In this document: positions 1-64,000 of the stretch, in pieces
How the letters are laid out: each line of letters opens with the position of its first letter
Position numbering within the stretch: position 1 is the stretch's first letter
DNA from: Datnioides undecimradiatus
Taxonomy: Eukaryota > Chordata > Actinopteri > Lobotiformes > Datnioididae
Direction of reading: 5' to 3'
Assembly: GCA_008933995.1 (NCBI GenBank)
Contig: WARS01000008.1
Span: 16,416,148-16,480,147 of the forward strand
Length of the DNA stretch: 64,000 nt
Notes under the pieces: model-generated
Told to the model about the DNA's origin: nothing
Databases searched by the model: none
What the model saw: the letters and a program-made list of their open reading frames with translations, nothing else
Position numbers and translations under genes: made by a program

Positions 1-2828
1 CACAGCAAAGTGCAAGCCTATATTGTCATTATCAGGCATAATTGTCTTTCCATTGCACTATAAAATCGCATTAGGCAGCCGTCAGCTCCATTCGCCATTG
101 ACAGTGATGCATTTTATAACGTCTAGCACGGCGAACTCTCCAGACAAAGCCTCTGAAAACCCACGGTGTGATCAAACAGATCGGTTTCTGCTCTGGCCGC
201 TGGATGATCTACTGCCTAAAAGGTCTCGTCAAATGGCAGCTTTAAACGTCGTGCCACAGTTCATAATGAGAAGTTATTAGTCACCCTTTAAAGGGGGAAA
301 AATGCTATTTATTGCCCCGCCAGCTGTCAGTTAGGTTTTGTTTGTCAGGCTCTCGTATCTCTGAGAACTTTAAAGTGATGACGAGGGCTGAAACTAGGAG
401 TAAACATCTACATCCTGCAACCTGAGTGAGTGCAGTCCACGGACGATTCAGTGGACTGTTCTCTCCACCGATACTCTGTCTGCGAGTTTCCATCCATTAG
501 TTTTTATGCACATTTTCAATTATTGCAATAAAAACCTAAAATTAAAACTCCCCATCTCCCCGCAGAAGATCTGGTGTAACCATCCTCACATTAAGGCCAC
601 GTTTCAGTCGTGTTTTCCTCATTTTGCGGTCACCGGTCGAGGTTTTTCTGGTGCTCTTTCAATGCCTCATGTTGAGCCACGCTACGGTTTATCAACAGTT
701 AGTTGAAACAGTCGTTTAATGTGGATGGAGACCTGTCACCACAGAGTGCGTTGGCTAAAGATGGATCGATTTTCCAGGAAGTCAAAGGTTTCTGATCTGA
801 TGGGGAAAAAAGCGCTTTAAGGTGCCGGGATGCACCTTTTATAAAAACTCTGTTACATGCATGTAACATATAGCTGTACGCAGGATATAACACAGCACAT
901 GCTTTTTGCTTTGCGCTCAGCTCTGACTGCGCAGCGTGATGCGTGAGCGCCCGAGGCGGTACGGTAACTTCATGTCGCCGTGCAGCATATTTGCATATCA
1001 GGAAGAAGCCCGGTAATGTTCTAACTTTCTCGGCTAAGCCAACGCATGAATTCAACATTTTGTCCTGTGATTCTCTCGGCTGCGACAACACAGCGCTTTT
1101 AATTTTTAAAATGACTCACTCCAGTCATGCATACTGTACTTCTGCACTACACGCTCCCTTCCAAGTACCGACTGTATGTCCTCGTTTAATCCCGCCGGGT
1201 GAATGCACCGACTAGACAACAATGCCGCTGGGAAGTGCTCGGTGCGTTTCCTAAATCGCATCAGAAGCAAAAGGTAAATCTGAGGACAATGACTAACGCA
1301 GGTCCAGTTCAGACCACATTGAAGGTCTTGTCCTCCAGTTCGGTAACATTCATTACATAACGTGAGCCCCTCGTCGTTGCAGATAGACTTCATTTATATC
1401 TGAGTGATCCACTTCAGAAAACAGAGCCCCGGACCCCAGAGGACCCCAGAGGACTCCAGAAGAGGGAATTATATGAGAATGTAATGGAATTTGACATCGC
1501 TGGTACCATAAGATATGTACATTTAATGAGGTTTCACACACTTGTCTTCGCGCGCACGCACCGTCCTCCTCAGCGTTTAAGTGGGATTTCTCCTGAGGGA
1601 CAGTTTGTTGTTTGATGTCTCTCCAGCTTCTATCTGCTGGTCCTTTTTGAAAGATAGCACAGCACCGGCCGATGTCTGTGCATCAGCCGTGGAAAATGCC
1701 ACAAACTGATCAATAATTCATAGACGGTTTTATAAAGAATATAAAGGCAACAGTCCAAAGTTTTATTTGATTTCAGATTCACGACTCGTACGCTCAAATT
1801 GACTGGCACCCGGTGTAGCTGCGGCGGCATCGCGTTAAATCCCCATGACGCTGTGTGAAACTTACTTCCCCCTAAGCTTTTTGTTTATTCCCCGTCTCCG
1901 TCAACTTCCTGCCATGTCATACAGCATTTACTGCTGTGGGCAGAAAGCAGGATTATACGCTGCCGCGTTTAAGTTACTTCACTCCACACCCACTACCTCC
2001 CCACCCCCACCCCCGAATCCTAAAAGAAGAGTTGATCAAATCCCATATTTGTCTGCATATTCAAACAAGGACTCACGTCAGGGTTGAGTCCTGAGCAGCT
2101 GTGTTCATTAACATAATTTTGCTTCTATGCATCTTAATTGTGTTGAACTTTATGTAAATTTGTTGATGGGCTTTGCTCTACAGGGCAAACACAGTTTCTT
2201 TTGGTGTAACTATAGCTTGTGATTCCTGCTTACTCACTGTCAAAATCAAAATCTTACTGGATCAGGAATCGAATTTATATCAGTATTTGATGCCTACAGC
2301 TGACTTTTGGACTTTTGGTTTGATGCCCCCTCGTTTGTCTTTTCGCCCGCGACAATGGATAAACCGTTTTTTTTAATTTACTGACCTATAGCAGCGTTCA
2401 GTTAAACCTTATAACAGACATCCCTCATGCTCAGGAGCGTATGCTGAGCATATTTTTACAGCACCCTGTAGTCCTCTCCGAGAGTCCAAGACCACCCAGT
2501 GGAAAGAAAGCGAGTGTGTGTGGAAGACAGACCGACAGACGGACGGACTGGGCTCTGGGCCCGACTCTCAGAGCTCAAACTTTTATGGTCTCTCCTCCTT
2601 TCTCCTCTCCCACATTATTCATCAGCACCACATGTCTCCCTTGAGCCCATTCGGTTTTATGTAATTGCTCAGTTTGCCCGCACTTCAAAGCCTGACCTCA
2701 TGCTGTTATTTCCCAGTTTTTTAAACATTACAGTGCTTTGATTTATGCTTCCACATGCGAGCCTCCACCTTTTTATTGTTGGGAGACGGCAAAGTCAAAG
2801 GTGGACTCTCAAACCTCTCTCCCTCAAG
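1..2828 (+). other. TYW1 intron, 3' part (non-coding)
   Basis: This stretch lies upstream of the first recognisable TYW1 exon and ends in a pyrimidine-rich tract with an AG at 2827-2828. I searched the frames for the radical-SAM cysteine segment that should precede the visible exon and did not find it, so that exon is outside the window. The open frames here are short and resemble no family I know. A small threefold repeat of a roughly 10-bp unit sits near 1430-1456. Confidence 0.75.
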
Positions 2829-3006
2829 GTGTCCCTGGAGTGAAGGCCGAGCGGTACGAGGAGGGCTTGGCAGTCAAGCACTGTGCCCTCTCCCTGGTGG
2901 GCGAGCCGATCATGTACCCCGAAATCAACACCTTCATCCGCCTCCTCCACTCCCACCACATCTCCAGTTTCCTGGTCACCAATGCACAGTTCCCACAGGA
3001 GATCAG
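2829..3006 (+). CDS. tyw1: TYW1 exon A: radical-SAM core of the wybutosine synthase
   Basis: This exon encodes part of the radical-SAM barrel of 4-demethylwyosine synthase. The family condenses N1-methylguanosine-37 of tRNA-Phe with pyruvate-derived carbons to form the tricyclic base. The translation starts GVPGVKAERYEE and runs through VKHCALSLVGEPIMYPE to FLVTNAQFPQEI, nearly the same as vertebrate TYW1 as I recall it. The GEP within SLVGEP fits the SAM-contacting GGE-like motif of the fold. The acceptor AG is at 2827-2828; the first two bases complete a split glycine codon. The donor GT is at 3007, leaving two bases of an arginine codon that the next exon completes. The cluster-binding CxxxCxxC lies in an upstream exon outside the window. 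A CA repeat begins 15 bases after the donor. Exon identity is secure; catalytic competence cannot be judged without the upstream part. Confidence 0.95.
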
Positions 3007-3021
3007 GTAGGATCATAGGAT

Positions 3022-3044
3022 CACACACACACACACACACACAC
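3022..3044. repeat. CA microsatellite next to a TYW1 splice donor
   Basis: Perfect CA dinucleotide run, followed by a short interrupted GT-rich stretch to about 3068. It lies just inside the intron after the exon A donor. Confidence 0.95.
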
Positions 3045-4223
3045 GCACACTGTGTCTGTGTGGGTGTCACTGTTTTTCCATCTTGTTTTATTATGTTCCT
3101 GGGGCTTGTTATTGCCCTTGTTTGCGAGCTCTTTCCTCGGAGGCCGATTTGGATACTTGTTGTGCTCAAAACGTTAAAAAAAATCTGCAATAAAATGTCC
3201 AAAAACCATTGACTTCAGTTGTTTTTGGGTGGAGGCGTAGGTTTCAGTGCAAACACGTTTAAACTTTTCAAACTTCGACTGACTAGATAACCGCAGAGGA
3301 TGCATTTTTGGTTCAACTGGTGCAACGAACGCTCTTACCCAAGGAGTTAAGGTTTCAACTGGTTTCATTTCTCTCTGCTGTCGGTGAGTTTGACAGTGCG
3401 TAGTATGACTTCTCTGTAGTGCTGCATTGCAAGTCTTAAACCAGCCACGAGAGCTCAGGTCTCCAGGTTTTGCATCCGTGTTTCTTTGACAGAGAGGAGT
3501 TCACCGCAGGTACAGATCCTACAGGCAGGCACCTTATGCACCTACAGCAGCCGTATGAAAAATTCATGAAAGACAATACCTCAGATACACCTCAGATGGC
3601 TTTATATGCTACAGATTGTGCAATTCACAAACACACATTTGCACACACACACACACCTTTCTTTGCTTTGTAGTTTAGATGCATGAGGGTATGTAAGCAT
3701 CAACATGAAATGCTTCTTCTCTGAGGAGAAAACACAGAGAGTTGACGTCATGTCATAATTCCCCCCTTCATGGTTTCTATTCAGCACTCCGTCAACACAG
3801 CACTGTAGCTGTAGACCTGTCTGGTATTGCCTTTGTGTAAATAAATAACTAAATTTCCATCACATGTGCGGTATACAGTGTGAAGTGTGAGAAGAACTTG
3901 CCTCAAGTGTTGTTTTTAGAGCAACATAGTCATGCACTGGAAAAACAGCATCAGACGGCAGATCCTCATTTTATTGACTCCTTTGATCACTTCCACAGAG
4001 TCAAAGAAATCAGCTCTTCTGCAAAGCTCATCTTCGCTAGCGGCCACTTTAGCACGACTTTCCTCATATCATAAGATTTAAATTAGCTTCATACTGAAAT
4101 GGTAAAAATACAACCGTTTGGCAGGACTCTAATGCACATCCCATAAATTGATAAATTATAGGTAATTATTAACTACGTATAAGATAACTAAGTATATTGC
4201 CTGTATGCTCTTTCAGACTGAGT

Positions 4224-4735
4224 AGCACGCAGAGATCTGTAAATGTGCAGACAAATCTGTAAATGCATACATAGATCTGTAGATGTGTAGACAAATCTGC
4301 AAATGCATGTGAAAACCTCCCAGTGCATGTGGAGATCTGTAAATGTGTAGACATGTCTATAAATGCATTCGGAGATCTGCAAATGTGTGGGGAGATCTGT
4401 AAATGTGTAGACAAAGTGCATACACAGATGGGCAAATGCGTGTGGAGATCTGTATATGTGTAGACAAATCTGCAAATGCATGTGGAAACCTCCAAATGCA
4501 TGTGGAGATCTACAAATGTGTAGACATGCCTATAAATTCATTTGGAGATCTGCACATGTGTGTTGAGATCTGTAAATGTGTAGACAAATCTGTAAATGCA
4601 TGCATAGATCTGTAAATGTGTGAAAGAATCTGTAAATCCGTACACAGATACTAATGGATGAAAAGTTTTGCAGATGCATATGCATTTGCAGACCTCCACG
4701 CACATTTACAGATCGGTCTACACATTTGTTCATAC
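4224..4735. repeat. Minisatellite, ~20-bp units with a 173-bp higher-order period
   Basis: About 500 bp of imperfect tandem units of 18-22 bp, alternating variants of AGATCTGTAAATGTGTAG and ACAAATCTGCAAATGCATGT. A higher-order period is visible. Landmarks at 4273, 4311 and 4331 recur at 4446, 4484 and 4504, each exactly 173 bp later, so a multi-unit block was duplicated with no net length change. The stop-poor frames across it encode repeats such as THLQI and TDLCMHLQI; I consider these artefacts. It lies within a TYW1 intron. Confidence 0.9.
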
Positions 4736-5651
4736 TTTTGCTACAATACTAGCCTCCTGTCTGTCAGTGTTTTAAAATAGAAAAGGTTTCTGTCACCCTA
4801 CATGTCATTTGACCTCAAATCCAGAAATTCCACGCTGTCTTGAAGCCTCGCAGGCTGTCATCAGGACATCCTCTGACACAGCAGATATTTTGGCTAACTT
4901 TCCCGTCACAGGCTGACTTATCATGTGCTCATCAAGCAGGTTGAAGGCAAGGACAGCAGCCATCAGACAGTTTTTATCCTATCTGCCAGAGCCACCTGGT
5001 CGAGCAGTTTATTGAGTCTCTCCTCCGGTGCTGCTTTGATAAGAGGGGGATGTTTTTACAGGTTTTTTTTTGGTGTGATTCACCAGAATTAGAGAGCTGA
5101 TCCTGACTTTTCCAACGTTATTGCTCTATCTGAAAGGGCGGTGCTCTCTTTCTTTCAATAGTGTGAATCCTTTACACTTTTCTGCATGGTGCTACTCTGG
5201 TGTCTCCTCTCGCTCGTGCAGATTGTGCCAGAGTGCAGTTGCATGCAAATAAGTTAATGTCCTCATTTAATATTGAAGAGAAGCACTCTTCTTCGCTGCC
5301 TCATTTTGACTGTGCAAAGAATTTAGTGCGTTCAGCATTTTGACTTTGTGTAGCTGTGCGTTTCAAGAAAGGTATAGAGTGGAGCTGATCAACAGAACTA
5401 TATTCAGCCCAAGCTTTTTCTGTCTTGTCCCAGATTGAATGAGTGTAATGGGCTGCTTCAGAGAGCTGAAGAAATTCAATCGTGTTCTTGGGAGCATGTA
5501 AAGGTTTGACGACATCGAGTTAGACTGAGACTCAAGAAAGATTATTTTCCCTTTTTGTTTTCTTTTTTGTTCAAATGCCCCTGAGGATTTCTTCTTATTT
5601 TCCATAACAAACTCTCTTTCTCTGTTAAAACCGGATCGTTCTTCTTTCCAG

Positions 5652-5787
5652 GAGCCTGGTGCCAGTTACCCAGTTGTACGTCAGCGTGGACGCCAGCACC
5701 AAAGAGAGTCTGAAGAAGATTGACCGGCCACTTTTCAAGGATTTCTGGCCTCGCTTCCTGGACAGCCTCAGGGCCCTTGGAGAGAAG
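5652..5787 (+). CDS. tyw1: TYW1 exon B: radical-SAM core, central part
   Basis: The exon opens with the last base of the split arginine codon and reads SLVPVTQLYVSVDAST, then KKIDRPLFKDFWPRFLDSL, and ends GEK. This matches the TYW1 segment after NAQFPxEIR. In the radical-SAM barrel it covers a beta strand (LYVSVDA) and the following helix, near the substrate and cofactor side. Acceptor AG is at 5650-5651. The donor GTAAGC is at 5788, leaving phase 0. Only two conservative differences from human are apparent in the VTQLYVSVDASTKxSLKKIDRPLFKDFW block as I recall it, which suggests strong constraint. Confidence 0.95.
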
Positions 5788-8700
5788 GTAAGCTGTTCAC
5801 TGAGCCAGTTTGGTTTCCGACCAGGTGGTCAGATTCGTTCCCCACTGTTTGTCATCTTGCCTCTTGCCACTCGTTGATATGAGCATCATGGCATCGTGCA
5901 TAACGAGCCTGCAGCCCCGTTTGGAGCCAGGGCGTTTATCGGAAGTTTATCACCGGGACTTTCTGCAGGATTCTCCACCCCAGAATCAGGCTTTCGCCAT
6001 CTGAGCAGTTGCCTGTGCACATTTGCATTTGTAGAACAGCCAATAGGAACGCCCTCTCTCTGAAATGACCTGCGATCGCCCACTTCTCCCTAGATGGCTT
6101 GATTTTTCTCGAGCCTGAACGCAGAGCCACGAGGAGGTTCAGAGGCCCGGTTTTCTCTCAGGCCGCATGAATTACAATATGCTGAAAGGGTTATTATGCT
6201 ATTGTTGCCCACTGATGCCAAACAATATGGCCAACCACAGCTAAGCTTCACAGTCATAATGAGATTTGCCTGTCCTGCACACCGGATCAAAAGTTGGTAG
6301 CATATTGTTCATATATTTGCCATTTTAGCGTCCCTGCTTTCAAACTGACCGTCCCATCGAGCCTCCGGAGTTCCTCTTCCACACGAACACATCCTCGATG
6401 GTGTCACGTCACCGCCGGATTGCTTTAGTGAACCGTTGTGTCCCCCCTTGTCAAAAGAGCTCATTACTTCAAGCTCGATCAAATCTATTTAATTACCTCA
6501 GCTTAATATTTCTGAATAACTTTGTTTCTGTAATTAAATGTAGAACTAATTGTCCCCTGGAAATGTTGACCCGCTTCATTACTTGCATCATTAATTTTAT
6601 GGGTATTTTCCTATTACTATTATTATTATCATCTCGCTGTTGGAGCTCAATCTTCAGAATCAGCATATCCATTAAAGGAAAGGATTATTGTATATATATA
6701 TATTTTTTAAATTGGGTCAGTAAATGTATCGTAGGAGTGTTTGTGCCAATTCACACCATTATCTGTGTCATTCAGCGTGTGTCGGGCCAATAGGAACCCA
6801 TATGCTGCAGGATTTGACTCCTGCATTTATATTCAGCTGCAGTGCACACGACATGAAGCCTGCAGCTAAACACATATTGCATCCTACGTTAACTTCCACA
6901 TTCGTATTCATTATAAAATAAATCATTGGAATCAGATCTTAAGAATTCATTTTTCGGTGACAAGTAATCGAAAAGAAGCTTTGTCTGTAGCACGTCCACT
7001 TTTAAACTATTCGGTCCTGCTCTGCCGTGAAAATGCATCGAGGCTTTGCACCAGCCCGAAGGTCCTGACAACAGAAGATCCTTTCTCCGAATACTGCGAA
7101 CTGAAACATGCTGCACAGGTGATTTTTACCAAAAGCCATCGTTTATCTCCGACACCCCCGACCTCCGACTCGTCGTTTTTGCTGTTTCTTGAGTGAATCG
7201 GAGCAGCTGATGCCTGATCGAGTCCTCTCAGAAACCACAGATTGAGATGTCCTCTGTGTGTCTGTGTTTGCCGAATTCTTGTGCAATTGCGGCAAGATGC
7301 CAATAAATGATAGAGACGCTTCAATCCTTTAACGCTTTACCCGAGTGGGGAAGGGTGGCTGTCTATTGATCCCAGGAACTTTTAGCAGCCCGGCTTTATC
7401 AGGGCTGATAAAGCCACCGCCGCCACCGTGAGAATGACAACATCCAGTGCTGTACGTTCTATTAAGTGTGTGATCTGTGTTCAGATACCCCTGTAGGGTG
7501 CACTGAATACCCTTGCAAGCCTTTTTCATCAGTCGTGAGCAGAGGGACAGTCCATTATCACAGCCTGCATCCAGCCAGAGTGAATCGATTCACTCTGTTA
7601 GTTTGTTTCCTAAAAAGCCAGAGTGAGGGGTGGGGAGAAATGCGCCGGTACAACGACCTTGAGAGAGATGTGGGCTGTGAAGTCTCTCAGGGGGGAGCCT
7701 CTGCTACACCTACATGTCTGTAATTGGGCGACTTCCTCTGGTTTAATGCCTTAACAAACAATGGGCGAATTCATTACCGCTCGGTCTGAGGCGCTGGTGA
7801 CTGCGCGGCTTGAGGTGAATCTCTGCCGATGGATCATTGCGCTCCGATTGCATCCACGCCGCCATTTTCACCACATGCCAGCGAGCAGACATCACTGTGA
7901 GGTAACCGCAGGGGGGGGTGAATACAAATAACAGGAGCGTCTGAGAATTAAACGAATCGGTGGACCTGCAGTAAATACCGCCGCCGCTGCGAAGTTAAGA
8001 TGTGAAACGTCTGTCAGGGCCGCGACGGGTCTGGTTTTAAAGGTCGTTACGGCAACGGATCCACCGCGTTTTATAGACCCTGAAATGTTAGCACACGTCC
8101 TCTCACAGCGCTCTCGGTCTAAAGTGTACGTGCTTCACATACAGGGACATTTTATCAATAAATATAAAGCCTCATAATGTCTTTAAACATCAAGTTAATT
8201 AAAATAGTGCATTCAAACAACCAGGGGATGTAAAGAGATCTAATTAAGGTTGCTGGTAACGATGGGGATGCTATTATCACATCTCTCCAACCCTCTGAGT
8301 GAGTAAAGGTTAATCTAGTTCAGGGCAGAGAGGTGACAGCGAACTCGTGCTGGACTAATTGTTTTTGCCCGCCGGCACATTCGCCGCCTGCTCCTGGAGA
8401 ATCGCTGTTTGAGGAGCCGCCAATCTGGAGGACTGCCTTTGACCTCGGCGTCAAATGAGCGTGTAATTACATCGGGCAGGGTCTCTGCAGGCGCTTAAAG
8501 CCGCCGTGCTGGACGCGTACAAAGAAACGAGCGTCTGTTGCGTTCCAGCTGTTGCCAGACGAGCTCACGCGCTGCCGATTAACCAAGACGAGGCTCTCGC
8601 AGTGTGATTGGTTTTTAAATCTGGCGTCTGGTGAGACACTCCCGTCCCGGAGCACAGGAAGTGATGCGTTTTACATCATCCAGCAATGATTTGTTCGTCA

Positions 8701-10831
8701 GAGCTGCAAGAGGGGGCAGGATGGCAGTGTTTGTGTAGTTACTCTCTCTGTCAGAAGGGGGAGACAAAGGGGGAGACGCTGTAGCTTTAAATTTCATAAA
8801 TATTCGTCCGTAGGTCATAAAATATTCCTAAATTTGATTTTTTTTTTTATCCACCTTTTTTGTCAAAATGAGTCAAGCTTTTCTGATTTTGCACATCTTT
8901 GCACCTACAACTGATCCCAGCGCTGTTTTTCAGTCTTACCGTCTTAAAACTTGGACTTACCTGTCGGCAAAACGTGGACTCGCCGTACCACTCAGCTTAC
9001 CTTTAAGCCCACGTGCAGCTCTTCAGTAAGGAAAAGAAGATTTGTCGGAAATATCGATCTTAAATTTGATTAAAATGATCCTGAAAATGTGGTGAAACCA
9101 TTGAATTTACGTGTGTGATGCCCGTAAACACCTGGTTTCTTAGGCTGAGCGCAGCTCTGCATTGTGAGAAACGGCTGCAGCGACGCTCACGTGCACAGAT
9201 TTCATTCATACGTTACGTGGAATTGGTTTGCCGGTTCTGCAGAACTGCTTTATGCCACGAAAATATTATTCATCTTTTAAGTGTCGTGTGTTTGAAGGGT
9301 GATAAGCTGAATAGCAGCGTGGGGCTTTGATCCTCGCGTGTGGCGAGCAGCAGAACGTGAGCTCTGACCGGTTCGGTCGCGCTGCTGACGCGCTAAGCTG
9401 CGATGCACGGTCGGGATGGATTTGCATTGAATGGTGCGATTGTTAAATCGAGATAAAGCGGAAGCAGTCGTGATTATTTACGGCCCGTTTGTGGTCCGAG
9501 CCTTATTTATTCACACGCATTCATCAAAGAAATGCAGCAGAGAGCGCCGGATGTGCATTTTGCATGTTTTATAAATGCTTTATGTGTTGCGTCAACAAAC
9601 CCTCGAGTCTATAAAGTTTTACAAACCAGTGTTTTGTATCGAAACTGTAAAAGCGGCGCTAACGCGGACGCCTGTGCCGGGAAACAACGTATTTGGTCAA
9701 TCAGCGTTATAGATTAATGTGCTTATATTCGCCCCAGAGGGTTGCTTCTGTGACGTCACGGTTTTGTTTGCGTGCAACTTCCCCGTTTCCTAAAATAAGC
9801 TCTCTCTCTCTTTCTCTGCACCCGCCCCGGCTTCCCTTCCATAAACCTAAGTCTCCATTTCACGGTGGGCTCTATCTCCAGCCCTCCTGAGCGCTTATCC
9901 CTCTCTGTTCTCCCTCTGACAGCCCTCCTCCTTCCCTCCACCTGCCCTCCCTGACAGTGCGCTGGGGGACTGATAGAGTTGCGCCTCGCTGTCGGATTTG
10001 GAAGAGAGGCAGCTCACCTCCCTGCTTCCACGGGCCAATTATCCCCTTCCCTACTGGCCCGAAAGGACCCAGTGTTACAGATAACCTTCCAGCGAGAGAG
10101 GGAGAGAGTGAGAAAATGAGGGGAGGAGTGATATCTCATGTCCGTTTGTCATTTACTTGTTCCTTTGTCGTATCCGTCTCTCGCATCCTCTGTCCTCACC
10201 GGCCTTTCATCTCCTCCAGTTGTCTTTCCTGGTCTTTCCTCCTCTCCATCACACCCTCAATAATCCTCTTTCTCCTGCCACACGGCAACAACAATAGCCC
10301 GATTCCACTTCATTCAACCACGAGGTGGGGCTTTTACTTAGCAAAGGGAAAGTTAGCTGAGCATGTAGAAGAGTGGCGTCTAGATCCGGTTTTCCTTGGC
10401 TCTGACCTCAATCCAAATCTATTAAGTATCTGCCGGCGCTAGCATCCAATCTAGCAGCTTTTTGTTCATTTGGCGGGGTCCAGAAGTCAGAGACCACGCT
10501 TCTCGTTCCCCCTTAAATAAAAGCGGGCTCAAACTTTTGGTCCCACCTGCACAATGCACAAACAACACACAGGCGTACCCACATTAAGCGCAGCAGTTGC
10601 AGAGCGTCAGCCAACCTTCCCCTAACCGCCCTGTTATCATTCAGACGGGAAGTAGGCGGCTGACGGGACATCTGTGAGCTGCTGCGGTGCCTGTTGAGGG
10701 CAGATGTTGGCGACAGCAAGCCGCCGCGGCCGTGCAGAAACAAAGCTGACGGATGATGCTCGTCACACGTGCGGCATGCTGTTACTACAATACGCTCATT
10801 CTGTCGCTGTCTGATCCGTTTGTCCATCCAG
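5788..10831 (+). other. TYW1 intron B-C
   Basis: Phase-0 intron of 5044 bp from donor GTAAGC to AG at 10830-10831. The longest open frame (9957-10442, plus) has no recognisable domain and lies in a pyrimidine-rich tract (about 9795-9950 and 10150-10270). AT-rich segments with several TAAT cores occur near 8150-8330 and could be regulatory, but nothing here proves it. Confidence 0.8.
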
Positions 10832-10942
10832 AAGCAGAGGACGGTCTACAGACTGACGCTGGTGAAGGCCTGGAATGTGGAGGAGATGCTCGCCTACTCG
10901 GAGCTCATCGCTTTGGGCCAGCCGGACTTCGTCGAGGTCAAG
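10832..10942 (+). CDS. tyw1: TYW1 exon C: radical-SAM barrel, later strands
   Basis: A 111-bp exon of 37 whole codons, phase 0 at both ends, reading KQRTVYRLTLVKAWNVEEM and then YSELIALGQPDFVEVK. It matches the vertebrate TYW1 segment that follows the LKALAVK region and contains the RLTLVKxWN strand-loop of the barrel. Acceptor AG is at 10830-10831; donor GTAGGG is at 10943. Because the exon is a multiple of three and symmetric, skipping it would keep the frame but remove a barrel strand. Overlapping frames here (for example 10753-11256) are out of phase and are not genes. Confidence 0.95.
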
Positions 10943-13900
10943 GTAGGGTTCGGCAGCACGCACCTCCTATCTGCTCCTGTTCTCAGTCTTCAGTTGCTGT
11001 CTTCATCATCACAGCGCGCCACACTTCTTCATCCCCCTCTCAGCGTCTCTGTTTGCAGATCATTTTCCGCGCCGTGCTTCCATGTGCGTCTGGAGTGAAC
11101 CCTCCTAATAGCGAAGCCCGTCACGTTTGCTCTTCACTAACGAGTTTCCTCGAAGCAAATGAGCCGGCAGCGCTGGACCCCAGGCTGTTTCACAAACGGA
11201 TATATATATATATATATATAAAAAACCCACAAAAACCATCATCTGCATCCTTTTAAGTGCACCGAGTTATGACAAGGTACAAGTGCAGCAGTTTCTCCGA
11301 CGCGCAGCCTTCGCTGTATTCCCAGCTGAAAGGAAACAAGTGGAATTAAATCACAATTTAATGGGAAACATTTGTATTGGATTAGTTCGGCGGCCCGAGA
11401 CGCGTCTAAACATTCCAGCTTCTTCTTCGTCTCCGCTCGTCTCGCTGGCGCACCAATTCAAACACCAAGGGAACGGGCTGCGCAAACAAACCTGAGACAC
11501 AAACTCAAAGCTGAACTTTCCTCCACTTGTGTATCACTTCTGATGTTTTAGTTTGATCCAGAATGACGAAGAACACGGTGAATCCTCTCAAATATCATGA
11601 TTACGCTCACCAAAAGCCAAAAATACCCTCTCCAGGTCATCTGATGCTTTCATTATTTAAAGACCTCGGGCTCTTTTGTTTGTCTAACTCCATAAATTAT
11701 TGACTTTGTCAGGAAATGACTTTGTGTGCGGCGTCGGATGAAGATTAAGTTGCCAGAATAACACGTCTTCATGTCATCGAACGCCAGCACGCACCACGTT
11801 GACGGCGGTTGTAGCAGTAACGGCTGCAGCGCAGCGTTTAAAGTCACGTGTTACTTATTTTACTGCAGTACTCTGTGATTATTGTGTCTTCAGAGTGCGT
11901 ATATATCATATTTCACCCCCCGACCCCCTGTTTACAACACGTTATGTCCATTTCAGCCTCCGTGTGTTTGTTCGGGAGCTTTTAGACCTAGTTTTGATCA
12001 TATATTATATATTCTGCCTCCTCACGGTGGAAACTGTACTCGAATTCGCTGCCCAGTGCAGTTTATCCTGCGCTCCCTTCAGACTGTGCCTGGACCGTAA
12101 GAATTAGGCCGGCGCCGTTAATTATGTGCACCTCAGACGGCAGAGACGAGAGCCCTGACCTTTGAAGTCAACCACAGTGGCTGAAACGCCGGGGTTCGCT
12201 TGTTTTCTATTTTCATTTCACTGCGGGGAGGTGGGGGGTGCGAGCTAATTGGTGCAAACAGGCGATCTGTTCATTTGTCAGGGCTCGCCCCGCCTCCTCC
12301 CGCACACACACACCTCATCCGTCCTTCTTACAGGCTTCCCTCATCCCCAAACGTCGCCCAAGCGTTAGCATTCATGCCACACCTCTTCCCACATGAAGCT
12401 CCCACAAGGGAATACACCCCCCCATCCATCATAACCTAGAGCACATCCTCAGCCCTGCTCTACCTGAAGACAGAGTGCCACCACTGGCTGGCACCCCCCC
12501 CCAGGGATCTGTCCGTTCCCAGCCGCCGCAGCCATCGCTTACTTTAACCTTCATTTCTCCAGGCTCGGTTTACTTTGCTGAAAGGTCTTATTCAGCAGCC
12601 GGTTACACTGAACCACACCTGGGAACTGCCCAGTGCAAACACGCTCTTATCTGTCAGCCGGCAGCGTATAGCAGCGTTCGTGGGGGGGGGGGGTTAAGCT
12701 GTTCAAGGACACCTCGACGGTGGATAATGAGGGAGAGCGGCGGTGTCCAAGTGTGTGGCCTACATTATCAGCCAGCGATGGCTCACTTCAGCTACAGATC
12801 GGTGACAGATTAAAGGAACAAAGATACAAGATGGGAGAAAAAAGACATTTCATCTATGGTTTCGATTAAAAAAGAGGTCGCGCACGTTTTCCGGTGCCCA
12901 TATGTAAGCTTTTATCATCTCATACAGGAAGTACAAAGACATTTCTGCACAGAGATGCCAGATATGTTATAAGAAGAGCAATGAGAGCACTCCCGGCACA
13001 TCGCAAATCATAAATCATCAGATTTAAGGTACCCTGTTTAAAAACAAAAGAACTAATCTTTGCAATAATTCACATTGTCAGACTCTGAGCTATCAGTCGT
13101 TGCTTCAGCTCTGTGACACCTGCAGACTGCACCCTGTTTAACCGTCCTCCTGCCTGGCAATGTATGTTCGGCTCAGGTATCCTGCAGCTCCAGATAACGG
13201 GGCTGCGGATGCTTTTACAGAGTCAGGACGCCGTTTCTTTAAAGTTTCATTTCCAGTTTGCATTTTTTCCATTTTCCAACCTGTTTTCCCGCCTTTCTGT
13301 GTTCTCTTTCCCCTGGCACCATGATGCTGATGATGCACAAATACCACTTCTAATCAGCTGAGACGACTCATTTTGTCGAATGCGCACGCAAAGCCGCCAC
13401 TGACTGGAAGTAATAACGCTTTAGCCTCCAGCAGCATATTGATTTAGCCGTAACTCCGGACACTTGAGCGCAATCTGCAGGTGATCAGTCGTCCGACGTT
13501 GCAGCGCCGTAAACAGAGAGAAAAGGCACTCACCCTGAGCGAGAGTCCCCTCGAGCTCAGTTCGTACTGGTGGAAACTAAAAATGCATCAGGGTCTTTAA
13601 GGATGACTTCAGACGGTGCGGTACGACCGTGTGCATCATGCAGCGGTGTCCCTCAGTGTCCGTCGTCTGCTGCGTGTTCAGGATAGGTTGTGCTGCAGGT
13701 CAGGGTCGGATTCACACGTCATCTCGCCGATCCAGCTGCCTCCTGAGGTCAAACGATTAGAGCAGCAGGGACGCTTCCCACAGTCACATGTGACTTAAGA
13801 GCAACGGTCGGTGGCGATGATCCTGCAGACGAAGTTGCAAAACAGTTGTACGCTTGTTGAAATAAAAGAGGAAAATACCTAAATTAGATCAATGATGTTA

Positions 13901-14218
13901 CAATATTGGTCCTTTAAACCAGTTCTTAATGGTCAGAGCAGTTATTGTGTTATATATGTGTGAACTTTACATAATCAGGTACAGATAATCCAATTTATTT
14001 AAAACTGATCTTAGTTTTTGCACTTTTGCACTTATTTTAATAACAGAATCCAACACATTTGTCCTGACGCTACGTAATTGTAGTGTCCACACACAGGTGA
14101 CGTCTTCCAAGGCATCGTCTGTCATGAAAACATAAAAAATAAATAAAATAACAAAATAAAAAAATAAAAAAACGCAAACTCATTCATTTTGTTGACTTTA
14201 TGACAAAAGTTCACCAGG

Positions 14219-14247
<29 letters not shown>
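14219..14247. repeat. CA microsatellite
   Basis: Perfect CA run in a TYW1 intron, about 230 bp before a GT run on the same strand (14481-14506), so the two are mutually complementary. Confidence 0.95.
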
Positions 14248-14249
<2 letters not shown>

Positions 14250-14480
14250 CACAATACACACCAACCGGTTGATCACAGGGCGCTCCACCTTCAGCTTTTA
14301 CTTCAGAAAACACCATTAAACTTCAGGCGCCGTCAGAAAACTGCGGCGCTGCACAAGTTGTCGGCTCTGAATAATGAAATGAGGGAGCCGGCGCTCTAAT
14401 GAGGGCTTTCTGCAGTCGGACGGTCAAAGCACACGGGGTGGAAAGCAAACAAAACTTTCTGAAAGGCTAACAGGCTCAGA

Positions 14481-14506
14481 GTGTGTGTGTGTGTGTGTGT
14501 GTGTGT
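14481..14506. repeat. GT microsatellite
   Basis: Perfect GT run, the complement of the CA run at 14219-14247. It produces the spurious THTHTH minus-strand and VCVCVC plus-strand frames at this place. Confidence 0.95.
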
Positions 14507-17500
14507 CTTTTCCCCCCTAATGAAGTGTTTTTGGGAATCCAGTGCCTCTCTTGCGTGGACTGGGACGCTCCGTCCGTCTGTCTCGTCCCTTTCCATCCGT
14601 TGCCCGTCCACTAAAACATCTTTGCACCCGGTCGCATTAAACAGAACGCAGTTACAGTTCAAGCTGGATTTATGCTTCTGGGACCGGGTCGTAAACGCCC
14701 CATTTGGGATTTTACGCTGGGGTTTTTCCTGCACGCCAGTCCAGAAAAGCGTAAATTCAGCTTCAGGTTTGCAGGAGACCAAAGACTGGTCCTCAAGTGC
14801 GAGACTTGAGTTACGGCCCCGAAGCGTCAGGAGAAATACGCCCCGTGTCATGATGAACACGATCTTGCCAGATAAGTTTAGTTTTAAGCAAGGACACCTA
14901 TGAAGCAGGACATCTGTCACCTAAGCCGAGCCTTACACCGTCTGCTGCCGGATTATGAGTCAATGAGTTCCTGTTAGTGAGAGACACGTCTTGTTGGATG
15001 GAAACTAAAGGGTAACCTGAAATTCACCGCTGTAACATAAAGAGACGTCGTCGGTCGTCGGCCTTTTAGTGTTCTGCAGAGCATCCAGCTGCAGCCGGGC
15101 TCATTGAGTTATCAGTCTGGATATAACTATAGCTGTAGCTGCAGTCACACACACACACAGAGGATTATGCAGATGTCAGATCCACGTAGCTGCAGCAGAT
15201 AGAGGAATTCATCCTTGCCGGGCCTCATTCAGTTTGTTTTCTCTTAGTGATTCTCTCAACGTGCGAATCGCTCTGTCCTTTACTCTCTAATCTGCGGCTT
15301 TGTCCCCGTCTCTGATATCTGTGTTGTGCAGTGACACGCCAAAGCTCAACCCATCGCCTTTAGCCCGCCACCCTTCGGTCCCGTTCTGCCCGTCGTGTTC
15401 ATCGCCGCCCTCGCTCTCAAAGTTCTCGTGCTTCTTAAATGTCAAAGCAATTTTTTTTTGCCATCTGTGCAAAAAAACCAAAAAAAACCAAAAACGAGTC
15501 GGACCAGCTGTGCGACAATTAAAGGATCCCCGTCTCCATCTCCTCCCTTTCGCTGCTCTACATCAAGCTAATCCCGCCTGCTCACACGCTGTGCCTCATT
15601 GCTGCTTAAGTAATCAACAGCTTGTCTCGGCTTCATGATGGGCGTTGATGATGTGCCGTTAATGGGCAAAAAACACACACCGAAACGAGACGCGGCTGGC
15701 TTTCCTGTTAAAGATTTCTCGTAGGAGTGCGCATAGATCCGCCGCTACGTGGCATTTCACCGTATCAGGGAGAGCGCAGCACTAACAAGACAGCAGGGGA
15801 GCTTTGAGCTGGGCGGGTACCCGTCGAATGAAGCGCAACGAACGCTAAACTCATCAGCTCCTGGAGCGTTTCTCACAATGCGGAGGAGATCGATGCCGAC
15901 AAGCATACGCACGTTCAAGAAAGCCCTTTGTGAGCGTCGCTTAGGCAGCTCTGAACCTGATCGATAGGTTCGACGCAGCTAATTGAGAGTGGTTCGTCGG
16001 TGCCAGCCCTGTTTTTACCTCAGTTACATCAAACACACGCACACGATCTGATCTGTTGGTTGAGGGAACGACAGGGTTTCATGCCCGTCTGTGACCTGGA
16101 GACTCATCTCCACATCTTTATATATAATATATATTGTGTTAAGTGTTTCCCCACCTCGCAGTCTGACCTTCAGGACAGTGAGATTCACGGCGCCATCTTC
16201 CCATAAATCCTCACAATCAATTATTTAACGGGTCCCGCGGGTCCGGTGTCACAGCCGGGGTGAACTCTTCTCTCTTTCTCATCGTTCTTGTCTTTCGTCC
16301 TGAAAGTATCTCCGTCTTATCTCGCCGCCCGCTTCCCTTCCTCCTGCCTCTGAGAAGAGTATCGTCCTTCGCCGAACAGATGAACCCCACTGGCTGCTGG
16401 GCTGCCGGGCTTTGGGCACGCTATCGGCTTCGGGATCATGAGCCCAGTAATTAGTGTGTCCCAGGACGAACTGGTGACAGTGTGATTGAGCGAGTTGCTC
16501 TTTCGTATCACCAGCTCTCAAATTAGGCCCCCGCCGCTGACTGGTGGGAGACGGGGACGATAGAAACAGGTCTGTTGAAAGTGGAGGTGTGTGTAACGTG
16601 TGGTACGACTGGTCCAAAGTTACGAACACCTGCTGCAGAAGCTGAAGATGAGAGGACTGCTCGAGAACAACACGAGGAACCACAACCGGTTGAAATGAGT
16701 TGGAAGCTTAACATCAAACTCTGTGCAACATCAAGTGGAAATTGGTTCCTGTTTCAGTGTTTAGTGCACAATAATATAACAGACGAGTTGCTTCAGCGCA
16801 GTAGTTTGGTTTGGGGTTAGCGCTGCAGGAGCTGGATCTGATCAATGATCCGACCAATCAGCTCTGTTCGATCGATAACAAATACCACAAATGCAAACGA
16901 CACCAGCAGCAAAGAGACGGACGAGTGTCCTGCATGCATTTGATGGAGATGAAGCGTCTGCATCTGCAAAAGTGATGAATAGCGTGAGTGTGTGTCCACC
17001 ATCGCCGGCAGCGAGATCTTTGTTATTGACCCATTAATTAGAAGTCCATCATCTTATATGGCGCAGTTTACCGTCTGCTGTCCAACCGCGTGATTCATCA
17101 TCGCAGCGTCGCGTCAATACCACTTAGCCGCCACTGGTCCCTCAGTCGCCCGGGAAGGAAATGGATCAGCGGGGGAGACGGAGAGGAGGAATTGGGCAAA
17201 CGCACAGAGCGGAGGGCCTCTGGGATCGGCGTTTATGGTTTCCATCGAAGGCGAAAGACGTAGATTATTAATGAACAGGTGAAGGGCTCTCACTCTTTCC
17301 TCCGGTCTCCCCCACACACACACACAACTTCCTCGACGATGCGGTTCGTTCATCCCCCCCCGAGTGCATATATCTCAAAGATCTTTCCCCATCTCCTCCT
17401 GCTCCTGCCTCCTCCCGCCCGGCCCACTCCTGGTGATTTATACCGGAGTCCTGGATAGTTGATCTTTATTCAGCGGGCCTCCAGGCGAGGCTGATAACAA

Positions 17501-18284
17501 CCAAGGTCCCTCATCAATTCAGTCCGGCGCCCCTGCCCTGCTTTGCCCCCAAACCGCATCCTCACCCTTCCCTCTCTCTCCCCCCAAACTCAACCCCCAT
17601 AAAGACACGGCTCACCGTCCGTTTGTTCGTCTTCTCTGTGCGGCGAATTCACGAGCAGCCCCTGAACTGGAAAGACGCAGCGTGGTTGAATTACTGAAGA
17701 ATCGGCCGCGGTTCACAGCTGGAGGCAGAGATCCCCTACGACTGCAGGGAGGACAGGCTCGAATAGATGCTCGGGGTTTCCAGAAAGAAGAGAAACGGCT
17801 TCTTTCACGGGTATAGACTCTGCTTTTTGGATTTAGGGAACTGGCCTCCGCCCTAAGTTTGGTGGAATTTTAATAAGAAATAGTCAAACATCTGGTATTT
17901 CATCTTCCCGAGGCGTGTATCGTGTTCAGTGCTCCCAGAGTTCAGGCTCGGCGAGAGGTCGGACCTACTTCATCGCCTCAAACTAAACAATGTAAAACAC
18001 TTTTAACCAACTGAGATTTTGATGAATTTGTCAGTGATTTTATTGGTTTTCGGATCATTTTTAAAGCAAACACACAGTTGGCATCGCGGGGGTGTGACAC
18101 AGACCGGGAGGTGTGCTGCTCTACAGCGAGCGTCAGTAATGAACGGCTGCTCTGAACAATGGGCCCGTGCAGGTACCTTTACCTCTGCGGTGCAGAGCTT
18201 TCTGTGTTTGGAGCTTGCACCTTCGCCGGGAAAGACAAAAGTGATTGGCTAGAGGCGTGATTTCATTTTTAATATGTTCCCAAA

Positions 18285-18288
<4 letters not shown>

Positions 18289-18317
<29 letters not shown>

Positions 18318-18425
18318 CATGAGATACCTGGGTGAGGATCAGACGCCGCTCCTGGCCATCGGATCAGAGAGCTACGGTAGCACAGCTGCTGCCTTGGCTC
18401 TATTACAGCACAATGACACACAGGT

Positions 18426-18460
<35 letters not shown>
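18289..18460. repeat. CA and GT microsatellites flanking a 111-bp spacer
   Basis: CA run at 18289-18315 and GT run at 18427-18460 on the same strand, separated by 111 bp of unique sequence. The arms are complementary, so the pair forms an imperfect inverted repeat. It is intronic in TYW1 and no gene is involved. Confidence 0.9.
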
Positions 18461-18463
<3 letters not shown>

Positions 18464-20462
18464 TGCAGACATTTGTACAGACAAAGACTGAAACTTGGTA
18501 AGAGACGTCGAAAGTGAGTAATACGACTCTGACTGATGTAGATTCAGCCTGTTTGCACCAAAGGGATGTGGGAGCACAGTGAAACTAAGAATCCAGAATA
18601 ACACACTTCACTTCAGTGTAACATCAGAGACTCTGCTGCAGCGCCGAGCCTCACTGTATAAGGTCGCCGGCTCGCACTCTTCCAGGTAGATCTTAATAAC
18701 CTTTTCTCTCGGGTAGTTTTGTGGTTTGCACGTGAACACGTTCGCTGCAGGAAAGCGGTGTGATCACCCACAGCACCCAAACACCCTTGCATCTAACTGC
18801 TCTCATGCATCTAAGCCATCGAAACTGAACCCAAAGACCAAGCTGAAGCAGGAGCAGAGACGCTGCTGCGATGCACCCGAAACAACCCCGTTCTTCTGTT
18901 ATTATACGCTAAAAAAAAAAAAAAAAGTGTGTGCACAGCTCAGATTTGGCTAATTACTGCCCTGAAATCTTAATTACTCCCCTGATCTGCTCTCCCTCTG
19001 TGCTGCTCTGCTCTCTCTCCCACGTTTCTCACTCCAGGTTTAGGAAACACTAAAAAGCCGAACGGCTCTGACATGAATATAACCTCTGCAGATCAGCTGC
19101 ATCTGCCACCACATGTCTCGTCTCCGCAACATGTTGGGATGAGCTCTGCCAACGAGACACAGGGGTCAGCCAGGTTTAATTGCTTTGGTCCACAGCAGCA
19201 GCTTGATGGTGAAAAGCAATAAACAGCAAACTACACAACATTTTGACCCAGACAGTTCCTCGGGGGCTGAATCCTATGAGTCCGTTTGAGTCTATTTTAA
19301 AACCCGGCAACAAAGAGTAATGATTAATCCGATCGCTGATGCCGGTCCTGCATTGGAGAGCACTTGATTGGAGCCAGATTCCTTCAGTTCGTCCCCCCGC
19401 GGCTCCTTCACACCTTTCTGCTCTCAGTCCGGCTCATCAATAGTTCGTCTCTGCCGCGGGGAGCTGTTGTTCTCCCCCCGGCGCCTCTCCCTCCTCATCG
19501 CTTGTAACCACAGCGCAAATTTGCCACTATTGATCAGAGAACGCTCAGCGATCCGCTGCTGTTTTGATTGATTTTAGCGGCCGAGGCCAGATGGTCTCAC
19601 ACTTCCCACTCCATTTCTCTCGCCGGCTGAATGGGAAATTATATGTCAGCGCCCGAGTTTCACTGGTGATAATCAGTAGTTGTTGCCGTTTGTGTGTGTG
19701 TGTATGTGGAGCCTTTTTTATCAATCACAGTCTCCAGACTACCAAAATATTTATTATTTATCTTTAATTTCATTAATTTATCTTAAAAGCATCGGTTAAT
19801 CTGATTTAATGACGTTAATTAGCACACTCTTGCACCTAAGCTGTCAACCTTTTACGCCCCATGATGCTGCAGGACATGCAAATGCCTCGTTTCTGTCCCC
19901 TTTAGTTATTTAGAGTAGGTTGCATCAGATCGCAGTCTTGCACCGGAGAGGAAGAAGCTGCGTGAACTGCAAACGCCACGATTTAATACGCCGACGGCAG
20001 AACATGCATCTGCGCCGCGATGATATCAGAGAGACGTTTGCTGGATAGACGGCTCGCTAAGTGAGGTGTCGCTTTCCCGGAGCTGCAGAAGGGAGAAGAG
20101 ATTCTCTTCAGCAAGAGAGTCAGTCACTTGTCAGATCTGGAGATTTCACAGAGCTTAGACCGATGCTCTGTCAAACAGTTTATTGCTTCAAATCCAGAGC
20201 AATGATCAGATCAGGCGTGTTGATCGCTTGTGATATTGACCGGACACTGGAAACTGAGCCCTTCGTCTTGATACTGAATATCCAAAGAAGCCTTCAGTTC
20301 TTCAAAGTGTTTTTGTGAAAACCAAACGTCAGCCAGTGCGTCAGCCTCAAAAATCCGGTTCGGGTCCCGTCATTTACCCTTGTTGTAACACGATTTAATG
20401 AAATGTAAAGCCCGCTTCTTTCCTGGGCTTCGTCTCTGACCGTGCGCTTGCGTGCTTTGCAG

Positions 20463-20630
20463 GGAGTGACGTACTGCGGGGAAAGCTCTGCCAGCAGCCT
20501 GACCATGGCCAACGTCCCCTGGCACCAGGAAGTGGTCGCCTTCGTCCAGCAGCTGGCCGACATGTTGCCGCAGTACGAGATCGCCTGCGAGCACGAGCAC
20601 TCCAACTGTTTGCTCATCGCACACACCAAG
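20463..20630 (+). CDS. tyw1: TYW1 exon D: end of barrel into wyosine-formation domain
   Basis: A 168-bp exon of 56 whole codons, phase 0 at both ends. It reads GVTYCGESSASSLTMANVPW, then an amphipathic stretch (VVAFVQQLADMLPQYEIAC), and ends EHEHSNCLLIAHTK. This matches the conserved GVTYCGxSxxSxLTMxxVPWH signature of TYW1/Taw1, which closes the radical-SAM domain and leads into the C-terminal wyosine-base-formation domain. Acceptor AG is at 20461-20462; donor GTAAGC is at 20631. The two minus-strand frames here (20294-20629 and 20370-20624) are shadows of this exon. Confidence 0.96.
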
Positions 20631-23063
20631 GTAAGCGCTCGGCCTCAGAGGGTCAGGGTCATATTCCTCAGCATTAACAATCAGTTTATTGAGCTGACAG
20701 ATGTTTTCTGGTCCACATTCTGCATCAGCAGCAAACGAACGTCAAACGCTGGGCTAATAAAGACTCGACCCACCATCAAAGTTAGCTTAGATGCTAGTTT
20801 TATGGTGGCTTTTACAATTTGGGTGCGTAACAGGCAGAGTTTGATCAATAACAAGTAGAGATTTAATCAGTAGATGTTTCAAATATCAAATTAGAATAAT
20901 CTGATGGTTTGTGAGACTCCTTGTTTCTGCACAAAGGCAGTAAAGCATTTGCTGCCGTGCTGCACCTTGGCTTCGATGCTCAGGTTGCAGCTTAACGACG
21001 CTGGAAGGTCCTGCGTTGCGTCCGCTGCTGCAGAGCAAACGCCACCGCGACGTCTCAAACCATCCCGGCTAGCTCCCAGCTACGAGCCGGGCTAAGCCAG
21101 TCTAAGGAAACAAGCACGTTCACAACTACGGTTCAGGGACATCAGGAGACGCTTGTGACATTAACAACGCACGGTCACCCTCCCTCTGTCTGCAAAAGTT
21201 AGAACACAAACTATAAACTCTTAATTTGGCGATGCATACATCTTCATCTGCCGTGTGTCTATTAGCAGCCGTTTCCTGGCCGCCGCTGTGTTTTCTTGCA
21301 TATTAGCATTTGGAAGTTATCATCATTATCAGCGGACCCAGACAGAGGATACTGCCCTTCACACATTATAATGAGTAATGTGCACCTGGTGATCCCCTTT
21401 GAATGTGTTGTGATCGTGCGGCAGCTCGTCTCAGCTCGACACGACCGCGCGCCTCCTTTATCTCCATTTTCCTCCGGAGCAGCTTTCGCCAGACAGCCGC
21501 GAAACCCACCGCAGGTTTTTAACATTTCCTTTTAGTCTCGTTTTATTATTTATATAATTCAGCCTGCCGTCTGCCCTCCGCTCCAAACGCGAAGCTGCGA
21601 ACGAGCGGTTTACTCTGGCTCGCCCGCCCCAGTAAGTATCAGTCTGTGGCGGGTTCTGCCAAGGCGACTGTCCGTCAATAATTAATGAATGATTAATTGC
21701 CGTCTTGGCTCCCCGTGTCAGAATAGAAATTCACGCCAGCCAGCTCTGCACCCACACCTCCCTGTCACACACACATAAACGTTGTGCTTGATGTGTTATC
21801 ACAGTTTATTTAAGCACCCAAACTCCTAATCCTCCTTCGCTTTTATTTACCGGAGCTTTGTTTTCATGGGCCCGCGTGCAGATTTGTTTACCTCTGCGGT
21901 GTCTGCAGGGAGCGCAGCAGAGAGACGCTCGTTGTTTATTCTGCCAGTTATGCACCGCGCGTTGAAGTGCTCGCTCCGTATTTCAGGTCGCTTACGTGAG
22001 AAACGCAACAAAAAAGCAGCGAAGTGGTTTCCAGCTTAAGATTCAGTTCAAACGGGACGTCGGGAAGCTGCAGGTGTGACACAAAGGTGAAGCTGCTGAC
22101 TCATCTGGCTTCGATCGACGTAACAAACGACTAAAATCGCGACAACAAAACGACAGATTTTACCGTTTAATGTTAATAAAATGGATGTTCTGCCGTTTGG
22201 AGCAATGACTGGCTGATTTATCTTCGTTTCCTGCCTGAAAATGTAGAAAGTGGAGATGTGCGGTTGCACGAAATGGAACAAACCATGTCCCACGAGTCAA
22301 ACAGTTGTGATGCACGACTTGTGATTTGAATGCACGCTTGGTTTGAACCTGCTTCCTGCAGAAAGCAGTTTGTGTGTAGACGCCAGACCTGAGCTTGCTC
22401 TGAGTGTTTGTCCCGTCAGTGCATGAAAGCATATGGGTGCTGACTCAGTGGGTGAACCCAGAAGCCCCTAAAGGACCCCCGAGGGCTCCCAGACCGCACT
22501 TTGTCCACTCTTGATGTAAGAAAACGCAATCAAGGACGGCTGTGGTTGTGGTTTACACAGTTACACCCGTGTTATAAATGTGAACAGAGGTCATCATCAC
22601 GTGACGACACGTTCGCACACACCTGAGGCGAAAACAAAAGGTGCTAAAAAGCCGTTTGTTCGCTCGGCTCCTTCCTTTTCTTTCACACCAGCGATCGATA
22701 CCTCGCTGAATCGATTTCCACCTTCCACCGCCAACCTGCCCTTCCTCTCCCGGCACCGACGCAGACACATTCGCATTCATTTGCACCTCCTCGCCTGCAA
22801 CTGTCGGCGTCTTCTTAACGTACACACTCACGCGCGCGCGTCGCTCTGCATCTCTTTCCGCTTCCCTTCCTGCTCCCAGTCACGCAGGCTGCAGCGCCGG
22901 AGCCCGACGCTGTGAAGCGGCATCTATCAGCCTGTTAAGTAAAAGCTCGGGCTGAGGCGCCGTGAGAGGACTGAACAACGCTTTGCACTCGCTGCGACCG
23001 TCGAGGCTCTGTGAGCATCTGCAGAGGCTTTTCCAGGAAACACCAGAGCAGAGCAGCCTGGTT

Positions 23064-23065
<2 letters not shown>

Positions 23066-23094
<29 letters not shown>
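23066..23094. repeat. CA microsatellite
   Basis: Perfect CA run in the last TYW1 intron. Confidence 0.95.
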
Positions 23095-24395
23095 CGCGCC
23101 TCCAGTTGCTCCTCATTGTTTCTCCATATGCACGTGCACTCAAACTGATTCAAGGTTATTATTAGAAAATGAGATACATGCATGAACTGAAACGCAGCTT
23201 GCTGCAGAGTGACAGACAAATGAAATCGACCGTGCGTGACCTTCGTGGCTGACAGCTGCTGCTGAGCGAGCTGCTCTTCCTGTTTGCGCTGGCCATCAAT
23301 AATCCAGCAGCGTCTGGGAGCCGGACGCATTTTTGGTTTCCTCCTGTGGACGGAGAGAGGCTGCTGCGTTCCTGCCGAGCGCCCCCCGCGTCCCCGAGTG
23401 CGTTCGTCTCAGCAGGAAGGGGACGGCGCGGCAGGAAGTCCTCCAAGTTCTAATGTTGTCTTACGTAACGGCGGAGTTTAAAACGTACCACGGGAAAGGG
23501 CGCCGGTCTCATTGCGTGCGTGTGCACGTGCGTGCTTGCTGCACAGTCCTCAGATCTTCCAGTTAGATGATAGCACCGTTTGATGTGGTCCTTTAAAAGA
23601 CTTCAGAGCTGAGCGGGAGAGAGTTCTTTAGTGGAACGGAGCGATAGATCCCCTCCGCACTGACACATCATCATCATTAGCTCCTCTTCAGCCCCTGGGA
23701 TCTTCCCACTGATGGCCATCTCTCTCTAGTTCTGCATCCCTGCCTCCCTCACACCTCCTTCTGCTTTCCCTACCAGCCTTCCCCCCCCTCTCTCCTGTCC
23801 CTCCATCTTTGCTTTTCCCCCTTCCTCCTCCATCCATCCCCGGGGACGGTGGAAGCAAACCTGCCCAGGATAATCCAGTTGGCTTACAAATGAGCGTTAT
23901 CAGTGGACCTGTTGTGATTCGTGTTTCCCTGCCCGAGTCCCCTTCTGCAGTCAGCGTCCATTAGCGCTCGGTGTTACTCTGAGGATCACACACGAGCGGG
24001 CAAACACACCAAAGCATGTCACTTATGAAAACCAAGGTGCATTTATGCTGCGTCCATGCAGCGTCGGAGGAGCGGGAAACACAGGAAGTCACCGTTTCTA
24101 CAAAATAAAAGCATTCGTGCATCAATTCAGGATGATTTCTTGCCTCACAGTGACTGGTTGGACGAGCCTGCATGCAGGCACCTCCCGTGGTGCCCCGCCG
24201 TCAAGCTGTCCTCAGCGATCCTCGCCGAAAGACGGCGTCAGTAAAGAAAAACAACAGGCCGCCGTGTTCCCGCCCCACACAGACGCGGCTCCGCTTTGTT
24301 GCCTGGAGACCGAAACGTTTGCCGAGATGCCGGCTGAACAAATATCATCTCTGCTCATTACCAGAAACATAAAGTCCCAGTAGGCGCTGTTTTCA

Positions 24396-24402
24396 CCCCC
24401 CC

Positions 24403-24435
<33 letters not shown>
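24396..24435. repeat. C tract fused to CA microsatellite
   Basis: Ten C residues run directly into a CA array of about 30 bp, in the last TYW1 intron. Confidence 0.93.
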
Positions 24436-25024
24436 CTTCTTCTCAGGCCTCATTAACAATGGCAGCTCCCATCTAATAGCAGAGGCAGGCGCGAGGCATC
24501 TAAAGGCTAACTCTCAGACGACGCTTAACGCCCTTTCTCCCCGAGCGTCCTGCCACCTCCAGCGGGAAAGTCTTTAACTTCTTTAGCGACGTCAGGCCAA
24601 CTCTTTCTGCCTCCCGCTGTGTGAGTTACGGTCACAGACGCGGTTCGTTGTCAGACCGGCGGTTTTAAAGAGCGCGCCCACGCCGCTCTGCTCGACGCAG
24701 CCGTGAACCTGCAGGAGCGGGAGCAGCGCGACGGACGTCTGTGGCGATAACGCTCTGCTTTGCGTCCGAACGATACCTGCGGCTGAGCTCAAGGGGCGTC
24801 TTGCAGCTGCTGCAAACAGCATTCATCTGCAAGGGACAGCTCGTGTTTGCACGTGATATGCACAAAGGTAAAACACGGTGTTGTAGCAGCTGGAGTGCAC
24901 CGTTGCATGCTGGGAAAGCAGAGGTCACACTCCTCGCCTCACCCCCTCCCCTGGGAAAACGAGCCGGGTCAGAGAGGCAGAGTGATGTTGGAGGCTTTCT
25001 CCTCGCCATCAAACACTCGAGCTC

Positions 25025-25047
25025 CTCTCTCTCTCTCTCTCTCTCTC
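25025..25047. repeat. CT microsatellite
   Basis: Perfect CT run about 490 bp upstream of the terminal TYW1 exon, followed by an AAC run at about 25076-25094. Confidence 0.93.
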
Positions 25048-25536
25048 ACCCTGCTTACTGTCCCTCTCGCAAATAAACAACAACAACAACAACACACGGA
25101 CACACTCTTCCCAGCTCCTCGCGCTCCTTCTGTCCGTTTAGTTCCCGCTTCTTTTCCTCTTCAGTAAGATGGATGGCGAGTCGGGCGAGGGGAGTAGGAA
25201 GCAGTGATTGATAAAAGGCGAGATGGGAGGAGGCGGAGCTGGCAGATCCACAGACCGTTTAACGGAAAGCCGATCGAACACGTCTGCAGGTTGTTTGTCG
25301 TTTAAACTCGTGGTGCTGCTGCTCGCGGCGGCCGTTGCTTTGCATCAGTTCTTCAGTTCTCTAAGTTTCAGGCTGTAAAATGAGTTTTGGAGATGTTTAC
25401 TATTCAAATTATTATTATTATTATTATCGTTATTAAATTCATCTTCAGGTGTTCTTCCAGGTGTTGCTGCAGGTCTGCACTCTGGGGTCACCGCCGCTCG
25501 CTCACCGCGCATCCTCGTCTCTGTTTGTGCTTTCAG

Positions 25537-25758
25537 TTCAAGATAGGCGGCGAGTGGTGGACGTGGATCGACTACGAGCGCTTCCAGGAGCTGGTCCGCG
25601 CCCACGAGGAGAGCGGGGGCCGGCGGAGCTTCTCAGCGTTGGACTACATCGCCAAGACCCCCAGCTGGGCTCTGTTCGGAGCCCGCGAGCAGGGCTTCGA
25701 CCCGGCCGACACGCGTTTCCAGCGGCGCAACAAAACCAAAGACGTTTCAGGATGCTGA
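25537..25758 (+). CDS. tyw1: TYW1 terminal exon E: wyosine-formation domain and stop
   Basis: The last coding exon has 73 codons plus TGA at 25756-25758. It starts FKIGGEWWTWIDYERFQEL, continues through FSALDYIAKTPSWALFGA and GFDPADTRFQRRNKTK, and ends in SGC. This is the C-terminal wyosine-base-formation domain of TYW1. The WWTWIDY, TPxWALFGA and GFDPxDTRxxRxNK blocks are family hallmarks, and the final SGC also ends human TYW1 as I recall it. The basic RRNK patch near the end may contact tRNA (inference). Acceptor AG is at 25535-25536, phase 0. With exons A-D this gives about 270 uninterrupted residues with no frameshift, so the gene looks intact here. The plus frame at 25449-25892 and the minus frame at 25538-25888 are shadows. 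Confidence 0.96.
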   Translation, partial: FKIGGEWWTWIDYERFQELVRAHEESGGRRSFSALDYIAKTPSWALFGAREQGFDPADTRFQRRNKTKDVSGC

Positions 25759-26700
25759 TGCGAGAGAGAGAGAGAGAGAGAGGACGGAGGAGGTCGAAGG
25801 AGAGTTCAGTGGTTTTATTAACTCTCTGTTTCACTGGACAGCGTTTTACCGTCCACAGCTGCCCCGCCTTCTTTTCATTTCCCCTCAATTAGGAAAATCG
25901 TTTTATAATCCGAGATCGGCCCGATTCCGTTACCCTTATTTCCCAGACATTCCTCATCGCCGTCACTTTAAGTGCGTCTTGTCCTTCGTACGTGTGCAAA
26001 GATCTTTGATACTTCACTCTTGTTATTGTAATGTCCCTGGCTCTGATCTGAGTAACCACCTGGCTGCACTTCGGTAAGCTCACTCTGTTTAACGTCGAAT
26101 CCGGCTGAGGCTTCGTCACCAGTACGGGGACGAGAGTTGGCACGACAGCGGCTGATTTGCAAAGCAGCGAGAGGAGAGCGCCACGGCGGCGTCTCCACCG
26201 GGAGAGACGAGCTTCTGCTGCAGATTCCCCAACGTGTCGGGCCAGACGCGTTGAATTCTGACTGGCTTTGGTGCAGATTGACTTAAATCCATGATATCCA
26301 TCCAAACTGGGCTGTTTCTGCTGCATCGGGCACATTTCTGCTGCAGTTAAAGACAAATTGAATCAACTGCAGTCGCCGTATTCTCAGATCAACCTCACAA
26401 ACACGGCGACGCTGCACGAAGATAATGAACATTCCCTGTAATATGACGAGCGGCATCACGGGCGCTGACGTAGCTCCGTACACGTGCGTCCCTTTAGGCC
26501 CGGCTACCAGAGTAAAGACGTTTTAGTGAGTCCTGATGTAAACGTTGAGTCCACTTTAATTTCTTTTATTCGAATGTAAACGTTTGAGTCCATGTTTGTT
26601 TTGTCCCTCGGCCTCCGGCGTCCAGCGCGCCCCCCTGTCGGGACGGACGGCAGGTTCGTGGATGTTTCACTGCAATAAATCTGGATTTCTTGCTGCTGCT
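25759..26700 (+). other. tyw1: TYW1 3' untranslated region (approximate end)
   Basis: The sequence from the stop to just past the first downstream AATAAA (26674-26679) is the probable 3' UTR, about 0.9 kb. It starts with a GA run (25762-25782) only a few bases after the stop. The long minus-strand frame at 25889-26356 has no recognisable content. The actual cleavage site is not visible. Confidence 0.6.
26674..26679 (+). terminator. tyw1: AATAAA polyadenylation signal of TYW1
   Basis: First canonical AATAAA after the TYW1 stop. It is followed within about 30 bases by T- and GT-rich sequence, as expected of a cleavage and polyadenylation region. Confidence 0.65.
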
Positions 26701-27180
26701 TTGTCATCTGTGGATTTCATGTGTCATCCTGCGTTTCCACCGCCGTCGTGCTGGGGGCGTTTCCTGCGCGTGTTTTTATTTTTAACCGGCAGCGAAGCGC
26801 CAAGTTGACATTTTAAAACCGCGGTAATTGTGGCAAAAGCTTTCTGGGCCGCGCTCGGAGGCCGACAGAGGAGCTCTAATTGAGCTGAGTTGAAGGATGG
26901 AGGCGGGGGTGAAGTTCAGAAGTAATGCAATAACGCGGCAGCTCACCATTATTCATTTTTAAATGTACTCAGATGCAGCGTGTTGGCACCGCTGCGGTTC
27001 AGGAACGCAGACCCGCAGTCAGTTAAAAGCAGGAGGTGATTAGCATTCGGTTTGTTTGTTTGTGTCTTTTTTGCCATACAGAATAACAAATCCCATAAAA
27101 TAGTAATGACACACTGTAGAGAGGGCTTGCATTATCTAATATGATGCACGGAGATGTCTGTAATTCAATAATAATGTGAC

Positions 27181-27330
27181 TATAATCTTTATTTATGAAG
27201 CACTTCTTGAAATCCGTGCACCAAAGTGCTTCACAAAGGCAGCGGAGTGAAAGGGACGAGTCAGGTTTAAATGGAAAACAGATAAAAATGGAGAAGAAGA
27301 AAAACGTTTTAAAGGAAACACAGTTGGGAG
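27181..27330 (+). repeat. Dispersed repeat copy 1 (CAAAGTGCTTCACA family)
   Basis: This segment shares with 33117-33310, in the same order and orientation, a TTTAT-type start, the block CAAAGTGCTTCACA, an AGCG/GGACGA block, and an A-rich segment with AAGAAGA and AAAAC followed by TTGG. The two copies are diverged and short. The CAAAGTGCTTCACA word is, as I recall, common in dispersed teleost repeats, but I cannot name the family with confidence. No coding capacity. Confidence 0.55.
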
Positions 27331-28315
27331 GGAACTAAAACTGAAGTAACAGTGCTGTTTGAGAAGGGACTTCGCCTTATTTGGTGAGTAGTGGGTGAAA
27401 TCTGATCTCAAACCCGCTGACAGTCGGCGTGCAGAGGGTGAAACGGCAGCGGCGTGATCACGTTGCATGGTGCATCGCATCCCCGTTCCTCCGGTCACTC
27501 CTGCAGGTGCTGCTGCAGCACGGCGATGGGTCGAAGCCGTCAAACATGCGTGTGCAGGAGCTTGAAACGCCCCTCACAGCTGAGGAGCTGTGCGCCTCGA
27601 TCAGTCTGTTTACCACAGACGGACAAGATATTGCAGTCCACCAGTCGGCTGCTTCCGCGGGAGACGTGATTGATGACTTTGCTGCACAAAATAGAAAACT
27701 TAGAAACCTCCTCCTCACTGCTTTATCAGAAAAATGAATGTTTCTGTTCTGCTTATTTCCTCCAAATAGCTTTTACTCTTGGTCTTTTACATAAAATTAC
27801 AGTTGCACCGGAGAAACAAATCAAAAAGTACTGAAACCCTGCATGCATCGTGAAGCTCCGCCCTAATTATAATGAATTATTCTGCGAAACGTGTCCACAT
27901 TAAGAGCCATCAAACCGATAATCTGTGAAAGCTCAGCGTGGATACAGACACAAACTGCCCCTCGCTGAGTTCCCTCAGATTGGGATGGTTGAGCCATGTG
28001 CGACTACACAAAGCACGAGAGAGAAGACGCTCGCCGGTGGCTAGACCGTGGATGATTGGGGTCGCCGGATGTGAAGTCGTGCAGCTATAAACACGCTGCA
28101 GCTCTGTGTTACGTGCAGACGGCCTTTGGATGAATGAGAGGTCGCTTTGAGGTACTGTAATCCAGCTGCGCTGCAGATTGAGCGTCTCAGCAGGGAAAAC
28201 CTGCCAAGAGATGGGGAGGCAGGCCCAGAGGGATGATGGGTAATGGCTCCAGTGCCGCAGGGAGCAGCAGGTAGCTGGATGTGCATCCTACCACAGTTTG
28301 TTTTTATTATTTTTG

Positions 28316-28670
28316 CAGTTTGTATAGATAGATACATAAACACATAGATAAATACATATATAGACAGGTAGTGTTAAATGTTGTACATAGCTACATATAT
28401 ACATAGATATATAGATACATAGAGATACATTAATACATAGCAGGTGTATGAATAGATAGATACATAGACATATAGTTCTAGATAGAAACAGATGCATTGA
28501 TACATACATATATGCGTGTATGTGCACAGGTAGTTTTGAATGTTATAGAGAGATAATTAGATCTAGATATATACACACATAGATACATATATAGGTGGTT
28601 TTGCATGTTGTAGACATAGATACATAGGAGCATATATAGATATATGAATGCATAGATAGACAGATGCTTA
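28316..28670. repeat. Degenerate GATA/TACA simple-sequence tract
   Basis: About 350 bp dominated by interleaved ATAGATAGATACAT-like words, with some longer-range repetition: a GGT-AGT-GTTAAATGTTGTA-like segment near 28368 recurs in altered form near 28530 and 28590. Minus-strand frames rich in Ile, Tyr, Cys and Val here (28288-28764) are products of the simple repeat. Confidence 0.85.
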
Positions 28671-29674
28671 AAGTAAGACACAGACGAAACAGACACAGAC
28701 GAGCTGAACATGTTTCATCGACACAGAACAGGTCTTTAACCTGGCCGTGCACCGCGGCCGCCACCAGAGCAGGATGGATTTGTCATAACGTGACGGCGTG
28801 CGGCGATAACATTAGACTGAGAGATTTGTTTTGACTGCACGCTTTGTAGGACGGTTGAGAGAGGAGCAGCAACAAACTGGGGAGCAACATTCGGTTTGTT
28901 GTCCTCTGTGATTCTGATCATACGAACGTGCGCACGCTGCTGGTTTGAGTCATTTATTTACTTATTTTACACATTTTAAAATCACATTTCTCAGGAACTG
29001 GATCCTGAGCCCCAAAGCCTCTTAATAAGCATTTAGCTAAAACATATGTGAAGCTAAAAACACACACACACACTTGGCTGTGCCCAAACAATGACAGATG
29101 GAGACTTAAATGGCTTCAGTTCATCCAAAAAGCTTTGTACTGTAGCTCCTGCGCCGGGTTTGAAAGGAAAGAAAGGAAATGAAACGGGTTTGTTCTGAAG
29201 TTCATTTCCAGACAAGTTTAAAGTCCAAGACGCCTCTCTGGAGGCCAGAAACTAAGTCAGGACACCCATTAAGAGTTGAGCATGAGCCCACGAAGTAAGC
29301 CTCACGCTCCCACGGGGTGATACGTTTGCTGAGCAGAGGTCAGTCTGGTCGTCTGTCATTTCAACAGCAGGGAGTCCGCTGAGCTCAGAAACAGGCCCTG
29401 GCTCTGCGGAGACCGTTGATGAGCAGCAGTAGGTGGTCGTGCGTCTCCCCGCTGGCGTCCCAGAGGTTCTCTCATCCATTTGTAAGCGGCTGCTGGTGCG
29501 TACGAGCTCTACGGGGCTCGGCTGCGACCTGTGCTCGTGCAAAGGGTGGCGTCTCCAAGTCTGCGTCCGTGCGCTAATGATAATGCGCCCCCGTCTCACG
29601 GGTACGTGAAAGCGATAATGGTTCTTGCAGACTTGCGTGAAACGATGTGTTGGAGGATATTATCTGTGTGATTT

Positions 29675-29690
29675 GGGGGGGGGGGGGGGG
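29675..29690. repeat. Run of 16 G
   Basis: An uninterrupted stretch of 16 G on the plus strand, long enough to form quadruplex structures. A GT run lies 170 bp downstream (29861-29881). Homopolymer length may be affected by sequencing error. Confidence 0.9.
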
Positions 29691-29860
29691 TCTGTTGGTC
29701 GCTCTGCACCAGCACCAGCTCAGACCGTCGCTCGATGCCCCCTCCTCCCCTCAGCTTCTGTTTGCATGTGTGTGCGTGTACCGGCGGTAACCTCCAAGCC
29801 GTCGGTACCTCAGCTCACCTCGCCCGTGTCCATCTGTGTCCCAGCACCCCTCCTGGCTAA

Positions 29861-29881
29861 TGTGTGTGTGTGTGTGTGTGT
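29861..29881. repeat. GT microsatellite
   Basis: Short TG/GT run in intergenic DNA. Confidence 0.9.
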
Positions 29882-30027
29882 CTCCATAACCTGGTCCTGG
29901 ACCTGCTAAGTCAAACCTCTGAGGTGCTAATTGAGCATTACTGCTCAGAGCTCGTCTCTGGGATTGCATTTGGACAAAATAATGGTATTGTGCAATATTT
30001 CCCAGAAACAGGTTGCTCAGATGATTT

Positions 30028-30250
30028 AATAATAATAATAATAATCACAATAACAGAAGTTATAAAGTTTATTCCTATTGCACTTTACATAAGACACAAC
30101 AATGACATAGGAATAAGCACAAGGCACAAGGAGCTTTAAAATAGCTGATTATTAAAAACTATAAAAAATAAAATATACTGAGGATAAAATCTAAGATCAG
30201 TGGGTATCGGGTTAATAAATAACAAAAATAAACAAAAAATCACTTTTTTT
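30028..30250. repeat. AT-rich patch with AAT run, possible repeat remnant
   Basis: Starts with AATAATAATAATAAT and continues as strongly A-rich sequence with words such as GCACTTTACATAAGA and ATAAAATCTAAGA. The composition recalls the A-rich part of the CAAAGTGCTTCACA-type repeats nearby, but I cannot align it convincingly. Confidence 0.35.
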
Positions 30251-31446
30251 GATGAGAATAAAAGTGAAAAAGTGGAAAAATTTGTGATTTAAAAGACCAA
30301 AATCTGCTTTAACGCCCGCCGGTGTGACAGCACGAGGTGGGAACGCTCCTGCACGGGCTGACTGCAGGGTGCAACCAGCTTCCTGGTGTTTGGTCCAACA
30401 GTAATTGATGCGGGGCCCAGAGAGAGGACCGGACACTGGGATATCTGCTGGAGAGCTCTGACGTCTCTGAGGGCTTCAGCAGCAGATCCACCTGCATGTG
30501 ATGCAGTCCATGTATACTGAGGCAGAGTCGAAGCGCATGTACAGAAAACTAATGCGGTCCGTGTGTCGACCCCTGAGGGACTCCTAGATCTAGTCATCCT
30601 AGAAATACCAACCAATCATCCAGAGCAGGCGTGTGCGGAAAACCATTTTGTGTGATGTATATCGTTAATGTGGGACTGAACGGGGCGTCGCATCAATCGA
30701 TCGATCAAACTTCATTTGCAAAGAATTTTCCAGAATGCCCGTCTGAGGGCGGCCCGCGCCCGGCGTGCATTCATGTCCTCGCATCCGGTCCGTGCAGTTC
30801 TCCCGTGTGAACGCTCTCGCCTCGTTCAGACGTGCAGGGATGAGCTTAGTCGGCGCTCTGTCAGACCAGCAGCTTTGAGGGGAGCGGGGAGCAAATGTTA
30901 AGCCGCCCGCTTGCCAAAGAGGAAATTGCTGGGAATGACATCAACAGCCCGAAACAAATTAGTGCACATGCCTGGCGCCACGCTGCAGAGACAGAGGCCG
31001 TCGTCGCTTCAGTGCACGCTGCAGACACGAATGTGGATGCAGGTTGGTTGCATCTTCTCAACAAGCACCTGAAAAACGCTTACGTCGCTCTAACATATCA
31101 CATTATTGATGCTTATATCACCACTTTAGCATTTTTTCTCAATAACGCCGTGAGGAGTTGATGTGGTGTAATAACAGCGGTCCTCTCGGAGGTGCTGTGG
31201 CAGGAAGGCCCAGTTCCCGCGCTCAAACTGCGCCTGTGATCTGAATTTTTCTGCCCCAGCTGTATCGATGCCTCCTCCTCCCGGGGCCGCCGATCATTTT
31301 TCGCATCACTTGAGGCGCCGTCGGGTCGAGCTCAGCTGCGATTACAAGCCGGCGACGCGGGCGCTCTGTCAACAGACAAACGCACCTGACCTCCCCCGGT
31401 CTCGTGGGAGTTCGCTATTAATTCATTCCTTTAATTGCGCCCGCTC

Positions 31447-31476
31447 AGCTCCAGCTCCAGCTCCAGCTCCAGCTCC
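31447..31476. repeat. AGCTCC hexamer array, five copies
   Basis: Five perfect tandem copies of AGCTCC. Because the unit is two codons long it gives an apparent Ala-Pro repeat in one frame, but no gene is evident around it. Confidence 0.9.
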
Positions 31477-33116
31477 CGTCATCTGCTCGTGGAGTGCGTC
31501 CCTCAGAACTGCAACTGACTCAAAAGTGACATCCGGCCCCGGCGCGTTGAGCCGCCGCATCGTTTTCTGCCTCCTCTGTGCGAGACAGGTGCTGTGGGGA
31601 ATGACCTTGATTAGCTCGTATGCTAATCCCCTCTTTAAACAAAGTGACTCAATTAAGCAAATGACCGTCTAACGAAGGCGCCGCCTCGCATATTGATGCT
31701 TTATTTTTGAAGGAGGAGGATTTGCATCCTAATGGCGTAATGAATTCTCGCTTGACAACCGACTGGTGGTAAATCACAGAGCGACGCGATGAATCATAGA
31801 AAATCTGTCTGAATAATGAGCTGAGATGCTTTCTGGGTGCGGGGCGATTAGGAGAGATATGTGCTAATTGCCTGCTGTGTGTCCTGGATGAATCTCTTTC
31901 CTCGGGCTCAGCTGTCAAATGGTCTGTTTCACAACTCTGGGAGTAAAAAGGGGAGCGGTCCGGGCAAAAGTTTAGCAATTAAAAGATCAAACCCTTCACT
32001 GTCTCTGGTAACCAATCTGATTACGAGCCACGCACCACCGATGTTGACCCTTGCTGCACTGAGCGCCTGCTGTAGCAGTGTTTAGGTGCTGGTTCAGTAA
32101 CACCTTCAACTGCAGCTCAGAAACTGAAACTCTGTAAATGGATGCAGAGAAAACAAGTCGTCTGACGGCGCTGTCTCTGGTTCTTACTAGTTTTACTAAC
32201 AGCAAATGTTGCATTCGGGTAATAATTCGATTTTGCGACAACCGTTGCGTGCGTGTGCAGGAACAACCCAGACAAACAAAACGAGAGCAAACAAATTAAA
32301 GCCATAATCCGATATTTGCACAGTTAATCTGCATCAAAAACCAGCTGCAGTCTGCCAAATGTGTCGCCGCCCTCCCGACCAAGCGTATGCGCAGAGGCGA
32401 GGCAATCGTCTTGGGTTGTTGCTTCCTGTTTTGCTGCTAAATGTGAATACGTTTGACATGTCCATGTTTTAAAATGGGACTATCATCAATTCTGGTTCCC
32501 AGTTCCTCTGCAGATAGAAAGGATGTGAAAGGATGTGCATATACTATACTAATATAAAGATCTCAAGAGGAGCCGCTCCGCTCTGTCTCCTCGCTGGTTC
32601 AGATCTGAGGGCGTCACCGTCCCGCAGAGAGAAGCGTGTGCGTGCGCATGCAGTGAGAGAGATCATCGGTGAGCATCAGGTGAAGCGTATTCCCCTGCAA
32701 CATGTGTGTCCCGCGGTCGGCTGCGCGCCGTTGAGCCCCGGAGAGCCTGATTGATGAATGAACCGCGGGCGGGTTGGCCGGCGAGGCGCCAAGGCCGGGG
32801 TGTGCGCTGAATCACGCGGGGCTGGTTATTATCCATCACGCACACGGACTGAGATAAAGACCTGCGACGCGCGGATCGACTCTAACAGAGATGCTTTGAT
32901 TGACCCTGGAACTGAAAAGCTGCTGATGCCACTTGTGTGTGACGCAGGTTGTGTAACGCACAGGTGTGTGATGCTCTCTGCACTTTGTTCTGCCGCACAT
33001 CAGCGATCAAAGCCGTTTTCCTGGGCAGTCGCGAGGAAATAAACTGAAAGACACCTAAACTTCACATTTCCAGCCCCCTCCTCCCCCCAGGATCCATTAT
33101 TATATCATACATTCAA

Positions 33117-33310
33117 TTAACCTATAATAATAATAATGATCTTAATGTATACAGCCTTTTTAAAGGTCCAGGTCACAAAGTGCTTCACACAGGGAGCGAA
33201 TTAAGGACGACGAGCCATAAAATCAAAGGTTTAAATGAGTAAAACTGAAAATAATAAGAAGAGAAAAACATTTGGACTGAGGTGAAAGACAAAGACGATT
33301 AAAACAAGTA
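33117..33310 (+). repeat. Dispersed repeat copy 2 (CAAAGTGCTTCACA family)
   Basis: A second, diverged copy of the element at 27181-27330, preceded by an AATAATAATAATGAT stretch. Shared blocks in order are the CAAAGTGCTTCACA word, an AGCG/GGACGA-like block, GTTTAAATG, AAGAGAAAAAC and TTGG. Orientation is the same as copy 1. It is probably a non-autonomous element or truncated retroelement tail; the family is not identified. Confidence 0.55.
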
Positions 33311-34082
33311 CATTTAAATGACGATAGCTGACTCGGTCGACCTGAATGTGCCAAAATTAAAACTGCATATTTGTGTTTTTAATGAAAAGGACGACTCGAC
33401 TATTTAAAGACGCGCATCACGCTGAAACAGGATTGTTGAGGAAGCTGAAACGCTAACGTGACCAGCGTAACTCTGATAAGCTCTCAAACTGGCAGCTTTA
33501 ATTAGTCTGTACGCCACAGCGGCTTAATAGAAATCATTAATCTGAATTATGATCCTTGAGGGCGATGGCACACATCATGTTTAGCCACATTTAGCTCACC
33601 GTGTCGCTTATAAAGCCGTTTGACTGTACGCTTCAGTACCATCGTCCCCATTAGCCCGGTACCTAGCAGTCAGAACTACTGTGATTGCAAATGAGTGCTT
33701 GCATTAGCGGCGTAGCAGCGTGGCATTTACACGCCACGCAACTGTATCCAGCAGCTGCGCAGATGTGGTCTTGCTAGCTGTCGCTGTTGTCAGTTAAAGC
33801 TGAGAGCTGCATCAAAACCAAAAACAACATGACGGCGTATTCGCTGCCGCGGCTGACCAGGAAGTGATTCACTGCAATTTGACGTAAGTGAAGAGGTAAA
33901 AATGTGCATCGGGTCGACTGCGTGATGTCGCTGCATGCAGTGTTATGTCTCGTTGCATCAGAAGCGGCACTGTTACGCAACACGAAGCGGCCCCCGTGGT
34001 ATACGTGTTGCACGATGCACAATGTGCACATTACGATCACCCGTGCACTCATTAACCTTTTCCCTCGGCTCGGCTAAAACAG

Positions 34083-34530
34083 GACGAGCTCCGCGTTTGT
34101 CTGCGGCATCATCGCAGCAGAAAAGAAAAAAACATGTAACATCATAAGACCCCTCCTCACGTGCAGGACAAAGCCTGATCCAGGTGTGTTTCTGACATGG
34201 GAAGGTAGTTTGATCCATGCAATCACTCAGAAAAGCTAATATCCACATCCAGCATCTGCACTTTTATCAATTAGTTTGTTTTCTGCTTCATATCAGAGAC
34301 ACGCAGTGATGAATATGTGTGTATTATATGCAAATACTCTCTGGCTACCATGCAAATCTGCAAACGGCAAACATTTGTTAGTCTGCAAACAGGCATTAGT
34401 CAGGACCGGGACATTTGTTTAAGTCTGGTATGAACAAAGTGTTAGCATAATGAACCCGGCTGCAGATTCACCTGCATGCCTTACTTTGTTTCTTTCGGGA
34501 TCGATGAGTTGCACGTTTCCTGCGTCTGTG
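34083..34530. repeat. Duplicated segment, copy 1, with near-identical core
   Basis: Pairs with 36004-36430 as a direct duplication. The core at 34234-34429 aligns without gaps to 36181-36376 and differs at three of 196 positions, all transitions. The flanks are recognisably related but diverged and gapped: a shared GACGAGCT block on the left, and a shared CTTTGTTTCTTTC block on the right, which in this copy is separated from the core by 54 extra bases (34430-34483). Two perfect octamer motifs ATGCAAAT lie at 34328-34335 and 34350-34357. No open frame is conserved between the copies. Confidence 0.95.
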
Positions 34531-36003
34531 CCGTTTGTGTTGCAGTGATGGCGACAGCTTTGTCAGAGTAATCGCGTGCGTGCAGGGTTTGTAGATGGCC
34601 GTCTCCCAACACTTTGCAGGTCTTTTCTCCGCACGTGAGAGTCATCGACGCGCAGATGCCCCACATTTGGTTGCCGTCCTGTGAAACTGTGCGTACTTCA
34701 TGCGCCACGTCTGCAAGCGGCGAGCTTGGCAGAAACACCGCCAGGCCAAATATAGGAGCCGAACGGATCCTGGGCGCGACCGCCCGCTGTGATGACAGTA
34801 AAGGAAACGTCGATTCTGAGGTTTCCATCCCAGCACCCTCTGATATGTCTCAGCTCGGGCCGAAGTTGCCGACATTTCCTGCAGAACGTGCTCAGTGCTT
34901 TTGCAACGTGTTGAGAGGCTGCGGCCAGTCTGCAGACGGGGGCGATGCAACATAGGATGAAGGTCATCGTGCAGGATAAAAGCCACTTCCCCGGTGACCC
35001 CTCGGGCTCCAGACAAACCCGTGCGTGGGGACGTTTGTGTTGCGGTTACAGCATTTGTGCCGGCAGGTGGACGTCACAGTGTGTCGCTGGACTTTTGCCG
35101 ACTCAGCCCAAAATCTGCAGGAACCGTCACGCGGTGCAGAGCAGCAGATGACGAGTCTGTCAGTTGCCTCCACACGGGAGTTACTTGTGCTCTTCCACGC
35201 TTACTCTGCTTCTCCTGAACTCACCTGCAGAGCTCCGTCACTGCGCGGCGGCTGATCGCGCGTAGAAATATAACATGCAATACAAATTCAGAGTTTAGTT
35301 CAGATAACAAACTAAAGGAAGCATGCGTCTCATCCCAAGTCATCCCTTGTCATTTCATTTGTTTCGTTCGGGTCAGAACACACCTGTACCTCTCTGTCTG
35401 CGCAGCTGAGCCCCCACGTTTGTCCTGCTGCTCTTCGGTCTGATCACAAAATCACAAATACTGTCATAACGACTGATTTCGGTGGCTCTGCATCCCCGGA
35501 CCTACTTCTGTTGGTTTTCCAGCAGATGATAGAGGAAAGAAAGACGTGAAACTGTAAAGCTGCAGAAACACTGCTGCAGAAAAATTGAAAATATTCTGGG
35601 CTGAAGTTGAGAAGAACTTTCTTTTTTATGTCTTATGTCTTTTTGTTTTTTTGGCTGTGGGCTATCGAGCAGGAGCAGGAGCAGCAAGACTGATGCTTGA
35701 CTGCCTGAGGAGACCTTTCCCTCTCTGAAGCTGCTGCAGAGCTGGTTACGTCTCATCTGCCGGCTCTGAGAGTTAAACAAGGGGAAGGTGGTTTTGTAGC
35801 TGGAAAGCAATTTTTCTACCGTCCACCAAAATCATCATCGTCTGAATCTCACCATCTGTGTCTGAGGGATAGCAGAAGCAGCTCCTGGAGGTTTTTCAAA
35901 GTTTGGTTTTAAATCGAGGACGATATCACGTCGTGTTTCGTTTTGAGGAACGCACGATCGTCGCATCCGGCAGAGCATGAAGTCCTCAGCTCATCTAAAA
36001 CGT

Positions 36004-36430
36004 GACGAGCTCTGTGTTTGTTCTGCTGTTCGGACTGGCGACAGAGTCACCTCAAACTAGAAAACAAAAGCTTGAAAACACAGATTAATGTCATTAGATC
36101 CTTCCTGACGTGCAGAACAAAGCCTGATCCAGGTGTGGGAACATACCAACATTCATTCGATCAATGCAATCAGTGAAAAAAGCTAATATCCACATCCAGC
36201 ATCTGCACTTTTATCAATTAGTTTGTTTTCTGCTTCATATCAGAGACATGCAGTGATGAATATGTGTGTATTACATGCAAATACTCTCTGGCTACCATGC
36301 AAATCTGCAAACAGCAAACATTTGTTAGTCTGCAAACAGGCATTAGTCAGGACCGGGACATTTGTTTAAGTCTGGTCTTTGTTTCTTTCAGGATCCTTTA
36401 GTTGTGTGTTACGTGTGTGTGCTGAGTGCA
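36004..36430. repeat. Duplicated segment, copy 2, with near-identical core
   Basis: Partner of 34083-34530, about 1.95 kb downstream in the same orientation. The core is 36181-36376. Octamer motifs ATGCAAAT lie at 36275-36282 and 36297-36304, the same 22-bp start-to-start spacing as in copy 1. The right flank CTTTGTTTCTTTC follows the core directly here. Confidence 0.95.
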
Positions 36431-37774
36431 CAACACAAATATATACCAGGGTATACACAATTATATATATTTTGTTAGAGAATCCTCAAATTTCCCAAAC
36501 TCTGAAATGCTAATTGTGCACCGTCCCAGCGAGAGACGCAGCGAAAGTGCTCCTGCAGCCCTGCAAACATCGAAATAGACGCAGTCCCCAAATGTGATGT
36601 ACGAGTTACGTAACGTTGACGTGTTTGCTTTGGAAAACAACGAAACCCTGGGATAGAACACAATAAACATTACCATGCTGCGTGTTCTCCGCCGCAGATC
36701 ACGTGATCGGCCTTTCATCGTCACATTTACAGGAAAGCTGCTCCTGCCTGGGTGTAAAACATGACCGTAATCCGATTAAAAACATGAATTTATCGTTTTG
36801 AAATATTCAGAATAACCCGTTTTTACTGCAGCGGGCCTCGTCCACGTGAAACCAGGTACCACGGCAGCTGGTATTAAACCCAATCATGCATTTCATTTAA
36901 TAGCAGATTGATCGCCATTTGCCATTTGATCGCCTGGTATCACCCGACTCTGGGAGCTGCGCCCTCCGTGTGACGGGTGCTGCATCATAGATGAAGTTTA
37001 CCATCATCCTCCTTCTTCTTATTCCCATTTACATTTCATTCACATTACAAAAGCGGGCGATTCAGAGGCGCCAGTTAGCGGAGCCCGTCTTTGGACTGTG
37101 GGAGGAAACTGACAGTGAGCACTCGAAACTACCCATAGGTGTGAATCTTTGTGCGAATGTGCAGAACTGTCTGTGTGCGTGATGGATCAGCGGCTTGTCG
37201 TAGGTGTTGCCTGCCATTTGCCAATGCATGCTGGGAAAGGCTTTAGCCTTTATGACCTTGAATGGGAATAAACAGAAAATATCCAGGCTGGCGGAGCGCG
37301 TTTTGTTGATCAACAGGGCCAAAACTAATCATAATGTGGGTTTTATGCTCGCTTTATTGAAAATTTGAATTTCTGATTCACTTAAACTGCTAAACTTCCC
37401 TTTGCAGGCGGGGACGTTGCACACGTTCCCTTACACAAACACCGTAGCGTGCACGTTGTAGCCGTCAGACTTTCAGAGAATATGCATGTCACAGCCAGGA
37501 TCACAGCTTTGACAATGCTCACTCGGTGTTCGCTGTGTTTGCATGCATCACACAGGCGCTGGTTCAGTTTTAAAATGAGGATCCCTCTGTTTGTCTCCCG
37601 CAAAGACGCTCGGCAGTCGGAGGCTTCGCCGTCCTCAGCAGCTGTGTCAGGACTTCAAACGCATCACGGCAAATCCAGAACAGACGTATTGACTCATTAG
37701 ATTCCCTTCTGCAAGAAAGTTAGATGAAGCCACAGCAGAGACAGAGACACTGTGACTCATTCCACCAAGAACAC

Positions 37775-37794
37775 GCACACACACACACACACAC
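37775..37794. repeat. CA microsatellite
   Basis: Short CA run in intergenic DNA, inside a longer CA-rich stretch that reaches about 37850. Confidence 0.9.
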
Positions 37795-40700
37795 GCATGC
37801 ACACAGCTCAGACATGCAGTCACACTCACACGTGCGCATACACACAGCTCATGGTGATGAGCTTTCCAAGGCCGAATTGGTGAAAGAACTGAGCACAGAT
37901 TGGATATGTGATATGTGTGTGCGTGTGCGTGCGTGCATGAAAGGAAGAGATCAGAATAGCTCGCAGTGTTCCCTGCAAGAGGTGCATGCTGAACCCAAAC
38001 CCGATGAAACTGCTAACACTGCAGATTAAGTTCTCGCTCTTAATTGCCGTTGTAAGGATTCACCAAGTTCCCATGTTTACTCACTGCATCCTACATTTGT
38101 TGTTATTTATTATTAATTATTATTATTAGGAAACAGTCTGCAGAACCAGCAGAACCCTGGTTCTTTAGGCTCCAGTGAATGAATGTGTCTGTGGCTCTGC
38201 CTCTGGGTAAACAGCTCTCTGCAACGTTGGCATCACGGTGCATTTGAACTGCAAACTGTACATTAGCTGAACAGAAGCCACACTCCAAAGTTTCATGTCG
38301 CTCCCACTGAAAACGTCTCCGTATGCACTTATAATAGCACGAGGGTCACGTGAGCGAATCAGTCTGTATGTAAATAACAGGCCTGAGTGATTGGACCCTA
38401 CAATCAGGAGCTTTTCCTGCTGTAGCTCTGATTACAGCAGGACAGCGCACTGTAAAAAATGTTTTTTTAAAAAAATAAAACGTTTGTTTACAGTGGACCA
38501 AACACAAACACAGACTGCAGCCCAATCCAACAGATTCAGGGCGTCAGGTCAGGTTGGAACGGCAATGGGTCTTGACGTTGACCAATGAGAGCAAAGAGTG
38601 CTCCTCCGTGCACAGCTGAGGGGACGACGCTGCTGTGAGGTTGGACTGTGCAACAGAGGGAAGGCTTCTCCGAACCGGAGGCGACCAGGAGCGCACGGAC
38701 AGTCCCACGTTGCTGCTCCCGGAGGTCGGTCCCTGGCACCTCCTTCCTGGTGACACCGTGCAAACACGACGACTGAAGTTAGTCGCGGCAAGACTTTCCG
38801 ACTTAGTAACCACCTAATCTGGCGCAGATATGAGGTTCGTAGTCTGAACTGTTTGCAGGTTTCATTTGTGCAAGTCTGTCATTTTGCTGTTTTCTATGTT
38901 CGCAGCGTGGCGTGTCTGCAAACCTTCGATCACAGCTCGGGGAACAGCTACCCCACACCGTGAGCCAGCGTTTCGCGGCTCAGTGGGCTTTGTGTCGTCT
39001 CAATGAGAGGCATTTAGTGCTTATTGGAGAAAACTGGTGCTGGGTGCGCTGGTATGTCCGCTGCGTTTGAGGCTACACAATGACCGAAAAGGTCACAAAT
39101 GCGTATGTATGTATCCGCGCCCGAGACGTCTGACTCCTACATGCTGACTCACGCTGGTCGAGAGCCCTCTGAATGCCTTTAAATGTGAAAAATAATTGCT
39201 GTAACCATGACATGATGTTTTCGGCATGGCCTTTTTTGTCCTCTGGCATTCCTAGTGGGCACATTAACCCCCGAATCTAGATTAGTGCCATTAAACGTAC
39301 AATACCCTGTTAGACATGGGCATTCATTTGATTCAGCTGACAGGAATGGGAATAAAGAAAGAGAGTAGGTGTGCAGAAAGTGCTCCGCCGTCAGCCTCGT
39401 AGCCTTCAGGAGAAATCAGCCACCCCGGCTTCAGCTGAAAAGCAGCTCCACTCGTTCGTCTTTGCTTTATTTGAACGGGGATCGTCTCCGGGACTTGTTG
39501 GTTTGCCGAATTCTGCTCACGCCCTGGCTTCCTTCCTGCGTGTGAACGCCCAGTAACGACTTGATTTGGCGATTTGCAGATTAAAAGATGTTTGGGTAGG
39601 AGCAAACACTTGTCCGGTCCGGGGACAGAGCGTCTAGACCTCTTAAAATCACAGTCGGCCACGTTGACCAGACAAGACTCAGCACTGGCTCCAGAGTCAA
39701 CCTCAACTCAAACTCGTCTTGTGCACGAGATGAGACTGTTGCACACGTAGTCACTTCATCTTTATGCATCTCATCTGATGCAACATCTACAGTTGGTTGC
39801 AAACAGGGAGGGGCTTTACTGAAACACCTGAAATCACATTTGAGCTGAAGGGCAGGAGTGGCAGTTTGACATCTGGGCCAAAACACAATGCAACCTTTGT
39901 CACAGCCGAGCCGTGCAAAGTTCATATACTTCACAAGTGACAGACAGCTCGGCCAGCTCCCGGCCAGCTCCCGGCCAAACGTCTCTGCTCTGTGGCTCGG
40001 CAACGCTTTGCCTGCATGAATGTGTCATCGGACAGTCGTCATAGTCCCTTTTCAACCACATTCCTCCCAGTTTTGATCTGCAAATCAACAACTCTGTGCT
40101 CACTGGCTCATCAAAAGCTTCTTTCCTCTTCTTATTCAGGTCAGGTTGAGGAGAGCGACAGAGCAACAGCTTGTTCCCAATTAACTTCCTCTGCTTCTCC
40201 TCCGTGCGGCATCGCCGGGCGCTCTCAGACTTCTTTGCAGAGTCCTGGGTTTGTAGCAACGCACAGGAGCCAAAACCACATTAATGCGTAAGTGCACAGC
40301 CAACCTGAGGAGCTCGGTGACCTTGTGTCCTTCACCGGGTGACTTTTCATTTGACGGGAGCAGGCTCTCTTTATCGTGAGAGAAACACTGACCTGCAGTC
40401 TGTCAGAGCGAACCCCCTTTGATTTATTCAGTCTTTCATCACAGAGTCTGCGGCTGGTCCCACTCATCACTCTTGTGTCTGGCTTCGCTGTTGACATCAG
40501 TCGGCGCAAAGTGCTCCGAACTGGGACACGCGTCACTGGAAGAGGACTCGTCTGTGCGTCCTCAGCTGGAATGAAGTGACATTCGCCTTATATTTCACAC
40601 AAAAATATAAGTTTCATGCAAATTTAGCATGTTTTTCTCTTCTCTACGCCCACAAACAGGCGTATTTTTGCGACTGGAACCCGGATTTTAAATGAAAATG

Positions 40701-41090
40701 TGGGGAAATTAAAGCAAACACCAGTTTCACTATGTTGAAAACATGTTACTGGAACTGGAGCCTGGTCTGAAAAAGTACCTGCGACTTTCGTCAAGTTCAT
40801 TAGAAAAAAAAAAAAAAAACACACGAGAAAACCGGAAACTGGACGATTTTACTTTGGAAATAAAAGCGTGAAACCAAAGTGTCTCAAAATAAAGAGCAAG
40901 TAAATGACACGAACTATAAAAACAGCAATTTACATCTCAATTATGAAGCGAAACAATGTTTTTACAGCAAAAATCACACGTTATGTCCGTTTGGCTCGCA
41001 TTGAGGCCATTATTTTGAAAGTTATCACCGGAAGCAGAGTCTTATTTTAGCTCCCTTGACACAGATTCACTTTTTTTTAATTTAGATCTG

Positions 41091-41320
41091 AGGCACAGGC
41101 TGAAAAAAAGCGAGTCGCGCAGGAAATCTGCCCGTCTCCGTGTTTCTGCGCGGTGAAAGTTTCTCCGCTGGAAAGCGACGCGCAGGAACACACCGCGGCG
41201 GAAACAACCAATCGGCGCTCCGCCGTTCGATTGCGTATCGATTTGGGTTGGAGCGTCTCCTTTAGGCGCCGGGCTGCTCTCATCAATCTTACCGACGCTC
41301 CGCACCTGTGCGTGTGGATC
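41091..41320 (+). promoter_or_regulatory. caln1: Candidate CALN1 promoter, CpG-rich
   Basis: CpG density rises sharply here compared with the AT-rich DNA before it, with many CGCG and GGCG words between 41110 and 41280. A CCAAT box in good NF-Y context (AACCAATCGG) is at 41208-41212. No TATA box is evident. A strong splice donor lies about 480 bp downstream (41801), consistent with a first exon starting near 41280-41330. The transcription start is inferred. Confidence 0.45.
41208..41212 (+). promoter_or_regulatory. caln1: CCAAT box (NF-Y type)
   Basis: AACCAATCGG fits the NF-Y consensus and sits in the CpG-rich stretch before the putative first exon. Function is inferred from context. Confidence 0.5.
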
Positions 41321-41800
41321 CACGGTCCGCGGGATTATTATTATTATTATGTTTTTTTTTACTTTGCATCCACGCATCTTTGCAGTGACAGCTCAGTGTT
41401 TTCTCTCTCCCTCTCTCTCTCTCTGACTGCGCGTGAATCTAACCGGATGCGACGTGGAGCCGGAGGACAAATTAAAAAATTGATGAGAGTTTGGCGAAAA
41501 GTGCAACTCGGCTGAACGCGCGGCGCGCTGCTGCTGCCGCTGCTGCCGGACTTCACATCAGAGGGGAAGAAAACAAGACATCCGGTTTGACCTCTCAGCT
41601 TCATTTCATGACGATGGGCAGAAATGACAGCACTGCACCCCCCCAAATAAAGGATTAATTCATCTGTAACGCGACAGTCAACGCGGATCGATCAACGAGG
41701 CTGATTGAGGAGTCCGCCACAAGTCTCTAAACTGGATCCCACTGCAGGCATCGATTATCGGATTTGACTGATCACCCTCAGACGCACAACACCCTCAAAG
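41320..41800 (+). other. caln1: Putative non-coding CALN1 first exon (start approximate)
   Basis: The stretch ends CAAAG followed by GTAAGT at 41801, a near-perfect donor. It has no long open frame and holds small upstream ORFs (for example a 22-codon one at 41447-41515). The known vertebrate gene has non-coding first exons spliced to the exon with the MPFHH start. If this exon joins 51827 directly, the canonical short protein results; if it first joins the 42.8-43.4 kb exon, the long isoform results. Without transcripts both are inference. Confidence 0.45.
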
Positions 41801-42261
41801 GTAAGTTGGGCAAATTAGGCGATGAATAACAGTCTGAGTGAGGCGATGGGGCCGGATCTTATGATCAGCACCGCAGCGTGTTGGTGTGTGACGGCGAGGC
41901 GCTGCCTTCAGGCCCGCACCTGTTGTCCGGATCGGTCAGGACCTGCGGGCGTCCACTCAGGACTGAAGATCTGCTCCGATATCTTTGACGCGTCTCGGCA
42001 CTGTGTCAGAAACAAACGAATATTCTACTTTCTGCGCGTCGAAGGCTGATTTGTGCTTGGTAAAGTTTTTTATTTTTTTTTAATGAATTGACTGTTGACC
42101 TGCTTCGGGGTAAATCGTCTCGGGGTACGCGTTTCAAATCGCGATGATTTCTGGGCAGAGCGTCTTTTAACGAGGAGCTCGACACTAACGCCTGTTGGTG
42201 ACGAGTGAGGCTGTTGCGTGAATGTAGTTTTCTGTCACACTGATGACGAGCAGCTCACAGG

Positions 42262-42263
<2 letters not shown>

Positions 42264-42293
<30 letters not shown>
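42264..42293. repeat. GT microsatellite
   Basis: Perfect GT run in the CALN1 5' region, facing a CA run at 42590-42615. Confidence 0.95.
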
Positions 42294-42294
<1 letters not shown>

Positions 42295-42552
42295 GAGGCT
42301 CGATGGGGCTCAGCAGAGCTCTCACTGAGGACCCCCCGCCGGACGCCCCCCTCCCCCGCCCACCCCCATCACCGTCGCCATCCACCCCGTTGCGCAGCGT
42401 CCAACGCGCGCTCTTGCTGCACGCGGTGGCGCACGCTGTTACGCACGGCGCGCTCTGCCTGAGATGTGTCGCTTCTCTGTGTGATGCGCCTTCACAACAT
42501 CCCCGCGCTGACCTGCAGAGCGCACTGTAAGCATAATCCACTGGGGTACGAA

Positions 42553-42579
42553 GCGCGCGCGCGTGTGTGTGTTGTCTCC

Positions 42580-42615
<36 letters not shown>
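42553..42615. repeat. Alternating CG/GT and CG/CA tracts (Z-DNA-prone)
   Basis: Two strictly alternating purine-pyrimidine tracts, GCGC...GTGT at 42553-42572 and GCGC...ACAC at 42581-42615, are separated by about eight bases. The two GCGCGCGCGC blocks can also pair with each other as a hairpin. Confidence 0.93.
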
Positions 42616-42709
42616 GCCTCTCTTGTTCTTTCACCTTATCTTTCTAACATAAATCTTGCTCCCTGTCTTCTTCTGTCTTGTCAGCTCCTGTTGGTCTGTC
42701 ATTCTTTAT

Positions 42710-42835
42710 TTGACCGTCTGCCTACACCCTGTCTCTCTGTCTCTGTCTCTGTCTCTGTTCCTCTCAGTCTCCCTCCCTCTCTCTCCCCCTCTCTCTCTCT
42801 TTTGCCTCTGTCTCTCTGCCTCCAGCCTCTCCCTG
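42710..42835. repeat. Polypyrimidine (CTGTCT/CT) tract, possible acceptor region
   Basis: About 120 bp almost wholly C and T, with CTGTCT repeats and CT runs. It ends near a CCTCCAG (AG at 42824-42825) that would serve as a splice acceptor for the coding exon downstream. A purine-rich counterpart (GAGA/GGGA repeats) lies at about 42959-43030. Confidence 0.8.
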
Positions 42836-43048
42836 TGTATTTTGCGAGCACAGCCGCAGGCAGGCAGGAAGGCAGGCGAGCAGGCAGGGCTGAGTCTGTC
42901 ATTGGGACTCACTAATGAGCCCTCCACTCTGTCTCCCCATGTGGAGGAATGTTTGCACTGGAGAGCGAGTGAGAGAGCAAAGGGGGAGAGAGGGAGTCAC
43001 AGAGGAGGGAGGGAGGGAGGGAGGGAGTGAGGAGCCAAGGAGTGGAGC

Positions 43049-43225
43049 ATGAGAGTGAGCTGTCGTACCTGCTGCTCTCACTGCTCAAATATTAACAACG
43101 GGTTTCTGGGAACCGATGCCGCTGCTCTGGGACAAGCCCAAACTGTGGAGGCAGCCGGGCTCAGTGGTTTGTGGACAGGCAGTCTGCCGCTGCTGCTGGA
43201 GGCACCGCTGCATCTAAGAGGCTGA
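43049..43225 (+). other. Upstream ORF overlapping the long CALN1 start (TGATG)
   Basis: A 58-codon frame starts at an ATG with A at -3 (43049) and ends in TGA at 43223-43225. The last A of its stop is the first base of the ATG that opens the long calneuron isoform, giving TGATG. A second, 33-codon upstream ORF (43116-43217) ends seven bases before the same ATG. The peptides resemble nothing known to me. If both lie in the mRNA leader, translation of the long isoform would need leaky scanning or reinitiation. Inclusion in a transcript is not shown. Confidence 0.4.
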
Positions 43226-43427
43226 TGGAGGAGGAGGTCACAGAGCCCGATCCTCAGACAGTGGAGCCCGCCGGCATGCCTCCGCCGGGGACGCACTCTG
43301 AGGTGAACGGAGACCTGCCGGGCAACCCGTACCTGAGAGACGGGGCGGTGGACGTGATGGAGAGTCCGGCGAGGGAGCCTGTTGTGCTGCAGGATCCTGC
43401 CGAGTACAGTCAAAGCGATGAGTATGG
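43225..43427 (+). CDS. caln1: CALN1 alternative N-terminal exon (long isoform)
   Basis: The open frame starts at ATG 43225, the first ATG in this frame after an in-frame TAA at 43093-43095. It reads MEEEVTEPDPQTVEPAG, then PPPGTHSEVNGDLPGNPYL, and ends QSDEY plus two bases of a glycine codon, with donor GTAAGA at 43428. Splicing to the acceptor at 51827 completes GGG and continues GEK-MPFHHV, adding 70 residues before the canonical methionine. Human CALN1 also has a longer form in which an upstream exon reads into WEK-MPFHH, so the same junction supports this model. The extension is acidic, rich in Glu, Asp and Pro, with no predicted domain or signal peptide, and is probably disordered. Its sequence bears little likeness to the human extension as I recall it. 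Phase agreement across an 8.4-kb intron is the main evidence. Confidence 0.7.
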
Positions 43428-46400
43428 GTAAGAATCAGCATGGGAGCGACGGAGAGAAGGAGAGTCTGTTGCTGCAGGAAGCAGCTGGTGATGTGTGCAG
43501 AGAGGTGGCACTTCTGTGGGACGCTCCCTTCTCCCTTCTCAGTTTGGAGAGCGCTTGACTCCCGTTTCGCAGCGATGGCTCGACGAATTGTCTTTGCGCC
43601 CCGTTGGGCTGCGTTTTAAAGCGCCTCCACTGCACGGTCCACGGCACTGGAAAGTCATTTAACGAGAAATTGCTCTCACAGAACGTTCAGGCGTGTGTTA
43701 TTGATCCAGAGTAATGATTTTCACCCTGTTATTTACATTACACGGACAGATTTGGGCACACACATGTGTTTTGGTTGTGTACGTTGCATAACTTGGCGTC
43801 ATTCTCCACATCTGATGTGGCTGGGTGGTCAAAAGCTGTTGGTGAGTAATCCATCTTAATCATGACTTGCTAGATGGACCTGCTCAGTCTTCACACTGAT
43901 GGTTCTTTAGCCTCTCCTTTGCTGCAGCAGCGCGCACGGAGCCGCCGCCGTGTTTACACGGATGCATACGGGTGGACGGAGTCATCGGACGCCAACAAGC
44001 TGCCTCGCCATCTAGAAACGCGGCAGGATAGTGTGAACAGCATAGCTCATGTCTGACTTGATGCAAAGTTTCTAGATGTTGCATGAATCATCACTTTGGC
44101 TGTGTTTTAACGGCGCTTTCGCTTTCTGAACTGGGCTTTTTCGTGACCGGTTGGGTGTTTGTTTGCTCTCTGGTGATGCAAAAATGGCGAAAACCACACT
44201 GAAGCCGCGGCGTTTCGTCTCTTTCGGCGGGTTTAAACCTTTTAAAGCAGATGCTTTTATTGGTTGATTGATTTTTTTTGTTTATTGGTTCACAAAAAAA
44301 AGGAGGCCTCCAGTGGTTTTCAGCATCGGCGCATTCGTTTTCCAAATCTAAGAGGAAATCAGCTGATTCTGCCCGCGTGCCGCTAACCTGATTAGATCTT
44401 AACTTGCGGAGGCGCTGACCGCTTTGGAAGCAGTCGCACTCGCGCATAGCGTCAAGCGCACGGCATTTCTGGAAGTCAAGCGCACGCAGAAAGTTAAAAA
44501 TTGTTTTACAGCGAACTTGCACTTTTTCTGCCGCCCTTTCATTTTAAAACACGCACTCTTCTTCTCCTTCCTGTCCCGAGCGTCCAGCAGCGTAGACGCA
44601 CGAGTCTGACGTCAGCGTTTTGCAAAACAGCGCATCAATTAAAGGAACCAGTGAGCTCTGGCATGTACGGTTGCAGTGGACTGGGCGGTCTGGATCCGAG
44701 TCTGGATCCCTCGGCCCTTTTAAGCCTTATGCTAATGTGGCTCCACCTCAGTGTGTGATGTGTTAGCAGCTGTCTTTGTGTCACATCTTTGATAAGCTGA
44801 TCAGAAAAGAAGAGGGCGTCCGCTGCCCTCTTTGCTCCAGTGTGGATCCACGCTCCAAGCTAAGCTAACGTCTCGTGGTGTTACAGTTTCTCAGTGTGAA
44901 GGGGAGACATGCCAGAGTCTTTTACTTTGCTCCCGGAGAGGGGAACTCAATGTGTATTCAAACTGTCTCTCCTCAACGTGGACGTTTAGACGTGCTCATA
45001 AAGATGTCGCCGTGTCACGCTGCTCTTTGCGCAGTTGATTTTGCGGTTGGAAGGTCCGCCGCCGGTACACAATGTTCTGCTTGTGTCCCCCTCCAGCGTC
45101 GGCCCATTGCTATTGGCTGTTGTGCTGCAGGGTCTGATGTGAGAAACTGCCATCTGGCCTCCTCGTCATGCAGAAAGCTTTGACTAAAGCTGCGGCCGTT
45201 TCGTCAGGTTGCACTCTCTCCAAGAGGCAGGGCTCAGAGACGAGGGCTGGCGCGGCGCTGTGGCGCGGTCGTGGGTTGATTAGTCACGTCTTGCAGAGAG
45301 AGAGGGAGGTTTAATGAGTGTTTTTACTGCTCGGCTGCACAGTATCTACAAAAATCATCCAATTGATTGATCTGATTATTGTTCATTATATCAAAAGGAC
45401 AAGATTAAACCCTCTGTAGGAATTAGTTTTATCATTTTCAAACAGCTTGTTGCTCTGGTCACAGGAAAATATCAAGTTTAAGTCTCTTTATGGACAATTT
45501 ACAAACATTTTTAGCATGAATGTCACCTTTTAACATGTCTTTTGCAAAAGAATTCATAATAAATTATTATTTTTTATTATTTATTGAAATATAGAGCGTC
45601 TTGTTTTGGTCGCACGTCCGTTATTTTGTTAGTCTGAACAAACCAGATCAGACCGTACCACATGCTCATTCACACAACTGTCAATAAAACCATTAAATGA
45701 TGGTAGAATTAAAACATTAATGCTAAAACCCAAAACTTTAAATGGATTAAACGTGAAATGGAGCAAAGTTTAAATGCTAAATGCTAAAATCAGTCGTTTA
45801 TTTATTGATTTTTATTTTGTTTTTTGTTCACTTTAAGCAATTTATCAAGCTCTAAAAACCCTAAATGTCACGATTTGCCGTCGATCGAACCGTAATGTAC
45901 TTTAAATCTTTTGGACAAATGCATTTTTGTATTTTTGGACCTTTTCTTTTAATGTTTTCATCTTTTTTTTTTTTATACATTTGCTTTGGGAAGATAACGG
46001 ATTAATGAACTTAGAGTCTCCCTGCTTGTCATCGTCCTGATGCTGCTGCGTTAGCCACGTCTCCACGCTGAATGCCAGGGCGTGTCCGTCACCTACGATG
46101 TCGGACACAAAGGGACGAATGAGTTCATCGCACCTCCTCGACGGTTCTTTGAGGACACGCGGCGTTTTAATGGCAGCGGCTTAATTGCAGCTTAGCGCTT
46201 CCTCCTTCAGGGTCAAAGTGTTTTGATTAGTCATGTCATCTTTGTCTTATCCTTGAAGTGTCAGTACAAGCGGTGCTCTCCCTCCGAGGCACGCACGCAA
46301 CTTTAATGGAGGTGGTTTTATTTATGTCTGAGCCGTAATTGGGTTCAGTTTTGCCGTGACCCAGTCTTAACAACGCTGGAAAGACTTAAAAGGGCCTGTA

Positions 46401-49400
46401 ATGATGCGGTAACAGTTTGTCTACCGTCAGGCTACCTTGAAGCAGTCGTGTTTGTGGGGGCCTGGGAATACACTTTGAAAAGAGAACCAGGTACGGAGCT
46501 AAACAAACAGTAAATAGAGTAGTTTTCTTCTGACTGATGTGTGCAGGCATCCTCTGTGCATCATCTCTGGGACTTTAATCACTGTAATCCATCAAATAAA
46601 AAAGAAAAATGACTGTCTGTCTTCTCTTTTTTTGTTTAATCAGCGCTTTTGTTTTAATCACGTCGTGCAGAACCTTCTCTTCTGTTTGCCTGTGCTCGGA
46701 TTAACGTTGTTCCGTTTAATATTTTTGGGGAAAATGCAGGAAAACCGAACTAAAATTAAAACAGAAATAATCAACAGTTTGCTTATTTTCCGTGTGCGAG
46801 GTGTTCTGTCGAAATCAAACGTTCGCGATAGTCAAAAAGAGAGTGCAATGAGTGATTTAATTGTCTTTTTCTGTGCATGTTAGACTAAAATGTGGAAGAA
46901 CCTGACCGACAGCAGCAAGGTCTCCTCAGCTGAGCCCCGGCACTGTAGCCTTAAGCTCGGATAAACACTCGATTCGCCTCAACCCTCCGATGGAAACGCA
47001 CCTAATTCGCTTTCTACTGATTGCAACATCAGCCAGGTTTAGTGCAAAGTTTAACCAGATTTACAGGAAATCAGCAAAAGAATGTGCAAAGCAATCATCC
47101 ACCGCTACTTACAGGAGTGTGAGTGGAGTTAAGTGTCTGCACATAAACAGTTTATGCTGCTAATCTCCACCCAGGTGCCATCGAAGCAGAGGAGAAGGAG
47201 AGGGCGCAAGGAGATGACGTCATTCAAAGAGCACCAGAGGAGACGTGTTTGCGCGCAGGGGAACGTTAGCGATGGTGCATAATGATCAGCTCCAGTAATT
47301 GTGATCAGGGGATTGTGATTGTGGGGTAGATTGGCGATGGCAGTGCAGGAACACACCTGGATCTGAAGCACAGGAGCTAGCAGCGTGTCAGGCTGTCCCT
47401 CAGATTAGATTCCACCGGTCCAATCAGAGCTAGTGCAGCCGTCAACAACCGCGCGTCCCCTCAATTCAACGTGTCCTTGAGCCCCGAATCCCCGACTCAC
47501 CCGCTCGCTGAAAGTTACTTTGGATAACAGCATTAGCTAATGGCCCCGGCGTGATGTAAACCGTGAGCGACTGCCCCGTAAACCCCGGGGCAGGTTCATC
47601 CTGCTTTCTGTGCCGCGTTCATGTGCGCGCTCCTGCGCCGCTCCCGCCAGCCTGGATGCGACCCTGCTCAGGCCTCCGCGCAACCACACAAGATGGCTCC
47701 TTTACAGTCCATTTAAAGGTAATGATTAAAGCAGGAGCGGTTAGTTGACTAATTGATCAGCGGATGAATGGGAGGATTTACTGCTTTTCTCAGTTTTAAA
47801 TCATTTAACATAGATTTTGGACTAAACAACAACACTTTGGGATGTGGGAGACTGTGATGAGCATATTGTTGTGATTTGATTGATTGATCAATCAAATAAT
47901 CGAGAGAGAGTCTAATCGTCCACTGCAGCCGTGCTTTAAAGGTAACGATGAGCTCCACCGTCTGATCCTCAAAGACCTGGGTGTGTAGAAGTCATCAAAG
48001 CAGCCTGCTCTGTAAAATACCGAGGTGTACCATCCAGTGATTTTATCTCTGACTCGTTTCTATGGCTCATTTTTATCGGCCGGTCAATCTCACTATTAAA
48101 ACCCTGGATCCTCGCCTCCTTTTCTACTGATATAACACCGTATGCAGGGGATGCACCCCGACGGCGGGGTGAGAGAAGAGAAAACGGTTGATGTGGTCTC
48201 GACCACGGTGATTACTTCCTGATTTAAGTGATTACTGTATGTTGCTCCGCTCCTGAAGGGCAAATTAGCTTGTTCAGCCGGGACCTTGATCAATTTAATC
48301 AAGTGTAATGATGCTGAAGGATGTGAGCAGCTCGGTTCAACGCCGTCCTCCTCGGGGGTTGGGGATCAGATGTTTTACTGTTTCAGCACATTCTCGCAGC
48401 TCATCGCCCGCTGCATTAATAAACATTATATCTTTGGGAGATATTAAAGTTAAATATTGCGGTAAAATCTTACATCCTGTTAATGTGCCGTGCTTGCTCT
48501 GTGCTCCTATAGGCACGATTACGTCTTTGCTAGCCGGTGATGTCAGGGTTTTTAATGTTATTTGAAAAGAACAAATGCGTTAATGCACGTAATCGTTTCT
48601 TTCTGTGATACAGGAAGTGTTTTTGTGCTGTTAACGCCCCAGAGCGCCACATTTTAGACAGTGCTGTTTGATTTGGTGGTTAAGGACTCTTTGGCGGAGC
48701 TCTTGAAGAACACATGAACATTAAATCTGAAGTTAAATACCAAAATAATACCAAAAATACCCATAGAATTGTATTTTACTAGCCTCAATAATGTAAATGA
48801 GCCATTGATGGTGAAACTTGCAGCTCCAAAAACTAGCTAATCCCCATAGGCCGTAATGTTAAAATGCCCCAAATTATGCTAAATGCTAACAGCCTGGCAC
48901 AGAAGACATTTTTGATCTCTGTTGCTAATTTCTCCATTCATGACAACCGTGCATGGGTGGATTTTGATGCAACTCACTCCTATTGAGGTGTAAAGTTACG
49001 CACAGTGTACACTGAGCGCATGTAGCTAGCTGTTAGCTCGGTTGTAACATGGCTCGCTGTGGCGTGAACGGGCAGGAGTTAGCGAGGTCTGCAGGCGTTC
49101 ACGTGACCAAAAATGTTTTTTTTAATGCATTGTTATTGTACGTTTTGTTGTCGCTCCCAGTTTTGCAGTTACTTAAGGTAAATTAACTTGAAAGACCACA
49201 GGGACCTAGCAGTGAAGAGTAGCATACAGCTTCTTAACAGCCCATCAGCCGGGAGGCAGGTGCTGCCAAACGCTGCCAAGATGGCGCCGGGAGACCGCAG
49301 TGACCTTGAAAACTGCACTTCAGGACACCAAAGGGTGCCGTCCTGGTAGCTGCATCCATTATTTTTACAGTCTGTGATGTCAGTCAGCAAATAAAAGCCC

Positions 49401-51826
49401 GACTTTCAGCCTGATGCTGCGCTTCATTTAGTTGATTATGTCATAAAGTAGCTTGTTTGTCCGACAAAACTCAAAGATGCTCAAAAGAAAACGGCCTTTA
49501 ACAGAGAAAAGCTGAAAGTCGTCGCACCTGAGAAGCAAGAACCGGTGAATTTAACTGCTGGCTTGATTTATAACTTGAATTATGAGGTTTTAAAGTTCGC
49601 CCTCAGTTGACAAAATGACGCATGTCTGTCCTGTGCTCAGCGCCGGTTAGTTTGAGCTCTTTGGCTGGATAAGCAGATTACCTGGGAATGTGGAGCCAGA
49701 GTGACGGAAACGTGACGCGACTCACAAAAGAAAACCACAACTGCCCTTTGTTGAGTTATTAAACACTGAAAGCGCAGTCTGGGCCTGGGGAATCAACTGT
49801 AATGAAATGTATTTAAAGTCTCTCTGTGCATGGGAATTGATTCGAATCAATAAACCCAGGACGGCAGCCAATACACCTGCGTCAAACAGCTGACTGTATA
49901 TTGCGTATGCATAGCAGCTTTAATGGGCTGGCTCATAGCCCTAATATGGAGGGAACGGACAAGAGCGATGGTCGTAATATGCATAATGACAGCTGAGGGA
50001 TGGCTGAATATTTGATGAATTAGGAAATGAAAAACCCCGACATTAGGTGCAAGAAAAGCTGGTCGTAAAAAAAAAAGAAAAGCTCTAGGCGCTGTTCCAG
50101 ACGTCTTGATATGCATGCTTATTAAACTGACAAACAAGAAAGATGTGGGGACAAGTTTTCAATTTGTGAGGTAACAGATGGCTGACGGCTCCAACCAGTG
50201 AAACATGAGCATGGGTGGAGGCTGCGGACACGGAGAACAGGGGGGGAAAGCCTTTAAAAGACGGGGCTAATGACAACAAAACTAAAACAACTGGACTGAA
50301 GCCCCAACGGTGTGTCCTGTCACCGCTGAGACTTAATGTGTGTTTGTTCAATGCAAATTCCCAAACGACGCACTTTTGCAGAGCGCGCTAGGCACCGCCT
50401 CCTTGTTGTTGTTTACAGTGGCTTTATTCCTGCTTAATGAATCATTTACCTCCTTCCTCATGAAACTATTCAAAGTTTGAATCCTGCATTATTTACGTCC
50501 GTCTTTAGCAGCGAGCAGACTTCTTTCCTGCACCGTACAGTGCTGTTGGAGGTTCAAAGCTCCACAGTGAACCTTTAAGTTGTGTCACTTTGTGTTGGAG
50601 CACATCTTACCTTGACTTTACATCAGGATCGGGGCGGTTATTGGGCAGTGAGCGGCCTACAAACCTTTTTTAATGACCTACAAACATTTATAATGAACAA
50701 TTGTGACTAAGTCCGTTACAAAGGGTCCATTGATGAGATCTTAATGAATCTGCGCTCTGTGTTTTACCTTTTACAGCTAAAAACAGTGTCATAAACATAC
50801 AAACTTCCATCCGGCAAGATGAGTCTAAAGGGTTTTTTAGACTGATAAACTGATAAAGCATTAATAACTTTAATAAAACATTAGTTACAGCCTAAAAACT
50901 CTTTTTTTACGTTGTGTACGGTGATGCATCGCCTTGACCTCTGGTTTTTCACCATTAATAACAGGTTAAGGGGGAGAAACCAGCTATAAAAGCTTGTGAA
51001 TTGGAGGCAGAGCATGTTTGTGAATTTGGTTAGCGACCTGCAAACAGCAGCCTGCGCGCGTGATGCTGGAGGCGGGCGATACGAAGGGAACCGCCATGTT
51101 TCCTGAATAAATAGCCAAACATTAGCAAACTGCGCTGATTGGTTCATACCCTGCTGTGAACACGGCCGAGGCACGCTCCTGCTGCAGCGTGGTGTACATC
51201 ATCACCCGACACTTCAGAGCCCGGCCCGCGCTCTGCGCTGCCCCCGTCCCGGCGTAACGTCTCGGGCCGTTCTGAACTCCTCACTCCCGCCTCAGAAGCG
51301 TCTCCTCCGAGTGCTCATTGAGACGAAATCCAATTAGCGAGACGGAAGCAGGCGCCCAAATCTCTCTGCTCTGCGTGCTCTTATTTTCCTCCTGTGCCCT
51401 TGGGCTTCGATTTATTGAATAATTAATTGCCTCGGTCACATTTGCACATACAGTACACACTCTCACGAGCCAACACACACTCACTACATCTACCTCTAGT
51501 TATGCGAGTCCCCCCACACTGCGTGACTTCCCATTTAGCGAATGAGTTCTGCTTCATTTATGGATCTCGTTTGCGCCGTGCCCGCTGGATGCTAATTTGT
51601 TTTAGCCTCGCCGATATCGCAAATGGGCCGAACCAGCCCTCTGCTGCCGATGGTGGGTTCTCAGTTCATGTTGTTTTTCACTTGACTTGATGTTTAAGTT
51701 TGGTTTAAAGGAGGATGTATGCCCTCCACAGGTTTATGCTTGACAGTTTGCAGTACCTGTGCATCTCCTTCAGCTTCCCCTCTGTCCTTCACTGCCGTCT
51801 GAACGTCTCCTCCTGTTGTCTCTCAG
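43428..51826 (+). other. CALN1 intron before the MPFHH exon
   Basis: Phase-2 intron of 8399 bp with GTAAGA and TCTCAG ends. It holds an AT-rich stretch (45350-45990), a probable old dispersed repeat (48600-49400), a candidate conserved non-coding stretch (49860-50060), and a segment at 50640-50890 with repeated ACAAACNTTTNTAATGA-like words that may be another repeat remnant. No open frame looks like a real gene. Confidence 0.75.
48600..49400. mobile_element. Possible old dispersed repeat, family unknown
   Basis: About 800 bp of non-coding sequence, low in CpG in its first half, with phrases such as CATTTATTTTTACAG-like TCTGTGATG near 49355-49380 and ATTAAATCTGAAGTTAAATAC near 48720 that recall repeats dispersed in fish genomes. 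No terminal inverted repeats or target-site duplications were found by eye. Confidence 0.25.
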
Positions 51827-51948
51827 GGAGAAGATGCCGTTCCACCATGTGACGGCAGGCCTGCTCTACAAGGGGAACTACCTGAGCCGCTCGCTGTCGG
51901 ACAGCGACAGCGACGTGCTGGCCAGCATCTCTGTGGAGGAGCTTGACG
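51827..51948 (+). CDS. caln1: CALN1 exon with canonical start (MPFHHV)
   Basis: This exon carries the start of the short calneuron 1 at ATG 51834-51836 and encodes MPFHHVTAGLLYKGNYLSRS, an acidic SDSDSD run, and SISVEELD. It matches human CALN1 closely through KGNYL and again at ISVEELD, and differs from CABP7 (calneuron 2), which starts MPFHPVT. Acceptor AG is at 51825-51826. The seven bases before the ATG (codons for G-E-K when read from the upstream exon) are coding in the long isoform and leader in the short one. Donor GTAAGG is at 51949, phase 1. Calneurons are Golgi- and membrane-anchored EF-hand sensors that restrain PI4-kinase III beta at resting calcium. The small extension at 51949-51965 to an in-frame TAA is intron read-through. 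Confidence 0.95.
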
Positions 51949-54900
51949 GTAAGGCCTCTGAGTAAACTGTCTGGCTTCTGTCCTGCCGTATGCTTAATGT
52001 CCGTTTAAAGTGATTTGGCTGCTTCCCGCTGCCCGTCGTTCTACCCCATATAATCACTGGCGGCGTTTTACGACAAATGAGGATGAGCAGATGATATTTT
52101 AACATCCACCGTTGGCTGTTACTCTAATCTGAATGATGCACTTGATTAATCTGGGTCAAGATGATGCATGTTATCCAGCGGCGTTGCAGAAACTGTTGAT
52201 TTCATCATCTAACTTGTGTTTTTCAACAAACCCGGGCTGAACTAGCTGCACCTAGATTATAGCGCTGCATGCAAATTATGAAAAACTCACTGCAGCTTTA
52301 TGTTTAGCTACGCTTCGTGCCGGCTTGAGGGGGACGCAGAACCAGAAAAGCGAAAGCAGAGCAGGTACAGAAAGTGAAAGGAGGACGCTGGCTGCAGTGC
52401 AGTTGTGTTAAGTGTCATGACTGCGTTGAACCAGAGGAGAACAGGGCTACCACAGCCAGTCATGTGACTTTTGCAGGAGCAGTAAGGAGCCACCGCGTGC
52501 CCGTGCACACTGCAGAATCCCAGACCCACACGGAGGCTTCCAGTTACTCTACAGATCCACTGATGGTGCAGGACGGGGCAGCAGCAGACAGGTTTTAAGT
52601 CAGGAAGGCTTTGAAAGACAATACAGAGCCACGAAACCAGCAGCAGCATCCCCGTCTGAACCTGCAGAGCGCAGAAATGCATTGTTCTCTATAGGCGGCT
52701 TATCTCACCGGGAGCGTTCGCATCTGCCGGCTCCCCTCTCTCTCTCTCTCTCCGCGCTGTGTGTTTACGAAGCCTTTGTTTTGGAGTCTGTCTGAGAGTA
52801 ATCACCTGAGCCTGTAGAACACAAACCTGATCAATTACAGTCTGCCGGAGTCAGCAGTGGCAGGCTCGCAGGCAGCAAACAAACCCAACTCCCCCAGACT
52901 CCCTCCAAAATATTAATCCACTGATGCAACATTAAGCCGCCGCCTGGAAAATTGGCTGCGCGGCGCGCGGTAATAGCCAGACACTCTGTCAGGGTCGCGT
53001 TTTAATATGCATGGAGAGATTTGCAGGGTGTGAATTTCTCATTCGTGTTGTTTGGTGAATAAGAGGCGGCTTGTGTTTGGAGGGTCCCCGCGAGGTCAGC
53101 TAAACACTGTGGAACTCCGGCCTGTCAGACGCATAATTACCGTATCAGTATTTACTATAAACTCCCCGTCGGAGGAGCGGCGGTATCACAGGCAGCTTCG
53201 AGGGTCGCCAGCGTGGATGTTTAGACTCTCTCCAGTTATCTGAGGCCTGAGTGGGAGAAATTAGTCATTCATGCCTTAACAGTTATGAAGCGCTTGTCAC
53301 CGAAGCACTTAACCCATGAAAGATCTCACCCGTTTCCTCGGCGTCATGAGTTAGTCAAACCAGAGCGCGCAGATGTCACACATCCACGTTCTGCTGGGAT
53401 CGCTGCAGATCTCTCTCCGCCGCGATGTCCCCCCGAGGATAAGGATTTAAAAAAGAGCTTGTTCATTTGCAGTAATCGAAACCAACGCAGGCCCAGCTGA
53501 AGTGCAAAATGCAAACGTGTTTAGGCTGCAGGGAAGGGACTCAGGTGCAGCCCGCAGCTGCGCTCAGCCCGCGGCATCGCTGCGCTTCCTGTTTCAGCTT
53601 CAGAGTCCCTGCACGGCCCCGAAACCGGAGACATATTCATCTCGAAACAACAAAATATAAAGAATCATTTTACACAATCTGTATATTTTGACAGCACCGA
53701 GGATCAGATTGCTCCTCGTTCATCCAAACACAAATAGATATTGGGAAAGCTGCAGACGATTTCAAATTGGATTTTATTTTCTCTTGCAGCATTGAGTTTC
53801 CACCTATTCTGTCTTGGTGTAACCGCGCTTAACGAGCACATGTGAATCCGTGAATCCCTGGACTAAAACCGACGCGAAAGCAGCAACACTCGTGCAGGAA
53901 ATCATCAGTATGAAGCCGACAGCCTGCGCGCGCGCGAGGCTCCCATCAGAAGCGGCCTCACCTGCCTTTGTGCGTCTTTGTCAAGCGTCATTAGCAGCTC
54001 CTGCGCTCGCCCCCTCCCCAGGTGCGGCAGCCTCCACGTTCTGCACATTCGACACTTTCTCTGCGCAGTATTTAAAGAAGCAATTTACTGTATTTGTCCC
54101 GGGCCATTAAGGAGGCGTGCAGCGGCGGGCCGAGCTGTCAGCCGGCCGGGCGCGTGGAATCAGTCAGCGGGAGTGTTTCTGTAAATGTCTCATCTCTGAC
54201 GTGAAGCCGCGGCTGCCTGTGGGGATTTATACACAAACAACTGGCCCTCAAGTGTTTCCTACCGTATGCATAATACCTTTAGATTTAACAACCACATAAG
54301 TCAGTCAGCCAGAGGTAGCTGGCTGCGTTCATCTCAGCATTAATGCGCGGCAGGCACCTCTCCAGCAAATGTAGGGCAACTTTAACTTTGTAATGTGAGC
54401 TTCTGCACTGAGATCCTGATTTAGGCTTTTTATGAAGTTACACACCAGAAAACAGGATCCTCCAAACCACCACCAACCGAGCCGCTGAGGTAACGCTTCT
54501 CTGCAGCGACTGTGTGACGGTGCATTTGAGGCTGCCATTGCAGCAGGGCTGAGAGCTTAATGTGCTGCGTACGGTCTTTAAATGTCACCAGCAGGATGTG
54601 AAGCTGGGTTTTAATTCTTTGAAGCAGGCTTCGCGAGGTGTTCCTTCGATCAGCGTGTGAACACGTCAGGCTCGGCTGCACCTCCGAGGCCTCTCATCTG
54701 TGATCCGGCCAAAAGCAGGAGCTCTGGAGTCACTCTGCTGTCGTGCGGCTTTGAGTTTTAATCTAGCGTCTCTTCTCTAACGCCCAGCGCTGACATCCTG
54801 CTGATTCCCTCTGAAAGTAATGAGCTACTGTTTTAACGATGGGCTCTTTGTTGCAGGGGCGCGCTGCCCTTGCTTCACGACACGGGTGCATCCTGCGCGC

Positions 54901-57110
54901 CCTCTGAGAGCAGTTGGCTGCATCGTATCTTTCGGTGTTTGGCGCATACGCAAACAAATCTGCGCGGTGCAGGAGACTTGGATGCAGGGACAAACAGCAG
55001 CTTTCAGGGCTCTGTGTGCGTGAGACGGCTGAACATAGCTTTCTGATATGAGATTAAAATGTACGTTATACGCATGAAAACGATGCACATGAAGCGGTTA
55101 GCGAGTAGCGTCCCGGTCTTGTTCGGACAGTCCTAGTGGGAGTCCTTTTCCTGCTTTCAGCCTTTCTTAGTCACGCTGTCGCTGAGCGAGGTCGGCACTT
55201 CACGCCGGGCCAAGAGCTGCATGGCGCCCGTGACCTTTTCGTGGCATTTGTGCACACAGGGAAACGTATTTTCTTTCAGTTTTATGCAAATCAAAAGTTA
55301 AATACATTTGCTGTGACCTCGGGCCAGCGCGGGGAGACGTTAGCCAGAATATTAATCAATTAAACAGAGGCCAGAGCAGGACGGGGTGCGTTTTGGGGAG
55401 CTTTATGACCGAGCGCTAACGTCACGCCGCTGTTTTCGCCAAATACGTTGAGGGAGTGCTGTATGCATGCAGAACACTGGGATAGAGGTATTGTACTGGA
55501 GTAGTGTGAGCTCTGGTTTGGCTGCAGCACAGCCAGAGTGCTGTAGCATCCAGACACTCCACCACATGTTGAGCTGAACCTGTGCCTGCGCAGCGGTGGT
55601 CCGGGGTGAATTTCAGCCAGACTCCACAATAAAGAGACAGACTGTCCTGGAGACAGCAAAAAACTAAGACAGGTGATTTTATTAAAGGTTTAGTTAAAGG
55701 GCAGCGGGAGAAATCCTTCCAGTCGGCGCTCAGGCTCGTCTTTCACCAAACGCGCTGAGCTGAAGCGGACGGCGGTGAGCCTGCAGGGAGGCTTGTGTCA
55801 GCTCAGCCCACCAGCGCCGAGCTCTCTTTGAAGGAGAGAGGACGGAGGAACAGGGAGGCTGACGGGGATGTAACCAGCTCCACGGGCGTGTAATCAGCAG
55901 TTCCCTCCAGGCAGATTTCATGCTTGGGCTGAGAGACTTGGCTACCTGCAGGACTGGTACCGGGCGCGAGGCTGCCAGCTGCAGAACTGGAACCAGGTGG
56001 TCCGTGTGTGTGCCGGCCGCCCGCAGCGCCCAGGCTGCATCGCGCTAACTTGTCTTAGCAGGAGTTTGTTTTTGGGGGGGAGCTGTCCTCGGTGCCGACT
56101 TTGTTTTCCCGCCCCTCTCGACTCAATCCCACCGGGACCCGAGCCAGGAAACACCCAAAATTATTAACGATACTGGCGCCGGGGGCCAGAGATGGAGCGG
56201 TTCTGTTGTCAGACCTGACACAGTGTAAGCCTGAGATCAAAACAATAAAAAACATAATCACTCTGTGTGCAAACGTGGCAAAAATCGGGTTAGACACACG
56301 ATATAATACAATATCCTTATCCCGTATGAGGCGAGAACGAGCTCGATTAGAGAAGCAATTAGCAACCGTTTTGAGAATGACATATTGAAATAATCTCCCC
56401 GTCTCAGCCGCTCACACTTGTGCGTTTGCATTTTTTTTCTATCTTTGCTAACAACACGCAACAAAGCACGCATGATGGATGCCGACTAGTTGACGATTCG
56501 TCAGCTGGTCGTTAAGAATTTGATCGAGCACGTGAAATTTCATCAGCCGGCCGTCGAATAAGGATCTAAAACATAAACAAATGTGTTTTTCTCATGATAT
56601 TTACTGCCGTTACGTTCCAGGACCCTTATTACAAGACGATATCTCAGCTAAGGTTATGTTTCCGGCTTTGTGTGATGATGTGACGCCGTGTTACGCTGAA
56701 GTTCTGGCGACAGAGCGTGCACGCGTCTGGAGCGGAGTGTGAACACGGGTTACATAATGCAAAGTAAACAGGCACCAGTCAGTGGAGCGTGCACGGGCTC
56801 ATGAACGCTTTAACACAGTTTGCACAGAAACAGTCTCCACCACCTCAGGGCGCGGCTCCGTCGTTACCTCTGTAGTAATAGCGGCGTGCCAAATGTCAGA
56901 GTTAACCACGTGGCGTGAGTTTTGATGGACAGGAGCGCTCGTGCATGAAATGGACTGAGTCATTTGAATATGCAAACCGAGCCTCCGTGTTGTTGTTCTG
57001 TTCCAACGCGCTCCAGACGCAGGAAAGTACTCGACAAAGGCCTGAGTCATTGATAGATTTATTCATGAGGCGCTCATCTCGGTGCAGGCGAAAGAATCTG
57101 CGTGCTTTTG

Positions 57111-57111
<1 letters not shown>

Positions 57112-57158
<47 letters not shown>

Positions 57159-57166
57159 GCGTGCGT
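57112..57166. repeat. GT microsatellite grading into GTGC
   Basis: About 40 bp of perfect TG/GT repeats followed by GTGCGTGTGCGTGCGT; the longest dinucleotide array in the window. Intronic in CALN1. Confidence 0.95.
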
Positions 57167-58517
57167 CCTGCAAAAAGGAATCATCTCTACAAACGAGGCT
57201 CTGTATTGTTACAAATGAGGATGGTGCTTTATTTGCTCCGGACCAGCTGTCTGGGGGTGCGGTAACACGCTGTTTTCTGATGCGGGTCGGAGGCTGCGAC
57301 CCCCTCATTACCATCCACCGCAGGTACTCGCCGCAGTCACAACACTGCCCGCGACTTTATGAGGCGATTCACAATTTACGCTCCATTTATGGCTTTGTTG
57401 TTTCGAAAGATTCGCTGGCAGACCGCCGGAGGACGGCGGCAGCGCGGCGGATAATGAGATGATTGATGGGCTCGCTTCTTAATGACTGGCTTCCGGTTCG
57501 GTTTGGCAATTTCTTGGTTCACGCAGTTGGAACATGCTCGTCCCCTGCACAAAAACATTAAACTAAAATTTAAATTGCAATTTATTTTCCACTCAGTTAA
57601 TTATTTAACTCTTCCGTCTCTTCCTTCGTGCACCTGTGAGCGGACAACGGCGACTATCGTGGCGCTCGGTGGAATCAGCCGCTTTCGTTGCTGCTGCACG
57701 GTTCAGCTCTTGCAAAGAGAAGCGGCGCGCGGCCTCCACGCGTCCCTCCACGCACTAAATCACCGGCGAGGATGGAGTTAAACCATCCACTCCAGTTTCC
57801 AGCCCGACATTATTCAGCGCTCGACAGTTCGCTCATGCATGTCGTGCAGTCAGTGTTCTTCAGAGAAGTGACATTCCACCTCTATTTAAAAACACCAGAT
57901 GCCTGTCAGTCTCACTCTCACTCGCTCTCTCTTCTGTAGCCGCACACCCAGCTCCTGTCTGCAGGCGCATTTGTGAAATGTGCATTTATTAAAGCGCGCC
58001 GACGACTCGCTCGCACGTCGGGACGCCAGCGAACCAGCTGCTGACTCAACTGCGCACATGTGAGGCGTTTTCGTCTCCGCTCGCGAGATGAGTGAGTCAG
58101 TTCGGTAGGAACTGTGGCTGCAGCGGCACAGCGTGTACTGTACGTACGCGGTTAAAACAACAGCCCCCGAGGAGAGTACATCACCGCTAATATGCAGATT
58201 TCATGAACGGTGTTTGGAAATATTAAGGATGCCACAAACAGAATCAAACAAGTGGGTTAATTTGACCTTAAATACACCCGTGGTGCACAAAGTAAAACAA
58301 CACAGTGAGACCGAAGCCTTCATTTAACCCTGTGGTCATTTTTAAGGTGGTATTCATGTTAAGGAAAATTACATTTACCTTATTTACTGTCGTATTATAA
58401 TTGTTTACATGCAGCTTTACTAGCGTGCAGCCTTCTTCCTCACTGCCTCTGCTGGCTCATTGCAGCGTACCTTGGCCCATTACCGCCACCTGTTGATCGG
58501 TGGTACATGCATGTGAA

Positions 58518-58545
58518 CATTTGTGCATGTGCGTGTGCACAAATG
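58518..58545. repeat. Short perfect inverted repeat
   Basis: Arms CATTTGTGCA (58518-58527) and TGCACAAATG (58536-58545) pair perfectly around an 8-base loop. It is an intronic hairpin candidate, but at this length it could occur by chance. Confidence 0.7.
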
Positions 58546-59778
58546 GGGACCAATGCATGAGTAATCATGCTGCTAAATCATCATTTTCATGTTTGGACAT
58601 CACGATTTGATGATCTTCTACTCCCCACATGATGTGTTGCTTTAAAACCCACTGGCACCTCCTGGTTATCGGTATTAAAATGAATGTTTTGCGTGTTTCT
58701 GTGTTGTTGTGAATGCATTTTAAAGTTTTAAATCCTTAAATTGATCACGAGACGGTCTTCAATACTGAAAAATGTTAAACACCAGGTGCCGGGCTCACAG
58801 TAAGTAGTCTTTGTGTTTGGAGTGTTGTGCTTCAGCAACGCGACGAACAGCATCATCAGAAATGACCACAGAGTTGAACCAACATTGCTGCGAGCCTCGG
58901 CGGCAGCTGAACTTTATGCACGAGCTTCAGCAGATTGGAGTTTTTCTGTCAGGCTGTGAGCCCTTTTATTTCATGCAGCTGCAGGATTTCTCTCACGAGC
59001 ATCGGCCGGTAGAAAAGTGAAAATAAGGAAAAACCACCAAGGTGTTTTTAGTTTGCAGCCAAAGTCATTTCATCAAGTTATAATGCGGCTGATATTACGG
59101 CCTCTGCAGCAACTTTAACTTTAAATCAAGCAGTGAGGGCTGAGAAGATCATCCGACACCTGTTAAAAGCAGAGACGTTCTACAATGCGCCTTAGTGATG
59201 GAAGGACGGGTCGATTATCCTGAAGGTCACAGGTTTCTACACGGCAAACTCCGCCCGTCCGACCCGCCGACTCTTTGAGCGTCGCTTTGGATGATGAAGA
59301 GCCAGCAATCGAAAATATGAGCGGGGAAACAAAAAGACAGAGAGAGAACAGAGCGACGCAGAGACGACGGCGGCTGTGACAGCAGGTGGAGAGAATGAAT
59401 CGATGGGTGGGATTGATCTTGTTAACTTGAGGCAGTGGCGCGAGACCAATTGCGTAACGCTCAGCCCGAAGCTGGGTCAGAGAGGAAGAGAGAGCGAGCG
59501 AGCGAGGGCGGGAAGGCGGGAGGGAGAGGTGTGCGAGTTGATGATGAACGAGGGGGGAGGGTGAAACGCCAAGTGGCTTCATTAATTTTGCGAGATGGAT
59601 TCAAAGTCGTGCAAAGTGCATTGCTGCCAAAGAAAGGTACCCCCCCCCCACAAAAACACAAAATACAAATGATGCAAACGCACACGGCGCTGCAGAGTAA
59701 CGTGCGTTTGCTGCTGGAAGCGGGTTGGCTGTTGCTTTTGTTGCAGATGCTGAGTCGATTTCCTGTTTATCTTGGCAG

Positions 59779-59922
59779 AGATCCGGGAGGCGTTCAAGGT
59801 GCTGGATCGTGACGGAAACGGGTTCATTTCCAAACAGGAGCTGGGTATGGCCATGCGCTCGCTGGGTTACATGCCCAGCGAAGTGGAGCTGGCCATCATC
59901 ATGCAGAGACTAGACATGGACG
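59779..59922 (+). CDS. caln1: CALN1 exon: EF-hand 1 and start of EF-hand 2
   Basis: A 144-bp exon in which the first two bases complete the Glu codon split at 51948. It encodes EIREAFKVLDRDGNGFISKQ, then MAMRSLGYMPSEVELAIIMQ and RLDMDG. EF-hand loop 1 is DRDGNGFISKQE (residues 48-59 of the short form), with all calcium ligands in place: D at 1, 3 and N at 5, S at 9 and E at 12. The second loop starts at the LDMDG end and is split by the intron within its first glycine codon, as in related calcium-sensor genes. Acceptor AG is at 59777-59778; donor GTGAGT is at 59923. The sequence is almost the same as human CALN1 as I recall it. The neighbouring open frames (59435-59812 and 59725-59913) are shadows. 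Confidence 0.97.
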
Positions 59923-61116
59923 GTGAGTCACGTGCATGCACACACGCGCACACACGAACGCAGCACGCAAAGCCGCCAGGTGCACGGCTTCATCAGCAGG
60001 CGACTCTGCAGAGATGTACAGCGTGCACAGATCACATCCCCGTCTGTGTCACGCACAAAAACACATATATTCACACACGCCCGAGTGTGCACTCACTTCA
60101 GCTGTAACTACTTGACATAAAAGTGCCACGGCGACACTGCCGCAGCGAGGGAACAGCCTAAATGAAGAAATGCATGCGCGCGCGTGATGTGGGATTGTTG
60201 CCTCGCATACGTTGTCCCGCTCGATTTAAACGAAACTGCGTCAGTGCACTGAATCTGCAGGGAAATGCATCACAAGCTGTTGCACGCTCAGAGCGCTTGT
60301 GGTTCCTGCCGTCCAAACAACATCATCTGAGTCACCTGAGGTCGATCCCCGCAGCACACCCCGACCTTTCTTTGACCTCTAGTCCACGGTCAGGTCCCGC
60401 CCTGCGGCAAAGAAAGCACGAGCGCAACCCACCCGGCATGTTGCAGAGGGCGTACGTGCAGAGCCAGGTTTCAGCCAACGCCGTCTGCACTGGCTGTGAT
60501 TGACATTTCATAAAGGGGACTCTTAAAATTGTATAAGGCTGGGAAGGGAAAATGCAATATGCAAATGTCAGATCACTGGGAAAATATTCAAATTCGTCAT
60601 GCTGCTATCACGGCCCTTTTGATAAGTGCTTTTCAGTTCCACCGCGCGGAGAGAGAGAGAGAGAAATACTGTAAACGTTCAAGGCTGAATATTAAAGTTT
60701 AAGAAGTTGGACTGCCTTTATTCCTCTTCTGACTCATCCGCTCCAGCATCTCAGGAGACCGTGGCTGCTTTGGTGCCTCAGGGCCGGGTTGCGTTGCATC
60801 GGCCGCAAATCCTCGCCCCGGAGCTCGGAGCTCGACGAAGGTCACCGCGGCTTTTGTCTCGGGAAGCCTGTGAAGTGTAATGCTGTTTATTTATTTATGT
60901 CACTTGGCTCTCATTGTTTATTTATTTATTTTTTGGAAAACCTCTTTTTCATGAAACGACCCCGGGCAGCTTGTTTGTGCCGCGTGATGACATCAGCAAA
61001 ACTCAATTCAATAGCGACATGATCCAACAGGTCTGGGTACAACGAGAGGTGATGCTGCACTTCCTCTAGCGGCACCGTGTTGCAGTGGTGATCAGAGGGT
61101 GGAGCCGCAGAAACCC

Positions 61117-61161
61117 CAAAACCATGCACGTCTGCATTTCGTGCAGACGTGCATGGTTTTG
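61117..61161. repeat. Perfect 20-bp inverted repeat with 5-base loop
   Basis: The left arm (61117-61136) begins CAAAACCATGCACG and the right arm (61142-61161) is its exact reverse complement, with loop TTTCG. The pairing stops sharply at both outer ends. It can form a stable hairpin in DNA or in the CALN1 pre-mRNA. It is shorter than a typical vertebrate pre-miRNA (about 60-80 nt) unless flanking bases contribute. Confidence 0.93.
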
Positions 61162-62104
61162 CAAGATGCAGCAGTGCACGCTTCACCAACGTCCACCACG
61201 ACCTTGGCCAGAGCTGTTCAGGAGTCAGCTGACGCCTTACGCAGACTGACGACGTGTGTCCGAAAGCCATGTGTCGCAGTTAGCGAGGTTACTACTTCCT
61301 CTGCTCTTTAAAATCCTCCTTTAGCGATCCACTCTGATGTCAGAGAACAACGCGAGAGCAGGTCTTCACAACAAACTGACGAATCCGAGGTGTGAAAATC
61401 TGGCTCTGTTGTTGTTGTTGTGTTTTTTTTAATTTACCGAGCCGATGACAAAGAGCTGGCGATCAAAGGGGACGTGGACACGGAGGAGAGGGAGGGGCGT
61501 TGGCGGATGAATGAGATTGGACGATGGCGATCGTATCGTGGCCAAGTGGGCATCTGTGAAGATTGGATCCCCGGTCGCAGCCGTCAATGCAGAGCCCGGC
61601 GGCGGCCGAGTCCAGCCGATATCTAGAAGATACTGATCGGCTATCTGCCCCCGCTCATCTCGCCTGCCAAACCGATCTATGTGATTGTTATTGAGCTCCG
61701 TGTGCCCTTCCTGGAGAGGTGGGACTACCCCGCTTTGCTCCAGATCACAGCACTGCACCAGCCGCTGTTTAACAGCCCAGATCACCCACGTGCTTCTTCT
61801 TCTGGTGTTTTCGTGACCTTGATCCCTGCGTTCGGATCTCCGGAGCCGGGCCTCGCGTCTTCCCTCAATAATTCATCGTCCTGTTTCGTGCTCGGCTGTG
61901 ACACGGCGCAGGAAAGAGGACAAAGCAGGAGGCTCGGGCTGCGGCAGGCACGGGAAGCGGCTCGGCGAGCTGTCGCAAACTGCGGATGCATCATGGGAAG
62001 GCGAACGAGGGCTTTCAGGGTGAACCTGAAATGTTACTTGAGGAGTGTGTTTTAGCTGGACTCTTTGTTTGGTATTGGTTATTGGTTCGACTAGTTGAGC
62101 CTAA

Positions 62105-62230
62105 GAGAAGATAAGATAAGATAATCCTTTATTTGTGCCACACAGGGGAAATTCACAATGTCACGGCAGCACAGAGGATAGCAAAACAGAATCAGGCATC
62201 AAAAAAACCCCAAAATAAATAAATAAAATG
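62105..62230 (-). mobile_element. 3' end of a teleost non-LTR retrotransposon (LINE)
   Basis: Read on the minus strand, this segment gives GTGAATTTCCCCTGTGTGG, then CAAATAAAGGATTATCTTAT ending in an ATCTT repeat. That pattern (TTTCCCC-TGTGGGA-AATAAAGG-ATTATCTT tail) is one I recall from the 3' end of an abundant fish LINE group. Only the 3' part is present and no reverse-transcriptase frame is seen, so it is a 5'-truncated, dead insertion. The body may extend to about 62380. The exact family is not assigned. Confidence 0.6.
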
Positions 62231-63893
62231 AATGTAAACAAAGAAAGAAGAGAAATGAAGGAGTTATATTAACAGAGAAAAGGCTCAACAATGAGCAGCA
62301 GCTGCTGCCACTTCCTGGTTTTGCTTGAAGTTGCAGACTTGGGAACATCACTGCACGCACATTAACATAATAATGGGTTAGGTTTACCCAGTTAAACAGG
62401 TTTAGACCCACAGATTCTAATATGTGTGAATAAATCAAAGCTGTCATTTGATATTAAGGAGGCGTAGCTGCTCTTCATCACATCGCCCAGGCCAGAAAAA
62501 TACGGTTACATCCGCTTTAAACAGGTATTTCCACTCAGGATGCCAGCGGGCTGCAGCCTCTGTCTGCACACTGGGCGCAGCTGTCACACCGAGATTAATG
62601 AAACAAAACAAGACGAGTCTTTTATTTTATTCTCTCCTTGTGTCTTTTGATAGCATATTTGTGAAATAGCAATAAGAATAAAGCTGAAACGTATTATTTC
62701 CTCTGCTACGGTGCAGGGAGACTCACAGAAATGCAGCCTGGGATACGATTGGAGCCTCTGACTAACCTGCACGCTCAGAGCAACGCGCAGTTCAACTTAC
62801 ACTTCTCCTGTTTTGTTACTCCATCCTTGAACAGTCCTCCTGATCCCGACATCCTCGGCTCTGCATCATCTGGCCCCGCTGAATATGCACGGCCGGCAGT
62901 CAGCAGCCGACAGCGTTAAACATTTTAGTGCCGCAGCAGAATCACCGTCTGCAGGGGCAGATTGAGTCGTCCTGCGGCGGTAACTTTCCACTGACAGGGT
63001 CCCGGCCTCCTCTGCAGATACAGGAAGAGCAGGTGGGAAGATGAGAGCAGTAAAATAAGTGGAGTTCGGCTCAAGGACACGGAAAACGTGAGAAAACAAA
63101 GAGAACAGAGCGACAAAAAGCAAAGAAGATAGCAAACCTTGCACGTTAGCTTAAAACCTAAAGATCTGCACTAGTGTTGCCGAACTCCTCACAGCTCCCG
63201 TGGCCTTTAACGTGCCGCGAATGCTCTGCAAACTCTGCAGAGGTAGAGGAAGGAAAATAAGATATTCAAGGATATCCAATATCCTGCAGTCGTTCAGCTC
63301 CAATGTGTCGCTGTCTGCAGGACTGTGATGATTTCTTTAGACGGCAGCTTCGACAGCAGTCAGCAGGCGCCCGGATCGGTGCTGCAGGAATCGACGTGCG
63401 CAGCAGGAGCTCCTTGTTGCGAGCGATGCAGCAGCTGTAAACTTTTGATCTGCTGCAGTATCACAGAGCCGGTCGGAGCTCTTCGTTGTAACTGTCTCGT
63501 CCCTGTGAGTACGTCATGCAATTGACTTTTTAATGATTTGAAGCGCGCAGGCTTTAGATTACAACAAAGACTGCATCCGTGTTTCCCCTTTAAAGGCACC
63601 CGAGCCCCAAAGGCGTCAATGATGTCGGTGCTGCACACCTATTTGACCCAGGAACACATGCTCTCACACACATCAAACTGCAGGCTGCTGAGTGCTCGGC
63701 TCAGGGGCGCATCAGCCTTAGTTGTTTGGGACACGAACATCATTTGTCTTTCACTCTGCCTCGCCTCGCTCCCTCCACAACCAATGACGTGCTCCGGGCG
63801 AGACTGCGTTCATGCTGTCTGAGGCGTTTCCGCTGAGGGTGCAGCGTTATTTGGTTTTACATCACACGTCTTGTTCTTTCCTGTTGTGTTCAG

Positions 63894-64000
63894 GTGACGG
63901 GCAGGTCGATTTCAACGAGTTCATGACGATCCTCGGGCCCAAACTCCTGTCGTCTGAAACGAGAGAAGGCTTCCTGGGCAGCACAATAGACACCATCTTC
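63894..64000 (+). CDS. caln1: CALN1 exon: rest of EF-hand 2 (runs off the window)
   Basis: The first two bases complete the glycine codon split at 59922. The exon then reads DGQVDFNEFMTILGPKLLSS and ETREGFLGSTIDTIF to the last base of the window. EF-hand loop 2 (residues 84-95 of the short form) is DMDGDGQVDFNE. It keeps D at positions 1, 3, 5 and 9 and E at 12, and has N at position 11 where human CALN1 has D; that position is not a direct ligand. The exon has no stop and probably ends shortly beyond the window. The degenerate EF-hands 3-4 region and the C-terminal transmembrane anchor are not visible; about 122 of roughly 219 residues of the short form are in view. Confidence 0.95.

Follow-up and report, generated by a model that had tools for sequence, protein, structure and literature searches.

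Why do two stretches of about 200 bp, lying close together in the same fish genome, remain almost identical when the sequence on either side of them has diverged? We examined this in a window of Datnioides undecimradiatus DNA (the whole stretch analysed, 64,000 nucleotides), in which both copies of the block are present, about 2 kb apart according to their alignment. An earlier note on this DNA had offered two readings, a duplicated enhancer or a repeat family with a conserved core. With modest confidence, we favour the reading that a noncoding element of roughly 450 bp was duplicated locally long ago, that its core would be an enhancer and that selection would keep both copies.

Extent of the duplicated block

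The features discussed are collected in Table 1. Measured from start to start, the copies lie 1921 apart in the outer part of the left flank (34063/35984), 1947 apart at the core and 1893 apart on the right (34484/36377). The first step recovers the change of about 26 bases that had been described for the left flank. The second, together with the alignment, confirms the 54 extra bases of copy 1.

Table 1. Features of the window, with the evidence on which each rests
Feature	Position	Strand	Basis
Block copy 1	34063..34528	+	Detectable extent; homology blocks 34063-34100, 34137-34188, 34209-34429, 34484-34528 against copy 2
Block copy 2	35984..36421	+	Detectable extent; homology blocks 35984-36021, 36086-36137, 36156-36376, 36377-36421 against copy 1
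Near-identical core, copy 1	34234..34429	+	193/196 identical to copy 2
Near-identical core, copy 2	36181..36376	+	193/196 identical to copy 1
54 bases only in copy 1	34430..34483	+	Alignment; either gained by copy 1 or lost from copy 2
Conserved island outside core, copy 1	34157..34181	+	23/25 columns identical to copy 2
Two ATGCAAAT octamers, copy 1	34328..34357	+	Exact matches at 34328 and 34350, starts 22 bp apart
Two ATGCAAAT octamers, copy 2	36275..36304	+	Exact matches at 36275 and 36297, starts 22 bp apart
tyw1 exon	20409-20858	same as caln1	Pfam PF08608, E 1.7e-19
Candidate (alternative) first coding exon of caln1	43225..43427	+	ATG at 43225, donor GTAAGA after 43427; starts MEEEVTEPDPQTVEP
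caln1 exon beginning EKMPFHHVTAGLLYKGNYL	51827..51948	+	Translation; the C493 paralogue stretch matches it at 75% (DNA, E 3.9e-16)
caln1 EF-hand exon	59779..59922	+	Pfam EF-hand on the surrounding reading frame; has paralogues
Next caln1 exon, cut off by the window end	63894..64000	+	Translation GDGQVDFNEF...

Outside the block, the rest of the 1.9-kb units (34512-35983 against 36405-38500) shows no significant similarity, with a score of 1633 that falls within the range of 40 shuffles (mean 1423, maximum 1706). A 1.9-kb tandem unit is rejected for this reason, and the duplicated unit looks like the block of about 450 bp, unless the remainder has diverged past recognition.

Two further places carry weak resemblances. 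Positions 35412-35455 resemble the left flank of copy 2, without the core; none of 500 shuffles reaches the score (fitted p 0.00056, uncorrected, six comparisons), and this place is possibly the relic of a third copy. Positions 31529-31634 resemble the core, with ATGCTAAT in place of the first octamer, at a score reached by 1 of 200 shuffles (fitted p 0.005, likewise uncorrected over six comparisons). Weak as they are, the two could be relics of further copies.

Core identity and flank divergence

The cores align without gaps and differ at three of 196 positions, 34302/36249 (C/T), 34327/36274 (T/C) and 34366/36313 (G/A), all of them transitions, exactly as had been read from the letters. In two of the three, a CpG of copy 1 stands as TpG or CpA in copy 2. 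The best segment (34231-34496 on copy 1) is identical in 209 of 212 columns; outside it the figure is 140 of 202 ungapped columns, with indels. Splitting the alignment into two rates gains 39.6 units of log-likelihood, against a maximum of 8.6 over 200 permutations. Uniform divergence is thereby ruled out, which upholds the non-uniform profile noted earlier. In terms of Kimura-corrected distance, the flanks stand at approximately 0.40 substitutions per site (computed from 33 transitions and 29 transversions) and the segment at approximately 0.014, a ratio of about 28.

Conservation in the flanks is patchy. Besides the island listed in Table 1, the left flank holds a perfect run of 21 bp (permutation p 0.016, weak and post hoc), and the alignment of the copies has 13 perfect columns past the 54-base indel.

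Noncoding nature and composition

All six frames of both cores hold a stop, and a coding exon in the core is rejected on that ground. Searches of the window found no Rfam family and no tRNA gene (ARAGORN, bacterial code setting). The predicted RNA fold of the cores is not unusual when compared to shuffles, with z of -0.21 and -1.24; a known structured RNA is rejected from these values and the empty Rfam result.

As for composition, the core is 61% A+T, its GC being 39% against 50% in flank 1, and 12% of the 196-bp windows off the core between 26 and 42 kb are equally GC-poor. A passage of PMC1852409 quotes Fugu conserved noncoding elements (CNEs) at 59% A+T.

Copy number in the genome

A DNA search of the core against its own 581 Mb assembly returned two matches, with identities of 100% and 98%, and the window contains both. 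The earlier note had proposed this search as a test of the repeat reading, for which it expected hundreds of hits. Since the DNA search skips very common words, more weight rests on a pattern search: 27 bases across the second octamer, allowing up to 3 mismatches, occur genome-wide at the same two places, and their reversed control nowhere. The plasmid, genome and viral collections gave no match to the window DNA, as expected for fish DNA.

Neighbouring genes

The block is located between tyw1 (upstream) and caln1 (downstream, + strand). The reading frame ending at 25758, where Pfam gave no hit, is presumably the C terminus of TYW1. The block copies begin 8.5 and 10.4 kb past this likely stop, and end 8.8 and 6.8 kb ahead of the candidate first coding exon of caln1 at 43225. 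In translation, rather than from transcripts, the candidate exon joins in frame to the next exon at EKMPFHHV; the 40 kb lying upstream of the nearest paralogue, at locus C493, yielded no homologue of the candidate.

When joined, the calneuron exons give a match to calcium-binding protein 7 (2lv7_A, E 2.5e-40), which identifies the downstream gene as a calneuron. Its assignment to caln1, the neighbour that had been named, is supported. A 49-residue EF-hand piece has 18 matches in the genome, four of them at 88-100% identity: C463 (which holds the window), C493, C328 and C65. By analogy, these four loci would be two caln1-type and two cabp7-type teleost genes, as a passage of PMC3547026 has it for zebrafish. 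That source, in its account of expression, places zebrafish caln1 in sensory neurons (probable Rohon-Beard), pallium, thalamus and retinal ganglion cells.

Octamers and other motifs

The paired octamers, 22 bp apart in each core, are indeed present as exact matches at all four positions. The core also contains four ATTA, three ACAAA on the opposite strand and three GCAAAC. We take the octamer to be a POU site, ACAAA to be SOX-like and ATTA homeodomain-like. A mix of POU octamer, SOX and homeodomain-type sites is typical of many nervous-system enhancers.

The octamer is common well beyond the core. The window holds 15 occurrences of it, against 3.88 expected from dinucleotide shuffles, and the enrichment covers its whole length, the tyw1 side included. 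The same contig supplied 20 control stretches, with a GC of 41% against about 48% in the window and one of them partly masked; there the density is 2.9 per 64 kb (9 in 199,804 bases), making the word about 5 times as frequent in the window. Of the 840 words that share its composition, it is the 2nd most frequent in the window, the 346th in the controls and the 7th in the 40-kb C493 stretch.

Genome-wide, 357 places carry a same-strand octamer pair with a 0-30 gap, a list that includes tandem arrays and repeated contig pieces, against approximately 18 expected from the control density. The reversed-word control gave 10, and is too strict because that word contains CpG. Among the first 100 pairs listed, the gap is 14 in 5 and at most 16 in 80. 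Given these numbers, clustering of octamer pairs is a general trait of this genome and a gap of 14 does not stand out, and the idea that a pair at this spacing is a rarity is rejected. The octamer pair alone does not single out the core, with octamers enriched window-wide and pairs at 357 places.

A duplicated enhancer as the favoured reading

The earlier interpretation is supported in part: its duplicated-enhancer reading survives as a proposal, but the octamer pair, on which it leaned, is not distinguishing on its own. We propose distal enhancer of caln1 as the most likely role of the core, which measures about 200 bp. Its two same-strand POU octamers, separated by 22 bp or about two helical turns, would work alongside the nearby SOX-like (ACAAA), homeodomain-like (ATTA) and GCAAAC sites. 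In neurons that express caln1, POU and SOX factors may bind the core jointly, reach the caln1 promoter and activate the gene. Both copies would be used, additively or with partial redundancy, and for that reason both would be retained; with both in use, purifying selection would hold the core while the flanks drift. In the caln1 literature on conserved noncoding DNA and on zebrafish enhancers, a keyword search found no report of the duplicated element.

Weighing the alternatives

A dispersed repeat or transposable element with a conserved core would have related flanks around both copies, as is seen here, and could leave nearby traces such as the flank-like and core-like places at 35412-35455 and 31529-31634 (uncorrected for six comparisons). 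It is nevertheless rejected as a family: since the DNA search and the 27-base pattern both put the core at only two sites of the 581 Mb, it is not a dispersed repeat, and the repeat-family reading of the earlier note falls with it. A tRNA-like part is absent, and none of the seven inverted repeats listed in 33000-38000 brackets a copy in the manner of terminal repeats. A tRNA-derived SINE is rejected on the ARAGORN result, which a degenerate head could escape. Overall, we regard a repeat origin as very improbable. Somewhat less remote, though still improbable, is a constrained element that does something else, whether as an insulator or structural site, as a short exon or RNA of this locus that has escaped annotation, or in the regulation of tyw1. 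Its position is compatible with this, as the block lies between tyw1 (stop near 25758) and caln1, closer to both than to other recognised features. On the other hand, the stops in every frame of both cores, the absence of an Rfam match and the unremarkable fold values speak against an exon or RNA, and the motif content would suit a tissue-specific enhancer more than a housekeeping gene such as tyw1.

Gene conversion is the main rival of constraint, unlikely in our judgement but to be taken seriously. Here the duplication would be old and the central 200 bp of one copy recently overwritten from the other, leaving a young core between flanks that show the true age. The sharp step from 140/202 to 209/212 fits this, as does the identical stretch of about 200 bp, the usual length of gene conversion tracts. 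The core edge coincides exactly with the 54-base indel, and heterology often halts such tracts. CpG-type transitions, which account for two of the three core differences, are the most frequent neutral change in young sequence, and so they fit unconstrained sequence after recent conversion too. Also counted against an ancient element is the result at C493, where the 40 kb upstream of the paralogue hold nothing recognisably related to the core (best hit 52 bp at 71%, E 0.034); that stretch stops short of the gene's first exon, which is possibly further out, and C493 was the one related locus whose upstream DNA was compared. Against conversion stands the patchy conservation of the flanks. A single recent tract over the core would not by itself produce conserved islands outside it, and the 23 of 25 columns at 34157-34181, the 21-bp run and the 13 columns past the indel are counted for constraint. 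Moreover, GC-biased conversion would be expected to raise GC, and the core is GC-poorer than flank 1, although GC this low is no rarity in the surrounding DNA. Within this single genome, then, the signs weakly favour constraint, which we rank ahead of conversion; it is plausible that both act together. One stronger form of the enhancer reading, which we hold to be doubtful, is a near-ultraconserved neuronal enhancer of caln1 that was duplicated locally and has hardly changed in either copy; selection may have combined with recurrent conversion to this effect, as concerted evolution of an enhancer pair.

Comparison with known element classes

Like vertebrate CNE enhancers, the caln1 core is noncoding and about 200 bp long, has a neuronal gene as neighbour and shows an apparently sharp edge between conserved and diverged sequence. 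Its 61% A+T is close to the Fugu figure, in a region where 12% of windows away from the cores are as GC-poor. Unlike them, its conservation is known between two copies in one genome, and the gene next to it encodes a calcium sensor instead of a transcription factor or signalling protein. Locally duplicated or redundant ('shadow') enhancers are similar modules near one gene. The two similar modules here, known from sequence, have that arrangement, and the block resembles both CNEs and locally duplicated enhancers.

Duplicated CNEs (dCNEs) also consist of two related noncoding copies, each apparently retained as here. According to passages of PMC1896008 and PMC2781166, however, dCNE copies sit near paralogous genes and many date to early whole-genome duplications. 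The caln1 cores lie 2 kb apart at one gene, with no others genome-wide or in the 40 kb upstream of the C493 paralogue. As dCNEs are defined in print, the block does not qualify, its copies not being near different paralogous genes.

Ultraconserved elements are defined as stretches of 200 bp or more without any difference among human, mouse and rat. The core shares with them a length of about 200 bp and an almost unchanged sequence, but theirs is identity between mammals and the identity here is of copy against copy. A passage of PMC4207606 reports such elements to be depleted from segmental duplications, unlike the caln1 core, which is duplicated; if near-ultraconserved, a duplicated core would therefore be unusual.

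Implications

If the favoured reading is true, an enhancer pair has been frozen in both copies while the flanks diverged by about 31%. A single locus would then offer a way of asking which of selection on each copy, dosage and conversion brings about the freezing. A duplicated near-ultraconserved enhancer, if that is what the core is, would contrast with the depletion from duplications reported in the same passage of PMC4207606. If instead the core is young or converted, the locus becomes an ordinary local duplication.

Other repeats

Local direct repeats were also seen in 1 of the 20 control stretches of the same contig, a stretch that has masked letters. The 40 kb at C493 gave no comparable local direct repeat. 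Lastly, a degenerate tandem array with periods of 20, 60 and 173 bp lies at 4233-4637 of the window and is rich in AAATGCAT-like words.
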